Under the pieces are notes generated by a model. It did not search any database, was not told the origin of the DNA, and saw nothing but the letters and a program-made list of their open reading frames with translations. From Arenicella xantha (GTDB lineage: Bacteria > Pseudomonadota > Gammaproteobacteria > Arenicellales > Arenicellaceae), in assembly GCF_003315245.1 (NCBI RefSeq), contig NZ_QNRT01000002.1:239245-303244 (forward strand): a DNA stretch of 64,000 nucleotides, read 5' to 3'. The position numbers and the translations under genes were made by a program. Below are positions 1-64,000 of this stretch, in pieces. How positions within the stretch are numbered: position 1 is the first letter of the stretch; each line of letters begins with the position of its first letter.

Positions 1-1
1 T

Positions 2-262
2 AACACACCAATTATCCCGGATGGCCACGTTGCTAGCCAAGACGAGCTAATTGCTGCGCAAAACGCGGTTAAGGCGTTCCAAGAACGAAACCTAAGCTTC
101 TTACTTTGCCTTGATGAACAGCGCGCGGCATTGACCCCAGAAGCCGAAGGCAACGAAGAAAAAATGGCCGCATTTAAACAGGCTGAAGATGACGCAATTG
201 AACTCGAAAAGTCAGTTGCGAATGAGTTCAATACGGCGCGTAAAGCCTTCATGGCGCGTTAA
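2..262 (+). CDS. C-terminal part of an unknown protein (5' end outside window)
   Basis: An open frame enters from the left edge and stops at a TAA ending at 262, giving 86 visible residues. The visible part starts with a Pro/Ile-rich stretch containing PDGHVAS, followed by a charged, mostly helical region rich in Ala, Glu and Lys (AAQNAVKAF, AEDDAIELEKSV) and one Cys in LLCLD. It resembles small conserved proteins with a P-DG-AS-E-AAQ-VK-F pattern of unknown function. I do not assign a role. A strong terminator follows about 85 bases downstream, consistent with this being the last gene of its transcript. Confidence 0.55.
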   Translation, partial: NTPIIPDGHVASQDELIAAQNAVKAFQERNLSFLLCLDEQRAALTPEAEGNEEKMAAFKQAEDDAIELEKSVANEFNTARKAFMAR

Positions 263-344
263 AGGTAGTTATGCTAATAGGTAGGTAAGGTAGCTCGTTA
301 GGCGATCGCCCTACCATCAGTGGACTAGCCCCGATTAACAATTT

Positions 345-380
345 AAAAAGGCGTACCGTGATTACGGTACGCCTTTTTTT
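345..380. terminator. Rho-independent terminator, probably bidirectional
   Basis: A 10-bp perfect stem (350-359 with 364-373) around a 4-base loop is preceded by five A and followed by seven T. It lies between the plus-strand partial gene ending at 262 and the minus-strand pckG stop at 438, and the A and T flanks suit termination from both sides. Confidence 0.9.
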
Positions 381-437
381 ATACTACTGATAGTTAACAT
401 CGTTGAGATAGCACTGCCTCAACGATGCTAGCAACTA

Positions 438-2183
438 CTAGCTCGCTAAAGCAGCCTTAACAAGTTCATGCTGCGCTTTGAGCTTAGCCGGCAAACGATC
501 GCCAAAGCTGGCCAAATACTCGCCAAATTCATCCATTTCTTGTCGCCACTGCTCAGGCTCGATCGAAATCAGCGACTGCCAGACGGCTGGGTCGATACCT
601 AAATCATCAATATTCAGCCCTTCAGCGTTCGGCAAATAGCCAATAGGTGTTTCGTCTGCATCGACTTCGCCCTTGCAGCGCTTAATAATCCACTCAAGCA
701 CGCGCAAATTATCACCAAAACCAGGCCAAAGAAAATCACCGTCCTCATTCTGCCGAAACCAATTCACGTGAAACACCTTTGGCAATTTATCTAGGCGCTC
801 AGAGAAACTCAACCAATGCCCCCAATAATCAGCGAAGTTATATCCACAAAACGGTTTCATCGCCATCGGATCACGTCGCACAACACCAACCTTTCCAGTC
901 GCAGCCGCAGTCGTTTCTGATGCCACGCTGGCACCGACTAATACGCCGTGCTCCCAAGATTTAGCTTGATAAACAAGCGGTGCAAGTTCGCGTCTACGAC
1001 CGCCGAAAATAATCGCGGATATAGGCACGCCATCAGGTGCTTCAGCCAGCGATGAATAGGCTCGATTTTCAGTCGCGGCCACCGTAAAACGTGAGTTTGG
1101 ATGCGCCGCAGGACCATTGCTAGATTGATAGGCATCGCCCTTCCAGTCAATGCTTGGCACGCCCTCTTTCTTGTCTTCCCACCAAGGTTGACCATCTGCG
1201 GTTTGCGCCACATTGGTGAAAATGGTGTTTCGTTGAATCATGTCGAAGGCATTGCGATTAGTCTTGGCATTGGTACCCGGCACTACGCCAAAATACCCAG
1301 CCTCTGGATTAATTGCGCGCAACTGACCATCGTCACCTGGATGCAACCACGCAATGTCGTCGCCCAATGTCCAAATTTTCCAATCCTTATATTCCTCTGG
1401 CGGAATCAACATGGCAAGATTGGTTTTTCCGCAGGCTGAGGGGAATGCCGCTGCAATATAGTGAATCTCGCCGGCCGGGCTTTCTAAGCCCAAGATCAAC
1501 ATATGTTCGGCTAACCAGCCTTCGTCTTTAGCTTGCCAACTAGCGATACGTAAGGCGTGACATTTCTTACCAAGCAATGCATTGCCACCATAGCCCGAAC
1601 CATAACTCATAATGCTGAGTTCTTGCGGGAAGTGCATGATGAAACGGCGCTCTGGGTCTAACTCACCGATAGAATGCAAACCTTTAACAAAGCCGCCCTC
1701 TTGCTCGATTCTGGCTAACGCCGCTGCGCCCATCCGAGTCATCAATTTCATATTGATAACGACGTAAGGACTGTCGGTTATTTCAACACCGCAGCGCGAG
1801 TAAGGTGAGTCAATGGGGCCCATACAATACGGCACAACGTACATCGTTCGACCCTGCATACAGCCGTCGAACAAAGCATTCATTTTCGCCTTTGCATCGG
1901 CAATCGGCATCCAGTTATTGTTGTCACCAACAGTGTCTGGCGCGTCAGTACAGATATACGTAAGATGTTCAACCCGCGCAACATCCTGCGGGTCAGAGAG
2001 ATGTAGATAACAATTTGGATGTGTCTCAGGGTTAAGCGACGACAACGTGCCGTCTTCCAACATCATATCAATAATATGTTGGTACTCTGAATCACTGCCA
2101 TCACACCAAACAATTTCTTGCGGTTGTGTTTGCGCAGCAACGGTAGACACCCAATTTGCCAATTCTTGATTTTTCGTGGTCAT
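438..2183 (-). CDS. pckG: Phosphoenolpyruvate carboxykinase (GTP)
   Basis: This cytosolic enzyme interconverts oxaloacetate plus GTP with phosphoenolpyruvate, CO2 and GDP, the entry step of gluconeogenesis. The 581 residues match the GTP-dependent family (about 600) rather than the ATP-dependent PckA (about 540). Family marks are the SYGSGYGGNALLGKKC stretch (about 193-208), the nucleotide-binding P-loop FPSACGKTNLAM (247-258) whose Cys is the typical hyper-reactive residue, and, near the C-terminus, CGYNFADYWGHWL and HVNWFRQ. The ATG at 2183 has only a weak ribosome-binding site. It stands alone and ends against the terminator at 345-380. Most gammaproteobacteria use the ATP enzyme, so the GTP form is mildly notable. 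Confidence 0.96.
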   Translation of the reverse strand: MTTKNQELANWVSTVAAQTQPQEIVWCDGSDSEYQHIIDMMLEDGTLSSLNPETHPNCYLHLSDPQDVARVEHLTYICTDAPDTVGDNNNWMPIADAKAKMNALFDGCMQGRTMYVVPYCMGPIDSPYSRCGVEITDSPYVVINMKLMTRMGAAALARIEQEGGFVKGLHSIGELDPERRFIMHFPQELSIMSYGSGYGGNALLGKKCHALRIASWQAKDEGWLAEHMLILGLESPAGEIHYIAAAFPSACGKTNLAMLIPPEEYKDWKIWTLGDDIAWLHPGDDGQLRAINPEAGYFGVVPGTNAKTNRNAFDMIQRNTIFTNVAQTADGQPWWEDKKEGVPSIDWKGDAYQSSNGPAAHPNSRFTVAATENRAYSSLAEAPDGVPISAIIFGGRRRELAPLVYQAKSWEHGVLVGASVASETTAAATGKVGVVRRDPMAMKPFCGYNFADYWGHWLSFSERLDKLPKVFHVNWFRQNEDGDFLWPGFGDNLRVLEWIIKRCKGEVDADETPIGYLPNAEGLNIDDLGIDPAVWQSLISIEPEQWRQEMDEFGEYLASFGDRLPAKLKAQHELVKAALAS

Positions 2184-2435
2184 AATCAGCGATTTGGTTG
2201 GGTTTCAGGATTGTCTTGGTACGCTTTTTTTACGCGAACAATGCTCCCACTAGAGGGGATCCCGAGGAAGTGATATTCCTTGCTGGCACGTGTTGGTTGC
2301 CGAGGATTGCACAAAGCTGACGTTGTACCTATTTTTGTCAGCAGGAGTCTAACAATCAGGCACGTCGTTGCCTAGTGCTAAGCGCAATTACTCGGTATTC
2401 ATCCTAAAAATTCGAGGCACCGCAGGCACCAGATA

Positions 2436-4295
2436 CTAATAACCTTTGCTCGGTACCCGCAAGCGCTGTCCAACCTGAATAATCGACGAGCGTTGCAGTC
2501 GATTTGCATCCAGCAACGCACTGCATCGAACACCGTATATATCGGCAATTCCGCAAGGAGTTTGACCTCGCAATACAGTGTGCCAACTATTAGCTGAACT
2601 AACACGAACTTGTTGGCCCACCTTAATCACACTGCGAGTTGTTAAACCGTTAACCGCGAGAAATTCCGCGCAACGCATTCCAAACCGTTCAGCGATAGCA
2701 CATGACGTATCCCCTCGCTTAACGCGATAACTCTGCACCTTGGCATCACTTGATGCGGATGCCGAAGACGCCATTGTCGATGACGTCTCAACCGCGGGAG
2801 ACCTAGATGATTTAGCCACTGAAATACCGCCGGTTGCGGTAGGCACCTTAATTCGATCACCGACATAGATAGTGCCCATTTTGTTTAGCCGGTTTAACTG
2901 CACCAACTTGCGACAGGACGCTCGATATTGCTCAGCAATACCACAAGCCGTTTGCCCGCTGCGAACCCGATGCCAGACGAAACCGGGCCGCTCAGTCTCC
3001 CTAGGCAACGCATTCATCTTATCAATTGACGCCGTCCAATTCGCATTAGTGTTCGGTAAACGTAATGGATACCCTTTAGGTATCAACGCTTTGTGCTCCC
3101 AAATTACTCTTTTTAGCGCCGGATTCAACTTTTTCAGCGTAGCCGCATCAACGTTAAGCTGTTGAGCCACGCGTTTAACCGAGGTAGCTCTCGTAAGCTC
3201 AACTGTACTAGAAGCTAGATCTTGGTCGGAATCAGGCGCTTGAATAACACCAAAGAATTTTTCACTATTTTTTGCCACATGACGAGCAGCTAAAAAGCTC
3301 GCATAAAAATTCTTAACCGCGGTTTGAAAACTTGGCGATTTATACTCGACCAATAGTCGCTCGTAGTCCAGCCCGACTTGCTTAATTGCCCGCTGCATTC
3401 CGCGAACCCCATAGTTATAGGAGGTAATGACGAATGGATTCAGGTCTTTCGCAACTACGCTGTGACCGTTCTCAAAGGCTGTCTCACTTAAGTTGTCAAC
3501 GCTGTTACGAAAACACAAGGCTGCCGCAAACGTGGCGGCAGTCGGGTCATAGCGTTGATCTACCTTGGCATCAACAGTAAGGCCGAGCGTACGCCCCGTG
3601 CTTGGCATAATTTGCCACAATCCAGCGGCGCCAACGTGCGACAAAGCTTCAGGATTAAAAGCCGATTCAACAAACGGTAGATATTGCAGTTCAGGAGTCA
3701 GGTTCTGCCCCTTTAGAGCCTCTAATATTGTCGGCTGATATCGAACGTACTGGGTTAATGCTTCGCGCATTCTGTCTTTGTTACCAGACTGACAACGAAT
3801 CCGCCCTGCCGCTGCACGCACTTCGCTAACCGACTCTCCCACAAACAACGAGTGTAAGAACTGCTCGCTGTCGCTCAAGGTTTGATCTTTGCTTAATTTG
3901 CTTGCCAAATTCTCAAGGTCGCGTTTTAACCTGCTCCGTTCTCGATAAATAGAGTCCCCTTTGCGCGAGCGCCTGCAGCCCTCCTCACGCTTAACAGTCG
4001 AGTAAACTCGATGTGGATTGTCTTTATCGTGGAACACGGCGGTACCTGTATCCCAACGACTAAATACCTCAACCCAAAAGGCCACACGAGGCATTAGCGA
4101 AGTTGGGCAGGAAAAAGTTTCATCACACTGTAATTCATACACGCCAACTGGAGTAAGCAGTGGCGTTGATGCGCGTGCAGCACTAACACCAAACAACACC
4201 AATAGTGTCGCGGCGGCAAGCGTGATGATGGCAGATGGGCTTGGAGCAACAGGCTTCGCGCACCGCACTCTTTGAACTACTTGTACTACTCGCAC
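2436..4295 (-). CDS. Secreted lytic transglycosylase with three cysteine-paired LysM repeats (MltD-like)
   Basis: Predicted to cleave peptidoglycan glycan strands in the periplasm, forming 1,6-anhydro-MurNAc ends. About residue 22-43 is a hydrophobic signal/anchor. The SLT domain spans roughly 185-350 with the catalytic Glu in FVESAFNPEA (E211, numbered from the TTG at 4298) and the family block GAAGLWQIMPSTGR (223-236). A degenerate LysM-like linker (366-413) is followed by three LysM repeats at about 442-485, 524-566 and 572-615. Each carries a Cys pair exactly ten residues apart (452/462, 533/543, 582/592), suggesting one disulfide per repeat. GTG at 4295 is chosen because GGAG lies six bases upstream; TTG at 4298 is possible. 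The family is well supported; the substrate detail is inferred. Confidence 0.9.
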   Translation of the reverse strand: MRVVQVVQRVRCAKPVAPSPSAIITLAAATLLVLFGVSAARASTPLLTPVGVYELQCDETFSCPTSLMPRVAFWVEVFSRWDTGTAVFHDKDNPHRVYSTVKREEGCRRSRKGDSIYRERSRLKRDLENLASKLSKDQTLSDSEQFLHSLFVGESVSEVRAAAGRIRCQSGNKDRMREALTQYVRYQPTILEALKGQNLTPELQYLPFVESAFNPEALSHVGAAGLWQIMPSTGRTLGLTVDAKVDQRYDPTAATFAAALCFRNSVDNLSETAFENGHSVVAKDLNPFVITSYNYGVRGMQRAIKQVGLDYERLLVEYKSPSFQTAVKNFYASFLAARHVAKNSEKFFGVIQAPDSDQDLASSTVELTRATSVKRVAQQLNVDAATLKKLNPALKRVIWEHKALIPKGYPLRLPNTNANWTASIDKMNALPRETERPGFVWHRVRSGQTACGIAEQYRASCRKLVQLNRLNKMGTIYVGDRIKVPTATGGISVAKSSRSPAVETSSTMASSASASSDAKVQSYRVKRGDTSCAIAERFGMRCAEFLAVNGLTTRSVIKVGQQVRVSSANSWHTVLRGQTPCGIADIYGVRCSALLDANRLQRSSIIQVGQRLRVPSKGY

Positions 4296-4298
4296 CAA

Positions 4299-4710
4299 TT
4301 ACTCCGCCTCATTCTATTGTTTTAATTTTTCTAGGTTAGTAATTTACCAACCTGACCTTGCGCAAAATATGTGCGCTAATTTGCACCATCCGAGTGCGCT
4401 TCGATAATACCCATAGAAGGCCGACGTTTACATCATTATTGCTAACAATTTAACCAAGATGACGTTAATCGAAAAATGTGAGCTTACCGCTTAATCAATA
4501 TTCATCAGCATCACATTTAGCACTATGGCGCCTGATAAAATAGCTTTCTGATGCGAGCCTGACACAACACACCGCATGAAGATCGTGGCGATTATCCGTA
4601 TCAGCGCTCTCCGCCTGAGTAAGCGCTATTACAGTGAGTGGCGAACCTGTAGTTAGGGTCGATCAATCAGGACTTTACAAACAAGCACACGCTAAATAGG
4701 ACACACCACA
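4299..4710. other. Divergent intergenic region
   Basis: This 412-base spacer separates the minus-strand lytic transglycosylase from the plus-strand DUF2878 gene and must hold both promoters. I see a GGAG-type ribosome-binding site next to the transglycosylase start and AGGA nine bases before the ATG at 4711. No convincing -35/-10 pair, tRNA, repeat or small ORF was found. Confidence 0.5.
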
Positions 4711-5238
4711 ATGAACAACTTATTTCGATGGTCCACGCTGATTAATGCCAGCCTATTTCAAGCCACTTGGTTTGCCTGTGTTTTGGGTAGCGCTAAAGGT
4801 CTATTGTGGCCAGCTTTCGCATGCTGCGCTGCACTCGCCTCGTATCAATTGCATAATAAACGCCGAGTTGAGAGCGACCTGCAATTGGTCGCGCTAAGTG
4901 TCTTACTCGGGTTGATGGTGGATACCTTGTGGCTTCAGCTAGGGTTCTTACAATTTACCGACCCACGCCCTGTCACGGCCATGTCGCCGGCCTGGATTAT
5001 GCTCTTGTGGGTTGGTTTTGCGCTGACCATCAATCACTCTTTGTCGTGGATCAACGCTCACCCTTTACTCCCGGCGGTGTTAGGCGGGATCGGCGGCCCG
5101 CTCTCGTACCTTGCTGGTGAACGACTTGGCGCAGTGACATTCACCACCAATGTTACCGCCTTAATGATCTATATCGGCATTGCTTGGGCTATTTCCTTAA
5201 CTTTGTTAGCGTTGGTAGCAAAAGACAAACAAAATTGA
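4711..5238 (+). CDS. DUF2878 family inner-membrane protein
   Basis: A 175-residue, strongly hydrophobic protein with about five or six membrane segments separated by short polar loops (QLHNKRRVES near 47-56, DPRPVTAMSP near 85-94). The arrangement, including the conserved LGLMVDTLWLQLG block and GGPLSYLAGERLGAV near residues 130-145, fits the DUF2878 family, whose function is unknown. It precedes the DAHP synthase gene by 84 bases on the same strand and may be cotranscribed with it. No catalytic residues can be named. Confidence 0.8.
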   Translation: MNNLFRWSTLINASLFQATWFACVLGSAKGLLWPAFACCAALASYQLHNKRRVESDLQLVALSVLLGLMVDTLWLQLGFLQFTDPRPVTAMSPAWIMLLWVGFALTINHSLSWINAHPLLPAVLGGIGGPLSYLAGERLGAVTFTTNVTALMIYIGIAWAISLTLLALVAKDKQN

Positions 5239-5322
5239 CTATGTCGCCGGCTTGCTGTGCCATCACACAACATTCTATGGTTAAATAGCAGCAAGTAGTC
5301 ATCCTAACCCCCTGCTGGACCC

Positions 5323-6396
5323 ATGAGTCTCGAAAACACAAATATCGCCAACCTTGAACGGTTGGTTACTCCCGTTGAATTTAAAAAACGGTTACCTCTT
5401 ACCCCGCAAATTGCGTCACATGTTGAAGCCAGTCGCCAGACTGTTCGAGATATTTTGGATCGCAAGGATCAACGACTGTTCGTGGTAGTAGGCCCCTGTT
5501 CGGTGCACGACACGAAGGCAGCTATTGAATATGCCTCACGCCTTAAGCTTTTGGCTGACGAATTAGCGGACGATTTATTTATTTTGATGCGCGTGTATTT
5601 CGAGAAACCGCGTACCACCGTTGGTTGGAAAGGTTTGATCAACGACCCCTATCTTGATGGCAGCTTTCAAATCGAAAAAGGCATGTCCATAGGTCGCGAG
5701 TTGATGTTAAAGATCAATGAAATTGGTTTACCCATAGCTAACGAAGCACTCGACCCTATTTCACCGCAATATATGCAAGACCTAATTACTTGGTCGGCAA
5801 TCGGCGCGCGGACTACCGAATCACAAACTCACCGAGAAATGGCCAGCGGCTTGTCGGTGCCAATTGGCTTCAAGAATGGTACCGATGGCTCGCTCGGCGT
5901 GGCAATTAATGCTCTGCAGTCAGTCAGTAACGGCCATAGTTTTTTAGGTATTGACCCAGAAGGTAAGGTGTCGATCGTGCACTCCTCAGGCAACCAGTAT
6001 TCACATATCGTGCTGCGAGGCGGTGGCGGCAAACAAAACTACGACTCAGTCAATGTACGGTTAACCGAACGAGCTTTACGCGAAAACCAACTTCCGATCA
6101 ACATTATGGTGGATTGTAGTCACGCGAATTCGAATAAAGACCCTGAACTACAGCCATTAGTACTGGACAATATTACCCAGCAAATTCTTGAAGGAAATCA
6201 AAGCATTGTGGGAGTAATGCTGGAAAGCCATCTAATCGCTGGCAGTCAAAAACTCGGTGACGATAAGTCTCAACTCGAATATGGCAAGTCCATCACTGAT
6301 GGCTGTATCGGCTGGGAAACAACCGAAGAGTGCTTAAGGCAAATGGCGCAGAAGCTGCGCCATTTCAAAAAGTCAGTTAGCCAAAACTACGTATAA
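5323..6396 (+). CDS. aroG: 3-deoxy-7-phosphoheptulonate (DAHP) synthase, class I
   Basis: Catalyses the first step of the shikimate pathway, condensing phosphoenolpyruvate with erythrose 4-phosphate in the cytosol. At 357 residues it has the standard class I AroF/G/H length. Visible signatures are VVGPCSVHD (55-63, with the metal-binding Cys), the substrate loop FEKPRTTVGWKGL (93-105) and the late MVDCSHANS motif. Which aromatic amino acid inhibits it cannot be decided from sequence alone, so the aroG label is nominal within the AroF/G/H group. Its last 20 bases overlap the 3' end of the convergent transporter gene, so no terminator fits between them. Confidence 0.95.
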   Translation: MSLENTNIANLERLVTPVEFKKRLPLTPQIASHVEASRQTVRDILDRKDQRLFVVVGPCSVHDTKAAIEYASRLKLLADELADDLFILMRVYFEKPRTTVGWKGLINDPYLDGSFQIEKGMSIGRELMLKINEIGLPIANEALDPISPQYMQDLITWSAIGARTTESQTHREMASGLSVPIGFKNGTDGSLGVAINALQSVSNGHSFLGIDPEGKVSIVHSSGNQYSHIVLRGGGGKQNYDSVNVRLTERALRENQLPINIMVDCSHANSNKDPELQPLVLDNITQQILEGNQSIVGVMLESHLIAGSQKLGDDKSQLEYGKSITDGCIGWETTEECLRQMAQKLRHFKKSVSQNYV

Positions 6397-7714
6397 GCAG
6401 CGCAACCACAATAAGCGGACACACGAATCGCACGTAGTTAGGCCAAATTTTCCAGAACAGGGTACGCTCCAGATGCGGGCTACCCTGTTTAAGTTCGGTC
6501 AAAAGCTGGTCACGACGCCAAATCCATCCGACGAAGATACAAAACAATATTCCTACCAATGGCTCACTGAATTCAGTCGCAATTCGTACTACCCAGTCGA
6601 ACAACCAAGAAGCGTTCAACACAATCACAACGCTAAACGCAAAGATTGCCATTCCGACGACCCAAGCGGCTTTTTTACGATTCATGCTACGACTATCAGT
6701 GGCGTATGCTACCGGTACTTCGAGCATCGAAATTGATGAAGTTAAAGCGGCGATACTCATTAAGGCAAAGAACACCAACGCCACCATAGACCCAGCACCG
6801 CCCATCGTGTCGAACAGAGAAGGCAGCACGTTGAAAATGAGACGTCCACTTTCAATCAGATTACCCGCTTCGTCGTAAATCACCACGCCATTATGCTGCG
6901 CTACATACATGGCCGGAATAACCAACATGCCAGCTAACACCGCGATACCGATATCCATACCAGCCACCGTTGCACCAAGCTTTGGCAAGTTTTCAGTCTT
7001 ACTTATGTAAGATCCGTAAACCATCATTGTGCCAACGCCCAGTGATAACGAGAAGAATGCTTGACTAAGCGCATCCATCACTAAGCCGGGCTCTAGAACC
7101 TTGGAAAAATCAGGTTGCAGATACACTTTCCAACCTTCAGCGGCACCTGGTTGCATAGCGATATAGACAATCAACGCCACGATCAGGAGAATCAATACGG
7201 GCATTAGTCGAGTAGACCACTTTTCAATACCGCTAGCCACGCCGTTGGCGACAATTCCTATTGTCAGCACATAGAATACAGCACTAAAAAGAACGCTCCG
7301 AGTTATAGACTCGCTCACCAACCATGAATCAGAGACACCGATGATTTGCGCGGCAGCACCAACCCCATGAGCAATCATCCAACCGGCGACAATGGCGTAA
7401 AAACTGAGTATTAAACTAGCAGTTAACATTCCCCAATAGCCGGTCATAAACGCCAAAGGACGAAATGCTGAAGAGCTGACCGCCGCCACTGACCGAACCG
7501 TATCAGCCTTCGCGTAACGACCAATAACCAGCTCTGCCATCAAAATGGGATACGCTAATAAGAAGGTAAGAATGATATAGGTGAAAACAAATGCTCCACC
7601 GCCATTCGATGCAACTTTAATTGGGAAGCCCCAAATATTCCCCAAGCCAATTGCCGAACCAGATGCGGCTAATACAAACGCTGTGCGTGAACTAAACTCT
7701 CCTCGTGCAGCCAT
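6377..7714 (-). CDS. Sodium-dependent transporter of the NSS (SNF/LeuT) family
   Basis: Predicted Na+-coupled amino acid symporter of the inner membrane. The 445 residues contain about eleven hydrophobic segments, and the N-terminal hallmark GSAIGLGNIWGFP (residues 19-31), the unwound first helix that binds Na+ and substrate in LeuT-type proteins, is intact. The length is typical for bacterial members. It lies between a DAHP synthase and an aspartate/aromatic aminotransferase gene on the same strand as the latter (78-base gap), so an aromatic amino acid such as tyrosine or tryptophan is a reasonable substrate guess; known bacterial NSS members include tyrosine and tryptophan carriers. The substrate is inference only. 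Confidence 0.93.
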   Translation of the reverse strand: MAARGEFSSRTAFVLAASGSAIGLGNIWGFPIKVASNGGGAFVFTYIILTFLLAYPILMAELVIGRYAKADTVRSVAAVSSSAFRPLAFMTGYWGMLTASLILSFYAIVAGWMIAHGVGAAAQIIGVSDSWLVSESITRSVLFSAVFYVLTIGIVANGVASGIEKWSTRLMPVLILLIVALIVYIAMQPGAAEGWKVYLQPDFSKVLEPGLVMDALSQAFFSLSLGVGTMMVYGSYISKTENLPKLGATVAGMDIGIAVLAGMLVIPAMYVAQHNGVVIYDEAGNLIESGRLIFNVLPSLFDTMGGAGSMVALVFFALMSIAALTSSISMLEVPVAYATDSRSMNRKKAAWVVGMAIFAFSVVIVLNASWLFDWVVRIATEFSEPLVGILFCIFVGWIWRRDQLLTELKQGSPHLERTLFWKIWPNYVRFVCPLIVVALLIRSFG

Positions 7715-7792
7715 CTTCTCTCCTAAATCATTCTTATTGTAATTGTAATTTTTCTCTCAGCTAGCGCCCAGCGAGTGCTGCATAGTTAATCG

Positions 7793-8989
7793 CTAACGAG
7801 ACAAGACTTCGGATACCCGATCAATAATTATCGGAAGGTTTTCTTGTGATAATCCAGCGACATTGATACGTGTACTGTCGAGCAAATAAATACCGAATTC
7901 TGAGCGCAACGCATGCACTACCTCAAGTGGTATGCCCAGATAACAGAACATGCCTTTGCTCTCAGCCACAAAGCTAAAATCAATACGCGACTGAGCCTGA
8001 TTTAAACCTTCGGCTAGCTCAAGACGCAAGCGATTCATTCGCAGCCTTACCTGCTCTAATTCAGTCTTCCATTCACTGGTAAGTTCGGGGTCACTCAATA
8101 ATAGTCCAACAATTCCGCCACCATGGTACGGCGACATACTGTAAGAACTGCGCGCTGCAGTAAGAATATGAGATTTGGCCGCTAAGGTGGTCTGTGGGTC
8201 TTGTGTAATGACCATTACCGCGCCAATTCGTTCACGATATAACCCAAAATTCTTCGAACAAGATGCCGCTACCAATACCTCGGGTAAGCGCTTAACCGCT
8301 TCGCGCACGCCATAAGCATCCTCGGCTAAGCCATCACCGAAACCTTGGTAGGCCACATCAATGAACGGTGTTAATTGACGCTCGGCGAGAACGCTAATTA
8401 CTTGATCCCATTGCGCCGGACTTATGTCCGCACCGGTTGGGTTATGACAACAACCGTGCAACAGCACCACATCGCCCACCGGGATCGCCTGAAGCGATTC
8501 CAACATAGCCGTGAAATCAACTGAGTGGGTCTCGGCACTGTAGTAGCTATATTTCTCTAATGTCAGGCCAGCGCTTTGCAGCAACGGATAATGATTAGCC
8601 CATGTCGGATCACTAACCCACAACGTGACATTTTGCTTGGCATGACTCAATAACTCAGCGCCCATTCGTAATGCCCCACAACCACCGGGAGTCATGACAG
8701 CTGCAACACGGTCTTGTAATTGCTCGCTAAGCTCATCGCCGAGCAACAGTCGTGTCATGTGCTCTAAAAATGATGGATCACCAGCCTGCGGGGCATATGA
8801 TTTAGTATTCTGAGCGGCTAATAACTGCTGCTCAGCTTTTTTGACTGCGGTGAATATTGGCGTCAAACCTTGGGCATTCTGATAGACACCAATCGACAAA
8901 TTAATTTTGTCTGCATTGTCGTCCTGCTGAAAAGTCTGATTGAGTCCAAGTATCGGATCGGGCGGCAATATATCTAGTTGTCCAAACAT
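7793..8989 (-). CDS. tyrB: Aspartate/aromatic amino acid aminotransferase (class I, PLP)
   Basis: Transfers amino groups between aspartate or aromatic amino acids and 2-oxo acids; with DAHP synthase nearby, the last step of tyrosine/phenylalanine synthesis is a likely duty. The 398 residues align with the AspC/TyrB group: the N-terminal ILPPDPILGL, the GCCHNPTG motif (N183), the D211-containing DVAYQGFGDG and the PLP lysine K246 in SCSKNFGLYRERIGA. The conserved Arg binding the substrate carboxylate is seen near the C-terminus (DSTRINVAGL). TyrB versus AspC specificity cannot be separated from sequence, so the symbol is tentative. Confidence 0.9.
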   Translation of the reverse strand: MFGQLDILPPDPILGLNQTFQQDDNADKINLSIGVYQNAQGLTPIFTAVKKAEQQLLAAQNTKSYAPQAGDPSFLEHMTRLLLGDELSEQLQDRVAAVMTPGGCGALRMGAELLSHAKQNVTLWVSDPTWANHYPLLQSAGLTLEKYSYYSAETHSVDFTAMLESLQAIPVGDVVLLHGCCHNPTGADISPAQWDQVISVLAERQLTPFIDVAYQGFGDGLAEDAYGVREAVKRLPEVLVAASCSKNFGLYRERIGAVMVITQDPQTTLAAKSHILTAARSSYSMSPYHGGGIVGLLLSDPELTSEWKTELEQVRLRMNRLRLELAEGLNQAQSRIDFSFVAESKGMFCYLGIPLEVVHALRSEFGIYLLDSTRINVAGLSQENLPIIIDRVSEVLSR

Positions 8990-9038
8990 TGTTTCAGTTG
9001 CTCAAAGGAAAAAGTATAAACAGGAAACCGTCTACGTA

Positions 9039-9590
9039 CTACGCAGACGGGTTAGCGGGCGGATCAGTCTCGTCGGTTGGCGTGGTCCGTTTTATCTCGG
9101 AAAGATACTTAAACAGCAAGCGAGCCGACTTGGGAGTTGTATTTCGTTTTAATTCGGCACCGGCATTGCGCACAAGCTGACGAATATGTTGGCGGTCAAT
9201 GACCGGATATTGATCGATCAATTCGGTCAGCAATTGTTCATCGCCGCCGATCAGTCGATCACGCCATTGCTCCAACTGGTGGAGTTCGGCAGTTTGTTGT
9301 TTTGTGGGCTGCTTCTGACGCGCAAGTTCGAGTTGAATCGCATCAACGTCTTCATATTGCATTAACGACGCAATACGACGCAATTGCCGCTGTAGAGGAC
9401 CGCGCTGAAAGCGTTTGCCATCTTCAATTGCGCGCAGCATATTGTCGCTTAAGGGAACTTTTTTCAGTGCCGATGGCGGCAGAGAAATCAACTCTTGACC
9501 CAAGTGATTTAACGCTTTGATCTCTTTTTTAAGTTGTGTTTTATTCGGCCGGACGGCGTATTCCGATTCAGTCATCAGCTTATCTAACAC
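9039..9590 (-). CDS. darP: DarP/YjgA family ribosome-associated protein (DUF615)
   Basis: A helical, highly charged protein of about 180 residues matching DUF615. The E. coli member (YjgA, renamed DarP) assists late maturation of the 50S ribosomal subunit. Recognisable family stretches are RPNKTQLKKE, LGQELISLPPSALKKVPLSD and the central RFQRGPLQRQLRRIASLMQ. Two starts are possible: GTG at 9590 and ATG at 9575; neither has a clear ribosome-binding site, and the frame stays open upstream to just after the sensor kinase stop but without another start codon. The gene follows the kinase by about 130 bases. Confidence 0.9.
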   Translation of the reverse strand: MLDKLMTESEYAVRPNKTQLKKEIKALNHLGQELISLPPSALKKVPLSDNMLRAIEDGKRFQRGPLQRQLRRIASLMQYEDVDAIQLELARQKQPTKQQTAELHQLEQWRDRLIGGDEQLLTELIDQYPVIDRQHIRQLVRNAGAELKRNTTPKSARLLFKYLSEIKRTTPTDETDPPANPSA

Positions 9591-9721
9591 CGACGGATTA
9601 ACATCAGCGCGCTCGTAAATATTAGAAATTGTGGTATCGGGTTTAGGCTCGGAATTATGCGCTTGCTGCCCTCGGTTTACCAGCCCCGATTTAATATTTA
9701 CTGCTACTGCAGCATTGGGCG

Positions 9722-11065
9722 CTATCTCTTATTACGTCTTTTTTTTAGGAAATTGGGGCGCGACGACTCATCGAAGATACATTCTATTTTAGTGCCAACG
9801 TTTACTTCGCTCTCAACTTCGACGATCCAGTTAAACCGATTTGATAAACGTTTAACGATGGTTAGCCCTACTCCGTAGCCTTTACGTTCTGTTTTACCTA
9901 CCTGATCGGCACGGTAATAAGGTTGGAAAATTTTCTTAGTTTGCTCTTCGGTCATACCAATGCCCGTGTCTTCTATGACCACAGAATGCTCCTTAATGGT
10001 GACCTTGACGGTGCCCTCATTGGTATACAAAACAGCATTACGAATCAGATTCCCCAACACAATAGACACAACTTTACGCGCCGTGTTCAGCTGCAATGGA
10101 AACTGCTCATCCACTTCGATTGTAATGGGCTTATCGTCTAAATATATTTCGGCATCTCTAATCTCACGTTCAACGATATCAGCAATCACCGTATGCTCGT
10201 CTTCGAACTCTTTATCGGTTTCACGTGCCAAAATCAAAAACGCATCAATTAGCTCCTCCATGTCCCGTGCCGCACCTTTGATACGAGTCACGAATTTTTT
10301 TGAATAGGCGTCTAAGTCTTGCTCGGCTAACAGTAGATCTGATGCCATTTTTATTACGGTTAACGGAGTACGGAACTCATGACTCGCGTCACGCGTAAAT
10401 GCCCGCTCACGCTGAACAAAGCGCTGTATCCGGCGCGAATAAGAGCTAAACGATGTCACCAACTTCTCAACCTCCCAATCTACGTCACCAGGGATATCGG
10501 AGAGGTCTTTAAGACTAGCACTGGCATGTGCCGGATCAAAACGGTCGAACTTATTGGCTAGCCAGACAATCGGGCTCAATAGATGATTTGATTCGCGATA
10601 AACCCACCAAGCGGCAACGTAAATCAACACCAAGCAAATGGTTAACGGAAATATTCCAAAAAACAGCGCCAAACGCAGCACGCTCTCGCCATCGAATAAC
10701 AAATGCAGGCGCTTACCGTCATGTTCACTGGTATAAAGCAATGAATGCGCGGTTTGACCATGCATTTTATGGAACCCTAAACCATAGCCTTTTAACTCTT
10801 CCGGCACACCTTCTTGAGAATTAGCGACAGTCAAATAGCCTTTAAGGTTGTCAGTATTGGGCGGGGGAAAACTCGGATCGACATTGTAGGTCTCCCAAAA
10901 ATGCCGCGACTCTCCCGTGAGCGCTTGCTTAACTAAAAATTGTTCGATAACCACACTAGCAAAACCAATACCAAGCACCGCTACTAACGCAATCAAACAA
11001 GCTTGCAGCGTCATTTTTCGACTCAACTTGCTGCGAATAATCGATTGCCTAATGTCTCCGTGCAT
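9722..11065 (-). CDS. Sensor histidine kinase (EnvZ/PhoQ-like architecture)
   Basis: Membrane-bound sensor of a two-component pair. Two membrane segments (about 20-41 and 131-155) bracket a roughly 90-residue periplasmic domain, followed by a HAMP-like linker. The dimerisation/phosphoacceptor box is FTRDASHEFRTPLTV with H229; an N-box (NLIRNAVLYTNEG), a D-box (IEDTGIGM) and a G-box (GYGVGLTIVKRL) complete the ATPase domain. It follows its likely partner regulator (start 11949) on the same strand, with a 194-base gap that holds no obvious gene. The stimulus is unknown; the C-terminal tail is Arg/Lys-rich. Confidence 0.94.
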   Translation of the reverse strand: MHGDIRQSIIRSKLSRKMTLQACLIALVAVLGIGFASVVIEQFLVKQALTGESRHFWETYNVDPSFPPPNTDNLKGYLTVANSQEGVPEELKGYGLGFHKMHGQTAHSLLYTSEHDGKRLHLLFDGESVLRLALFFGIFPLTICLVLIYVAAWWVYRESNHLLSPIVWLANKFDRFDPAHASASLKDLSDIPGDVDWEVEKLVTSFSSYSRRIQRFVQRERAFTRDASHEFRTPLTVIKMASDLLLAEQDLDAYSKKFVTRIKGAARDMEELIDAFLILARETDKEFEDEHTVIADIVEREIRDAEIYLDDKPITIEVDEQFPLQLNTARKVVSIVLGNLIRNAVLYTNEGTVKVTIKEHSVVIEDTGIGMTEEQTKKIFQPYYRADQVGKTERKGYGVGLTIVKRLSNRFNWIVEVESEVNVGTKIECIFDESSRPNFLKKRRNKR

Positions 11066-11259
11066 AACTATATAGTCTCGGTTTTCAATAGCTGAGTGGT
11101 TTATTTGAAAGTTGCATCGTATCGAGCTAACTAGTCACTAGCAAGACCGCGCCCAGAGTTCCGTCGACTTGCAGCCAATTAGCAAGTTGATCTTTAGCAA
11201 GCAGCGCCGTCATTCATCAAGGCCAGTGGTTAACCGCCTTGTGATCAAGCAATCCTTAT

Positions 11260-11949
11260 CTACGGCGCATCACCAATACGATACCCACGTGACTGTATTG
11301 TTTGCAGTAGCGGCTGCGCGAACGGCTTATCAATCTGTTTACGCAGATTATACATATGGCTCCGCAAGGTATCACTGTCCGGCAAAATGTCGCCCCAAAT
11401 TTCATGCTCTAATTGATTGCGACTTACGACTTTAGGCGACTCTTTCATTAAGATCGTCAGTATTTTCAAGCCAATCGGCGACAGGTAAATTGATTTATTA
11501 GAACGACGAACTTCAAGCGTGCCAGTGTCTAATTCCAAATCGGCCACCGTCAAAACTTCCTGTTGCGCTATCTGCCCCTTGCGTCGCATGAGTGCCTTTA
11601 TACGCGCCTCAAGCTCCAATATTTCAAACGGCTTGACCAAATAGTCATCTGCGCCGGTCTCTAGGCCAATGACCTTGTCTTCTAAGGTGTCACGAGCGGT
11701 TAACATCAATATTGGCGTATACACCTTGGACTCTTCGCGCAGCTTTCGACACACATCGAGGCCGTCCATCTCGGGCAACATCAAATCGAGCAGAATAATA
11801 TCGTAGTCATTTTGACTGGCAAGATTAAACCCCATGCGACCGTCGCTGGCATAATCCATCTCATAATCCCGACGCTCAAAATAGTCATAAAGCATCTCAG
11901 CGATGTCTTTGTGATCTTCAATAATTAAAACGCGTGTAGTTTGTGTCAT
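11260..11949 (-). CDS. OmpR-family response regulator
   Basis: DNA-binding partner of the kinase encoded downstream. The 229 residues comprise a receiver domain (acidic EDH pocket at 11-13, phosphorylation site D55 in LLDLMLPEMDG, K106 in YLVKPF) and a winged-helix DNA-binding domain ending in QSRGYRIG. The frame stays open up to 12174, but the upstream extension has no receiver homology and would run across the divergent promoter region and gene, so the ATG at 11949 (MTQTTRV) is preferred. A promoter-like TTGTTT-17-TATAAA lies just upstream. Confidence 0.95.
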   Translation of the reverse strand: MTQTTRVLIIEDHKDIAEMLYDYFERRDYEMDYASDGRMGFNLASQNDYDIILLDLMLPEMDGLDVCRKLREESKVYTPILMLTARDTLEDKVIGLETGADDYLVKPFEILELEARIKALMRRKGQIAQQEVLTVADLELDTGTLEVRRSNKSIYLSPIGLKILTILMKESPKVVSRNQLEHEIWGDILPDSDTLRSHMYNLRKQIDKPFAQPLLQTIQSRGYRIGDAP

Positions 11950-11965
11950 AACGAGTAAGCTTGTC

Positions 11966-11994
11966 TTTATAATAGAGCGATAGTAGGCAAACAA
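11966..11994 (-). promoter_or_regulatory. Overlapping divergent sigma-70-type promoters
   Basis: On the minus strand TTGTTT (11994-11989), a 17-base spacer and TATAAA (11971-11966) point toward the response regulator. On the plus strand a perfect TATAAT (11968-11973) lies 35 bases before the GTG of the lipoprotein gene at 12008; its -35 is poor. The two -10 elements overlap, so both promoters could not be occupied together. This is pattern matching, not mapped starts. Confidence 0.45.
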
Positions 11995-12007
11995 CGGTGA
12001 TTGCAAT

Positions 12008-12508
12008 GTGAATGAAAGCATCGAAAAAATACGCAAGCTGAAGGCCCACTCAACACTTATCACGGCTCTCTTGTTGTCGACACTAACGGCCTGCGTGTCA
12101 AACCATCTGGCTGAAAAAACGCGCGACTCGGGCTGGCTAGGCCAAACGCAATTACACTGCACTGACGCGCACACTTATCGTGGGCGAGTTGTCGGCGACG
12201 GACATTGTGTGTCGCTGATTAAGCGCTGTAGCGGCGCGCCCAATACAGACCAGTGGCTACCTGGCGAACCGGTGCTTGACAATACCATTCAACCGGGAAC
12301 TATCATCGCCACCTTTAAGAACGATCGCTACCCAAGCACACGAGGCCATCATGCCGCTATCTATATAGAACAAGATGATCAAGGCATTTGGGTATGGGAC
12401 CAGTGGGTTGGCAAACCAGTACATCGACGATTAATTCGCTTAAGCAGCAAAACTACCCTCGCCAGCAACACTGCAGGGGCTTATCGCGTGGTCACGGTTA
12501 AACGATAA
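12008..12508 (+). CDS. BPSL0067-like putative lipoprotein with Cys/His NlpC-CHAP-like signature
   Basis: A 166-residue protein with an N-terminal charged segment, a hydrophobic stretch and a lipobox LTAC (Cys29), so probably a lipoprotein. The mature part resembles the BPSL0067 family: GDGHCVSLIK (Cys67), IQPGTIIATFKNDRYP, HHAAIYIEQD (His114/115) and VWDQW (Asp131). A Cys-His-polar arrangement of this sort is seen in NlpC/P60 and CHAP peptidoglycan hydrolases, but the activity is unproven here. The GTG start is supported by GGTGA seven bases upstream. It is transcribed divergently from the response regulator at 11949, which could regulate it. Confidence 0.75.
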   Translation: MNESIEKIRKLKAHSTLITALLLSTLTACVSNHLAEKTRDSGWLGQTQLHCTDAHTYRGRVVGDGHCVSLIKRCSGAPNTDQWLPGEPVLDNTIQPGTIIATFKNDRYPSTRGHHAAIYIEQDDQGIWVWDQWVGKPVHRRLIRLSSKTTLASNTAGAYRVVTVKR

Positions 12509-12547
12509 TCTGCGTACCAGTCATAGCATCAAGCAACGCTGCCGAAC

Positions 12548-13978
12548 CTAGACGCTAGACCGCACCTCATTGACTGTGCGTTCCAACTCACTGATCTCAC
12601 GTGGGTTAGCACTAATGATTACCTTTAAGCCCGGATGGTTATCTTGAAACGCCAAATCCAATTTGTGCACCTTCAACACCGCGAAAACTAAAGCCAATCC
12701 CAAGCCACTCCCTGGCGTGGTGCGGCTCTGATCCAAGCGATAAAAACGCTGCACTACTTTCTCATATTCTGATTCAGGAATACCCGGTCCGTTATCTGAG
12801 ATCTCGACTTGCCATTGTTGCTCGCTTTGAAACGAACGAATAACAATTTGACCATTTTGTGGCGTGTATTTAATCGCATTGTCGAGCAAGTTAGCGAAGG
12901 CTTGAAACAACATATCTCGATCAGCGAACATTTCCATCGGCGTACCAATTTCAACCGACAGAGTCTGCCCCTTTTCCTCGATCAACGGCTCATAAAGATC
13001 TTCTAGGTCATACAAAATCGAGTTGATATCAACCTTCTTAAACCCCTTTCTTTGCTCACTGTATTCAATACGCGCAATTCGTAGCAAGGCATTAAACGTG
13101 GCAAGCAAGCCGTCCGCTTCAAGAATTATCTGATCGACCGCTGCTTCTTCCTCACTGCCCTGCTCAACTCGCATTTTGAGTACTTCAACACGGTTTTTTA
13201 GGCGCGCCAAAGGCGTCTTCAAATCGTGTGCAATATTATCCGAGACTCGACGAACGCCTTCCATACCGTGCTCGATCTGGTCAAGCATACTATTTAAATT
13301 TACCGCTAGCTCATCAAATTCATCGCCGGTGCCGCGGGTTGCGATTCGTTTCCGCAAATCGCCCTGCATTATTTTTCGACTAGTGAGATTAATTGCACCT
13401 AAGCGACTTTTCAGCGTTTGCCGCATCATGAAGCCACCGATAATCCCGAGCGCTAGGGTTAAGATCAAACCCAAAATCAACGCCCTTCCGACCAATGCCT
13501 TAAGCGTCGTCAGATCCTTCATTCCCTGACCGACCAACAAGTTAAACCGATTCTCGACAACGAAGGTCTTCGCCCGAGCGGTAAACTCACGATCACCGCC
13601 TTGGCGTTCATCAGCCTCCAATTGAAATTCGAGCCAACCTTCCTTAACGTCGCGAGCAACCTTCGGCCACGGCGCAATATTTCCGACTAATGGCTGATAG
13701 CGATGATCGGTAAGTAGGTACAGGGTCGGATCGCCGGGGCGCAATCGTTCGATACGCTCCGACAGCAATACCACCAGCCCAGGGTAGCCTTTGTCTTCAT
13801 AGACTTTGGATAACTCCAAAATCTCGGCATTAATGTCATCATCGGTTTGCTGTGTCTTGTAAACAATCGTTGACCAGTATATAAAACCGAGAATAATTGA
13901 CACCGAGATCCCGAATAGGACTAGGTATACGAGCGTTATTCGAAACGCTGAACTTTTAAATGGACTAATCTGGTTCAC
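12548..13978 (-). CDS. HAMP-containing sensor histidine kinase
   Basis: Membrane sensor of a second two-component pair. TM1 is about 12-35 and TM2 about 161-184, enclosing a periplasmic domain of roughly 125 residues; a HAMP region follows (about 185-240). The H-box is VSDNIAHDLKTPLARLKNR with H251, then an N-box (FANLLDNAIKYTPQNG), ISDNGPGIPESE and the G-box SGLGLALVFAVLKVH. Its first 14 bases overlap the end of the regulator gene, indicating translational coupling. The ligand is unknown; the position downstream of degP suggests envelope stress. Confidence 0.94.
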   Translation of the reverse strand: MNQISPFKSSAFRITLVYLVLFGISVSIILGFIYWSTIVYKTQQTDDDINAEILELSKVYEDKGYPGLVVLLSERIERLRPGDPTLYLLTDHRYQPLVGNIAPWPKVARDVKEGWLEFQLEADERQGGDREFTARAKTFVVENRFNLLVGQGMKDLTTLKALVGRALILGLILTLALGIIGGFMMRQTLKSRLGAINLTSRKIMQGDLRKRIATRGTGDEFDELAVNLNSMLDQIEHGMEGVRRVSDNIAHDLKTPLARLKNRVEVLKMRVEQGSEEEAAVDQIILEADGLLATFNALLRIARIEYSEQRKGFKKVDINSILYDLEDLYEPLIEEKGQTLSVEIGTPMEMFADRDMLFQAFANLLDNAIKYTPQNGQIVIRSFQSEQQWQVEISDNGPGIPESEYEKVVQRFYRLDQSRTTPGSGLGLALVFAVLKVHKLDLAFQDNHPGLKVIISANPREISELERTVNEVRSSV

Positions 13979-14660
13979 TCAACATGTAGCCCGCGCCGCG
14001 CACGGTGTGAAGCAGGGACACATCAAACTCTTTATCAATCTTGCCCCGCAAACGACTGATATGCACATCAATTACATTGGTTTGTGGGTCGAAATGATAA
14101 TCCCAAACCTTTTCAAGTAACATGGTGCGAGTAACCACTTGACCACTATGACGCATTAAATACTCTAACAACCTGAACTCTCGTGGCTGCAAATCAATTT
14201 TTTCATCAGCCCGACGCACTTCACGCTTCAGCAAATCCATTTCCAGATCGGCAACCTTGAGTACTGTATCCGGCGACTCAGGCTCAGCCCGACGAACCAG
14301 TGCTTCGATACGAGCTTGTAACTCAGAGAATGCGAAAGGCTTAACTAGATAATCATCAGCACCGGCTTTCAGACCGACAACGCGATCGTCAACGTCACCA
14401 AGGGCACTGAGCATTAGAATTGGTGTGCGATTACCACTGCCACGCAAAGTCCGTGTCATCGTGACACCATCAACTTTGGGCAACATACGGTCAGCCACGA
14501 TGACTTGGTAGTCAGTCGAATCCGCCATCAACAGCCCTTCGCGACCGTCGGCAGCGTGATCCGCAATGTGCCCACATTCCGTCAAGCCTTTTACGATATA
14601 GGCTGCGGTCTCTTTGTCGTCTTCAACGACGAGTACTCGGATCATATTTTTTTTAGTCAT
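13965..14660 (-). CDS. OmpR-family response regulator paired with the kinase at 12548
   Basis: A 231-residue receiver plus winged-helix protein. The acidic pocket is EDD (13-15), the phosphorylated Asp is D57 in VIVADRMLPKVDG and the conserved Lys is in DDYLVKPFAF. The C-terminal domain contains the usual VIDVHISRLRGKID and a terminal VRGAGYML. ATG at 14660 has GGAAA nearby; an internal ATG five codons later is possible. It follows degP by 107 bases, a space containing one stem-loop, and overlaps the kinase gene. Confidence 0.95.
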   Translation of the reverse strand: MTKKNMIRVLVVEDDKETAAYIVKGLTECGHIADHAADGREGLLMADSTDYQVIVADRMLPKVDGVTMTRTLRGSGNRTPILMLSALGDVDDRVVGLKAGADDYLVKPFAFSELQARIEALVRRAEPESPDTVLKVADLEMDLLKREVRRADEKIDLQPREFRLLEYLMRHSGQVVTRTMLLEKVWDYHFDPQTNVIDVHISRLRGKIDKEFDVSLLHTVRGAGYMLSEPD

Positions 14661-14694
14661 TTTTGGTTTCCGTTAATTTTACGCTATTTAGGAA

Positions 14695-14724
14695 GCAGCT
14701 CCCAGCATTAGAAGCTGGGACTGC
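14695..14724 (-). other. Intercistronic stem-loop between degP and the response regulator gene
   Basis: GCAGCTCCCAGC pairs with GCTGGGACTGC around a short loop with a single bulged base. On the minus strand it follows degP and precedes the regulator start at 14660. The downstream sequence has only a short T-poor tail, so a processing or stabilising hairpin, or a leaky terminator, is as likely as true termination. Confidence 0.5.
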
Positions 14725-14767
14725 TTACGATTGTTGGTTTTAAGTTCGATCAGTGGTGAAATTGCCG

Positions 14768-16390
14768 CTATTTCAACTTAAATGCTAGAAAACCAGGAAT
14801 GCCGCGCCGATTCAGTAGCACTGCCACCGATCCATCGCCGGATTTTTTGGCTTGTTTGAGCGCATTAATCACGTCTTCCGGCTTGCTGACTAGGCGGTTA
14901 TCGAACTTAGTAATTACATCACCAAGTCTTAAACCGTTTTCAGCCGCCAAACCACCACGCTCAATAGCGGTTAGTAATACCCCTTTGGTGTCCTCAGAGA
15001 TGCGATAACGTGACCGTAGCTGATCATTTAACTCACTCAACTCGGCGCCAAGCAACTCATCACTTTCTTGTTTAACCGGAACATCGGGCTTAGTTTCAGC
15101 CCCCGCTACGGCATCATCTTCTGGAAACGCCTCAGTAGTAATTTTGATCGTTTTACGCTTACCGTCACGCCAAATAACCATGTCATAGGCTTTACCAACG
15201 GTGGACTGCGCCACGGTACGCGGCAAATTACGCATTTCTTTAATATCCGTGCCATCGAAAGACAACACGATATCGCCAGCCACTAGACCAGCCTTATCTG
15301 CCGGCGCGCCTTTCAACACCTGTGAAATTAGTGCCCCTTCCTCGTTGTCTCGTCCAAACACCTCAGCTAGCTCTTCAGTAATCGGGCCAATCGACACACC
15401 TATCCAACCACGTTCGACTTCGCCGGATGCGCGCAATTGATCAATGACACCTTTCGCCATATGTGAAGGAATGGCAAAGCCAATACCGACGCTGCCACCG
15501 GAAGGCGAATAGATCATTGAGTTAATACCGATGACTTCACCGCGCATATTGAATAATGGCCCACCTGAATTACCACGATTAATCGCTGCATCCACTTGAA
15601 TAAAATCATCATACGGGCCCGCATTAATATCACGGCCTCTTGCCGAAATAATACCGGTACTAGCCGAGCCACCGAGTCCAAACGGGTTACCAATTGCCAA
15701 AACCCAATCGCCAACTCGCGAAGCCTCATCATCGCCCCACGACAAATACGGCAGATTGCTAGCATCTTTAAGCTTTAACAACGCCAAATCAGTTTTAGGA
15801 TCGCTGCCTTTTATTTCAGCTTCATATTCAGTGCCGTCAGGTAACGTCACCATAATTTCATCAGCGCGATCAATAACATGGTGATTGGTTACAACATAAC
15901 CGTCTGCACTAATAATAAACCCCGAGCCAATACCGAGAGGCTGGGTTTGCTTCTCCGCGTCGCTATCTGAATCGGGCTCATCTGGCTCAATTTGGTTTGG
16001 ATTTTGCGGAAATTGATCGCCGAAAAAATCTTTAAAGAAATCTTCAAAGCCGCGCGGCCCCCTAAATTGCCGCATCGACGGATCATTGCCAAGACGACGA
16101 CGTTGAATAAACCCAGCGGTTGCGACATGAACCACTGCAGGGCTAACGTCTTCAACCAGATCAGCAAATCCATCTGACGGACTCCATGACCTTTTCTGCA
16201 TCGAATCCGAGGTAATTTGTGCGGCTGGCACAATGTCTTGCGCTCTGATTGCTGAACTCACAGCATTTGAGGCGTCGGCTTTTGGACCATCAGCACTGGC
16301 TTGAATCGAAATTACGACAGTGGCAGTGGCGACCACCACAGCGCCCCACTTCATAATCGACACCAGCGAATTTGTATATTGTTTTGTCAT
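14768..16390 (-). CDS. degP: Periplasmic Do-family serine protease/chaperone (DegP/DegQ/MucD)
   Basis: Degrades or refolds misfolded periplasmic and outer-membrane proteins. The 540 residues are slightly longer than E. coli DegP. There is an N-terminal signal (about 12-33), then a trypsin-like domain with the triad H171 (TNHHVID), D201 (KTDLALLKL) and S275 (RGNSGGPLF), and two PDZ domains, the first around 315-400 (ERGWIGVSIGP) and the second near the C-terminus (GLRLGDVITKFDNR). A charged acidic LA-loop-like insert (EPDEPDSDSDAEK, about 135-147) precedes the first strand. A good ribosome-binding site (CGGAGACG) precedes the ATG. It heads a likely operon with the regulator/kinase pair. Confidence 0.95.
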   Translation of the reverse strand: MTKQYTNSLVSIMKWGAVVVATATVVISIQASADGPKADASNAVSSAIRAQDIVPAAQITSDSMQKRSWSPSDGFADLVEDVSPAVVHVATAGFIQRRRLGNDPSMRQFRGPRGFEDFFKDFFGDQFPQNPNQIEPDEPDSDSDAEKQTQPLGIGSGFIISADGYVVTNHHVIDRADEIMVTLPDGTEYEAEIKGSDPKTDLALLKLKDASNLPYLSWGDDEASRVGDWVLAIGNPFGLGGSASTGIISARGRDINAGPYDDFIQVDAAINRGNSGGPLFNMRGEVIGINSMIYSPSGGSVGIGFAIPSHMAKGVIDQLRASGEVERGWIGVSIGPITEELAEVFGRDNEEGALISQVLKGAPADKAGLVAGDIVLSFDGTDIKEMRNLPRTVAQSTVGKAYDMVIWRDGKRKTIKITTEAFPEDDAVAGAETKPDVPVKQESDELLGAELSELNDQLRSRYRISEDTKGVLLTAIERGGLAAENGLRLGDVITKFDNRLVSKPEDVINALKQAKKSGDGSVAVLLNRRGIPGFLAFKLK

Positions 16391-16537
16391 TTACGTCTCC
16401 GTAGGAATAAGTCTGAACGAAATCTCTTGGCAGCTTATCGACAGAGCAAACATTACTTTTACGACAAGTGATAAGAAACCAATTTGATAACTTGATAGTA
16501 AGGGCGTGCTAATTACCCTCAAGTGAACAGGGGATTA

Positions 16538-16566
16538 CGTTTTAGTAATAGGAGTAGGCTAAAACG
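16538..16566. repeat. AT-rich inverted repeat upstream of degP
   Basis: CGTTTTAG (16538-16545) and CTAAAACG (16559-16566) form a perfect 8-bp inverted repeat around 13 bases, about 150 bases before the degP ATG and 95 bases after the stop of the neighbouring gene. It could be an operator or part of a weak terminator for 16661-17836; the sequence does not decide. Confidence 0.35.
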
Positions 16567-16660
16567 AGATTTGACGCTGGTTACAGATCAAGCGTCCACT
16601 ATTGAAGTGCTATTTTTAAAATTGATAACAGGCATTCCCTTGCCCGTTCAAAATTGGAGA

Positions 16661-17836
16661 CTAACTTTCGAGTTTAAAAGTTAGTCCGGCATTGGCCTCG
16701 AGACGCGTAATCAGCTTATCGCCCATCGCCGGTGCCGTGGTCCATAAGCCGCCCGCCGTGTCACGAGCATCTTTGACTAAGCAAATAGCGCTTTCGGCAA
16801 TCATCTTACAGGTCGACCCATATCCAGGATCGCGATCACCGGTTACCGCCAATGTCATTTTGTTGCCATCGGGCAACTCTCCAATATACGCAATATCGTA
16901 GAATCCAGCTTCGCGTTCAGCCTTACTCGGGCCTTCGCCAGGCTTCGGTGCATCTGGCCCCGCCAAACTGCGATCGTTGGCTACGTGGTTTGCTATCGCT
17001 TCACCTTTTTCGCCATCGCCAGTTAGCAACATTTCATCATAGGTAAAGTCAGCTCCATACGCATGACCCAACAAAGCATTACTGCGATGGACATTGCGCG
17101 TATTGATTGCCGCCATTACAAACGGTGCAACCCAACTTTTAAGCTCTTCCGAATAAATAACTCGGTCACCATTAGGCTGCTCAACACCGACAAATCCAGG
17201 TACTAACGCGTAGGGATTTACGGCGAGCTTTAAATTTTCCGGATCGGTCTTGGCGGCCTTTAACGATGCTTGCAGACTTGCTGCGGTGCCGCCAGAGAAC
17301 GTGCCTTTCAAGCCACGTACTCGACCGCTAATGTGTTGGCACACTTGACCAGTTTTCTGTTTAGCAAGGTTTTGTAGACGAAATATGCCAAGATCAGACG
17401 GGATCGAGTCAAAACCGCATGAGAATACAATTCTTGCTCCAGTTTTTTGCGCAGTCTCTTGGTGTGCGTCAATCATATGCCTCATCCACACAGACTCACC
17501 GCAAAGATCCACGTAATCGGTGCCCGACGCGGCACAAACGGCCACGAGTTTTGAGCCATACAACTGATAAGGTCCGACAGTTGTTAGAACCAATTCGGTG
17601 CTATTCACCATGGCTTGCAAAGAAACATCATCTGACGTGTCAGCAACAACTAACGGGGTATCTTCCGGCAACCCCATCTCATTTCTGACCGATACGAGTT
17701 TGTCTTGACTACGACCTGCCATAGCCCAACGTATTTCATCGCCGTTACCGTAGCGTTGCTGTAAATATTCAGCGACTAATCGTCCAGTGAAACCAGTGGC
17801 GCCATACACCACAATATCAAATTTTTTCTCAGACAT
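16661..17836 (-). CDS. Saccharopine dehydrogenase-like NAD(P)-dependent oxidoreductase
   Basis: A 391-residue protein with a Rossmann fold opening in IVVYGATGFTGRLVAEYL (GATGFTG at about 13-19). The whole-length pattern, including GPYQLYGSKLVAVCAASGTDYVDLCGE and SCGFDSIPSDLG, matches the saccharopine dehydrogenase-like group that includes mycobacterial trans-acting enoyl reductases rather than true lysine-pathway enzymes. Substrate unknown; reduction of a lipid-like enoyl is one possibility. It follows the MAPEG gene by 72 bases on the same strand. Confidence 0.85.
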   Translation of the reverse strand: MSEKKFDIVVYGATGFTGRLVAEYLQQRYGNGDEIRWAMAGRSQDKLVSVRNEMGLPEDTPLVVADTSDDVSLQAMVNSTELVLTTVGPYQLYGSKLVAVCAASGTDYVDLCGESVWMRHMIDAHQETAQKTGARIVFSCGFDSIPSDLGIFRLQNLAKQKTGQVCQHISGRVRGLKGTFSGGTAASLQASLKAAKTDPENLKLAVNPYALVPGFVGVEQPNGDRVIYSEELKSWVAPFVMAAINTRNVHRSNALLGHAYGADFTYDEMLLTGDGEKGEAIANHVANDRSLAGPDAPKPGEGPSKAEREAGFYDIAYIGELPDGNKMTLAVTGDRDPGYGSTCKMIAESAICLVKDARDTAGGLWTTAPAMGDKLITRLEANAGLTFKLES

Positions 17837-17908
17837 ATTTTCTTCAGATTTAATGTTTTGTTTTTATTGAAAGTGAAGTCTACGCGAAGCGCAGTGAGGC
17901 TTAGGTCA

Positions 17909-18331
17909 CTATGCACTATGCGCGAGCAGCACCATAACGACATGAGCGAACAACACCAGCAATGCGATGCAACTTAAACCGAATAAGCTTAGGCGGTAGG
18001 TGATCGTATTGGATGTGACGTGAACCAGCGCATGCCCCCAGCGAGCGAGCGCAAAAAACCAAGCCACGATCAAGGCAAAAATGCTCACCGAACCGAGTTG
18101 GGCTAAAATCAAACACAACACGTAGAATACAATCGGAAACTGGAACTGATTTTCTAAAGCATTAGAAGTCAGCACAACCGGCAGCGGCCAGCCTTTGTTA
18201 TTAATAGCGCTATCAGCATGCTGTTCGCCAGACTGCCGAGCAGCTTTTTTGCGCAATGCGTTGAGTAATAATACCCAAATTGGAATCAGCAACACCGCTA
18301 AAATCGGCCAATAAATAAGCATAGTTTTCAT
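17909..18331 (-). CDS. MAPEG family integral membrane protein
   Basis: A 140-residue protein with four hydrophobic helices. The loop NALENQFQFPIVFYVLCL carries the N-Q-F-x-x-P core of the MAPEG fold (membrane-associated proteins in eicosanoid and glutathione metabolism), followed by RWGHALVHVTSNTITYR. Bacterial members are mostly uncharacterised. It begins 22 bases after the YdeP-like gene and is probably cotranscribed with it. Glutathione-dependent activity cannot be inferred safely. Confidence 0.85.
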   Translation of the reverse strand: MKTMLIYWPILAVLLIPIWVLLLNALRKKAARQSGEQHADSAINNKGWPLPVVLTSNALENQFQFPIVFYVLCLILAQLGSVSIFALIVAWFFALARWGHALVHVTSNTITYRLSLFGLSCIALLVLFAHVVMVLLAHSA

Positions 18332-18353
18332 GATTTAATTTCCGTGGCTGGGG

Positions 18354-20546
18354 TTACTTTTGAGTGGTCTGCTTAATGCTGACGGCAACTGACTTAAATG
18401 CAGGAGTCTGACTACGCGAATCACGGCTCAAACCAATAAGAACATTTGCCTCTGGGTAATAGGCCATCGCATTGCCACGTGGTAAATCGAATGGATAAAC
18501 GCTGACTGATCGCATTTCACCAGCGTCCGAGGTGATGTCTACTTTATCGCCCTCGACTAAACCCAAGTGGTCGATGTCTTTTGGATTAAGTAACACTGTC
18601 CATCTGTCCTTAGTTCCGCGATAGCTGTCTTGCTCTTCGTATATGATGGAATTGAACTGCCCTTCACTTCTCACACTCATCAGAGTAAACGGCCTTAGCG
18701 CTGCCACCGACGGCGTTGCGGAATATACAAATCGCGCCAACCCATCTGCGGTATTGAATTGCGGGACATGTTTTAAGCGATTAGCGACATGGAATTCGCG
18801 TTTGCTTTGGTGAATACCGGAAAGCTCACTCAGTCCAGGAATAGTCTCGGCAATCAGCTCTCTGACCGCTTGATGGCTTTGCAATGAGCTAAAGTCAACC
18901 TCATCAACAATTCCATCCGCCAGTTCCGCCAAAATAGCTGTTTCAGAGCGTGCCGACGCGATACGTTGTATGCCGCCGTCGCTTAATCGAATGTAATTAA
19001 ACATCGATTCTTGAGTGGTCGGTTCCGGCTCCTCATCACGTGCTGCCACCGGCAATATCAGCATCTCTGCCCCGTCGCAGCCGTCGACATGGGAAGCATT
19101 GAGGGTTGTGGTTAGGCAAACCTTAAAATCAACCTTGCTAAGCGCACTTCGAGCCCAAGTCGCGTTGGGGGTCGCCGACAATAAATTACCGCCGAGCAAG
19201 ATCGCTGCATCCATTTCGTTGTTATCAGCGGCTTCAAGACACGCCAAAGTGTCCATCCCAGGAGATTGCGACTGACTCGGCAGGCGAATTCCGAGCTTGG
19301 ATTCTAACGCTGCCAAAACCGTATCATCGAGCTTTGGCTTTACCCCGATAGTACCCATACCTTGCACATTACTATGCCCACGCAGCGGCAACAATCCGGC
19401 ACCAGGCCGCCCCACCATACCTCGCAACAAACACAAACTAGCAATGGCTTCAACCGTTTCGACCCCATGCAAATGGTGGGTTACGCCCATTCCCCAAGCA
19501 AAAATAGCACTTTTTGACGAGCCGTAGGCTGACGCTACCGAGCGAATTTGAGTTTCTGACAATCCCGTGGATGCCTCGATACTCGACCAACTAAGCGAGC
19601 CTAGCTGTTGTTCATAGTGTGCAAAATCGTTAGTGTGGCTTTCAATAAACGCCTGATCCGACTGCTGGTTCTCGAACACGGCCTTAGCGATACCGTTAAG
19701 TAAGTCAGTGTCGCTACCGATACGCGGTTGCAAGTAATGGCTGGCGATCTCCGAGCCACCGATTAACAAAGATTTAGCGCTTTTAGGCAGCGCAAACTTA
19801 ACCAAACCAGGCTCCCGTGCTGGGTTAATTACAATGACCTGCCCACCTCGATCACGGCACGCCTTGAGTTTATGAATAAATCTCGGATGATTTGACGCCG
19901 GGTTCGCGCCGATAACAAAGATGCAATCGGCTAAATCTAAGTCGGCTAACTCGACCGTTGCCGTACCAGTTCCTAGTGTCGATGACAGCCCAACACTGGT
20001 TGCTTGATGACAATAGTAAGAGCAGTTATTGACGTTATTGGTACCAAATGCTCTGGCTAACAATTGAAAAACAAAGCCCGCCTCATTCGAGGATCGACCT
20101 GAGCTATAAAAGAAGGTTCTCTCCGGTTGCAATGATCTGAAGCGCTGAACAATATGTTGCATAGCCCACTCCCATTCAACCGGTCGATAACACTGCTCTT
20201 TAGCGGACTTATATATCGGCGAACCTAGACGCCCCAAATGCTCTAACTCATGCGGCGTAAGTGCGCGAAAATCCTCGAGCGTGAAATCAAATAGGGCTTC
20301 AGGGATTGGCGGTTGGATATCAGTAGACTGAGCTTGAATACTCTTATTGCAGACCGAAGGGAAATCACCTTGCTCATTGGTCATGCCCCCAGCCTGCCCG
20401 CCCATTCCGAGTCCACACGCTTTACAAGCATTGTTTGAGCGCAGCGCTTTATTGGAATCGAGCAAGCCTATGCGTTGCATCGTTCGCAACGCGTAGATAA
20501 TCTTTTTGACACCGCCACCAACGGTTTGTTTTCCAAGTCTATTCAT
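18354..20546 (-). CDS. FdhF/YdeP-family molybdopterin oxidoreductase, alpha subunit-like
   Basis: A 730-residue member of the formate dehydrogenase H/YdeP branch of the molybdopterin enzymes. The N-terminus has only one CxxC (Cys41 and Cys44 in NNACKACGLGMGGQ) where classical members have four Cys for a 4Fe-4S cluster. Further marks are FYSSGRSSNEAGFVFQLLAR, the cofactor-binding GANPASNHPRF and GMVGRPGAGLLPLRGHSN, and a C-terminal molydopterin-dinucleotide-binding domain (about 615-725, MSVRSEGQFNS). E. coli YdeP is linked to acid resistance, but the substrate of the family is unknown. A 17/18-bp tandem repeat sits in its upstream region. Confidence 0.88.
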   Translation of the reverse strand: MNRLGKQTVGGGVKKIIYALRTMQRIGLLDSNKALRSNNACKACGLGMGGQAGGMTNEQGDFPSVCNKSIQAQSTDIQPPIPEALFDFTLEDFRALTPHELEHLGRLGSPIYKSAKEQCYRPVEWEWAMQHIVQRFRSLQPERTFFYSSGRSSNEAGFVFQLLARAFGTNNVNNCSYYCHQATSVGLSSTLGTGTATVELADLDLADCIFVIGANPASNHPRFIHKLKACRDRGGQVIVINPAREPGLVKFALPKSAKSLLIGGSEIASHYLQPRIGSDTDLLNGIAKAVFENQQSDQAFIESHTNDFAHYEQQLGSLSWSSIEASTGLSETQIRSVASAYGSSKSAIFAWGMGVTHHLHGVETVEAIASLCLLRGMVGRPGAGLLPLRGHSNVQGMGTIGVKPKLDDTVLAALESKLGIRLPSQSQSPGMDTLACLEAADNNEMDAAILLGGNLLSATPNATWARSALSKVDFKVCLTTTLNASHVDGCDGAEMLILPVAARDEEPEPTTQESMFNYIRLSDGGIQRIASARSETAILAELADGIVDEVDFSSLQSHQAVRELIAETIPGLSELSGIHQSKREFHVANRLKHVPQFNTADGLARFVYSATPSVAALRPFTLMSVRSEGQFNSIIYEEQDSYRGTKDRWTVLLNPKDIDHLGLVEGDKVDITSDAGEMRSVSVYPFDLPRGNAMAYYPEANVLIGLSRDSRSQTPAFKSVAVSIKQTTQK

Positions 20547-20620
20547 TGTCGATTACCGGAGAGTTAAGGTGGTCGTCGAAGGTTGGGCTTTTGATGTGCT
20601 GAGGACTTTTTACCCTTAGT

Positions 20621-20690
20621 AAGCTGAGGGCTCATTGTAAGCTGAGGGCTCATTTAAGCTGAGGGCTCATTATAAGCTGAGGGCTCATTT
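20621..20690. repeat. Four-copy 17/18-bp tandem repeat between hrcA and the ydeP-like gene
   Basis: Four adjacent units share AAGCTGAGGGCTCATT, at 20621-20638, 20639-20655, 20656-20673 and 20674-20690. Their tails alternate (GT, T, AT, T), so a 35-base unit appears twice. A diverged remnant (GCTGAGGACTTTT) lies at about 20598-20610. The array begins five bases past the hrcA stop and lies 75 bases before the start of the ydeP-like gene. Likely a simple tandem array that varies in copy number; no function is shown. Confidence 0.95.
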
Positions 20691-20694
20691 AAGT

Positions 20695-21741
20695 TTAAGC
20701 GCGTGACGACTTAGTTAACGCTTGGCTTAGTAATTTTGCGGTAATATCCACCACCGAGATAACTTCCGAGTAGGCCATACGGGTTGGTCCCACCACGCCT
20801 AATGTGCCGAGCACCTTGCCATCGACTTGGTACGGACTAGCAATTACGCTGCACTCCCCTAAGGCGAGATACCCCGACTCCTCCCCGATAAACACGCTAA
20901 CCCCTTCCGCCTTTAAACTACGATCTAGCAAATCTAATAAGTCGCGTTTTGTTTTAAACGCATCAAACAAGCGCTGCAAAGTTTCTATTTGGCACAAATC
21001 GGGAACATCTAGCAACTTTTGCTCACCGCTTAACACTACGTCTTTTTTGTTTTTATCTGACTCTTCCTCAGATATTACGCGACTTGCAGCCTGCATTGCA
21101 GTGCGATTAATCGTATGCATTCGATCGTTGTCTTTATGCATATCTTCGATCAATAATCGCCGTACATCATTGAGCGTATTGCCTTTATAGCGACTGTTGA
21201 AGAAATTCGCTGCCTCTACCAGCTCGGCATCGCTGAAGGACTCTGAACTGGGCAAAACACGATTTTGCACGCGTCCATCCTCAGTGACTAAAATAGCCAA
21301 CACACGCGCTTCGCTTAAGCGCATGAATTCTATTTGGTGAAAGCGCGCTGCTGCGTGATTAGGTAACACCACAACACCGGCAAAATGACTGAGCTCCGAC
21401 AGCACATCAGACGCATGCGACAACAAAGCATCTGGGTCTGACTCATTATCAAATCGCTCGGTTAATTGCTTAATCGCGGACTGCGTGAATGGCGACGCCT
21501 TGATCATACTATCGACAAACAACCTATATCCCTGTGCAGTAGGAATGCGCCCAGCGGATGTGTGCGGAGAGGTAATCAAGCCCAACTCTTCGAGGTCCGA
21601 CATGACATTGCGAACCGTAGCAGAGCTTACGCCTAGCTGAGGGAGTTTTGAGAGCGTACGAGAGCCAACTGGTTGACCTTGTTGAATATAGGTTTCAACC
21701 AAGTTCTTTAATACATTTTCCGCACGTGGATCTAGACTCAT
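20695..21741 (-). CDS. hrcA: Heat-inducible transcription repressor HrcA
   Basis: Represses chaperone genes by binding the CIRCE operator; GroEL keeps it active. The 348 residues start with the winged-helix region (ENVLKNLVETYIQQGQPVGS, GVSSATVRNVMSDLEELGLI, PHTSAGRIPTAQGYR) and continue into the GAF-like dimerisation domain ending LGVVGPTRMAYSEVI, with DITAKLLS at the tail. Full length, with no damage visible. In other genera it sits beside grpE-dnaK; here it lies about 34 kb from that set. No CIRCE element is seen at its own start or elsewhere in the window. Confidence 0.97.
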   Translation of the reverse strand: MSLDPRAENVLKNLVETYIQQGQPVGSRTLSKLPQLGVSSATVRNVMSDLEELGLITSPHTSAGRIPTAQGYRLFVDSMIKASPFTQSAIKQLTERFDNESDPDALLSHASDVLSELSHFAGVVVLPNHAAARFHQIEFMRLSEARVLAILVTEDGRVQNRVLPSSESFSDAELVEAANFFNSRYKGNTLNDVRRLLIEDMHKDNDRMHTINRTAMQAASRVISEEESDKNKKDVVLSGEQKLLDVPDLCQIETLQRLFDAFKTKRDLLDLLDRSLKAEGVSVFIGEESGYLALGECSVIASPYQVDGKVLGTLGVVGPTRMAYSEVISVVDITAKLLSQALTKSSRA

Positions 21742-22000
21742 GAAATTTTCTAACAGGGCTATTCTGTGGTGTTAATTTTCATTCAACGTAACCATACACT
21801 GAATGTATTTAAGCATTCCGGATTAGTATCAAAAAATATCAACATTTAATTGCAAGTCAGGTTTAGCAATCTAGTACCGCTGGTTTTACTAGTCGAATCA
21901 CTGAATGCTCGACATATGCCAGCAATCCGGCGTCGTCGCTGGACAAGCTGAAGGTAAATTGGCGACAATGGACCGCGGTCAATCATAATTCAATTATTGC

Positions 22001-22879
22001 ATGTTTAAAACTATCGGCGTATTCGGAAAATATCAAGATGCCAGTGTTGAAGAGCCCGTTAAAGCGCTCACTCAGCACCTCGAAAAAAAAGGATTACGTG
22101 TCAAACTAGGTCATACGACTGCGGCGGAAATTATTCGCGACCTACCGCAAGAATTATTGCATGACGCCGTACACCTAGATATAGATCTAGCCGTGGTTAT
22201 CGGTGGCGACGGCACTATGCTGCATGTGGCACGTCGAATGGCGGAAGCCGAAATCCCAGTCATCGGCATTAACCGCGGTCGACTAGGGTTTCTGACTGAT
22301 ATTCCTCTGGCCGATATGCTCGAAGAGATAGACATGATCTTAAACGGTGAGTTTACCGAGGAAGACCGCATGATGCTGGATGTCACTGTTTACCGTGGCA
22401 CTGAAGTGCTTTATCAACAAACCGCATTAAACGATATTGTTATCGGCCGCCATGCCCTAGAAAAGCTCATCAGTTGGGAAGTCCAAGTCAATGATCAATT
22501 CGTCACCGCCGCGCGTTCAGATGGGGTAATCATTTCCACGCCAACGGGCTCGACTGCCTATGCTTTATCTGCCGGAGGCGCCATTATGCATCCAGGCACT
22601 GACGTAATTTCCGTAGTGCCAGTGTCTCCGCACACCTTGTCAAATCGCCCAATTACCCTACCCGCGAACAGTGATTTAGCATTTACAATTCAAAACCGAA
22701 CTAAAAATAGTGCGCATGTTTCGTCCGATGGTTTGATCGGTTACAGCTTAATTGGCGATGAAACGGTTAAAATTGCTCGATCCAAGCACGTAGTAAAGTT
22801 ACTACATACGAAAAACTATAACTATTTCGCTATGTTACGAGCAAAATTAGGTTGGGGACGAACACAAGAAACACGCTAG
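22001..22879 (+). CDS. nadK: NAD kinase
   Basis: Phosphorylates NAD+ to NADP+ with ATP or polyphosphate in the cytosol. The 292 residues match the bacterial family: VVIGGDGTMLHVARR (GGDG at about 68-71), the NRGRLGFLTDI motif, the NE/D-type ALNDIVIGR, SDGVIISTPTGSTAYALSAGG and a terminal region VSPHTLSNRPI. It is divergent from hrcA across a 258-base gap and followed by recN after 30 bases, probably one transcript with recN. Confidence 0.97.
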   Translation: MFKTIGVFGKYQDASVEEPVKALTQHLEKKGLRVKLGHTTAAEIIRDLPQELLHDAVHLDIDLAVVIGGDGTMLHVARRMAEAEIPVIGINRGRLGFLTDIPLADMLEEIDMILNGEFTEEDRMMLDVTVYRGTEVLYQQTALNDIVIGRHALEKLISWEVQVNDQFVTAARSDGVIISTPTGSTAYALSAGGAIMHPGTDVISVVPVSPHTLSNRPITLPANSDLAFTIQNRTKNSAHVSSDGLIGYSLIGDETVKIARSKHVVKLLHTKNYNYFAMLRAKLGWGRTQETR

Positions 22880-22909
22880 TTTTTTCAAAATAATTGCTAT
22901 ACTGCGAAA

Positions 22910-24595
22910 ATGGCTCTACGCGAACTTACTATCCGAAACTTTGCAATCATCAAGCATCTTGAAATAGAGATCGATGATGGCTTAACTGTCGTTACTGGCG
23001 AAACCGGCGCCGGCAAATCAATTCTGCTCGATGCCTTAGATTTGTTACTTGGGTCAAGGGCCGAAAACGAGATGATTCGTCACGGCGAAGAGCAGTGTGA
23101 AATCACCGCTATTTTTGAAATTAAGGGCTTAACAGAAGTACAAGAATGGCTTTCTGAGCACGACCTGTCCGGTGATGATGAAGGCCTATGCTTGATTCGT
23201 CGAGTTCTGCGCAAGAGTAAGCCGACCAAATGCTACATAAATGACCAGCCCACTACCTTAGCTAGTCTGCGCGAATTAGGTTACTTGTTAGTTGACCTGC
23301 ATGGCCAACACGAGCATCAAGCCTTATCTCGAAGTGCCGATCAACGGCGCGTATTAGACCAATTTTCAGGTCACGGCGACGCCATCAAAGTCATGGCCAA
23401 ACTAGCTTCGAAAATTCGACGCTTAGAAAAAGAACTTGGTTCAACCACTCAAGTACGCAGTGACAATGCCGATCGCATTGAATTAATTGAATTCCAAGTT
23501 AGTGAGCTCGATGAAGCTAACGTGGTTGAAGGCGAATTCGAAGAGCTCGAGATTGAATATACTCGACTGAATAATTCGCAAGAGTTAATCGACGGTATTG
23601 AACTGGCCATCGACTCATTGTTTGAGAACGAATCGTCTAACTTGACGTCGGAACTGGGTCGTCAAATTCACTCACTTAGCGATTTACAGGAATTCGACCC
23701 AAGCATTACTCCTGTTAACGACCTCCTTAACACCGCTCTAGTGCAAATTGAAGAAGCACAGTCATTGTTGAACGCGGTGCGGAGTAAAATAGATCAGGAC
23801 CCCGAGCGCTTACGCGAAATTGAGCAACGTCGAGACACGATTATCAATTTGGCGCGCAAACACCGCTGCCGAGAGAGCGAATTACCCGGTCGCCATCAGG
23901 CTTTGCATGTAGAGCTAGAAGAACTGAAAGACAGCAGTTCGCAACCAGAGAAACTACAACGGAAGATTAAAGAAGCAAAAGCTAGCTACTTCAAAATTGC
24001 CCAAGCAATTTCTGAGAAACGGCAATTAGTAGCGGAGCAACTATCTGAAGAGATCACTCGCCAGATGCAGGACTTAGGTATGCGTGGCGGCGAACTAGCA
24101 ATTGTAGTAGAGCCACAAATAAGTGACGACATTGTGGTCACTGACCACGGGATTGACCATATTGAGTTTATGGTCAGCACCAACCATGGGATGCCACTAA
24201 AATCACTAAATAAAACAGCCTCAGGCGGTGAACTGTCACGAATCAGTCTTGCGATTCAAGTAATTACAAGTCAAAAACTCGATACACCGACCATGATTTT
24301 CGACGAAGTTGATGTTGGTGTCGGTGGTCGCGTCGCACAAATTGTCGGCTCACGCCTTCGCGACCTTGGAAAACACGCACAGGTAATCTGCATAACGCAT
24401 TTACCGCAAGTTGCTTCGCAGGGCCAGCAACATATATTTATTGACAAAGTAACAACCGACTCAGAAACTTACTCGAACTTGGTCAAACTAGATGCTGACG
24501 GCCGAACCACTGAAATAGCTCGCATGCTCGGCGGCGAAGTAATTACCGAAAGAACTCGAGCGCATGCCCAAGAAATGTTGGCAGCCGCCAACTAA
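22910..24595 (+). CDS. recN: DNA repair protein RecN
   Basis: An SMC-like ATPase needed for double-strand break repair. The 561 residues carry the Walker A motif GETGAGKS (30-37), a long central coiled coil (about 160-370), the ABC signature in ASGGELSRISLAIQ and the Walker B MIFDEVDVGVGG, with the conserved His in CITHLPQVASQG. Standard length. SOS control is usual for the family, but I see no convincing LexA box in the 30-base gap to nadK. Confidence 0.97.
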   Translation: MALRELTIRNFAIIKHLEIEIDDGLTVVTGETGAGKSILLDALDLLLGSRAENEMIRHGEEQCEITAIFEIKGLTEVQEWLSEHDLSGDDEGLCLIRRVLRKSKPTKCYINDQPTTLASLRELGYLLVDLHGQHEHQALSRSADQRRVLDQFSGHGDAIKVMAKLASKIRRLEKELGSTTQVRSDNADRIELIEFQVSELDEANVVEGEFEELEIEYTRLNNSQELIDGIELAIDSLFENESSNLTSELGRQIHSLSDLQEFDPSITPVNDLLNTALVQIEEAQSLLNAVRSKIDQDPERLREIEQRRDTIINLARKHRCRESELPGRHQALHVELEELKDSSSQPEKLQRKIKEAKASYFKIAQAISEKRQLVAEQLSEEITRQMQDLGMRGGELAIVVEPQISDDIVVTDHGIDHIEFMVSTNHGMPLKSLNKTASGGELSRISLAIQVITSQKLDTPTMIFDEVDVGVGGRVAQIVGSRLRDLGKHAQVICITHLPQVASQGQQHIFIDKVTTDSETYSNLVKLDADGRTTEIARMLGGEVITERTRAHAQEMLAAAN

Positions 24596-24613
24596 AGAGT
24601 ACAACCCTTTAAG

Positions 24614-25081
24614 ATGCCTCATAATTCTGCGCAGGTTCGACCTGCAACGCACGTCGATGTCCAAGCAATCCAAAAATTGCTAAATCACTACGCCTCAATG
24701 GGCGACCTGCTACCCCGTACCCGCGATGACATTCTAAAAAACTTAGAACACTTCCGAGTTATTGAACAGCAGGGAGATATCATCGCCTGCGGATCACTTG
24801 AAAATTTCACCGACGAACTCGCCGAGATACGCAGCCTGATGGTTAGGACCGACATCAAAGGGAGTGGCCTAGGCCGCGAGATTGTGCAACATTTAATTGA
24901 AATGGCTCAAGCCAGACAGGTCAAACGACTAATGGCGTTGACCTACGTACCGATCTTTTTTCACAAATTAGGTTTCAAAACGGTTAATAAAGAGATATTT
25001 CCCGAGAAAATTTGGGGAATTTGTGTAAACTGCTACAAATTCAAGAATTGCGACGAAATAGCCGTCCTGATGGAGCTGTGA
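24614..25081 (+). CDS. GNAT-family N-acetyltransferase (short ArgA-like)
   Basis: A 155-residue single-domain GNAT protein. The acetyl-CoA loop is visible as VRTDIKGSGLGREIVQHLI, and the C-terminal YVPIFFHKLGFKTVN matches the short glutamate N-acetyltransferase type (mycobacterial ArgA-like), which acts in arginine synthesis. Amino acid acetylation is therefore a plausible but unproven role. Its stop overlaps the ATG of bamE (TGATG), so the two are translated together. Confidence 0.75.
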   Translation: MPHNSAQVRPATHVDVQAIQKLLNHYASMGDLLPRTRDDILKNLEHFRVIEQQGDIIACGSLENFTDELAEIRSLMVRTDIKGSGLGREIVQHLIEMAQARQVKRLMALTYVPIFFHKLGFKTVNKEIFPEKIWGICVNCYKFKNCDEIAVLMEL

Positions 25082-25557
25082 TGACAGCGCACAATAAAAC
25101 CATGATGACAAAATTAGCGAAAACAAAACCGTGCTTGACCCTTCTTATATGCGCCACTGTTATGACTGGCTGCATTCGTCCGTATCAACCGGATATTCAG
25201 CAAGGGAATATAATCAATAATAGTGACTTGCGAGAAATTCGCTATGGAATGACTAAACAAGAAGTCTTGTTCATTCTTGGCACGCCAATGGTAATTGATC
25301 CGTTTAATGAGCAGCGCTGGGACTATTTCTATTCCAAACGGCACCAAGCTAAAAATCAAACGTCGCAACGTTTAATAACGGCGCTATTTGATGGCAACAA
25401 ATTGGTCAAACTCGAAGGTGATGTCGACTTAGCCAACGTTCAATTACTCGAGCCAAGCACCGAAGACAAACAGCACGGCGGAACGGTAATAACCAAACCG
25501 ACCCAACGAGAAAAAGGCCTGCTAAACCGTCTCGGTATCATCAAGGGAAAGCAGTAG
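25081..25557 (+). CDS. bamE: Outer membrane assembly lipoprotein BamE (SmpA/OmlA)
   Basis: Accessory lipoprotein of the BAM complex that folds outer-membrane beta-barrels. The 158-residue form starts at the ATG overlapping the previous stop; a longer in-frame start at 25012 lies inside the upstream gene and is rejected, and later ATGs at 25102/25105 are possible. A signal ends in VMTGC (Cys31). The family core follows: IRYGMTKQEVLFILGTP, WDYFY and LFDGNKLVKLEGDV. The residues after about 125 form a polar tail. A likely terminator follows. Confidence 0.95.
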   Translation: MTAHNKTMMTKLAKTKPCLTLLICATVMTGCIRPYQPDIQQGNIINNSDLREIRYGMTKQEVLFILGTPMVIDPFNEQRWDYFYSKRHQAKNQTSQRLITALFDGNKLVKLEGDVDLANVQLLEPSTEDKQHGGTVITKPTQREKGLLNRLGIIKGKQ

Positions 25558-25620
25558 CTCTCCCCTTCCCCTGTCCGCCCAAAAATCTTATAAGCCACTG
25601 TGTTACAGTGGCATATTGAA

Positions 25621-25663
25621 CGGAGTTGCATCGCAGCTTAGCTCGCAATGCACTCCGCTTTTC
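25621..25663 (+). terminator. Probable rho-independent terminator after bamE
   Basis: CGGAG (25621-25625) pairs with CTCCG (25653-25657), extended inward by TGCAT/ATGCA after a bulge, and the stem is followed by CTTTTCT. It lies 64 bases after the bamE stop and just before the convergent DUF1499 gene. Confidence 0.6.
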
Positions 25664-25677
25664 TAATACTGATTAGC

Positions 25678-26391
25678 CTAGTTTGTCGCCACAAACTTTT
25701 CCAGAAAAGCTTCAATTCGCTTAGCATTTGCACCTAAATCACTTATACCAATCCGCGACACTGAACGCAGATCAATGGCGGTTTTATCTCCTTGCTGCGC
25801 CACTCTAATCACCACATCATCTTTAAAGCCCCATAACATGGTAGTTTGCGTGGCTTCGATTACACCAGCTTCGGCGTTTACATTAACAATTTCCCAACCC
25901 AATGACTTTGCCACCGACAGCGCTCGGTCAAAAGCCGCTTGCGTCGGCACGTCAGTCAACAAGGTCTTGACATTGGGATAAGCTGATACCTGGGCACTTG
26001 CTAAGGTTTCAGCGTCGTAGTTAAGTGGATTATGATGCTCTGAACGTATGCCGGCAATTTTATCAAACGCTGGAGGATTAGTAACATCCGTCGATATATT
26101 GTGGATTGGTGGCACGTTGTCAGCGGTTAACTTTAAATACCCCATCCCGATAATTGGAATCATAACGAGGTACGCTGCAGTTCGTGCAGCTTTAGCCATT
26201 GCCGGATTCGATCGGCGCTTAACAAAGGTTATGACCATTGATAGGAAAAACACCGCAACGGAAAGGACGACCGTGTAGGTAATAATCGTCGCCGCCACAG
26301 AAAACGGATAAAGGCTCATCCGGTAACCAATCACTGCGATCGGGAAGCCCAGTAGTGCTAATATTGCAACTGGTTTAAACAGCTTGATCAT
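25678..26391 (-). CDS. DUF1499 family membrane-anchored protein
   Basis: A 237-residue protein with about three N-terminal membrane helices (10-30, 35-60, 73-85) followed by a soluble domain. The soluble part shows the DUF1499 pattern: PPAFDKIAGIRS, ALSVAKSLGWEIVNVNAEAGVIEATQTT, FKDDVVIRV and DLRSVSRIGISDLGANAKRI. The family is uncharacterised; in many bacteria it is a single-domain periplasmic protein, here with an added membrane part. It follows nagZ by 32 bases, probably as the last gene of the minus-strand operon. Confidence 0.88.
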   Translation of the reverse strand: MIKLFKPVAILALLGFPIAVIGYRMSLYPFSVAATIITYTVVLSVAVFFLSMVITFVKRRSNPAMAKAARTAAYLVMIPIIGMGYLKLTADNVPPIHNISTDVTNPPAFDKIAGIRSEHHNPLNYDAETLASAQVSAYPNVKTLLTDVPTQAAFDRALSVAKSLGWEIVNVNAEAGVIEATQTTMLWGFKDDVVIRVAQQGDKTAIDLRSVSRIGISDLGANAKRIEAFLEKFVATN

Positions 26392-26423
26392 ATTGAAGTC
26401 CTCTATGTTCTTTCAGTAGTGAG

Positions 26424-27461
26424 TTAAATGTTCGATTCGCGTGCGCTAAGCCGCGAGAGTTTAGCAGATAAGGCCTCGTTAGGTTCAAACTCTAAACCTT
26501 CGAGCAATTCATCCGCCAAATCGGGGCGATTACAGACTAAGACCATATCGCATCCAGCGTAGATAGCGCGTTGAGCGCTCTCCACGATTGAACTACTGGC
26601 TATTGAGCGGTCATCCACCGCATCCCTAAACTTATCTTGCGAAGCGCCACCAGGCACTGCATCAATTGCTCCTTGCATCGTAAGGTCATCGCTAAAGATA
26701 ACCCCTTCGAACGCCAGCTCTTGTCGCAATACCGTCTGCAACCAAAAGTCAGAATAAGTCGGAATCGAGTCATCGCAGGCACTGAATAGAACATGAGCAG
26801 TCATAACCCCGGCAATTTCATTAATAAGCTGCTGGTACGGGACCAAATCACGCTTTGTTATTTCCTGTATTGCTCTGGGGTCCGTGGGCAAACAATGATG
26901 CGAGTCGCCACTAACACCGCCATGGCCAGGAAAATGCTTTGCAATAGCGACCATACCCGCCGCATGCATGCCATCAATGTAGGCGCCTAAAAGCTCGGCG
27001 GCGACCATTGGATCCGCATGAAAACACCGATCACCAATCACATCGCTGGCTTGAGAGGTCACATCAAACACCGGCGCAAAACTAAAATCTACGCCAACAT
27101 CGATAAGTTCACTTGCCATGGTAAACGCTGATTCAAATGCCTTTACCGGCGCAGACTGACAATCCTCTTGCCATAACTTGCCGAATTCATCGGCAGCTGG
27201 CAATCGGGTAAACTGGTCTTGAAAGCGTTGAACCCGACCGCCCTCTTGATCAACCGACACCAACAAGGCAGGATGACGCAGCGCCTTAATCTCCTTGATC
27301 AACGCCCTAACTTGATCTCGACTTTGGTAGTTTCTGGCAAATAATATCACCGCCCCAACGCTAGGATGTAGCAAGCGGTCACGTTCATGCTGCTCCAGCG
27401 TTAATCCTGCCACGTCGACCATCACTGGGCCAAGCGGTAAATGATGTTCAGAATAAGTCAT
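26424..27461 (-). CDS. nagZ: Beta-N-acetylhexosaminidase NagZ (GH3)
   Basis: Removes GlcNAc from GlcNAc-anhydroMurNAc peptides in the cytosol during peptidoglycan recycling, which also controls AmpC induction in some species. The 345 residues show GPVMVDVAGLTLEQHERD at the start, DQEGGRVQRF, the GH3 signature KHFPGHGGVSGDSHHCLP with the His/Asp pair and the nucleophile Asp in FSDDLTM. It starts five bases after the stop of the YkuD gene. Confidence 0.97.
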   Translation of the reverse strand: MTYSEHHLPLGPVMVDVAGLTLEQHERDRLLHPSVGAVILFARNYQSRDQVRALIKEIKALRHPALLVSVDQEGGRVQRFQDQFTRLPAADEFGKLWQEDCQSAPVKAFESAFTMASELIDVGVDFSFAPVFDVTSQASDVIGDRCFHADPMVAAELLGAYIDGMHAAGMVAIAKHFPGHGGVSGDSHHCLPTDPRAIQEITKRDLVPYQQLINEIAGVMTAHVLFSACDDSIPTYSDFWLQTVLRQELAFEGVIFSDDLTMQGAIDAVPGGASQDKFRDAVDDRSIASSSIVESAQRAIYAGCDMVLVCNRPDLADELLEGLEFEPNEALSAKLSRLSARESNI

Positions 27462-27466
27462 AATAT

Positions 27467-27958
27467 TTATTGTATAGATACCTTTGTGCCGATCTCAACT
27501 CGATCGAAGAGTCGCACAATATCGTTATTTCGCATCTTGATGCAACCATGTGAACTCGGCACGCCCATTGAGTGCGTGTCAGGTGCGCCGTGTATGTATA
27601 TATAACGCCGCTGTGTATCAACTGACCCGCCGCGATTAAACCCTGATTGATTACCACATAACCACAGAATGCGTGTAAGTATCCAGTCACGCGTAGGGAA
27701 CCGCTTAAGCAACGCGTCAGAACATATTTCACCAGTTGGTCGGCGCGCTATGAACACCGAATTCAACGGTTGTCCAGCACCAATTTTAGCGCGAATTCGA
27801 TGCTCACCAAGCGGTGTGCACTCACTCCCCATCATTTGGCCCACGCCATTACTGGCGGTCGAGATCGATGCTCGATACACAGCATTACCGGCGTCACAGA
27901 AGCCCTCAAGGGTTTGCTCGCTGGTATCGACGATAATGTGCACTATGTTTTTAGGCAT
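27467..27958 (-). CDS. YkuD (L,D-transpeptidase-fold) protein without signal peptide
   Basis: A 163-residue protein that is all catalytic domain, with no signal peptide or membrane segment, so it should stay in the cytosol. The YkuD core is clear: YIYIHGAPDTHSMGVPSSHGCIKMRN with the nucleophile Cys in SHGCIKM and preceding His residues; DWILTRILWLCG and VDTQRRY also match a compact family. Cytosolic YkuD proteins such as A. baumannii ElsL act as L,D-carboxypeptidases trimming tetrapeptides in recycling, so that activity, rather than crosslinking, is my inference, supported by nagZ five bases downstream. It overlaps the phosphatase gene by 8 bases. Confidence 0.88.
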   Translation of the reverse strand: MPKNIVHIIVDTSEQTLEGFCDAGNAVYRASISTASNGVGQMMGSECTPLGEHRIRAKIGAGQPLNSVFIARRPTGEICSDALLKRFPTRDWILTRILWLCGNQSGFNRGGSVDTQRRYIYIHGAPDTHSMGVPSSHGCIKMRNNDIVRLFDRVEIGTKVSIQ

Positions 27959-28433
27959 CGAGAATATGCTCTAGTAAAGCATCACAGCCTTTATCGACTA
28001 AATCGAACACCTGCTCGAAACCGGACTCGCCACCATAATACGGGTCTGGCACGACCAACTCGTCAATCAACCCCGCTTGGTTGGCATACGACAGAAATAA
28101 TGCGACTTCAGCCTGGTGACCTTGTGGTGCGTAATAATTGACCAACTCTAGATTATCGTGGTCCATCGCCAGAATGTAATCATATTCATCATAATCGAGT
28201 ATCGAGATTTTCTGGGCACGGATAAACTCCATATCAACGCCTCGTTGAGCAGCGGCCTGCCGAGACCGTGGGTCGGATTTTTCGCCGACATGATATGCAT
28301 GAGTTCCGGCTGATTCAATATGGAAACGCTTTGCCAATCCTCGCTCCGTCACCTTCGCCTGCATTACACCGTGGGCAGTCGGCGATCGACAGATGTTCCC
28401 CATACACACAAACAAAATTTTAGTCATAGCCAT
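27951..28433 (-). CDS. Low-molecular-weight protein-tyrosine phosphatase
   Basis: A 160-residue cytosolic phosphatase. The P-loop CMGNICRS begins at Cys10 with Arg16 (C-x5-R), and the general-acid Asp is in VPDPYYGGES near the C-terminus. Bacterial members often dephosphorylate tyrosine kinases governing capsule or envelope polysaccharide. It precedes the YkuD gene with an 8-base overlap. An internal ATG three codons in is an alternative start. The family is certain; the target is unknown. Confidence 0.95.
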   Translation of the reverse strand: MAMTKILFVCMGNICRSPTAHGVMQAKVTERGLAKRFHIESAGTHAYHVGEKSDPRSRQAAAQRGVDMEFIRAQKISILDYDEYDYILAMDHDNLELVNYYAPQGHQAEVALFLSYANQAGLIDELVVPDPYYGGESGFEQVFDLVDKGCDALLEHILDA

Positions 28434-28522
28434 ATTGTCTTTACCTGCGCGCCTGCATTAAGTAGTTAATAAAATTATACGGCGGAATGAACGGACTCTT
28501 ATTACATGCTCAAGTGCGCAAG

Positions 28523-29254
28523 TTAACGGGCAAAGAGCTTTCGAGCATTTTCTAAGTCTTCTGGAGTATCGACGCCAACGCCGGTCTCATAATCGACCGT
28601 TTCGACCACAATTTTGTAGCCGTTGTCTAATACTCGCAACTGTTCTAAAGACTCGGTCAGCTCCATATTACTGGGTAACAGATTGTGGTAACTGCGCAAG
28701 AAACCCGCCCGATACGAGTAAATGCCGATATGGTGCCAAGCACTAGCCTGCCTGTCATTACGCGCATAGGGAATCGGCGCTCTAGAAAAATAGAGCGCGT
28801 CGCCGTTTTGCGCAAATACCACTTTCACCACGTTGGGGTTTATGATTTCCTGCTCGTCCACTAATGGCTTTGCAGCCGTAGCCATTGCCGCTGTAGAGGA
28901 TTGACTCAACGCATTAGCAACTTGATTGATAAGTTGACTAGGCACGAACGGCTCATCACCTTGAACATTAACAATAATGTCTTGATCCGAAAAGTCTAGA
29001 GTCTGAACCACTTCCGCCAATCGGTCGCTACCACTTAAATGATCTGCACGAGTCATGCAGACTTCACAGTCAATCGCTTCAAGAGCATTAGCGATTCGCT
29101 CGTCGTCAGTCGCTACCACGACACGTGTGGCCTCTGACTCATTAGCACGATCAACGACATGCTCAATCATTGGCTTACCGCCGATATCGGCCAGCGCTTT
29201 GCCGGGCAATCGAGTCGATGCGTATCGGGCCGGAATTACTACAGTAAAAGACAT
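28523..29254 (-). CDS. kdsB: 3-deoxy-manno-octulosonate cytidylyltransferase (CMP-Kdo synthetase)
   Basis: Activates Kdo as CMP-Kdo for lipid A inner core synthesis. The 243-residue protein shows the nucleotidyl loop IPARYASTRLPGKALADIGGKPM, VVATDDERI, MTRADHLSGSDRLAE and the QGDEPF motif, then the dimer-region YSYRAGFL. Full standard length. It lies 12 bases after a 56-codon Trm112-type gene and downstream of lpxK/msbA, the usual lipid A cluster. Confidence 0.97.
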   Translation of the reverse strand: MSFTVVIPARYASTRLPGKALADIGGKPMIEHVVDRANESEATRVVVATDDERIANALEAIDCEVCMTRADHLSGSDRLAEVVQTLDFSDQDIIVNVQGDEPFVPSQLINQVANALSQSSTAAMATAAKPLVDEQEIINPNVVKVVFAQNGDALYFSRAPIPYARNDRQASAWHHIGIYSYRAGFLRSYHNLLPSNMELTESLEQLRVLDNGYKIVVETVDYETGVGVDTPEDLENARKLFAR

Positions 29255-29266
29255 ACAAGCTTCGCC

Positions 29267-29437
29267 CTAGTCCACTTCGAGTTCACGTGCTTCATCTTCC
29301 AACAGAATGAGAATGCCATCTCTGATTGGATAAGCCAACTTCGCTGATTTAGAAATCAACTCATTCTTTTCAGCGTCAAATTCAAGTGACCCTTTGGTGA
29401 TCGGGCAACACAGAATTTCCAATATTTTTTGATCCAT
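29267..29437 (-). CDS. ycaR: Trm112/YcaR family small protein
   Basis: A 56-residue protein. It opens [20 protein letters not shown], carrying the N-terminal CCP of the family, and continues with [24 protein letters not shown], the usual second half of YcaR. Trm112-like proteins act as zinc-binding small partners of other enzymes; the role of YcaR beside kdsB and lpxK is not established. The second Cys pair of classical Trm112 is absent here, as in other short YcaR forms. It starts three bases after the lpxK stop. Confidence 0.9.
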
Positions 29438-29440
29438 AAT

Positions 29441-30427
29441 CTAGCTCACTACCTTGGTTAATAACGCGATTACTTGTTCATCGAAACCTGTTGATAGTTT
29501 AGCACTTACTGGCAAATACCAGTGTCGTGCGTCAGCAAATTCTTGGCATTTCACCGCATCTTTTTCGGTCATTAGAACAATTCGATCACCAAAATCAATG
29601 TCACTTTTGGAAAACTGATGATGATCTGGAAACGGTTTGGATTCGAACGTAAACCCATATTCTCGACAAGTATTAAAAAAGCGATCTGGGTTGCCAATGC
29701 CGGCTACCGCGACAAACGGCTGACTCGCGTTAAACTCCGCTCCCTCTGCGCTAGTGGCGGTCACAAGGGGCGATGGCGACGTCGCCTCGAGCTGCATCGT
29801 AATCCCCTGCTCTTCACTGCCACCATGGTGCACCACAATGTCACAAGACGACGCACGCATGAGCGGTTCCCGAAAAGGCCCAGCGGGTAATAAATGTTCA
29901 TTTAGCATCGGCGATGTCTGATCCAGCAAACATATTTCAATATCGCGCTGTAAAGCAAAGTGCTGCAAACCATCGTCGCTAATAACGACATTAATGTCGT
30001 GGTTATCCAGTAAACACTCAATGGCGGCTTTACGATTGGAATCGATGCATAAAGGTACGCCGGTTCGACGCACAATCAACGCCGGCTCATCGCCCGCTTG
30101 CTGAACTGGAGTCTGTGGCGATACCAGCAAGGGTCCGGCATGTGCTTGACTGTGGTAACCACGGCTGATTACCCCAGGTTTAAACCCCTGAGCAGTCAAT
30201 AGTTCAACCAAGTAAATCACCAGCGGCGTCTTACCCGTGCCCCCAACGGACACATTTCCCACCACAATCACCGGCACTGGCGCACGGTACACAGACTTCA
30301 GTCCACATTGATACAAGCATCGATTGGCGGCAAAAAGTACTCGGTAGAGCACGGACAACGGCCATAGTAGAACAGTCACATAATTAGGCTTATGCCAGCT
30401 CTTTAATAAACTATTGCGGATGCTCAT
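29441..30427 (-). CDS. lpxK: Tetraacyldisaccharide 4'-kinase LpxK
   Basis: Phosphorylates the 4' position of the lipid A precursor at the inner membrane. The 328 residues include an N-terminal hydrophobic segment (about 18-34) and the Walker A loop VGNVSVGGTGKTP (GGTGKT at 62-67), the catalytic GVISRGYHSQ, GDEPALIVRR, VISDDGLQH and the ALLT tail. It starts 17 bases after the msbA stop and is followed three bases later by ycaR. Confidence 0.96.
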   Translation of the reverse strand: MSIRNSLLKSWHKPNYVTVLLWPLSVLYRVLFAANRCLYQCGLKSVYRAPVPVIVVGNVSVGGTGKTPLVIYLVELLTAQGFKPGVISRGYHSQAHAGPLLVSPQTPVQQAGDEPALIVRRTGVPLCIDSNRKAAIECLLDNHDINVVISDDGLQHFALQRDIEICLLDQTSPMLNEHLLPAGPFREPLMRASSCDIVVHHGGSEEQGITMQLEATSPSPLVTATSAEGAEFNASQPFVAVAGIGNPDRFFNTCREYGFTFESKPFPDHHQFSKSDIDFGDRIVLMTEKDAVKCQEFADARHWYLPVSAKLSTGFDEQVIALLTKVVS

Positions 30428-30444
30428 AACACGCTATGACAGAG

Positions 30445-32262
30445 CTAGCGATTCCAGAAAAAGAAGCCTTTTTTGCCCGGGTTTTTCGACTGAGCGCGAT
30501 GCAAATCGGCATAAACACCGCCTTGGCGTAATAACTTTTTATGCGGTCCCTGCTCAACAATCCGACCATGATCCAACACCACGATATTGTCAGCGCTTTC
30601 TATCGTGGATAACCGATGTGCGATCACCAAAGAGGTTCGCCCCTTCATTAAGGCTTCAAGCGCATCTTGAACATACCGTTCTGACTTATTATCCAACGCT
30701 GAGGTAGCCTCATCAAGAATAAGGATCGGTGAATCTTTATAGATCGCGCGCGCAATTGCAATTCGTTGACGTTGGCCACCAGATAACCGCAGGCCATGTT
30801 CACCAACAACGGTTTCGAGTCCAAGCGGCAACTCATGCAAAAATTCATCGACATGCGCGGCTTTTATTGCAGCATTCAACCGAGCTTCATCATAGGTATC
30901 GAGCATGCCGTACATAATATTTCGGCCAATAGTGTCGTCGAATAGCGAGGTTTCTTGACTCACAAGACTGACTTGATCACGTAGATCGCCCAATACCAGA
31001 TCATTCAAATCATGGCCGTCCAACCTAATCACGCCAGACTGAGGCCGATAAAACCGTAATATCAATGACGTAATGGTCGACTTGCCACTACCGCTCGGCC
31101 CGACCAATGCAACTCGCTCACCTGGCTTTATTTCAAAATCGATGTTCTGCAAAACTGGCTGATCATCATCCTGCGCATAACAAAAAGAAACATCGTCAAA
31201 CCGTAAATGCCCTTGAGTCTCTGAATAATCAACCGTGCCGGTATTTTGTTCTGGCTCGGCATCAATAACACTAAACACACTATTAGCTGCCGTGACGCCA
31301 ATCTGGATCTTTTCGTTCACCTTAGCGAGTCGCTTTAACGGACTCATCAACATTAAACAGGCCATGATATACGACACAAACGCCGCGGCAGACTCCGGAC
31401 CTTCTCTGAGATAATTTAAGAAAATATACAGGATCAATGCCAAGATTGGCCCAACCAACAATAAAGTCGAGGGCACTATGCCAGCCGATACTTTGGCGCG
31501 TTTCAGGTTCTGCTGTAAATTAAATCGATTCGCATTGGTGAAATTTTCAAACTCCTGCTCTTGCCCACCATAGACTTTGATCACTTTATGGCCAATAGAC
31601 GCCTCTTTCACGGTATCGGCGATGCCGCCCATCGAGTCTTGAATTTCCTTACTGGTGCGTCGAAAGCGCTTATTAGCGTAACGAATAATGCCAATAAGAA
31701 ACGGAATTGTGAGTAAGAAAATCAGCGTCAATCGCCAATCTTTATAAAACAGCCAGCTCACTAAACCAATGGTGACTACCGAGTCTTTGAATAAAATCGA
31801 TAAGGTGTCAGTGGTTGCAACAGCGGTAGTCTCTACATCGTAGATTAGCTTTGAGACGTTCTTAGCCGATGAATTTTGATCAAAGTAACGCGTTGGCAAT
31901 CGTAATAAATTATAGAAAATATCTTGCCGAATTTCGTAAATCACCAAACGGCCGACTTTCGCCATTGTATAGTTGGCGATAAACCCAAAAATCGCGCGAG
32001 CGAACACCACGACCATCAGCATAATACCCGACCACTTAACAAACCATTGGTCGCCAGTTAAAAAGCCATTTTTCAAAACTTTTTCAATAAAAGCCGCGAC
32101 CGAGGCCTCAATAAGGCCGGTCAGCACCATGAACCCAACGGCCAGCGCCAACAAATGCCCGTGCCTAAATAGGTAACGAAGTAGCCGTAAAAATACAGCA
32201 CGAACATCGAACGCACTGGCGTCACGCTTGTCGGTAGCTATCGATGTATTGGTTTCTATCAT
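30445..32262 (-). CDS. msbA: Lipid A flippase MsbA (ABC transporter, permease-ATPase)
   Basis: Moves lipid A-core across the inner membrane. The 605 residues contain six membrane segments in roughly 30-310, then an ATPase domain with Walker A GPSGSGKST (388-396), the LSGGQRQRIAIARAIYKDSPILILDEATSALD block and an H-loop IAHRLSTIE. It sits in the lipid A cluster, 15 bases after exbD. Full length, no gaps seen. Confidence 0.97.
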   Translation of the reverse strand: MIETNTSIATDKRDASAFDVRAVFLRLLRYLFRHGHLLALAVGFMVLTGLIEASVAAFIEKVLKNGFLTGDQWFVKWSGIMLMVVVFARAIFGFIANYTMAKVGRLVIYEIRQDIFYNLLRLPTRYFDQNSSAKNVSKLIYDVETTAVATTDTLSILFKDSVVTIGLVSWLFYKDWRLTLIFLLTIPFLIGIIRYANKRFRRTSKEIQDSMGGIADTVKEASIGHKVIKVYGGQEQEFENFTNANRFNLQQNLKRAKVSAGIVPSTLLLVGPILALILYIFLNYLREGPESAAAFVSYIMACLMLMSPLKRLAKVNEKIQIGVTAANSVFSVIDAEPEQNTGTVDYSETQGHLRFDDVSFCYAQDDDQPVLQNIDFEIKPGERVALVGPSGSGKSTITSLILRFYRPQSGVIRLDGHDLNDLVLGDLRDQVSLVSQETSLFDDTIGRNIMYGMLDTYDEARLNAAIKAAHVDEFLHELPLGLETVVGEHGLRLSGGQRQRIAIARAIYKDSPILILDEATSALDNKSERYVQDALEALMKGRTSLVIAHRLSTIESADNIVVLDHGRIVEQGPHKKLLRQGGVYADLHRAQSKNPGKKGFFFWNR

Positions 32263-32277
32263 AGTGTCAGCCGAGCA

Positions 32278-32712
32278 TTATTCGGTGAACTGCTTGGTTG
32301 CGAAGGTAAGATTAGTTAATCCCAACTCCTGTGCCACATCCATAACCTTAATAACAGATTCGTGCGGCGCTTTACGGTCGGCGCGAATAATCAATAATAA
32401 GTTAGGTTGCGATTGAAATTCACTCAGAGCTCGCTTGAGCGTATCTCTATTTGAATTCAGCAATGGTTGTGAGGCGCCATCGGAGCCCACCACAATAGCG
32501 TACTCCGATTCCGCACCAATTTGCACTTCAACGCTAGCTGGTGCTTGCACCGTTTGCTCACCGGACGACTGAGGAAGGTTAATCTTCAGTGAGGTTTCTT
32601 TGGTAAACGTTGTTGAGATCATGAAAAATATCAGCAGCAAAAACACCACATCAATCAGTGGCGTTAGCTCAATATTGGTTTCATCTTGATCTTGATTTGA
32701 GCCGAAATTCAT
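32278..32712 (-). CDS. exbD: ExbD/TolR-type biopolymer transport protein
   Basis: The 144-residue partner of ExbB, with a short cytosolic N-terminus (MNFGSNQDQDETNIE), one membrane helix (about 18-38, LIDVVFLLLIFFM with the proton-translocating Asp) and a periplasmic domain. The TPLID-VFLLL motif is typical. With ExbB it forms the proton channel driving TonB-dependent uptake, or is a TolR-like relative. The ATG overlaps the exbB stop by one base. Confidence 0.93.
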   Translation of the reverse strand: MNFGSNQDQDETNIELTPLIDVVFLLLIFFMISTTFTKETSLKINLPQSSGEQTVQAPASVEVQIGAESEYAIVVGSDGASQPLLNSNRDTLKRALSEFQSQPNLLLIIRADRKAPHESVIKVMDVAQELGLTNLTFATKQFTE

Positions 32713-33311
32713 TATGCTTTCTGCGTATCAAGTAGTGCCAGCGCGTTTTCTTCAAGCAAAACGGCTAATTCGTTAATGCGGCCACGAAAGTGCCGGTAGA
32801 ACATCAAGCACGGAATACCAACAGATAAACCAGCGGCAGTGGTAATCAATGCTTCGGAGATGCCTCCCGATAAAACCGTTGGGTCACCGACGCCACTGGC
32901 CGTGATCGCCGTAAACACTTTAATCATGCCGATTACAGTCCCGAGCAAGCCGATTAATGGCGTTATCGAGGCAATCGTACCGAGTGTATTCAAGTAGCGC
33001 CCCAATCGATGCACTACTTGCTTACCCGCCTCTTCTAGGCCTTCGCGCATAGAGTCTGCACCATACGGTAAGTTATCTAAGCCGCTAGCAAAGACAGCGC
33101 CCAATGGAGAGTGCTGACGTATTACATCAATTTTTTCTTTTGTTACGCGTCCGGTTCGAACTAAATCGAGAACTTGTTGACGTAGACTGGCCGGTGCAAC
33201 TTGCTTTTTACGCAGCGTCAGAAGGCGCTCAAATACAATCGTAAGCGCTACCAGCGAGCAAATAAGAATGATCCACATGAGCGGACCGCCCGCTTTAAAC
33301 AATTCAAACAT
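32712..33311 (-). CDS. exbB: ExbB/TolQ-type proton channel protein
   Basis: A 199-residue inner-membrane protein with three membrane segments (about 10-28, 105-130 and 145-170). The conserved GTIASITPLIGLLGTVIGMIKVF lines the pore, and ITTAAGLSVGIPCLMFYRHFRGR marks the last helix. It is the first of the exbB-exbD pair. The same-strand gene order comEC-exbB-exbD-msbA is the classical arrangement in gammaproteobacteria. Confidence 0.94.
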   Translation of the reverse strand: MFELFKAGGPLMWIILICSLVALTIVFERLLTLRKKQVAPASLRQQVLDLVRTGRVTKEKIDVIRQHSPLGAVFASGLDNLPYGADSMREGLEEAGKQVVHRLGRYLNTLGTIASITPLIGLLGTVIGMIKVFTAITASGVGDPTVLSGGISEALITTAAGLSVGIPCLMFYRHFRGRINELAVLLEENALALLDTQKA

Positions 33312-33377
33312 TGGGTTACCCGTCGCTATTTTAAAGGCTGGATTTATGATTATTGTCGGCGAGCATCCAGCATCACA

Positions 33378-33425
33378 TGGTGCGCGGGGAGGCTCGAACT
33401 CTTGTGCCGAAAGTCTACCAAACTA
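33378..33425 (-). pseudogene. Degenerate tRNA-like 3' end between exbB and comEC
   Basis: Read on the minus strand, a D-loop-like TTGGTAGAC (33421-33413) is followed by GGCACAAG, the T-loop-like GAGTTCGAGCCTC and CCCCGCGCACCA ending at 33378. The T-stem has only three good pairs, the loop-to-CCA distance is two bases short, and no anticodon arm is present. It overlaps the comEC stop. It could be a tRNA-Leu-like remnant, for instance of a past integration event, or chance. Confidence 0.3.
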
Positions 33426-35822
33426 TCTGGCTCTATTGGATACTTTTTGGTAATGCCAGAATCGTTGCGCCAACTGGCGATAACTGCTAACTCGCCAATC
33501 GTCATTATCAATTTCTAGCAATATTGAACCACTCTCGATTGTAGACATTACCGACACTTGTCGCTCGTAGTACCGCTCTAAGACCGTGGCATGTGGATGC
33601 CCATAGTGATTCAAGTAACCGGCCGCGACCAAGGCGAGTTGGGGGTCGACAGCATCGACAAACTCGCGAGTTGATGAAGTTTTGCTGCCCTGATGCGGCA
33701 CCAACATAATGTCGGCCGATAGATCTGAATCAGGTTTACGGAAAAGGTAACGTTCAACCTGCTTCTCTATGTCACCAGTCAGCAACACGCGCACACCGGC
33801 ATGTTCAAGCATCAACACACAAGAACGGTTATTGCTGCCTACGGGCGTGCCAGCATCAGGACTCAAAAAACGTAGCTGAGTAGCGCCCATTGACCAAGAA
33901 TGACCAGCCTCACAGGGTTGCGACGCGGGAACCTTGTCCAGTCGACTAGTATAGGTACGGTGCACCGGAAATGCTTCCAGCAGGTCGCCTAGACCACCAA
34001 TATGATCCATGTCAGCATGACTTATAATAAGCGTATCGATTGCGGTAATACCTCGATATCGTAAATACGGCAACAAAACTGCATCAGCGGTACTAAACCC
34101 CGAGGAGTATTTTGGCCCGACATCATAGACTAAGACTTGATCGTCACTCTCGACCACCAACGCCAAACCCTGCCCCACATCAAGTAATACCACTCGCAGT
34201 TTATTAGACTCGCCGAATGACGGGTTGAATATAATGGCAAGCACTAATGCCGCGGCCAGCCATGGTGCGCACCATGACCTTAAATAGGACGCGCCGATCA
34301 ACAAGCCGACTAGGAGCCAATGCCAAATAGCCAATGGTGGTGTGAAGGCGCGCGCAAGAGCCAAACTCGCAACCCATTCCAACCCCTGGTAAATCTGTTG
34401 ATACACGATCGCCAGAACACCTAAGGACCATGCCGCAAGCGATTCAGCACCGATAGAAAGCAGACAGATTGCGATCAAGGTCAATGGAATCAATACAACA
34501 CAGAAAACCGGCACCAACACTAAGTTCACCATCGGTGACACCAAGGAAACTTGCCCGAAGAACAGGCTCGTTATCGGCATCATTCCGATCCACAATTTAG
34601 GCTGCAACCAAATTAGCGACACGTTCGCATGAGGCTGCGTCGAAATAGCAATTACCCATACAGCACCGCAAGACAACCAAAACCCTGTATCGAGCACTGA
34701 AAAAGGATCTAGCAACATCAATACTGCAATCGCCCGCAACAGAACCTGCGTCAAACTAAGACGTCGCACTAACAGTCGACACAAAACATAAACCAACAAC
34801 ATTATGAGGGCTCGCTGAGTAGACACCGCAAACCCCGCCAACGCCGAATACATAATCGCAGCAGCCATCGCCGGCCACATCACCAAGGACTGCCGAGGCA
34901 CTCGAATAAACACGCGCGCGAATGGCCACAATACCCATGCAAAGAGCTGACTAGTAAACATAAATACGAGGCCAACATGCAGACCTGAAATCGCCATCAA
35001 ATGCGCAACGCCTGAGGTCTGAAGAGTCTGACGCTGTGTTGCTGAAAAGCTCGATTTGTCGCCTAACGCAAGGGCAAGAATCATACTGCGTCCAACGCCG
35101 GGTTCTATATGCGCCTCGAGCTGCTCTCTAAGCCGCTCTCGCCAACCGTTTACCGAGCGCCCCAAAGTGCCGAGAAGCTGAGCTTCGGAGGATTCTCGAA
35201 CATACCCCCGCGCAACCAATTGATGCCTAAACTGGTATTTTTGATAATCGAAAGCGCCCCAACTTGCGTAACCATACGGTCGTTTTAAACGCACCGTGAA
35301 TTGCCATCGCTGGTCTGCTTTTATGGTTTTCGGACAGCGATAACAACTTAGTTGTATTTTACGACCGATTAACTGGCTTAACGGCAAACTCGACGCAATA
35401 CGATTAATCTTTAGCTCGAATTTGATATCAGCCCCACGCTGCTGAGGTAAACCAACGACCTCGCCAATCACTACAAAATCGACGTTTTGATATTCTCGCG
35501 GCAACATCGCTTCGCCATGATCTGAAAAATGCATGACCGCCCAAAAGAATCCAAGCGACAAGCTGAGCAATGGTCGAATAAACCAAAACCGAACACTCAA
35601 CAACAACGGCACAAGAAGCAAAACCCCAACAAATCGCCAATCGAGTAGCGGTAGTTGACGCAAAGCGAGTGTGGTGGACACGCCCAGAAAGAAAAGCACC
35701 AAGAAGCATGGTGCACTCAGCACGCCCTGTTTAAAGCGAAAAGAAGCCGTCGGCCGAAACTGGCGCGCAAATAACAACATATTGCTGTGCGCCTGCCGAC
35801 GCAGATATTGGAAACTGATCAA
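33423..35822 (-). CDS. comEC: ComEC/Rec2 family DNA internalisation protein
   Basis: The 799-residue inner-membrane channel for single-stranded DNA uptake in natural transformation. An N-terminal hydrophobic part, then a DUF4131-like periplasmic region, the competence domain with many helices (GVAHLMAISGLHVGLVFMF) and a C-terminal metallo-beta-lactamase-like domain with SHADMDHIGGLGDLLE. The TTG start at 35822 is favoured because AAAGGAG lies five bases upstream. It may simply be a conserved part of the cluster; no other competence gene is seen in the window. Confidence 0.95.
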   Translation of the reverse strand: MISFQYLRRQAHSNMLLFARQFRPTASFRFKQGVLSAPCFLVLFFLGVSTTLALRQLPLLDWRFVGVLLLVPLLLSVRFWFIRPLLSLSLGFFWAVMHFSDHGEAMLPREYQNVDFVVIGEVVGLPQQRGADIKFELKINRIASSLPLSQLIGRKIQLSCYRCPKTIKADQRWQFTVRLKRPYGYASWGAFDYQKYQFRHQLVARGYVRESSEAQLLGTLGRSVNGWRERLREQLEAHIEPGVGRSMILALALGDKSSFSATQRQTLQTSGVAHLMAISGLHVGLVFMFTSQLFAWVLWPFARVFIRVPRQSLVMWPAMAAAIMYSALAGFAVSTQRALIMLLVYVLCRLLVRRLSLTQVLLRAIAVLMLLDPFSVLDTGFWLSCGAVWVIAISTQPHANVSLIWLQPKLWIGMMPITSLFFGQVSLVSPMVNLVLVPVFCVVLIPLTLIAICLLSIGAESLAAWSLGVLAIVYQQIYQGLEWVASLALARAFTPPLAIWHWLLVGLLIGASYLRSWCAPWLAAALVLAIIFNPSFGESNKLRVVLLDVGQGLALVVESDDQVLVYDVGPKYSSGFSTADAVLLPYLRYRGITAIDTLIISHADMDHIGGLGDLLEAFPVHRTYTSRLDKVPASQPCEAGHSWSMGATQLRFLSPDAGTPVGSNNRSCVLMLEHAGVRVLLTGDIEKQVERYLFRKPDSDLSADIMLVPHQGSKTSSTREFVDAVDPQLALVAAGYLNHYGHPHATVLERYYERQVSVMSTIESGSILLEIDNDDWRVSSYRQLAQRFWHYQKVSNRAR

Positions 35823-36270
35823 AACAACTCCTTTGCTTTGAATGTGGCCTAGTTAGATAGGCGCTAAAATAAATATCGAACAGAAAATCTAAAAACTAAC
35901 TGACGCAAGGCATGATTAATCGCGCCTTGGGAACTGCATTAAGTGTGTAGATCGCCAAGTCCTTAGCGCTATCTACAAGACTAATTCAATAACAATGCCT
36001 TTCGACCTAGCATCACAAAAACCAATGACGCAGCGTGTTCTCCGACGAGCTTACTACAGGGTACCTCAGCGTCCGTTATTGTGCTCGTTCCTAGACCTAG
36101 CTTTTGTTGCCAATAGCGATAGTCAGCACTATGCCAACACCACTTCAGCAACATGAACCAAAAAACTCGGTCACATCGATTACATAACACTAAGGTATAG
36201 TAACACTCTGACGCGTAAAGGCCTATAATGCAACGGCCGTTCCCGCTATGTTGTTGAGCATCACACTGCT
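35823..36270. other. Divergent intergenic region with a candidate -10 before the DUF2062 gene
   Basis: This 448-base spacer separates comEC (minus) from the DUF2062 gene (plus). A perfect TATAAT lies at 36224-36229, about 42 bases before the GTG at 36271, with only a poor -35 at the right distance. An AAAGGAG ribosome-binding site belongs to comEC. No tRNA or strong hairpin was seen. Confidence 0.45.
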
Positions 36271-36804
36271 GTGAAAATATTTACCTATCTCCGAAAGTAT
36301 CTACCTACCGTTAAAGATATCCAACAATACCGATATCTACATATATTCGGCGACTCACTTAAACAACAAGAACTTTGGAGTTTCAACCGACAAAGCACCG
36401 CCAAAGGTGTGGCGATTGGTCTATTCTGCGCTTTCCTTCCGATGCCGTTTGAAATGGTTCCTGCCATTTTTCTCGCAGCGCTAATGCGCGGCAACTTACC
36501 GTTTGCCGTCGCCGGCATCTGGATTTCAAACCCGCTAACATGGATACCGCTTTATACGCCCTGCTATTTACTTGGAGCAATGATTATTGGTGTTGAGCCG
36601 GTGGCGCTACATCAAATAACCATATTTCAGCTGGGTTGGCACTATGTTGCGCTCTGGCTAGGATGCTTGATTGTGGGGATTGTTATAAGCGTAAGCGTGC
36701 ATTTTATTATAAGCGCCGCATGGCGATCTCAAGTACGACAGCGCTGGAAGCGACGCAAACAAATTCGCCTAACCCGCGGCAAAACAGATACACCTGCCAA
36801 GTAA
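36271..36804 (+). CDS. DUF2062 domain membrane protein
   Basis: A 177-residue protein with a polar N-terminus (residues 1-40), then three or four membrane segments and a very basic C-terminus (SQVRQRWKRRKQIR). The core RQSTAKGVAIGLFCAFLPMPFEMVPAIFLAALMRGNLP plus WISNPLTWIPLY is the DUF2062 signature. Function is unknown; a lipid or envelope role is sometimes suggested because of neighbouring genes. The GTG start has no strong ribosome-binding site; the only upstream ATG is out of frame. Convergent with lolD. Confidence 0.88.
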   Translation: MKIFTYLRKYLPTVKDIQQYRYLHIFGDSLKQQELWSFNRQSTAKGVAIGLFCAFLPMPFEMVPAIFLAALMRGNLPFAVAGIWISNPLTWIPLYTPCYLLGAMIIGVEPVALHQITIFQLGWHYVALWLGCLIVGIVISVSVHFIISAAWRSQVRQRWKRRKQIRLTRGKTDTPAK

Positions 36805-36919
36805 TTGATAGCATACTGAATTATTCCGAATGCAGAACAAGTGCTTATAAATACCGCCGAAAGCAACGGCTAGCGGTTGTAACTTAGCAATTTAGCATAA
36901 CTAAGCCAACCAGCTTGCC

Positions 36920-37624
36920 CTAAGCCGATGTTAGGGTTCCGCGCTCTAGATGTAGCACTGTATCCATTTTATTCGCTAAGCGCGTATCATGGGTAACCAT
37001 GACCAGCGCTGTTCCGATACGCGAATTCAATTCCATCATCATATCGAACACGCCTTGCGCGGTTTTCTCGTCCAAATTTCCGGTCGGCTCATCCGCCAGC
37101 ACGATCGCCGGTTCAGTTACCAATGCACGAGCAATAGCAGCACGCTGACGTTCTCCACCAGAAAGCTCAACCGGTCGATGCTCCAAGCGATGAGACAATC
37201 CGATCTCATTTAATATTTTAGCAGCCTTTGCTTTGGCAACCGCCGTGTCAGTACCGCGGATCAACAACGGCATAGCCACATTTTCGAGCGCGGTGAATTC
37301 TGGCAATAAATGGTGAAATTGATACACAAAACCTAGGAATTCATTACGCACTAAACCACGCTTCTTATCAGACAGCCCTGACATTTCCTGACCGTTAACC
37401 CACACCGACCCAGTAGTCGGTAAGTCCAGACCACCAAGCAAATGCAGTAACGTGCTCTTGCCCGATCCTGACTGCCCTACGATAGCAATTCGCTCGCCTG
37501 GCTCAATATGCAAATTGACCGACCGTAGCACCTCGACATCATTTGGCCCTTCGGTATAAGTCATACCTAATTGCTGACAATGTAATATCGCTGTATGGCT
37601 CATACTCACGCTCTCACTATTCAT
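36920..37624 (-). CDS. lolD: Lipoprotein-releasing ABC transporter ATPase LolD
   Basis: The cytosolic ATPase of the complex that extracts lipoproteins from the inner membrane for LolA. The 234 residues show Walker [10 protein letters not shown] (50-58), the signature [16 protein letters not shown], Walker [14 protein letters not shown], and the MacB/LolD-type [24 protein letters not shown]. It overlaps the end of the transmembrane gene by eight bases. The only partner permease gene in the window is that single lolC/E-type gene. Confidence 0.96.
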
Positions 37625-38870
37625 AACGAAGTGCTTCTGCCGGTTGCGTACGAGACGCCTTCCATGCCGGCGGCAGGGTCGCCACCATACTAATAATGAT
37701 CGACCCGATCACCGTTAAAGACACATCGGCGAAACGTAATTCAGCCGGAAAATCAGTGACCATATAGACACTCGATGGCAACAATTCGTAGCCGATCAGA
37801 CTCTCAATAAATACTATGATCTCTGCTAAATTTAGCGAGGTCGCGATACCAGCAGCAGCACCAATCAGGGTTCCGACTACGCCGGTAGTAACGCCTTGCA
37901 CAAAGAAAATGCCCATAACTCTGGAAGGAGACAGGCCCAACGTTCGCAAGATCGCAATATCTGCACGCTTCTCAGTAACCACCATGATTAAGGTCGATAC
38001 AATATTGAACGCGGCGATAATAATAATCATAAATAAGGTGATAAACACCATCCGCCGTTCGACATTCAGCGCCCGAAAAAAGCTTTCATGCTGAGTCGTC
38101 CAATTGTCGACGTGATACTTATAATTGAGTTCGGTAGCAAGTAACACCGAGGCTTCACGAGCTAAATATGGATCATCCAAGGTCAGTCGAATACCGCTCA
38201 CTTGCTTGTTAGCCTTATATAAACGAGCCGCGTCGTTCATATGAATATACGCCAGTGCACTGTCGAATTCGTCAGGGCCAAAATCACCAAACACGCCGAC
38301 TACATCGAAGCGTCGTTGACGAGGCATCAATCCAGCAGGAGTCGATTGGCCTTGAGGGGAAATAAAAGTAACCTTATCGCCCACACTAGCACCGATTTTG
38401 TAAGCTAAACCCTCACCTAGCACTACACCGTATTTACCGGATTTAAGCGCAGCAAAGCTACCCTCTTGCATATGCTCAGCAATTGCCGACACCTTAGATT
38501 CTTCTTCAGGAACAACACCTTTCACCAGCGCACCAGTCACTGAGCCATTCAACGTAACTAAGCCCTGCGCGTAAATATAAGGTGCGTAACCTTTAACACC
38601 TTGCACCTTATCAAGCGCAGGCGTTAAGCCTTGCCAATCACTCAACCAACCACCTTGCCCGGTCACTGTTACGTGGGGCGCGACATCCAAGACGCGACCG
38701 CGCAACTCCTTGCCAAAACCATTCATTATTGACATCACGGAAATCAATACCCAAACACCAAGCGCAACGCCGAGTATCGAAATCACTGAAATAAATGAAA
38801 TGAATCCATTGCGCCGTTTGGCACGCGAATAACGCGCGCCAATCATTAGCGGTATATTAGTCTTGGCCAT
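37617..38870 (-). CDS. LolC/LolE-type lipoprotein-releasing permease, probably LolF-like
   Basis: A 417-residue inner-membrane protein: an N-terminal helix (about 22-48, ending [19 protein letters not shown]), a large periplasmic domain, then three C-terminal helices around 272-305, 320-350 and 385-408. The [21 protein letters not shown] start is typical of LolC/E. E. coli has separate lolC and lolE flanking lolD; here a single gene precedes lolD and no second copy follows, matching the single-permease LolF layout described in some gammaproteobacteria. It begins eight bases after lysS stops. Confidence 0.93.
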
Positions 38871-38878
38871 GCGCCGCT

Positions 38879-40396
38879 CTAGTCTGCTTCAGGACGCATA
38901 TGCGGAAACAACAACACATCTCGTATCGACGGCGTGTCAGTGAACAGCATCACTAAGCGGTCAATACCAATGCCCTCGCCTGCGGTTGGCGGCATTCCAT
39001 ACTCCAATGCTCGGATGTAGTCGGCATCGTAATGCATGGCTTCATCATCACCGGCATCTTTCTCAGACACTTGGTGTTGAAAACGCTCAGCTTGATCTTC
39101 AGGGTCGTTTAACTCTGAAAAGCCGTTTGCGATCTCACGACCGGCAATAAATAATTCAAACCTATCGGTCACGAACTCATCGTCGTCATTACGTCTGGAT
39201 AGCGGTGATACCTCTACCGGATATGCAGTAATGAAAGTCGGTTCAATTAATTGCTCTTCAACCGTTTTCTCGAATATCTCGATTTGAACTTTGCCTAAAC
39301 CATAAGAGTCCTTGATATGTACTTTCAACGTTTTAGCGTAGGCCACCAGAGCGTCACGATCGAGCAAATCAGCTGCCGACAGACTTGGATTAAAATGTAA
39401 AATCGAATCTGCCACACTAAGACGTTGAAACGGCTTGGTAAAGTCGATCTCCACACCTTGATAATTGATTACGCCACCGTCGGTGACCTGACTTGCGATC
39501 CCTTTGAACATCTCCTCGGTGATATCCATCAGGTCAGTATAGTCGGCATACGCTAGGTAGAATTCCAGCATAGTGAATTCTGGATTATGGCGAGTACTTA
39601 AACCTTCGTTACGAAAATTCCGATTAATTTCAAATACGCGCTCAAAACCACCGACAACCAAACGTTTGAGATAAAGCTCAGGTGCAATTCGCAAGAATAA
39701 CTTCATGTCCAATGCATTGTGGTGAGTCACAAATGGTCGCGCCACCGCGCCGCCAGGAATAGACTGCATCATTGGAGTTTCAACTTCCATGAAATCTTTA
39801 TCAATCATGAAGTTACGTATATAACTTATGATTTTAGATCTTGTCTTAAAAACATGGCGACTGTCAGCATTCATAATCAAGTCGACGTAGCGCTGGCGAT
39901 AAGAGGTTTCTTTATCGGTTAAGCCATGAAATTTTTCAGGCAGCGGACGAAGTGACTTAACTAACAACTCGAGTCGATCGACTTTAACACTCAACTCACC
40001 ATGATTGGTTTTAAACAACGTTCCTTCGGCACCGACAATATCGCCGATATCCCACTTTTTAAATTGCTCGTTGTACAAACCTTCTGGCAACGCATCCCTT
40101 GCCACATATAGCTGTAGGCGGTCAGTTCGATCTTGCACGTGAGCGAAACTCGCCTTACCCATAATGCGCCGACTCATCATTCGACCAGCGACCGAAACTT
40201 TGACGCCTTTGGCTTCTAATTGCTCCTTGTCGAGATCACCGTATTCCGCAAGCAATTCGCTCGCGAGATGTTTCGGCCGAAACGTGTTAGGAAAGGCCTG
40301 ACCGTGTTCTCGCCATGCATCGAGCTTTTCTCGGCGCTGTTGGATCAATTCGTTTTCATCGACCTGCGGGGTATCTTGATTGTCTTGCTTGCTCAC
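38879..40396 (-). CDS. lysS: Lysyl-tRNA synthetase, class II
   Basis: Charges tRNA-Lys. The 505 residues include the N-terminal anticodon-binding OB fold ([19 protein letters not shown]) and the class II core: motif 1 ([10 protein letters not shown]), motif 2 ([20 protein letters not shown]) and motif 3 ([15 protein letters not shown]). It is 48 bases downstream of prfB, the usual prfB-lysS pair, and eight bases before the Lol permease gene. Confidence 0.97.
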
Positions 40397-40444
40397 TGTA
40401 TCTCGGCTTGGATTTTAATAACGTTAGTGTTGCTATAGATAGCG

Positions 40445-41540
40445 CTATAGTCCCTGTTTAAGACTCGCTTCAATAAACTGATTGAGATCTCCGTCAAGTA
40501 CCGCCTGGGTATTACCAGTTTCTACACTTGTACGTAAATCTTTAATTCTAGATTGGTCTAATACATAGGAGCGTATCTGTGAGCCCCAACCAATATCAGA
40601 CTTTTCTTCTTCGACTGCTTGCTGCTCAGATTGACGCTTCTGCATCTCATGCTCGTACAACCTAGCCTTCAACATAGACATTGCAGAATCTTTATTGCGA
40701 TGTTGTGATCTATCACTTTGGCACTGCACCACAATACCTGTCGGCTCATGTGTTATACGAACCGCAGAGTCGGTCTTATTGACATGCTGCCCACCGGCAC
40801 CACTGGCCCGATAAGTATCAATACGAAGATCTGCTGGATTAATTTCCACGTCAACATTGTCATCGATTTCAGGGTAGGCAAAGAGTGATGCAAACGATGT
40901 ATGACGACGACTTCCCGAATCAAATGGGGATTTCCGAACTAATCGATGTACACCAGTCTCGGTTCTCAAAAAGCCAAATGCATAGTCACCAGCAACCTTA
41001 ACTGTGGCACTTTTTATACCGGCGACCTCGCCTTCAGACAACTCAATTATTTCGGTTTTAAAACCTTGTGACTCGGCCCAACGTAGATACATGCGCAGCA
41101 ACATATTAGCCCAATCTTGAGCCTCGGTACCGCCTGAACCAGATTGAATATCAATAAAGGCATTATTGGCATCCATTGGGCCAGAGAACATTCGTTGAAA
41201 CTCTAACACGGCAAGCTCTGTCTCAATGTCGGTGAGATCGTTACGAACCTCATCAGCCAACGACTGATCGCTCTCTTCGGCCGCTAACTCGAGCATTTCA
41301 ATGCCATCAGCAACGCCATTTTTAACACGATCCAACGTCGCGACAATTTTTTCGAGAGAGACTCTTTCCTGCCCTAACTTCTGCGCAAACGTCGGATCAT
41401 CCCAAATACTTGGGTCTTCCATCTGCCGCAATATTTCCTCTAAACGCTCCGCCTTTGAATCGTAGTCAAAGGTACCCCCTGAGCAAGTTTCCTCGCTCTT
41501 CGAGGTCTTTACCTAGTTCGAAGATGGGGTTCAATTCCAT
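40445..41540 (-). CDS. prfB: Peptide chain release factor 2, with programmed +1 frameshift
   Basis: Terminates translation at UAA and UGA. The first 24 codons run from ATG at 41540 to an in-frame TGA at 41468-41466; the second part continues in the +1 frame from 41467 to 40445, giving 364 residues (E. coli 365). The shift site reads CTCAGGGGGTACCTTTGAC, with the Shine-Dalgarno-like AGGGGG and CTT-TGA slippery stop. Domain marks are the SPF tripeptide family region and the GGQ motif ([12 protein letters not shown]). A TGA-containing frame regulates its own level. Joined with lysS downstream. Confidence 0.96.
41465..41483 (-). promoter_or_regulatory. prfB autoregulatory +1 frameshift site
   Basis: Minus-strand CTCAGGGGGTACCTTTGAC: an internal AGGGGG a few bases before CTT-TGA-C. 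When RF2 is scarce, slow termination at TGA lets the ribosome slip one base, giving full-length RF2. This is the textbook element with only one third-position change (TAC for TAT). Confidence 0.93.
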
Positions 41541-41856
41541 AGTAATATGCTTTCTAGAGCTAAAGTGACAAGATCTGGCCGAACTGCTTAAGGCAATCGC
41601 CATAATTGGTTCGAAAGATACCTCATTGAGCTTCAATTTAGTACTAAAAAATCAGCAACAATCAGGCTATATGCGAACTAGATCAAAGTTAATTGGCAAC
41701 ACAATTGCCGTTACGAGTCAGCGTGCGCTCACCACTCTGTCGAGACCACCAATTGCCGCGCTAGCAAAGCAGACCAAGCGGAGGCAAGAACTACCTCCGC
41801 TTAAATTTCATACAAGAATGCTTTTCAAATACTGAAGAGTTAACAGATCAACGAAA
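41541..41856. other. Intergenic region with a short hairpin between prfB and the PII gene
   Basis: A 316-base stretch before prfB and after the PII gene on the minus strand. A perfect 8-bp stem (41777-41784 with 41794-41801, loop 9) sits 56 bases past the PII stop; neither strand has a good T-run after it, so termination is uncertain. The prfB promoter should be here, but I see no clear -35/-10. The plus-strand frame 41626-41835 is judged not coding. Confidence 0.5.
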
Positions 41857-42204
<348 letters not shown>

Positions 42205-42292
42205 CTACGCAAGGAAAGTGGTTGACCGATTTGCCAAATACTAATAAATCGGCCTTAAAAAAGATAGCGCTATAACGACCTAATTAGCGTTA

Positions 42293-43252
42293 CTACAACG
42301 CTAACCTGGTTCTCGCAGCCTGATACTCTGCATGCAATTGAGACACTCGATCTGCAACAGATTGCACTTCATCGATCGCGCCAATGCCCTGCCCGCAACC
42401 CCATATATCTTTCCACGCTTTGGCATCGCTCTGCTCATCAGTTAGCTTTTGCATTGCGCTGATATCACCTTTTGGCAGATTGTTTGGGTCCATACCGGCA
42501 GCAGCAATACTCGGTTTCAAATAGTTACCGGCCACGCCCGTAAAGTAATCCGAGTAAACAATATCGTCGGCATCGCCATCTACGATCATCTGTTTATACT
42601 CTTTCGCCGCATTTGCCTCCGCGGTGGCGATAAAAGCCGAGCCAATATATCCGAAATCAGCGCCCATAGCCTGCGCCGCCAAAATAGAGTCACCGGTTGC
42701 AATGCAGCCAGATAACGCGAGCGGCCCATCAAACCATTCACGGGTCTCCTGCACGAGCGCAAATGGACTTTGTGTACCAGCGTGGCCACCAGCACCAGAA
42801 GCCACCGCAATCAAACCATCAGCGCCTTTGGCGATTGCCTTACGCGCGAAACGTTGATTAATCACATCGTGAAAAACAATACCACCGTAGGAATGCGCGG
42901 CCTCATTTACCGCCTCATTAGCGCCTAGCGAAGTGATGATAATTGGCACTTTGTATTTTACACACAAAGCCATATCCTCTTCTAATCGGGCATTACTTTT
43001 AAACACAATTTGGTTAACCGCAAACGGGGCTGCTGGCTTGTCTGGATTCGCCTGATTGTAACGGTCCAACTCTTCAGTAATTTCAATCAACCATTTTTCG
43101 AACTCGCCCTCACCGCGCGCGTTCAAGGCCGGAAACGACCCAACAATTCCAGCCTTGCACTGAGCAAGCACCATTTCCTTGCCTGAAACAATAAACATTG
43201 GTGCCGCAATGGCAGGAACGGTTAGATTTTCTAGAATTTTTGGGACTGCCAT
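42293..43252 (-). CDS. Nitronate monooxygenase (2-nitropropane dioxygenase family)
   Basis: An FMN TIM-barrel protein of 319 residues that oxidises nitronates and related toxic nitroalkanes such as propionate-3-nitronate. Typical stretches are TVPAIAAPMFIVSGKEMVLAQC at the start, GGIVFHDV, the phosphate-binding GADGLIAVASGAGGHAGTQ and ALSGCIATGDSILAAQAMGADFGYIGSAF. Substrate range is not predictable. It stands alone between the PII gene and the two-component operon. Confidence 0.9.
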   Translation of the reverse strand: MAVPKILENLTVPAIAAPMFIVSGKEMVLAQCKAGIVGSFPALNARGEGEFEKWLIEITEELDRYNQANPDKPAAPFAVNQIVFKSNARLEEDMALCVKYKVPIIITSLGANEAVNEAAHSYGGIVFHDVINQRFARKAIAKGADGLIAVASGAGGHAGTQSPFALVQETREWFDGPLALSGCIATGDSILAAQAMGADFGYIGSAFIATAEANAAKEYKQMIVDGDADDIVYSDYFTGVAGNYLKPSIAAAGMDPNNLPKGDISAMQKLTDEQSDAKAWKDIWGCGQGIGAIDEVQSVADRVSQLHAEYQAARTRLAL

Positions 43253-43494
43253 ATTGTTCTCTCACTTGAATTAGTTTTATTAGGGTTATCAAACGTAGAT
43301 AAACGCTCGACCTGTAGCACCATAAATCACGATTGTGATAATGGCATGAGACTACGAGCATTTGCTATTAGAACGCGAATTTATCACTGTGCCAAGTGGC
43401 GGCCCATGATACACACTATTCAATCAGGCAATATACAATGGTATCGACTCGACTAAGCGAATCAGCGTTTAGATAACGACGGAACCAGTCTAAC

Positions 43495-44838
43495 TTAGGG
43501 TAACTCAACGACGAAACGAGCGCCTCCTTGGGGTCGGTTCGCGACACTGATATGCCCGTCATACGCTGCCACAATACCCTTAACTATGTGTAAGCCCAAG
43601 CCGTGCCCAGGCGTTTGCGAGTCTAGCCGAACTCCACGCTCCAAAATCATATCTTGTAGCTCAGCATCGACCCCAGGGCCATCATCCTCGACAACTAGAC
43701 AAACCCCATTGCGCTGCACCTGCTGGCCAATTGGTTTCAGCTCAGTCACCGCTATTTTCACTTCTCGACGAGCCCATTTATAAGCGTTATCAGCAAGATT
43801 GCCGAATAATTCCATCCAATCCCCTTGGTCGCCAAAGAACTGTAGGTCAGGGTCGATACTAAGCTGCAGAACAATATTCTTGTCGGCATGCAGCTTGGTC
43901 AAACTAGCGGTTATTGATGCCGACATTTCGGCGATCTTGATCGGCGTGCTAAAACGCCTGCGCCCTACCGCTGATGCACTTTGTAGCTGGTAATCAATAA
44001 TCGATTGCATCGCACTCAGCTGCTTACGTACATCGGCGTCGCTGCGCGGATCGTAGTGTAATCCCGACAACACCGCAATTGGGGTTTTTAAGCTATGCGC
44101 GAGATTGCCCATCACTTCTTTCTGACGATCGATACGCGCCGATTCATGATTAAGAAGCTGATTAAGATTCTGCGTTAAGCGATTGACTTCTAACGGATAA
44201 TTCTCATCAAAGCGTTGCTTTTCACCACGCTCTATTTGCCCGACTTGAACAATAACTTTGCGTAGAGGGTTCAACGCCCAACCCAGCACCACCAATAATA
44301 GAGTCAACAAAACTGCTCCAAGACCAAGCAACCAAAACAGCAACTGCTGCTGATATTTGGCAATTCGATCTAGGTAAACTTGTGCGAATTCAGCAACTTC
44401 GATGGTAAGCCGAAGGTCGCCGGAGTCGGTCTCCCAAGCCACTGCCAAAGACTGCGTAAATAACCGAGGATGCTCAAGCCAAGCGGTGTCCGACGAAAAC
44501 TCGAACTCACCAAGCTCAGATGCTAAACGCGGCAGTGATTCACCGAGCAAAGAGCGCGACTGCCAAACCACTTGACCGTCGAAGGAGCGGATCTGCGCAA
44601 ACAATGACGAGTCGGTTTGTGATAAGCGAGGCTCTGGCAACGATTCCGGCATCGACACTTGCCCATCGACCACTTCTAAATTAGCGATCAACAACAAAAT
44701 TTGATTGCGCAAAGCCGCTTCAGCATTACTCATAACGCTCTGCTCAAACGCGCGCCCCAAACCTACACTCATCAGACTCAGAAACACAACCAACACGATA
44801 CTGGTTGCAACAAGCAGCCTGCGACGAAGTGAAATCAT
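43495..44838 (-). CDS. PhoQ/QseC-like sensor histidine kinase
   Basis: A 447-residue sensor with TM1 at about 8-28, a periplasmic region of around 135 residues, TM2 at about 166-188, a HAMP-like linker and a kinase core: H-box GNLAHSLKTPIAVL (H248), N-box NLADNAYKWARR, D-box VEDDGPGVD and G-box GHGLGLHIVKGIVAAYDG. It follows the regulator gene by 18 bases. The stimulus is unknown; Mg2+ or cationic peptide sensing would be typical of the PhoQ family. Confidence 0.93.
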   Translation of the reverse strand: MISLRRRLLVATSIVLVVFLSLMSVGLGRAFEQSVMSNAEAALRNQILLLIANLEVVDGQVSMPESLPEPRLSQTDSSLFAQIRSFDGQVVWQSRSLLGESLPRLASELGEFEFSSDTAWLEHPRLFTQSLAVAWETDSGDLRLTIEVAEFAQVYLDRIAKYQQQLLFWLLGLGAVLLTLLLVVLGWALNPLRKVIVQVGQIERGEKQRFDENYPLEVNRLTQNLNQLLNHESARIDRQKEVMGNLAHSLKTPIAVLSGLHYDPRSDADVRKQLSAMQSIIDYQLQSASAVGRRRFSTPIKIAEMSASITASLTKLHADKNIVLQLSIDPDLQFFGDQGDWMELFGNLADNAYKWARREVKIAVTELKPIGQQVQRNGVCLVVEDDGPGVDAELQDMILERGVRLDSQTPGHGLGLHIVKGIVAAYDGHISVANRPQGGARFVVELP

Positions 44839-44856
44839 GGTCGACGAGTGCCCTAG

Positions 44857-45540
44857 CTAAGTATTATTCCGAGCCAAACGAAAGCGATACCCACGACCGC
44901 GCTGAGTCTCAATCGGATTTAGTGTGCCATCAGGGTCTAGTTTTTTGCGTAACCGACGGATAAACACTTCGATGGTGTTGCTATCGCGATCATCGTCTTC
45001 TTCATAAATATGATCAACCAACTCGCGCTTAGAAAGCACCTTACCGGTGTGCATCATCAAATACGACAAAAGCCGATATTCGAACGCGGTAATGGTTAGT
45101 GATTCGCCATCTAGAAACACTTGCTTCGACGACGTATCAATTTTCACTGGCCCACACTCCAAACTATTGTCAGCAAGGCCCACCGAACGTCGGAGCAATA
45201 CTTTTAAACGAGCCGATAACTCTTGAGGATGAAATGGTTTGGTTAAGTAATCATCAGCACCAGCCTCCAAGCCTTCAACCTTTTCTTGCCATCGACTACG
45301 AGCCGTCAAAATAAGGATCGGATAACTGTGCCCGCCTGCTCGGACGCGCTTAATTAGCTCAACACCGTCTAATTTTGGCAAACCGAGATCAATAATGGCC
45401 ATATCAATCGGGTATTCTTCGGCAAAATACAGCCCTTCCTCGCCATCACTCGCAACGTCTACCACATAATCTTGCTCGCGCAGACTATCAGCAAGCTGCT
45501 GCTGCAAATTGACTTCGTCTTCAACGATTAAAATACGCAT
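44857..45540 (-). CDS. PhoP-like OmpR-family response regulator
   Basis: A 227-residue receiver plus winged-helix protein. The acidic pocket is at 7-9, phosphorylation at D51 (IIDLGLPKLDG), Lys in DDYLTKPFHPQEL, and the DNA-binding part ends IETQRGRGYRFRL. It is PhoP-like in its receiver (SDGEEGLYFAEEYPIDMAII) and precedes its sensor by 18 bases. The small PepSY gene 26 bases upstream is likely in the same operon. Confidence 0.94.
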   Translation of the reverse strand: MRILIVEDEVNLQQQLADSLREQDYVVDVASDGEEGLYFAEEYPIDMAIIDLGLPKLDGVELIKRVRAGGHSYPILILTARSRWQEKVEGLEAGADDYLTKPFHPQELSARLKVLLRRSVGLADNSLECGPVKIDTSSKQVFLDGESLTITAFEYRLLSYLMMHTGKVLSKRELVDHIYEEDDDRDSNTIEVFIRRLRKKLDPDGTLNPIETQRGRGYRFRLARNNT

Positions 45541-45566
45541 ACTCGGGCCTCGGCTTGGGACAACAA

Positions 45567-45851
45567 CTAGCGGCTAGCACGAATCGACAGATCGCGAACT
45601 TTGCCGTTGGGCATCAGAACCCTAACCTTATAAACACTGCGATCCTTATTTAATTGAATCCGCAACACCTTCGCGTTATAGCGATCCTTAACCTCTTGCA
45701 CCACCTCGCTACGTGAACGAATGCCATTACTCTGAGCAATATAACGAGATGCGCTTGGAAACGCGTCAAACCTAGACTGAGCATTGACCGGTGCGCCCGA
45801 CATTAGGGCTATCGATAGACCGGCAGCAAGAATGAAAAAGGTTCGAATCAT
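45567..45851 (-). CDS. Small secreted PepSY-domain-like protein
   Basis: A 94-residue protein with a signal peptide (about 1-24, ending VNAQS) and a short mature domain whose RSRSEVVQEVKDRYNAKVLRIQLNK-YKVRVLMPNGKVRDLSIRAS pattern resembles a PepSY repeat. PepSY proteins often accompany two-component systems and may act as inhibitors or accessory sensors. It heads the operon with the PhoP-like regulator. Confidence 0.75.
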   Translation of the reverse strand: MIRTFFILAAGLSIALMSGAPVNAQSRFDAFPSASRYIAQSNGIRSRSEVVQEVKDRYNAKVLRIQLNKDRSVYKVRVLMPNGKVRDLSIRASR

Positions 45852-45952
45852 GGTGTTTAGTAGTCGTTCCGCTGAATTAATAACAATAAAATAATGGAAA
45901 GTCGCGTTTAGCTAAATGCTGGGCGGCGAACAAGGCGCGCCGCCGCTTCATT

Positions 45953-46579
45953 TTATACCGGATCGATTGCGATCTTTAACTTAATTTTATCACCAGGATG
46001 ATGCCCCATTTGAGTGTGAAAGACACTACCTCGGTATTTGTATGCAACATCATACGCGACTACTTGCTCGCGCGTCACGAAGCTCTCTTTTACTTCACAA
46101 CGTTGAACCGTTTCATATCGTACGGACTCATAACGGCCCGCTTGGCCACCGCGATAGCGATTATTATTGTCGTGCTTAATATCACGCGCAATCGAACCAC
46201 CGAGCACTGCACCAGCAACGGTGGCAACATCTCGAGCCTTACCGCCACCACGCTTACCAACCTGATTGGCAATAACGCCACCAATTATAGCACCCAGAAT
46301 CTCCGGTGTTTTACTGGCTTTTGCGCGCGGCTGCTTATATCCGTTAGACTGGTATCTCACCGGCACACGTTCGTCCCAACATTGCTCAACAGGGTTGCTC
46401 ACTTGATATGTCTCTACGATCGGTGAAACATCGACGACAGTGGCATAATCGTATAATTCGCCCGAATAATTATCGTACCCCTGCTTTGCCGAAACCGGCG
46501 CAGCAATCAATCCAGCGACGGTGGCTGCGATCACTGAACGAGTAACGGAAATTCTGGCTTTTTTGGTATTGAGTTTCAT
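45953..46579 (-). CDS. Glycine-zipper 2TM domain envelope protein
   Basis: A 208-residue exported protein. A signal peptide (about 10-31, ending PVSAKQ) is followed by a polar segment, then the glycine zipper ILGAIIGGVIANQVGKRGGGKARDVATVAGAVLGGSIARD (about 94-133), and a C-terminal soluble domain with VQRCEVKE and HTQMGHHPGDKIKLKI. Related proteins (SlyB/UmoD-like, Rick_17kDa) lie in the outer envelope. Function unknown. It stands apart 100 bases upstream of the PepSY gene and may share its regulation. Confidence 0.85.
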   Translation of the reverse strand: MKLNTKKARISVTRSVIAATVAGLIAAPVSAKQGYDNYSGELYDYATVVDVSPIVETYQVSNPVEQCWDERVPVRYQSNGYKQPRAKASKTPEILGAIIGGVIANQVGKRGGGKARDVATVAGAVLGGSIARDIKHDNNNRYRGGQAGRYESVRYETVQRCEVKESFVTREQVVAYDVAYKYRGSVFHTQMGHHPGDKIKLKIAIDPV

Positions 46580-46762
46580 AGTGTGACTCCGGTTTAGTAC
46601 CCATTGGTAGTTTCAATGAAGTCACTTTAAATCACCGAGCCTGAATAGAAACTGAACTGGCTAGGTATTCGGCTCAAAGCAATCTATAAGTGACTCCTAG
46701 AGCGCCCTTTCCCTTTAAATAGTCGTAACACAAATAATCGCAACCCAGAATCGCTCAGCGAT

Positions 46763-47869
46763 TTAGGCTTTGTGTTCTTTTAAATAAGCAAGCAGAGGCT
46801 CACCAACCGCACTCTTGCGCCAGCCGTTCATTAGTTTTTTAGACTGACGATACCGAAATAAGTGCTCCATATCCTTACGAGTACCCAGCAGTGCTTGTGC
46901 TATTTCCAAATGCTTTGCGCGCTTGGCTAGATGTCGCATCATACCGCTACAAAGGCTTTTCTCCGGCTTGGTGAGAGGTTCAGCCTTACGCCAAATTCGT
47001 TCTTCCCCAACGACCACCGATTGAATCACTTCCAGCGCTTGGGGAGCAAGATAACTACCTGACTTGCGTCCAAATACGCCCATTGATTTAATCTGCTCTT
47101 CGTTACTCGGCTGCTGAGTCGCCAAATCAAACAATTTCTCATCACGCATTACCCAAGTACGTGGAATATCGCGAGCTTGCGCACTCACTTCGCGCCAACT
47201 GGCTAATGCCTTCAAGATATATTGCTGCTTAATGTTCAGGCCTCCGCCCGATAAGCGCTGATAAGCCACTTCAGGGTCAATTACATACTTATCAAGATCA
47301 TAATAAGTTTCTATCTCTTCTAGATACCAATGGTGTTTGTCGGCATCATCCAAACGCGCCTTAACATCAAGGTAGATAGCTTCTAAGTGTTCGACATCTT
47401 CACCGGCATATTTTATCTGCTCAGCGCTAAGCGGACGCCGAGTCCAGTCAGTTCGTGATTGCGTCTTAGGCAGTTCCACACCAGTCACTTCTTCCACTAA
47501 CGCACCGTAACCTATCTGCATATCGGCGCCACAGAAAGCAGCTGCAAGCTGGGTATCAAAAATAGGTCTCGGCAAAACTCCTAAAGTCTGGTAAATCACT
47601 TCCATGTCTTGCCGAGCGGCGTGAAATAACTTGAGGACTTTGGTATCCGAGAACAACGCTTTAATTGCTCCTAGGTCGTCAATCGCCAGCACGTCAATAC
47701 AATACTGATGCTCGCCAATACCAAGTTGAATTAGGCACAACTTGGCGCTGTATGTTTTTTCACGAAGAAACTCTGTATCAACCGAAACCACACCGGATTC
47801 GGCTTGGATCTGCGTGAGGAGAGGCTCTAGGTCCTTGAGCTGGGATTGCTCCTCAATTAAAAAATTCAT
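46763..47869 (-). CDS. rnd: Ribonuclease D
   Basis: A 3'-5' exoribonuclease of the DEDD family that trims tRNA and other RNA. The chosen ATG at 47869 starts MNFLIEEQSQLKDL, matching the family; the longer GTG at 47920 has no support. The 368 residues show VSVDTEFLREKTYSAKLCLIQLG (first DE pair), KLFHAARQDMEV, the Asp/Tyr-containing YAGEDVEHL, and an HRDC-like C-terminal domain. Divergent from the unknown membrane gene. Confidence 0.94.
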   Translation of the reverse strand: MNFLIEEQSQLKDLEPLLTQIQAESGVVSVDTEFLREKTYSAKLCLIQLGIGEHQYCIDVLAIDDLGAIKALFSDTKVLKLFHAARQDMEVIYQTLGVLPRPIFDTQLAAAFCGADMQIGYGALVEEVTGVELPKTQSRTDWTRRPLSAEQIKYAGEDVEHLEAIYLDVKARLDDADKHHWYLEEIETYYDLDKYVIDPEVAYQRLSGGGLNIKQQYILKALASWREVSAQARDIPRTWVMRDEKLFDLATQQPSNEEQIKSMGVFGRKSGSYLAPQALEVIQSVVVGEERIWRKAEPLTKPEKSLCSGMMRHLAKRAKHLEIAQALLGTRKDMEHLFRYRQSKKLMNGWRKSAVGEPLLAYLKEHKA

Positions 47870-47972
47870 TGATCTATTTTTGCCGTCGTTTTTAGTATAC
47901 TTAATCGCTGATGCTACCACGGTGTTCTGTCAAACACCCAATATTCTGCTTAACCCAACCCGTAATTATTGA

Positions 47973-48521
47973 ATGTCAATTGTCCAACAAATTCTGCAAA
48001 TATATACCTTACGGCGTTCACCGAAGGATATTGCGTACCATCCACCAGCAGCGCTACTATTATTTTTTGTAGCGATTGCGCTGTCGACGATACACCTTTC
48101 AAAAACGCCGATTTTTTATTTTCCGACGTTAGCATCGGCGAGCCTATTGGCGGTTGGTGTATCAATTGATTTCCTGATCCTGAAAATTCACAACAAGGCA
48201 AATCGCTTTGTCCAAATGACTACCGCCTCGCTTGGTATCGCTTGCCTGACCACGATCATACTAATTATTGCCACCAACGTTAAAGAACTGACTCTACCGG
48301 CCTTTGTGGCGCAATTGTGGGGGTTCTACTTGGCCATCATCATTCTCCGCGACGCGCTAGAGTGCTCATTCATTAAATCACTTTTAATCACCATTGCCGC
48401 ATACTTGGTTAGCGCTAGCTTTATGATTAATCTCTTTCTTGATGTCGATGCTTTCAAAGTACTGCAAGCTCAATCTATGGCTGAGTTGCAGCAAACAACA
48501 GAGCAAATCAAAGCGCAATGA
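47973..48521 (+). CDS. Unknown inner-membrane protein, Yip1-like
   Basis: A 182-residue protein of about four or five membrane helices with short polar ends, notably the conserved-looking N-terminus IYTLRRSPKDIAYHPPAALLL and the acidic C-terminus LQQTTEQIKAQ. It resembles small YIP1-like membrane proteins but I cannot name a family with certainty. Its last bases overlap the mpl ATG (ATGA), so it is translationally coupled to a peptidoglycan-recycling enzyme. Function unknown. Confidence 0.75.
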   Translation: MSIVQQILQIYTLRRSPKDIAYHPPAALLLFFVAIALSTIHLSKTPIFYFPTLASASLLAVGVSIDFLILKIHNKANRFVQMTTASLGIACLTTIILIIATNVKELTLPAFVAQLWGFYLAIIILRDALECSFIKSLLITIAAYLVSASFMINLFLDVDAFKVLQAQSMAELQQTTEQIKAQ

Positions 48522-49879
48522 AACTGCATATTATTGGAATTTGTGGCACCTTTATGGGCGGTGTGGCACGCCTTGCTCGAGACCTTGGTCATATTGTTAC
48601 CGGCTCAGACGCCAATACCTATCCGCCAATGAGCACTCAGCTCGAATCACTGGGAATCACCTTATACGAAGGCTTTGCTGCAGAGCAAATTGACCACGAC
48701 ATAGACATTGTCGTCGTCGGCAATAGCATTTCACGCGGCAACCCTGAACTTGAACACGTACTAGAGCGCGGTTTGCGTTACACGTCTGGCGCGCAGTGGC
48801 TTGGTGAACATGTATTGCAAGACCGCTGGGTTTTAGCGGTTGCCGGCACGCACGGCAAAACCACAACCAGCAGCATGCTAGCGTGGATACTCGATCAAAA
48901 TGATCTAGCGCCGGGGTACTTGATCGGCGGAGTGCCGGAAAATTTTGGCCAATCAGCCAGATTAGGCAACACACCTTTTTTTGTGATCGAGGCCGACGAA
49001 TATGACACCGCCTTTAGCGATAAACGGTCTAAATTTGTCCATTACCGGCCTAGAACATTGGTTCTCAACAACCTTGAATTTGACCATGCCGATATATTTG
49101 CTGACTTGCACGCAATCCAAACTCAGGTTCATCACCTAATTAAAACCATTCCAAGCCAAGGCCAAATTATCCATAATCGCCATACCCCCGCACTCGATGA
49201 ACTACTCAAGTGGGGCGTTTGGAGCGAAACCGCGCGCTTTGGCAGCAGCGATGCAGAATGGGTTGCAAGCAAAACGTCTGATGACGGGTCTAGATTTGAG
49301 ATCAACCACAAAGGCTCTGCCCACGCAGTTGCTTGGGATCTCATTGGTGACCATAACGTGATGAACGCCTTAGCGGCCGTCGCGGCAGCACACCATGTTG
49401 GGATTCGCGTAGAACATGCGGTTGAATCACTCTCTACATTCAAATCAGTTAAACGGCGCATGGAGAAAATTTATGACAACAATGGCATTCGTATTTTCGA
49501 TGATTTTGCGCATCATCCGACTGCCATTAAAACAACCTTAGAGGGTCTGCGGCATCAAGTTGGCAAGCAAGCGATTATCGCTGTACTTGAGCCCAGATCA
49601 AACACTATGAAGCAAGGCATACATAAGCATCTATTAAGCGACGCGTTAAGTGCCGCTGACGCCTGCTTTTTATATGCTAACGGAGATGTCAATTGGGATA
49701 TTAGCGAGCTCGAAAACGAGCAGATTAGCACTCATCACACCGTTGACTCGCTACTCGAAGCACTTATCTCCAAAACCACACAGCTCGGCGACCAAGCGAT
49801 CAATGTGGTCGTCATGAGTAACGGAGGCTTTGAAAACCTCCACCAGCGCCTTATTAGCAAATTACCGACACCGTGTTAA
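48518..49879 (+). CDS. mpl: UDP-MurNAc:L-alanyl-gamma-D-glutamyl-meso-diaminopimelate ligase
   Basis: Adds recycled tripeptide to UDP-MurNAc, bypassing de novo synthesis. The 453 residues contain the Rossmann start IIGICGTFMGGVARLARDLGH, the P-loop AVAGTHGKTTTSSMLA (GTHGKTTT at 110-117), and the central EADEYDTAFSDKRSKFVHY with the NLEFDHADIF motif; the C-terminal domain includes DDFAHHPTAI and EPRSNTMKQGIH. It overlaps the membrane gene upstream. Its presence together with nagZ and the YkuD protein indicates an active recycling pathway. Confidence 0.95.
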   Translation: MKLHIIGICGTFMGGVARLARDLGHIVTGSDANTYPPMSTQLESLGITLYEGFAAEQIDHDIDIVVVGNSISRGNPELEHVLERGLRYTSGAQWLGEHVLQDRWVLAVAGTHGKTTTSSMLAWILDQNDLAPGYLIGGVPENFGQSARLGNTPFFVIEADEYDTAFSDKRSKFVHYRPRTLVLNNLEFDHADIFADLHAIQTQVHHLIKTIPSQGQIIHNRHTPALDELLKWGVWSETARFGSSDAEWVASKTSDDGSRFEINHKGSAHAVAWDLIGDHNVMNALAAVAAAHHVGIRVEHAVESLSTFKSVKRRMEKIYDNNGIRIFDDFAHHPTAIKTTLEGLRHQVGKQAIIAVLEPRSNTMKQGIHKHLLSDALSAADACFLYANGDVNWDISELENEQISTHHTVDSLLEALISKTTQLGDQAINVVVMSNGGFENLHQRLISKLPTPC

Positions 49880-49990
49880 GTTTACGTTAACATTCATAAT
49901 GTTATAAATCCCGTAAAATAGACGAACACGTCATCCGCTTGTGGCTCTAAAGCCACTCCCAATTGAATCCGTAAATTAATGAGAAATACC

Positions 49991-50650
49991 ATGCTTACAC
50001 ACAGTTCCTCCCTCACACAAACACTACGTTCTAGCGCTTTCGTGCTGTGCGCCGCCTTATTGATGGCGTGTCAAGGCGAAACCGTTGCGCAAGAAGTTGA
50101 TGCTTCAAAATACGAACCTCTTAGCTCACCAATGAAAGTTTCAACCGGAGAGAAGGTTGAAGTTATCGAACTATTTTGGTTCGGATGTGGTCACTGCTAT
50201 AACCTTGAGTCCTCAGTTAAAACATGGTTGCAAAACAAACCTGAAAACGCAGAATTCGTAAAGGTACCTGCACTATTTAGCAAACGTTGGGAATTTCATG
50301 GTCAGGCCTATTACACCATGCAAGCACTGGGCGTTCCGCAACAAGCATACGATGACCTGTTCGCCGAAATACACGTAAAACGTAGCCGAATCGATACATT
50401 ACCAAGCTTGGTCAAATTTCTTGCGGCATTTGACAAAACCGAAGAGCAAGTAACTTCAGCATTCAACTCTTTTGAGATCGACAGCAAAATGCGATATGCC
50501 CGCAAAGTCACTCGTGACTCAGGCGCCACAGGCGTGCCAGCAATCATTGTTGATGGGAAATACCGAACATCTGAACAACTTGGCGGCAAAGGACTACAAA
50601 TGTTTCAAGTAGTTGATCAATTGATTGCCAAAGCGGCCGCTGAACGCTAA
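49991..50650 (+). CDS. dsbA: DsbA-family thiol:disulfide oxidoreductase, possibly lipidated
   Basis: Introduces disulfides into periplasmic proteins. The active site is CGHC (FGCGHCYNLE, with the Cys pair at 70 and 73 when counted from the upstream ATG), and the cis-Pro loop TGVPAIIVDGKY is intact. ATG at 49991 has a GAGA ribosome-binding site six bases before it; the earlier ATG at 49979 has none. The signal region ends ALLMACQGE, close to a lipobox, so the protein may be anchored as a lipoprotein rather than soluble like E. coli DsbA. A terminator follows immediately. Confidence 0.92.
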   Translation: MLTHSSSLTQTLRSSAFVLCAALLMACQGETVAQEVDASKYEPLSSPMKVSTGEKVEVIELFWFGCGHCYNLESSVKTWLQNKPENAEFVKVPALFSKRWEFHGQAYYTMQALGVPQQAYDDLFAEIHVKRSRIDTLPSLVKFLAAFDKTEEQVTSAFNSFEIDSKMRYARKVTRDSGATGVPAIIVDGKYRTSEQLGGKGLQMFQVVDQLIAKAAAER

Positions 50651-50674
50651 GCTCATATAAATCCATTGAGAAAA

Positions 50675-50698
50675 GGCTGTCTACGGACAGCCTTTTTT
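50675..50698 (+). terminator. Rho-independent terminator after dsbA
   Basis: GGCTGTC (50675-50681) and GACAGCC (50686-50692) form a 7-bp stem with the loop TACG, preceded by AAAA and followed by six T. It lies 24 bases after the dsbA stop and 84 bases before ppnN. Confidence 0.92.
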
Positions 50699-50782
50699 AT
50701 GGCCAGTTTTGGTTTCAAATCGCTGTTTAATTCACAGATCAACTGTTCGCAAACAGCCAACCTAGTTAGGATGTAGTAAAAA

Positions 50783-52123
50783 ATGGTTAACGCAATAATT
50801 ACCCCACACGGACACTTAGATGTCTTATCAAAAAGTGAAATCGCTGAGCTACATCGCTCCAGCAACAATGTCTACCAAACCCTATTCCGCAATTGCGCAC
50901 TAGCCGTTTTAAGCACCGGCGCTAATAGCGACGATGGTCATGAGCTACTCGCAGCCCACTCTGACTTCGATATTGAAGTAATGAGCTCAGCACGCGGCGT
51001 TAAACTCAAACTCATTAATGCTCCGGCCAACGCTTTTGTTGGCGGCAGCATTATCGCGGGTATTAGAAATCATTTGTTTGCAGTATTACGAGACATTGTA
51101 TTCCTACAGGACCAAGTTGAAGTGTGGGAGCAACGTGGCGAGACAATCACCGACATGGTGTTCAAAACGCTGCGCAATGCTCGTGCATTAAAACCACGCA
51201 AACGCCCAAATATGATCGTTTGTTGGGGCGGTCACTCAATCAATAAGACTGAGTATGATTACACCAAAGAAGTCGGCTATCGACTAGGCTTGCGAGAGCT
51301 CGACATCTGCACCGGCTGTGGCATCGGCGCTATGAAAGGCCCCATGAAAGGAGCGGCAATAGCACACGCTAAGCAACGCATTTCAGATCCAAGATATATT
51401 GGCATTACCGAACCAGGAATTATCGCGTCCGAGGCTCCAAATGCCGTGGTCAATGAACTTATTATCATGCCAGACATCGAAAAACGCTTGGAAGCGTTTG
51501 TGCGCATGGGACACGGCATTGTGGTATTCCCAGGTGGTGCCGGTACCGCCGAGGAGATTCTGTATATTCTCGGCGTTATGCTGCACGAAAAGAATCGCGG
51601 TGTGACCTTGCCACTAGTTTTCACCGGGCCAGCCGAAAGCCGCGCCTACTTCGATCAAATGGATGCGTTTATTGGCGCCACCATAGGACCCGATGCGCAA
51701 TCACTCTACCGCATCGTAATCGATGACCCCATTGAAGTTGCTAACCATATGGCTCGGCAGATGAAGAAGGTATACAAAAACCGTCGAGCACTAGACGACG
51801 CGTTTTTCTATAACTGGTCATTGACCATTGATGAGTCTTTTCAGCATGAATTTATCCCTTCTCATGCAAATATGGCAGCACTGAACCTAAAGAAAGATCA
51901 GCCAGCTGCGCATCTTGCCGCCGATTTACGACGCGCCTTCTCAGGCATCGTTGCTGGCAACATTAAGCCTAATGGAATAGACGCCATTGCCAAAAATGGC
52001 CCGTATCAATTGGATGGTGATCAAGAGATCATGAGCGCTTTAGATGCCCTGCTTGCTAGCTTTGTAGAACAACGCCGCATGAAATTATCCGGCGAGTACA
52101 CACCTTGTTATCGCTTAAAGTAA
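50783..52123 (+). CDS. ppnN: Nucleotide 5'-monophosphate nucleosidase (PpnN/YgdH)
   Basis: Cleaves purine and pyrimidine nucleoside monophosphates to base and ribose 5-phosphate; in E. coli it responds to (p)ppGpp. The 446 residues contain the LOG-type motif VVFPGGAGTAEEILYILGVML, GRG-type substrate-binding region IITEPGIIASEAP and the N-terminal domain SDFDIEVMSSARGVKLKLINAPANAFVGGSII typical of the family. Stands alone between two terminators. Confidence 0.93.
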   Translation: MVNAIITPHGHLDVLSKSEIAELHRSSNNVYQTLFRNCALAVLSTGANSDDGHELLAAHSDFDIEVMSSARGVKLKLINAPANAFVGGSIIAGIRNHLFAVLRDIVFLQDQVEVWEQRGETITDMVFKTLRNARALKPRKRPNMIVCWGGHSINKTEYDYTKEVGYRLGLRELDICTGCGIGAMKGPMKGAAIAHAKQRISDPRYIGITEPGIIASEAPNAVVNELIIMPDIEKRLEAFVRMGHGIVVFPGGAGTAEEILYILGVMLHEKNRGVTLPLVFTGPAESRAYFDQMDAFIGATIGPDAQSLYRIVIDDPIEVANHMARQMKKVYKNRRALDDAFFYNWSLTIDESFQHEFIPSHANMAALNLKKDQPAAHLAADLRRAFSGIVAGNIKPNGIDAIAKNGPYQLDGDQEIMSALDALLASFVEQRRMKLSGEYTPCYRLK

Positions 52124-52272
52124 TCCACTGAAAATAGTCGGTTGACCGATATTTAATCACAGCGCTATTACAAACTGAGCGTTGTATAACATTATAGAAA
52201 ATTTAAGAACATTCTTTAAATATCAAACTCTTAAGAAAACAACTTAAAGTTTTTACGCATTTATTATCAAAT

Positions 52273-52300
52273 AAAAAGCCCGTCAATTGACGGGCTTTTT
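52273..52300. terminator. Perfect 28-bp palindromic bidirectional terminator
   Basis: AAAAAGCCCGTCAA pairs with TTGACGGGCTTTTT, a fully self-complementary 28-base block with a 4-base loop. It lies between the plus-strand ppnN stop (52123) and the minus-strand dnaJ stop (52335), and the A and T ends serve both strands. Confidence 0.95.
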
Positions 52301-52334
52301 AATGAGTTTAGTTACTCAAATCACACAGCCGCTT

Positions 52335-53477
52335 TTAGGTGACTAAATCATCAAAAAACGATTTAATTTTGTCCGACCAAGAGTTTTCTTGCGGACTATG
52401 CTTACTGCCACCATCATGTAGCGTTGCATCGAACTCTTGCAGTAATTCCTTCTGACGCTTAGTAAGATTAACCGGGGTTTCAACAACCACCTCACAGTAT
52501 AAGTCGCCGACAAATCCGGCGTTGCGAACATTTTTAACGCCTTTACCGCGTAGACGAAACATCTTTCCAGATTGCGTTCCTGCTGGCACTTTCAATTTAG
52601 CTCGTCCAGCTAAGGTCGGCACTTCCAACTCACCGCCGAGCGCCAAGGTAGCGTAGCTAATCGGCACAGTGCAATGCAGATCAACGCCCTCACGAGTGAA
52701 AATCGCATGCTTTTTGAGCACAACTGAAACATATAAATCGCCATTAACGCCACCACTACCGGCGCTCTCACCTTCACCAGAGAGACGAATCTGATCGCCT
52801 TCATCCACACCAGCTGGGATTTTTACTGACAGCTTCTTGTTTTCCTTAATTCGGCCTTGTCCATGACAGTCGCCACAGGGATCGCTGACCACTGTGCCTT
52901 TGCCGTGACACTGCGGGCAAGTTTGCTGTACTGAAAAGAAACCTTGCTGAATTCGAACTTGGCCTTGCCCATGACAAGTACCACACTGGCTTGGTGAACT
53001 GCCGGGCTTAGCGCCAGATCCCGAGCAGGTTTTACAGTTCGACATTCGCGGAACAGTAATATTAACTTCAGTACCTTTGACGGCGTCTTCGAGAGAAAGC
53101 TCTAAGTTATATCGCAGATCGGCACCGCGACGTTGGCGCTGACGACCACCGCCGCCTCCACCAAAAATATCGCCAAACATATCACCAAAAATATCACCGA
53201 AGCCGCCGGCTCCACCGCCAAAACCGCCAGCGCCACCACCGCCCATACCACCTTCGAACGCAGCATGACCAAACTGATCATACGCAGCACGCTTCTCACC
53301 ATCAGAAAGTACTGTATAGGCTTCCTTCGCTTCTTTAAATTTAGCCTCAGCCTCGGTATCGTCGGGGTTGCGATCTGGATGGTGCTTCATTGCCAACCGA
53401 CGGTAGGCCTTCTTTAACTCCGCCTCATCGACCGACTTTGATACACCCAATACTTCGTAATAATCTCGTTTTGCCAT
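52335..53477 (-). CDS. dnaJ: Co-chaperone DnaJ (Hsp40)
   Basis: Stimulates the DnaK ATPase and delivers unfolded substrates. The 380 residues comprise the J-domain with HPD (33-35), the Gly/Phe-rich region (about 73-113), four zinc motifs [24 protein letters not shown] and CGDCHGQG, and the C-terminal substrate-binding domain with a tail ending SFFDDLVT. Full length. It is downstream of dnaK, separated by a 10-bp hairpin. Confidence 0.98.
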
Positions 53478-53532
53478 AATACTTACAATATTTGGAAACG
53501 CCGCAGCGTCAATTTAGACCCAGTTTAAACAA

Positions 53533-53558
53533 CAACCTCCGCCAATAAGCGGAGGTTG
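53533..53558 (-). other. Intercistronic hairpin between dnaK and dnaJ
   Basis: CAACCTCCGC and GCGGAGGTTG form a perfect 10-bp stem with a 6-base loop in the 174-base gap. On the minus strand it lies between the dnaK stop and the dnaJ start; the sequence after it is not a clean T-run. It may be a processing or stabilising hairpin, or a partial terminator that lowers dnaJ relative to dnaK. Confidence 0.65.
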
Positions 53559-53651
53559 ATGGTCCTTAGGTACTTTAGTAGAAACCAAGCGTTACTTGCT
53601 TGCCTGCGACATATGTACCCAAGCTTAACTTGAACGTGCTACGTCCGCCGT

Positions 53652-55577
53652 TTAGGCATCCTTACGCTCGTCATCGTTTACTTCTTCAAACTCAGCGTCG
53701 ACGACATTGTCGTCTTGAGCCGCGCCCGAATCAGCCGCATCTGCGCCTTCAGCACCTTGAGTTTGAGCGTACATCTGCTCTGCAAGCTTATGGCTAGCTT
53801 GCATCAGCGCTTCGGTTTTGGCGTTAATCGCATCAACATCGTCGGACTTAACCGCTTCTTCAACTTCAGCAATCGCCGCTTCGATAGCAGTTTTTTCGCT
53901 AGCATCAAGCTTGTCACCAGCATCTTCCATGGTTTTCTTAACACCATTAACCATCGACTCGGCCTGATTACGCGCTTCAACCAATGCTTTCGCCTTGGCA
54001 TCTTCTTCAGCGTGTGCTTCAGCATCTGAAATCATCGCTTCAATCTCTTCATCACTCAGACCTGAGCTCGATTTGATCACGATTTTGTTCTCTTTGCCAG
54101 TCGCTTTATCTTTTGCCGAAACGTGCATAATACCGTTGGCATCAATATCAAAAGTCACTTCAACCTGTGGCACACCACGTGGCGCTGGCGGAATATCCGA
54201 CAAGTCAAATCGACCCAATGACTTATTACCAGCAGCCATCTCACGTTCACCTTGAAGCACGTGAATAGTAACCGCACTTTGGTTGTCTTCAGCAGTTGAA
54301 AACACTTGACTCGCATTAGTTGGGATCGTTGTATTTTTATCGATCAAGGCTGTGCGAACACCGCCCATAGTCTCAATACCAAGCGTCAATGGCGTCACAT
54401 CAAGCAACAAAACGTCTTTGACATTGCCACCTAATACACCACCTTGAATCGCTGCGCCCATCGCAACAGCTTCATCTGGGTTAACATCGCGACGCGCTTC
54501 TTTTCCGAAGAACTCTTGTACCGCTTCTTGTACTTTCGGCATACGTGTTTGACCACCAACCAAAATTACATCATCGATTTCACTGGCAGACAAGCCGGCG
54601 TCTTTTAAAGCCATTTTACAAGGATCAATAGTGCGCTTAATTAGGTCGCCAACTAATGACTCCAACTTGGCACGTGACAACTTAAGCACCAAGTGTTTTG
54701 GACCTGTTGCATCGGCCGTGATGTAAGGCAAATTAATTTCGGTTTGCGAACTAGAAGACAGTTCAATCTTAGCTTTTTCAGCCGCTTCCTTTAAGCGCTG
54801 CATGGCTAATGCATCGCCTTTAAGGGTGATGTTCTGATCCTTCTTAAATTCGTCGGCAAGATAATCAATAATGCGATTATCAAAGTCTTCACCGCCTAGG
54901 AAGGTGTCTCCGTTAGTCGACAACACTTCAAATTGGTGCTCACCATCGATGTCAGCAATCTCAATAATTGACACATCAAAGGTACCACCACCAAGGTCAT
55001 ACACGGCGATCTTACGGTCACCGGTTTTTTGATCCATACCGTAGGCTAGTGCAGCAGCTGTTGGCTCATTAATAATACGCTTAACGTCTAGGCCAGCGAT
55101 CTTGCCTGCATCTTTCGTTGCTTGGCGTTGAGCGTCATTAAAGTAAGCCGGTACAGTCACTACGGCTTCAGTGACTTCTTCACCAAGAAATTCCTCGGCA
55201 GTTTTTTTCATTTTTTGCAGTACCCGTGCCGACACTTCAGGTGCCGCCATGGCTTTGCCATTCGCTTCTACCCAAGCATCGCCATTCTTCGCCTTAACGA
55301 TTTTGTACGGCATTAGATCTTTGTCGCGCTGCACGACTTCTTCGTCAAATTTACGACCGATTAGTCGTTTGACGGCATACAGCGTATTCGCTGGATTAGT
55401 AACAGATTGACGTTTGGCAGGTTGGCCTACTAATACTTCGCCATCATCAGCGAATGCAACATACGAAGGCGTCGTGCGATCACCTTCGCTGTTCTCGATA
55501 ACGCGTGGCTTGTCGCCATCCATTACCGCAACGCAAGAGTTAGTGGTACCCAGATCGATTCCAATAATTTTGCCCAT
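53652..55577 (-). CDS. dnaK: Chaperone DnaK (Hsp70)
   Basis: The 641-residue ATP-driven chaperone. The actin-like nucleotide domain starts [18 protein letters not shown], with [11 protein letters not shown]-type phosphate binding (here [11 protein letters not shown]), [13 protein letters not shown] and [10 protein letters not shown]; the substrate domain follows around 390-510 and an acidic, disordered tail ends [18 protein letters not shown] precedes the ATG. It lies 110 bases after grpE, with dnaJ downstream. Confidence 0.98.
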
Positions 55578-55687
55578 TTTGTATTACCTCAAATAATAAA
55601 GTTGTTCTGCCCTGAGTAGTAGGGCTCATATTTGTGAATTCAACCGTCAAGCTGCTCTAAAGTGACGATTTTTGATGAAAAGTGTCG

Positions 55688-56305
55688 CTATTTAGCTACC
55701 ACTACCATCGCTGGTCGTAATAATCGCTCATGCAACTGAAAGCCACTTTGAATGACATTCAAAATACAGCCAGAGGCGACATCAGCAGACTCCACTAAAC
55801 TCATCGCTTGATGCAGATTTGGGTCAAGCTTGTCACCAACATTTGGCACAATCTCACTGATCGAGAATTTACTGAAGCCAGCCTGTAATTGCTTCAAGGT
55901 TATGTTCACTCCTTCGTGCACGCTTTTAATCGCATCATCGGCATCGTCAGCAAGCTCCACGGCAACCGCAAGCTTTAAGCTGTCATAAACATTGAGCATC
56001 TCCTTAGCAAACCCTTCAACAGCAAATTTGCGACTGTTCGAGACTTCTTTCTCTGCACGACGACGCACATTGTCTTCTTCTGCTTTCGCACGTAAAAATG
56101 CATCCTTCAGATTCGCTACCTCAATCTGAGCAGCCTCAAGTTCAGACTCGACGCTGCCGGGCTGCGGAGCATCCTGCGCTCCTTCCCCTGCACTCTGGTC
56201 TACTTGATCATCCACCATTACATCTGGTTGATTGTCAGTCCCCGCCTGCGTGTCAGCATTGGCGGCACTAGCTTGGTCTAAGTCTGTTTTCTTTTGATCG
56301 GTCAT
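55688..56305 (-). CDS. grpE: Nucleotide exchange factor GrpE
   Basis: Releases ADP from DnaK. The 205-residue form from the ATG at 56305 (MTDQKKTDLD) is chosen because the upstream extension to 56371 would lie across a sigma-32-type promoter. After an acidic N-terminus (about 1-65) come the coiled coil and the beta-wing region: RRRAEKEVSNSRKFAVEGFAKEML, LKQLQAGFSKFSISEIVPNVGDKLDPNLHQAMS and VIQSGFQLHERLLRPAMVVVAK. First gene of the grpE-dnaK-dnaJ set. Confidence 0.96.
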   Translation of the reverse strand: MTDQKKTDLDQASAANADTQAGTDNQPDVMVDDQVDQSAGEGAQDAPQPGSVESELEAAQIEVANLKDAFLRAKAEEDNVRRRAEKEVSNSRKFAVEGFAKEMLNVYDSLKLAVAVELADDADDAIKSVHEGVNITLKQLQAGFSKFSISEIVPNVGDKLDPNLHQAMSLVESADVASGCILNVIQSGFQLHERLLRPAMVVVAK

Positions 56306-56342
56306 AAGTCTAAAATTAAGCATCGAAATGAATGCGTGAATT

Positions 56343-56368
56343 ATGGGGATTGAATTAGGTAGATCAAG
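56343..56368 (-). promoter_or_regulatory. Sigma-32 (heat-shock) promoter for grpE
   Basis: On the minus strand CTTGATC (56368-56362), a 13-base spacer and CCCCAT (56348-56343) match the sigma-32 consensus CTTGAAA-N11 to 15-CCCCAT. The start of transcription would fall about 56336, leaving a roughly 30-base leader before the grpE ATG at 56305. The hexamers are strong matches. Confidence 0.8.
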
Positions 56369-56696
56369 CATATTGATCGAATTTTGATCAATATTTTCTA
56401 TCGACTGTACCGCCGTAATACATTATCGCTGAGTCAATACAGCACTGATCCGGCTGAAAGCTTGTAAACTCAGCATCACACATCTCACCACTTTAGCTAA
56501 CCTTGCCTAGCCTTGGCGCGATCGATCTACTGACATCATCTATAGCGCAAAATTCAGTCGTATTCCCATTGAACGAAGCCCAACCTCACTCAAGCTAGAA
56601 CACCGCATACGCTAAATAGCGAGACCTGTTTCAAGCCACCTCCCGAGTCACCAGAAATACGTGAAAATAGAGATAAAAACATCGATCAAAAATGAC

Positions 56697-56724
56697 TTGT
56701 GTTTTATCAGAAAGAAATTAGAAT
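56697..56724 (+). promoter_or_regulatory. Candidate sigma-70-type promoter for speD
   Basis: TTGTGT and TAGAAT with a 16-base spacer. Two mismatches in the -35 and one in the -10, so the score is modest. It would give a leader of about 140 bases ahead of the speD ATG. Confidence 0.35.
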
Positions 56725-56874
56725 GTCGGCACTTTTTTAACCCTTGGGGTTTTTATGTTACGTCGCTAATTGCGCGTTATTGGATCGTCTATTGGCCGCA
56801 CTATGCAGCGCCAACCATTCCGCCAAGAAACGCGTTAGCTTTTTTATCACCGCTGTTTTTACGAGGATGTGTCG

Positions 56875-57420
56875 ATGACGCTCGAAACTGTTAATTGCGC
56901 CACCGTCAACGCTGGCGCTCTACCTGTTCAATCGAATACTAACCAAATTGACTCCAGCTCCAATGCTGTGCAGTGCAACTGGCCAACCCATAATCAAACC
57001 GAAATTGATTCCAGCCATACCGCTGATCACTTTATCGTTCGCAACGGCGTAGAGTTTGCCGGCACGCATATTATTCTGGATTTATGGGGCGCCAAAAACT
57101 TAGACAACTTAGAGCTAATGGAGCAGGCGCTACGCAAAGCGGTTGACGTGGCTGGCGCAACTCTGCTGCATATCCATCTACACCACTTCACACCCAATGG
57201 TGGTATTTCAGGGGTCGCGGTACTTGCCGAGTCTCACATTAGCGTACACACTTGGCCGGAACGAAACTTTGCGGCATTTGATGTTTTTATGTGCGGCGAC
57301 GCGCAACCGGAAGCTACCATACCGGTGCTCCGCGACGCATTTAAGCCGGCTAATATCAATGTGTCAGAGCACCTACGCGGTGCAAATATTGAGCACATCG
57401 AACCGGCTAACGATCTCTAA
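56875..57420 (+). CDS. speD: S-adenosylmethionine decarboxylase (pyruvoyl proenzyme, SpeH type)
   Basis: Decarboxylates SAM to supply aminopropyl groups for spermidine. The proenzyme cleaves itself between Glu119 and Ser120 in LAESHISVHTWPE, giving a pyruvoyl group. The ATG at 56875 is chosen because GAGGA lies seven bases before it; a GTG at 56869 is too close to that site. The 181 residues are longer than the compact 120-130-residue prokaryotic type because of a polar N-terminal extension of about 55 residues without known motifs. It precedes speE by 97 bases. Confidence 0.9.
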   Translation: MTLETVNCATVNAGALPVQSNTNQIDSSSNAVQCNWPTHNQTEIDSSHTADHFIVRNGVEFAGTHIILDLWGAKNLDNLELMEQALRKAVDVAGATLLHIHLHHFTPNGGISGVAVLAESHISVHTWPERNFAAFDVFMCGDAQPEATIPVLRDAFKPANINVSEHLRGANIEHIEPANDL

Positions 57421-57517
57421 TACGCACGCGATGAAGTCACTGCGTGGAACAAGCGCGGCTAACGAACCAACTACTCGCCTAATCAATAGCGCCAGCAACT
57501 AAGTAGCGATAGAAACT

Positions 57518-58378
57518 ATGAAGCACTTTAAAGAAACTCTGTACGACGCGGTATGCCAAGAATATCGTATCGACAAAATGTATTTTGAGAATAAGACTGA
57601 CCATCAGCACTTAATGATTTTTCATAACGCCCAATTAGGTCGCGTTATGACCTTAGACGGCGTAGTGCAAACCACTGAAGCCGATGAGTTCATCTATCAC
57701 GAAATGCTCGCCCACACGCCCATCTTGGCACATGGATCAGTAAAGCGCGTGTTAATCATTGGCGGCGGCGACGGCGGCATGATTCGTGAGGTTCTGAAAC
57801 ACCCAGTTGAGCATGTAACTCAAGTCGAAATTGATCAGGCCGTTGTAGACATGGCAATAGAATACCTGCCAAATCATTCAGCGGGCGCCTACGATGACGA
57901 GAGACTAAACTTGGTAATCGCAGATGGCTTCGATTTTGTAAAAGAATATGCCGACAGCGACAACCCAAAATTTGATGTAATCATCTCAGACAGCACTGAC
58001 CCAATCGGGCCAGGCGAAGTTCTGTTCACTAATGATTTTTATGCGCATGCAAAGAACTGCCTAACCAACGAAGGCATTATGGTGACGCAAAATGGAGTGC
58101 CATTCTTCCAAGAAGATGAAATTCAAAACACTCACGCAAGAATGGGCGCACATTTCTCTGATATGCGCTTTTATTGCGCACCAATCCCGACTTACTACGG
58201 CGGTTTCATGACCTTCGCATGGGGGACCAATAACCACGCAGCCGGTCATCGAACTGAAAGCGCGATCGAGCAGTCCTTTCAAGCACTCGAACTCAACACA
58301 AAATACTACAACCCCGCGATCCACCTAGCTTCGTTTGCCCTACCCCAATACGTCAAACGCGCTATTGGTAAAGCTTAG
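57518..58378 (+). CDS. speE: Spermidine synthase
   Basis: Transfers the aminopropyl group from decarboxylated SAM to putrescine. The 286 residues show the family cofactor motif RVLIIGGGDGGMIREVLKH (GGGDGG 82-87), the acidic VEIDQAV, and the catalytic D158 in ISDSTDPIGPGEVLF. Standard length. It is followed 60 bases later by the decarboxylase gene on the same strand, making a full route from ornithine to spermidine. Confidence 0.96.
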   Translation: MKHFKETLYDAVCQEYRIDKMYFENKTDHQHLMIFHNAQLGRVMTLDGVVQTTEADEFIYHEMLAHTPILAHGSVKRVLIIGGGDGGMIREVLKHPVEHVTQVEIDQAVVDMAIEYLPNHSAGAYDDERLNLVIADGFDFVKEYADSDNPKFDVIISDSTDPIGPGEVLFTNDFYAHAKNCLTNEGIMVTQNGVPFFQEDEIQNTHARMGAHFSDMRFYCAPIPTYYGGFMTFAWGTNNHAAGHRTESAIEQSFQALELNTKYYNPAIHLASFALPQYVKRAIGKA

Positions 58379-58438
58379 TCACGTTGAGCATCAACAGCGG
58401 TCGATAAGTCTAATGAATCCTACCAATGGGAGTTACTA

Positions 58439-59605
58439 ATGCTGCCGAATGAAAAAATTGACCAACGGCCCCTGCTGATCAACGCAGAACCAGACAATGC
58501 GTCAGCCGAATTTTATCGGCAGCAGGTTGCCATACATGGCTCACCACTATTGATCTTCAACGCTCAAGTTCTACGCAATCAATTTAAAGCCTTACAATCC
58601 GCGCTTCCGGAGGTAGATCTATATTATGCCGTTAAGGCGCATCCGGACCCGGAAATCATCCATGTAATAGACCAGTTAGGCGGCGGGTTTGACATTGCAT
58701 CAGCTGGCGAAATGAACCTGTTACTAGCACACAAAATATCAGGGCGGCGTACGATTCACACACACCCGATCAAAAAGGATCAGGAAATCCGTGACGCATT
58801 ACGCTTTGGCGCCACTACGTTTGTGGTAGACAACTTACACGAGCTAAAGAAACTAGTGCCTTATCGTTCTCGCGTTGGCGTGCTGCTGCGCGTTAGCTTT
58901 CGAAGCGCTGCAGCCATGGTAGATTTATCCAAAAAATTTGGTTGCGCCCCAGAAGAAGTTGAGCAATTGGTAAAGGACGCCGACGACTTAGGCATTCATA
59001 TTAAGGGCTTATCGTTTCATGTTGGTTCTCAATGTACCGACGCCAGCAAGCATGTCGAGGCGATCGAAAAATGCCATCAACTAATGCAAGAAATCAATGC
59101 TACCGCCAATAAACCTCTAAGCATATTAGATATTGGTGGTGGATTCCCTGCCGACTACGAGTTACAAGGAATCGACATCAACGCTTTTTGTGCGCCGATC
59201 AGAGCTGCGCTTGCGCAACTACCCCAAGATTGGCACCTGATTGCCGAGCCAGGCCGCTATTTAATTGCGCCCGCTGTTACCAGCGTTACTACGGTCGCCG
59301 GAAAATCTAAGCGCAACGGGTATCATTGGTATTATCTGGATGACGGCATATACGGTTCTTATTCAGGCCAGCTTTTTGACCATGCGATCTACCCACTAGA
59401 AGTGTTCCGCGATGGCGAGCACTACCCTAGCATTATTGCGGGCCCGACTTGCGACAGTATCGACGTGGTTGCCGAGAATATTTCAATGCCAGAATTAGAA
59501 ATTGGCGACTTACTTATTGGTCATCAAATGGGGGCCTACACCGCGGCGACTAAAACCCGCTTCAACTCAATTCCAGACGCAAAACTGATCGTTATTAATG
59601 ACTGA
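58439..59605 (+). CDS. Type III PLP ornithine decarboxylase (ODC/DapDC fold)
   Basis: Predicted to make putrescine from ornithine. The 388 residues resemble the alanine-racemase-fold decarboxylases: the PLP Lys66 in LYYAVKAHPDPE, HVGSQCTDASKH, the Gly-rich DIGGGFPADYE, EPGRYLIA and the active-site Cys in GPTCDSIDVV. That GPTCDS block points to ODC rather than the meso-DAP decarboxylase LysA. Its place beside speD and speE supports putrescine supply. GGGAG precedes the ATG. Symbol left empty because E. coli SpeC is a different fold. Confidence 0.9.
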   Translation: MLPNEKIDQRPLLINAEPDNASAEFYRQQVAIHGSPLLIFNAQVLRNQFKALQSALPEVDLYYAVKAHPDPEIIHVIDQLGGGFDIASAGEMNLLLAHKISGRRTIHTHPIKKDQEIRDALRFGATTFVVDNLHELKKLVPYRSRVGVLLRVSFRSAAAMVDLSKKFGCAPEEVEQLVKDADDLGIHIKGLSFHVGSQCTDASKHVEAIEKCHQLMQEINATANKPLSILDIGGGFPADYELQGIDINAFCAPIRAALAQLPQDWHLIAEPGRYLIAPAVTSVTTVAGKSKRNGYHWYYLDDGIYGSYSGQLFDHAIYPLEVFRDGEHYPSIIAGPTCDSIDVVAENISMPELEIGDLLIGHQMGAYTAATKTRFNSIPDAKLIVIND

Positions 59606-59649
59606 ATGCGATAATACCGGGCAAGCTTAAACAGTAAGTGCCTGCTATA

Positions 59650-59686
59650 TAAAAAAATACCCCGACCATGAAATCCATGATCGGGG
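59650..59686 (-). terminator. Rho-independent terminator for the minus-strand gene at 59744
   Basis: CCCCGACCATG (59660-59670) pairs with CATGATCGGGG (59676-59686) with one mismatch. The A-rich run before it on the plus strand becomes a T-run on the minus strand, so it terminates the gene that stops at 59744 rather than the plus-strand decarboxylase. Confidence 0.85.
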
Positions 59687-59743
59687 CCAAATATGCCTCA
59701 CGTTTAGTCAGGCATCGGCTACTGCACAATTCAGAGGTAAATA

Positions 59744-60298
59744 TTACCCAGCCCTTCTGAGTCGCCGCATGGCATCAACTTCTTCACGCTCGAGGACTCG
59801 AAGGTCAAACTCGAATGGGAACTCCATCTGACAAGGAGTTCCATCACACACTGCAGGGTCAAAATCAGTTGCCCCAACAACCGCAGTAGCAATGTTTGTA
59901 ATACGCTCATCAGGACTGTTATATACAGCAATATTTATCACTTTACCTTGTTCGCTAACATTGGCGATTAAGAACAACTTGCCCGGCATGCCGATCGCCT
60001 TATTCGCATTAATCAAGGCTTTATAAATATCCTTCGTACCTTTTTTGGGGTATGGCGGCTGCTCAGTTTCTTTCAGAATGCCGTAGTTAGCTCGGAACGC
60101 AGCTTTCTGCTCCGCGCTCAATGCTTGATAGCTTTTATTGAAGGGGATTGCCGATTCTACTTCGATCGGCCGAGTTCGAGAGCCAGTCACTTTATCACCG
60201 TAAATGCGAAATTTTTCCGCTGCCATCGCTTCAGCACCAATTAATACCATTATGGTAATACAGGCAGATTTCACCACCGTCGAATCTAATTTCAACAT
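59744..60298 (-). CDS. Exported protein with TonB C-terminal-like domain
   Basis: A 184-residue protein with a signal peptide (about 1-28, ending AMAAEK). The C-terminal part PGKLFLIANVSEQGKVINIAVYNS... and the later AVVGATDFDPAVCDGTPCQMEFPFEFD resemble the TonB C-terminal fold that contacts outer-membrane receptors, but no membrane anchor or Pro-rich linker is present and two Cys are close together in CDGTPC. I regard it as an uncharacterised periplasmic protein of this fold. A terminator follows its stop. Confidence 0.6.
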   Translation of the reverse strand: MLKLDSTVVKSACITIMVLIGAEAMAAEKFRIYGDKVTGSRTRPIEVESAIPFNKSYQALSAEQKAAFRANYGILKETEQPPYPKKGTKDIYKALINANKAIGMPGKLFLIANVSEQGKVINIAVYNSPDERITNIATAVVGATDFDPAVCDGTPCQMEFPFEFDLRVLEREEVDAMRRLRRAG

Positions 60299-60466
60299 AC
60301 TTACTCCTCATTCATTTCCACTGATTGTGCATAACTGCACGGATATCATTTACAAATAGGTTCGACGACGAGCTGCTTCACTTTGATCGCGTGCCGAACA
60401 ATCACTTGCTCTTACATACTTAGATGCAAAGTCAGTGGCTTTGGATTCAAAAAAAGAAGAGAAATT

Positions 60467-60556
60467 ATGTTTGTTAAATATCAGAAACTTAGAGACAGTC
60501 CTTATAAAGGATTCATTCCGAAAGCGACAACAATCCGTGTCTATTTACAGTGTTAG
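60467..60556 (+). CDS. Possible 29-residue small ORF
   Basis: A short frame (MFVKYQKLRDSPYKGFIPKA, nine more residues) preceded at a good distance by AAGAAGAGAA, a plausible ribosome-binding site. It is basic and has no recognisable domain. It lies in a 285-base gap between two minus-strand genes. Random occurrence is likely; kept as low-confidence. Confidence 0.2.
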   Translation: MFVKYQKLRDSPYKGFIPKATTIRVYLQC

Positions 60557-60583
60557 CGGCAAAAAATTGTCGAAAGGTTTTAT

Positions 60584-60916
60584 CTAATCGAAGAATGAAG
60601 GAGCAAAAATCAGCACATAACCAACTAAAAGCGCCATCACAAAGCCATAGCCAAAACCCAGAGCGGCAACCGTCACGATTAAACTCGTGTGGTCAAACAA
60701 GGAAATCGGCTCAACTAGCTGCAAATAATTGTCGTGCAGTGCAAAAATGACCAGTGTGGCCAATGCTGCGGTGATCAAACCCGATATTAGCGAAGCTTTC
60801 CAATAGACGGAGCCTGGTTTGGCATGCAGGTAAACCGATAGAAATAGTGATACGGCAGTAATAAAATGTGGCGTGTAGTATTCGAGCATTCGGAGAAAGG
60901 GTTGAGTACCGATCAA
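60584..60916 (-). CDS. Small unknown inner-membrane protein
   Basis: A 110-residue protein with three hydrophobic segments (about 16-30, 40-62 and 80-106). There is a possible internal start at residue 10. No conserved motif is recognised. It lies downstream of the LysR gene on the same strand, with a probable terminator between them, and I can say nothing of function. Confidence 0.6.
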   Translation of the reverse strand: MIGTQPFLRMLEYYTPHFITAVSLFLSVYLHAKPGSVYWKASLISGLITAALATLVIFALHDNYLQLVEPISLFDHTSLIVTVAALGFGYGFVMALLVGYVLIFAPSFFD

Positions 60917-60984
60917 TCTTTTTATACCATGCTTCGCGCTATGATACAGCGCAATTAATCACTAGTTAAAGGTATGTGGTAACG

Positions 60985-61020
60985 CAAAAGCAATGCCTCT
61001 CAGTAACCAGAGCATCGCTT
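60985..61020 (-). terminator. Probable terminator of the LysR gene
   Basis: An interrupted stem: AAGC, ATGC and AGAG-type segments pair across 60988-61000 and 61009-61020 with a short loop, and on the minus strand the stem is followed by TTTT. It lies about 45 bases past the LysR stop at 61062. Confidence 0.4.
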
Positions 61021-61061
61021 TAGCAAACACGCATTAAGGCAAAATTCAAACTACGCTGGGC

Positions 61062-61907
61062 TTAATCTTGCATTAATGAGTCTTGTAAGAGTTGGGTAAC
61101 AAACTCAGCCTTATTGCTACTTTGATGGAACACCGCATAGGCTGCTCGTTCAAATACCGGAGCATCGGCGACATAGCTAATCTCACCACGCTGAACCGCT
61201 GAACGCACCATTGGCTCGGCAAGGTAGGCCGCCCCACCATTCGCCTTGATCGCCTCAAATGCGATACGACCAGAGCTGGTATACAGCTTGGCGATCGATG
61301 AGCTCGGAAACGCAGCCGCATGTTGCACGCCGAAATAGGTTCCCCAGTCGACGTAAATATAACGGTCTTGTATTGCATCGTCGATCGACACATCAGGGTT
61401 AGACGAAACTAAGCGCAAATTTATCTTACTAAAGATCTGGGATGTGAGTTGCGGTGAGTGTGGCGCATCGTAAAAGAATGCCAAGTCTATCGAACGGTTA
61501 AGAACCTTTTCAACCAACACATCGGCGCTATAAATGTCAGCATTCATTGCCAAATCAGGTTGAGCTAACAACACTTGATTCAACCAGTCTTGCAGTAAGA
61601 TATCCCACAATCCAGGTAAACCACCAACGTTCAAACTGTATTGCATACCATTCGGCAGACTAACCTCCTGACGTGCACGATTCCACATATCCACAATGCT
61701 ACTGGCATGAATCACCAGCGCTTCACCACTCGGACTCAAATGGATATTGCTTCTCTCACGAATAAATAACTCAGCACCTAGACTCTCTTCCAGCGCCTTG
61801 ATACGTGCACTCACAGCCGACTGCGTGACACACAGGTTATTCGCCGCCCGCCCAAAATGTCGAGTCTTGGCTACTTCGAGAAAGGTCTTAAAAGCATTAA
61901 TATCCAT
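61062..61907 (-). CDS. LysR-family transcriptional regulator
   Basis: A 281-residue regulator with the typical N-terminal winged helix (residues 1-60: MDINAFKTFLEVAKTRHFGRAANNLCVTQSAVSARIKALEE) and a C-terminal periplasmic-binding-protein-like ligand domain. No neighbour gives a clear ligand. It is divergent from the PA3496-like gene, with a 217-base gap where its operator is expected. Whether it controls 62125 or the beta-glucosidase region is unknown. Confidence 0.9.
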   Translation of the reverse strand: MDINAFKTFLEVAKTRHFGRAANNLCVTQSAVSARIKALEESLGAELFIRERSNIHLSPSGEALVIHASSIVDMWNRARQEVSLPNGMQYSLNVGGLPGLWDILLQDWLNQVLLAQPDLAMNADIYSADVLVEKVLNRSIDLAFFYDAPHSPQLTSQIFSKINLRLVSSNPDVSIDDAIQDRYIYVDWGTYFGVQHAAAFPSSSIAKLYTSSGRIAFEAIKANGGAAYLAEPMVRSAVQRGEISYVADAPVFERAAYAVFHQSSNKAEFVTQLLQDSLMQD

Positions 61908-62124
61908 TTAGCAGTGCGGTGCTCTCAAATTTGGCTAGGTGACTGGGCATGACAAACAAAGATATTGATCGTGACAATAAAAATAATTCTTTTTACATAG
62001 TCATATCATAGTCCAATAATTAGTGTGACGTTAAGCCTTGTTTATAAGCCACATTTATAATGATGTCGCATCTAAACATCCTAACTAGTTTTAACTTTCT
62101 AACTACACAACGGAGTCGCATATC

Positions 62125-62340
62125 ATGCGCAAACACAGCTCAAAATCCGACCATCAAAGCGAAGAATTGTTGTTCGGCGATTTTGAAGACATGTCTGAAG
62201 ACCAGTTCTTCGAACAGTTTGAAAAGAAGGATAGCCGAAAAAGTAGCAAACGCAAGCGTGATGCTAGACGACAAATTGAAAGGTACAACGAAGATCGAGA
62301 GCTTGCTCGATGGATCAACGACTACCACTTAGAAGCGTAA
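62125..62340 (+). CDS. PA3496-like small charged protein
   Basis: A 71-residue, highly charged protein: an acidic start (EELLFGDFEDMSEDQFFEQFEK) and a basic middle followed by RDARRQIERYNEDRELARWINDY, which resembles the PA3496 group of small gammaproteobacterial proteins suggested to affect the envelope. CGGAG lies in the right place before the ATG. A TATAAT at 62056-62061 is a possible -10. The overlapping frame 62060-62332 is rejected. Function is not established. Confidence 0.65.
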   Translation: MRKHSSKSDHQSEELLFGDFEDMSEDQFFEQFEKKDSRKSSKRKRDARRQIERYNEDRELARWINDYHLEA

Positions 62341-62509
62341 CGTACAGTTAGACGTCGACACTAGCTACACACACACCACGTGTATAACTTTGACGGCTAA
62401 TTAGGTAATAACTAGATCAGGTTTAGCTGATGACTGGCTATCGTCAATTAGACCTATCTACCGGCTACAAGCAATTACATTCACCAGCAATCGCGGCCAC
62501 GGTGTGAAA

Positions 62510-62538
62510 AGCGGCTCCGTCACAACTTGGGAGCCGCT
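62510..62538. terminator. Bidirectional terminator-like hairpin before the beta-glucosidase stop
   Basis: AGCGGCTCC (62510-62518) pairs with GGAGCCGCT (62530-62538), a 9-bp stem with an 11-base loop. AAAA precedes and GTTT follows on the plus strand, and on the minus strand TTTT follows. It lies between converging genes (stops at 62340 and 62613). Confidence 0.65.
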
Positions 62539-62612
62539 GTTTAACCCAGACACCGATCCAAACTACCTACCTTCCATGGATGGTACTAAATAATAAATCA
62601 AAATTAGGCTTC

Positions 62613-64000
62613 TCAATCAAGATTACGCTTTAACATTTTGCTGAACCATAAAGCGCTGTTTTTAGGCGTTCGCCTAAATGTTTTGAAGTCGACATGGTGT
62701 AATCCGAAGCGCTTTTGGTATCCTTGCGCCCATTCAAAATTATCCAACAGCGACCATGCAAAATAGCCTTTTAGATTAACCCCGTTGTCAATAGCATTTG
62801 CACACTCCTCTAAGTAGCTCGCATAGTAGTCAATTCGTCGCTGATCGTTGACACTGCCATCTACAAGTTCGTCATCATAAGCACAACCATTCTCGGTAAT
62901 ATATAACGCGGGATTATCATATCTAGCGGCTATCCACTCTAATAGTTTACGACAACCCCACGGCACGACGGCCCACTGCATGTCGGTTTTCTCCCAGTCT
63001 TTATCAACCGTCAGATCAATCCCTTGGTCTTCAGATAAACCGCCGTTGCCGTAAACATTTTGATCCTTTACGTCACCGTCAGACTCCGATGCAAGCATCG
63101 TGGTGTAATGATTAAGACCAAAAAAATCAGAAGAACCTTGTATTAGTGCTTTGTGCTCGGGAGTCATTTCTGGCAACCGATCTGCAACCTTATCGCGCAT
63201 TGCTTGAGGGTAATCTCCCAAATAAATCGGATCGGCAAACCAACCTAAAAAGAACTCAAGTGCGCGCTGCGCTGCAGCATGATCTTGCGGATCATTCGTT
63301 AACGGCTCGCGCCAATCACAATTATTAGTAATGCCAATCACTCCACCTTGAGTCGATTGAAATTGTTCACGATAGATTTTTACGGCTTTACCATGCGCTA
63401 ATAACAAATTGTGAGCAACTTGGTATGGCTCGGAATTTGAGCTATGCCCAGGCGCAAACACACCTTGGCCATGACCCAACACCGAGACGACCCAGGCTTC
63501 GTTAATGGTGATCCAGTGCTTAACTCGATCGCCATACTGCTCAAAACACAATTGCGCATAGTCAGCAAATAGACCAGAAGTCTTTTCGCCCATCCAACCA
63601 CCGTCTGATGTCTGCAGGTCATCAGGCAGATCCCAATGATAGAGTGTAACCCACGGCTGAATGCCATGCGACAAACAGCAATCAATTAAGCGATTGTAAA
63701 AATCAATACCGGCTTGATTTACATTGTCGCGCGTGCCGTTTGGTAACAACCTAGGCCACGAGATAGAAAAACGATATGCGCCGACGCCCATATTCGCCAT
63801 GAGTTTCACGTCTTCGGCGAAGCGATGAAAGTGATCGCAGGCTTGCTCGCCACTGTCACCGTTAACAACATTGCCCGGAATGTCACAAAAAGCATCCCAA
63901 ATTGACCGGCCTCGGCCGCCTTGATTTGCACCGCCTTCGATTTGGTAAGCCGACGTAGCGGTTCCCCATATAAAGTCATCAGGAAATCGATTAATTAGCG
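62613..64000 (-). CDS. GH1 family beta-glucosidase (5' end outside window)
   Basis: Hydrolyses beta-linked glucosides or galactosides from the non-reducing end. The frame is open through the right edge, with the N-terminal block FIWGTATSAYQIEGGANQGG visible, so the gene starts outside the window; the ATG/GTG inside it at 63809 is not the true start. The catalytic acid/base Glu is in ITINEAWV and the nucleophile in LYITENGCAYDD; a GWMGE loop precedes them. The roughly 461 visible residues are near-complete for a family of about 450-470. No signal peptide can be judged. No sugar-transport gene is seen next to it. Confidence 0.94.
   Translation of the reverse strand, partial: LINRFPDDFIWGTATSAYQIEGGANQGGRGRSIWDAFCDIPGNVVNGDSGEQACDHFHRFAEDVKLMANMGVGAYRFSISWPRLLPNGTRDNVNQAGIDFYNRLIDCCLSHGIQPWVTLYHWDLPDDLQTSDGGWMGEKTSGLFADYAQLCFEQYGDRVKHWITINEAWVVSVLGHGQGVFAPGHSSNSEPYQVAHNLLLAHGKAVKIYREQFQSTQGGVIGITNNCDWREPLTNDPQDHAAAQRALEFFLGWFADPIYLGDYPQAMRDKVADRLPEMTPEHKALIQGSSDFFGLNHYTTMLASESDGDVKDQNVYGNGGLSEDQGIDLTVDKDWEKTDMQWAVVPWGCRKLLEWIAARYDNPALYITENGCAYDDELVDGSVNDQRRIDYYASYLEECANAIDNGVNLKGYFAWSLLDNFEWAQGYQKRFGLHHVDFKTFRRTPKNSALWFSKMLKRNLD

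Follow-up and report, generated by a model that had tools for sequence, protein, structure and literature searches.

A gene for a YkuD protein of 163 aa in Arenicella xantha, located between nagZ and the gene for a low-molecular-weight protein-tyrosine phosphatase, very probably encodes a cytosolic L,D-carboxypeptidase of the ElsL class that fills the role of LdcA in peptidoglycan recycling. The gene lies in a window of 64,000 nucleotides, which is the whole stretch of DNA that was analysed. An earlier note on this DNA had proposed a cytosolic YkuD enzyme of this type as a replacement for LdcA, and the proposal is well supported by the family match, the lack of room for an export signal, the absence of LdcA and of VanY-family proteins from the genome, the presence of the other recycling proteins searched for and the gene neighbourhood. 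These features, like the conserved residues and the predicted fold, were observed for the A. xantha protein itself; its reaction and substrates are predicted by analogy with ElsL of A. baumannii. Since ElsL is an already described class, the A. xantha gene represents a further example of it and not a new mechanism. In this LdcA-less genome an ElsL enzyme very probably completes the cycle of peptidoglycan recycling, and a class-wide survey adds a family-level count of the mutual replacement of elsL and ldcA, together with a lead towards a transporter.

Locus layout and the missing export signal

The minus strand carries, in order, kdsB (28523-29254; TIGR00466, 295.3 bits), the phosphatase gene (27951-28433; Pfam LMWPc, 134.3 bits), the YkuD gene (27467-27958), nagZ (26424-27461) and, downstream of nagZ, a gene for a DUF1499 membrane protein (25678-26391). 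NagZ, the beta-N-acetylglucosaminidase of recycling, matches Pfam Glyco_hydro_3 with 250.9 bits and NCBIfam PRK05337 with 395.4 bits (cut-off 207). The phosphatase translation carries the CX5R motif CMGNICRS, CX5R being the catalytic motif of the low-molecular-weight phosphatase family. As the earlier note had stated, the YkuD gene overlaps the phosphatase gene and sits five bases from nagZ: read from the DNA, the phosphatase stop and the YkuD-gene start share eight bases (27951-27958), and a gap of five bases (27462-27466) separates the YkuD-gene stop from the nagZ start. Mpl, the ligase that would reuse the tripeptide product, had also been placed correctly within the window, with its gene 20 kb away on the plus strand (48518-49879; TIGR01081, 645.3 bits, cut-off 388.7). 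The DUF1499 gene is present in most loci of the genus at low identity (36-66% among loci L006-L019).

The YkuD protein had been described as lacking a signal, and this holds from the DNA alone. In the minus-strand reading an in-frame TAG stands four codons 5' of the ATG, the open frame comprising 167 codons for a protein of 163 aa, and the Pfam YkuD match (78.7 bits) starts at residue 7; together, the stop codon and the early domain start leave no room for a signal peptide. YkuD is the sole Pfam domain found in the protein, which has neither a peptidoglycan-binding domain nor the N- and C-terminal domains of LdcA (Peptidase S66). Exported YkuD L,D-transpeptidases require a signal peptide or a membrane anchor, and the 163-aa protein has neither. 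By eye, hydrophobic N-terminal stretches can be seen in the translations of the genome's other two YkuD proteins.

Family assignment, conserved residues and predicted fold

The best family match of the 163-aa protein is NCBIfam NF040925 (ElsL), with 182.8 bits (E 3.8e-54) over residues 7-160 against model positions 7-156 of 164, and the next-best NCBIfam models reach 32 bits. Likeness to A. baumannii ElsL was judged via this family model, not by pairwise alignment to the A. baumannii protein. The A. xantha protein scores under the curated cut-off of NF040925 (270 bits for this exception model, LD_carbox_ElsL), so the narrow label is not claimed for it, and its activity is a predicted one; this cut-off was reached in none of the 232 sampled genomes of Gammaproteobacteria. 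At E<=1e-15 the model had no match in 14 control genomes, and YkuD proteins are present in six of these. The best matches include named relatives, uncultured Arenicella among them. The two other YkuD matches of the A. xantha genome (L002, G000 C1:933697-934080; L003, G000 C1:515429-515803) gave 20.9 bits with NF040925 in one case and nothing in the other. Their best model is DpaA/LdtF, where 32.3 and 92.1 bits fall short of the cut-off of 365, and no 3-3 cross-linking transpeptidase model is among the models listed for them.

Purified A. baumannii ElsL is reported to cleave disaccharide tetrapeptide and not pentapeptide (Dai et al. 2021, PMC8649774). According to that paper, the function of ElsL in the cell needs Cys138, E. 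coli LdcA corrects its loss, and 624 of 788 ElsL orthologues are in Gammaproteobacteria. The sequence features by which the paper delimits the class are all found in the A. xantha protein, namely similarity over the whole domain, no signal peptide, a length of 105-200 aa, no peptidoglycan-binding domain and the catalytic cysteine of the YkuD motif. It further resembles the A. baumannii protein, as described there, in combining a leaderless YkuD domain and a catalytic Cys with a genome that has the recycling pathway and is without LdcA or LdcV.

The residues of the predicted active site, His123 and Cys139, are invariant together with G124, S136 and G138 in all 140 aligned sequences, the A. xantha protein included, and so are D91, W92, R96, N108, D114, R118 and Y121. 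The SHGC motif reads SSHGC in A. xantha, and its histidine is kept in 118 of the 140. This alignment was drawn from two collections and includes some near-duplicates.

The AlphaFold2 model of the protein has the YkuD fold (pLDDT 96.1, pTM 0.91). Transpeptidases are its top structural matches, and the lists of matches do not tell carboxypeptidases and transpeptidases apart: B. subtilis YkuD aligned with Z 16.4 and rmsd 2.2 over 111 residues, LdtMt1 with Z 16.4 and rmsd 4.2 over 121 residues, and H. pylori Csd6 (PDB 4xzz) with Z 14.5 and rmsd 2.7 over 128 residues. Csd6 is a YkuD-fold L,D-carboxypeptidase, as is predicted for the A. xantha protein; it differs in having a chain of 316 residues, with 14% identity over the match, and it is reported to trim the cell wall and set cell shape in H. 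pylori (PMC4599014). A sequence search of solved structures gave weak matches to six sequences (best E 2.8e-6).

The structural matches would also suit a periplasmic L,D-transpeptidase acting on the cell wall, as most YkuD proteins do, and so would the retained catalytic Cys and His. Export was weighed across 149 class-wide loci (L182-L330), located among 175 genomes with an ElsL-like match, the other 26 genomes not being included. Hydrophobic N-terminal stretches do occur in 14 of the 26 loci of a low-identity branch that matches the ElsL model, which a transpeptidase reading would welcome. However, of the 123 better-matching loci just 2 show such a stretch when the upstream frame is read, and the A. 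xantha protein itself, with its upstream stop and early domain start, has no place for a signal; we consider it extremely improbable that this protein is a periplasmic transpeptidase. The 14 low-identity loci with the stretch (L300, L303, L306-L308, L310-L313, L317, L321-L323 and L328) show 40-46% identity, and the branch is perhaps an exported sister group of ElsL.

Recycling genes and the exchange of elsL and ldcA

The A. xantha genome (4.44 Mb in 29 contigs, completeness 99.32) encodes one AmpG (506.9 bits), one Amidase_2 protein, AnmK, NagZ and Mpl. The earlier note had seen no LdcA gene in the window, and the absence extends to the whole genome, in which neither Peptidase_S66 nor Peptidase_S66C found a match; each of the two models does detect E. 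coli among the controls. Nor did the whole genome yield a match to the VanY family, whose model we take to catch LdcV. Both LdcA and LdcV were searched for with family models only, and the genome may hold an unrelated, so far undescribed L,D-carboxypeptidase. The L,D-carboxypeptidase step is the only tested step of recycling without the textbook enzyme, and it is a step that the ElsL-type protein fits. E. coli LdcA occupies the same position in the pathway, converting tetrapeptide to tripeptide before Mpl, but is an unrelated serine peptidase. LdcV of Vibrio cholerae, reported as a LAS metallopeptidase and an alternative to LdcA in recycling (PMC8649774), is a zinc enzyme, unlike the YkuD protein.

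In the proposed pathway AmpG would import muropeptides, NagZ would remove GlcNAc and an AmpD-type amidase would free the peptide. The ElsL protein, by way of an acyl-enzyme on Cys139, would cut the terminal D-Ala off tetrapeptides, which could be free, anhydroMurNAc-linked or UDP-MurNAc-linked, and Mpl would ligate the tripeptide to UDP-MurNAc. The ElsL protein would in this way take the part of the absent LdcA, and the phosphatase gene would lie upstream of elsL as a member of a kdsB-phosphatase cluster.

The relationship between elsL and ldcA was surveyed in the 232 genomes, which represent 140 families when one genome per family is taken, with thresholds of E<=1e-15 for an ElsL-like match to NF040925 and E<=1e-5 for an S66 match as ldcA. 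ElsL-like matches were present in 175 genomes and S66 matches in 21, with both in two (G083 and G192). At the level of families, 104 had an ElsL-like match and 15 had ldcA, while one had both and 22 had neither (Fisher 7e-9). In a stricter ElsL set of 72 families, where the match was located and of the better-matching kind, both genes were found in one (Fisher 2e-4). Because families are not independent, these P-values serve as guides only. Across the sampled families elsL and ldcA replace each other; with both genes in 2 of the 21 ldcA genomes and neither in 22 of the 140 families, the two genes do not exclude each other completely, and other solutions exist. Among 41 genomes searched, a number that includes that of A. 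xantha, ten were without a match. G083 (L273, L323) has two ElsL-like genes, one of them of low identity, alongside its S66 match, and has no AmpG match at E<=1e-20.

These counts also bear on whether the protein could be a cytosolic YkuD enzyme with another main reaction, for example amidase-type or an exchange on muropeptides, the tetrapeptide being trimmed by a different enzyme. YkuD branches with changed reactions exist, and the amidase-named DpaA model is the best fit for both remaining YkuD proteins of A. xantha, albeit below its cut-off. The A. xantha protein, however, best matches ElsL, a characterised carboxypeptidase, and both the mutual avoidance of elsL and ldcA and the proximity of nagZ argue against a different reaction, which we regard as unlikely.

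Gene neighbourhoods and elsL-linked transporter genes

The order phosphatase-elsL-nagZ is kept in all 29 elsL loci from relatives, so the arrangement is not due to chance. nagZ lies directly downstream of elsL in each of these 29 loci, in 40 of 80 named loci (a set that overlaps with the relatives in species) and in 5 of the 30 best-scoring class-wide loci. Among all 149 class-wide loci it is directly downstream in 35 and anywhere within 3.5 kb in 75; in the better-matching set it was found downstream, on the same strand and within 3.5 kb, in 73 of 123. This neighbourhood supports a role of the ElsL-type protein in recycling. In the comparison with A. baumannii ElsL, placement between a kdsB-linked phosphatase gene and nagZ is a feature recorded on the A. 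xantha side.

The phosphatase follows a different pattern. It immediately precedes elsL in all 29 loci from relatives and in 18 of 80 named loci, but class-wide in none of the 30 best loci and in 6 of 149. Where both genes were located, they are adjacent in 7 of 113 genomes, three of the seven belonging to the genus of A. xantha. Of the 30 best phosphatase loci, inspected over 1.5 kb on each side where the contig allowed, 16 have kdsB nearby and 3 have elsL, the latter all in the genus of A. xantha. kdsB is also present in five of the six class-wide loci with the phosphatase upstream of elsL, and in the sixth the contig ends first. It looks, from these gene orders, as if the phosphatase was tied first to kdsB, and as if the elsL-nagZ pair joined it in this lineage and a few others.

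The earlier note had raised the possibility that recycling is coupled to tyrosine phosphorylation. Such a regulatory unit of phosphatase and carboxypeptidase would be an added claim, compatible with the ElsL role, and is in keeping with the eight-base overlap and with the order conserved among relatives and in some named loci. The rarity of the pair class-wide and the more frequent company of kdsB do not bear the coupling out, and we judge it very improbable. Co-transcription of the phosphatase gene with elsL is likely and does not imply functional coupling.

Class-wide, a common arrangement places elsL between a gene for an SBP_bac_5 binding protein and genes for OppB and OppC, often with nagZ further on. 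For example, locus L094 (4437-10408) contains SBP_bac_5, elsL, two BPD_transp_1 permeases, a FliL-like gene on the other strand, nagZ and a phosphoribosyltransferase gene, and its binding-protein gene overlaps the elsL start; inspection by eye found no ATPase gene among open reading frames of at least 150 aa in 1-4500 or at least 120 aa in 5000-10500. Before the AmpG counts, the 26 of 149 loci with less than 47.5% identity to the A. xantha protein were set aside, leaving 123. On the same strand, a binding-protein gene lies within 1.5 kb upstream of elsL in 51 of these and an OppB-like permease gene within 1.5 kb downstream in 39; either is present in 56 loci, both in 34, and nagZ or transporter genes in 99.

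AmpG was scored as present by TIGR00901 at E<=1e-20, the curated cut-off of 350 bits being approximated by E<=1e-104. It is missing from 29 of the 56 genomes with elsL-linked transporter genes versus 4 of the 67 without. Taking one genome per family, AmpG is missing from 16 of 33 families with such genes and from 2 of 39 without them (Fisher 2e-5), so that 16 of 18 families lacking AmpG have the linked transporter versus 17 of 54 families that have AmpG; at approximately the curated cut-off, AmpG is missing in 20 of 33 and 7 of 39 families, respectively (Fisher 3e-4). Four AmpG-less genomes are exceptions without the transporter; in two of them a binding-protein gene is present at a greater upstream distance (2.9 and 3.3 kb), and in another the locus stops 447 bases downstream of elsL. 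A tree of the 123 ElsL proteins and that of A. xantha had too little support to allow a strict test by independent pairs, with two such pairs on supported branches. Over all its branches, supported or not, transporter and AmpG loss went together in 15 pairs, the opposite was seen in none and 8 showed no difference, this being the commonest of 100 pairings (means 14.4, 0 and 8.6).

The association between transporter genes and loss of AmpG suggests an ABC muropeptide importer that replaces AmpG; retention of AmpG in 27 of the 56 genomes with elsL-linked transporter genes counts against this idea. It is quite possible, if somewhat short of probable, that elsL forms part of a recycling operon with a dedicated importer in many Gammaproteobacteria. 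On this reading the genes on either side of elsL, for a family-5 binding protein and for OppB/OppC-type permeases, with nagZ often following downstream, would encode an ABC system that takes over muropeptide import from AmpG in the families without it. The elsL-nagZ pair of A. xantha would then be the core of this operon in a lineage where AmpG was retained and no importer genes adjoin the pair; the A. xantha genome has AmpG, and the neighbours identified in the window include no such transporter genes. According to PMC9790009, the YejBEF-YepA ABC importer replaces AmpG in Agrobacterium and YepA is exclusive to Alphaproteobacteria. If the proposal holds, the elsL-centred ABC operon would be a candidate muropeptide importer of AmpG-less Gammaproteobacteria, parallel to YejBEF-YepA. 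Titles and abstract openings in one literature collection report neither an elsL-linked peptide transporter nor a nagZ-YkuD operon.

Long open frames had raised suspicion of ElsL fusions to SBP, phosphatase, NagZ, OppB or KdsB, and none was present in 288 loci. One fusion of another kind did turn up: in a MAG of a betaproteobacterium, the ElsL domain is joined with a GNAT acetyltransferase domain (L079:6001-6933).
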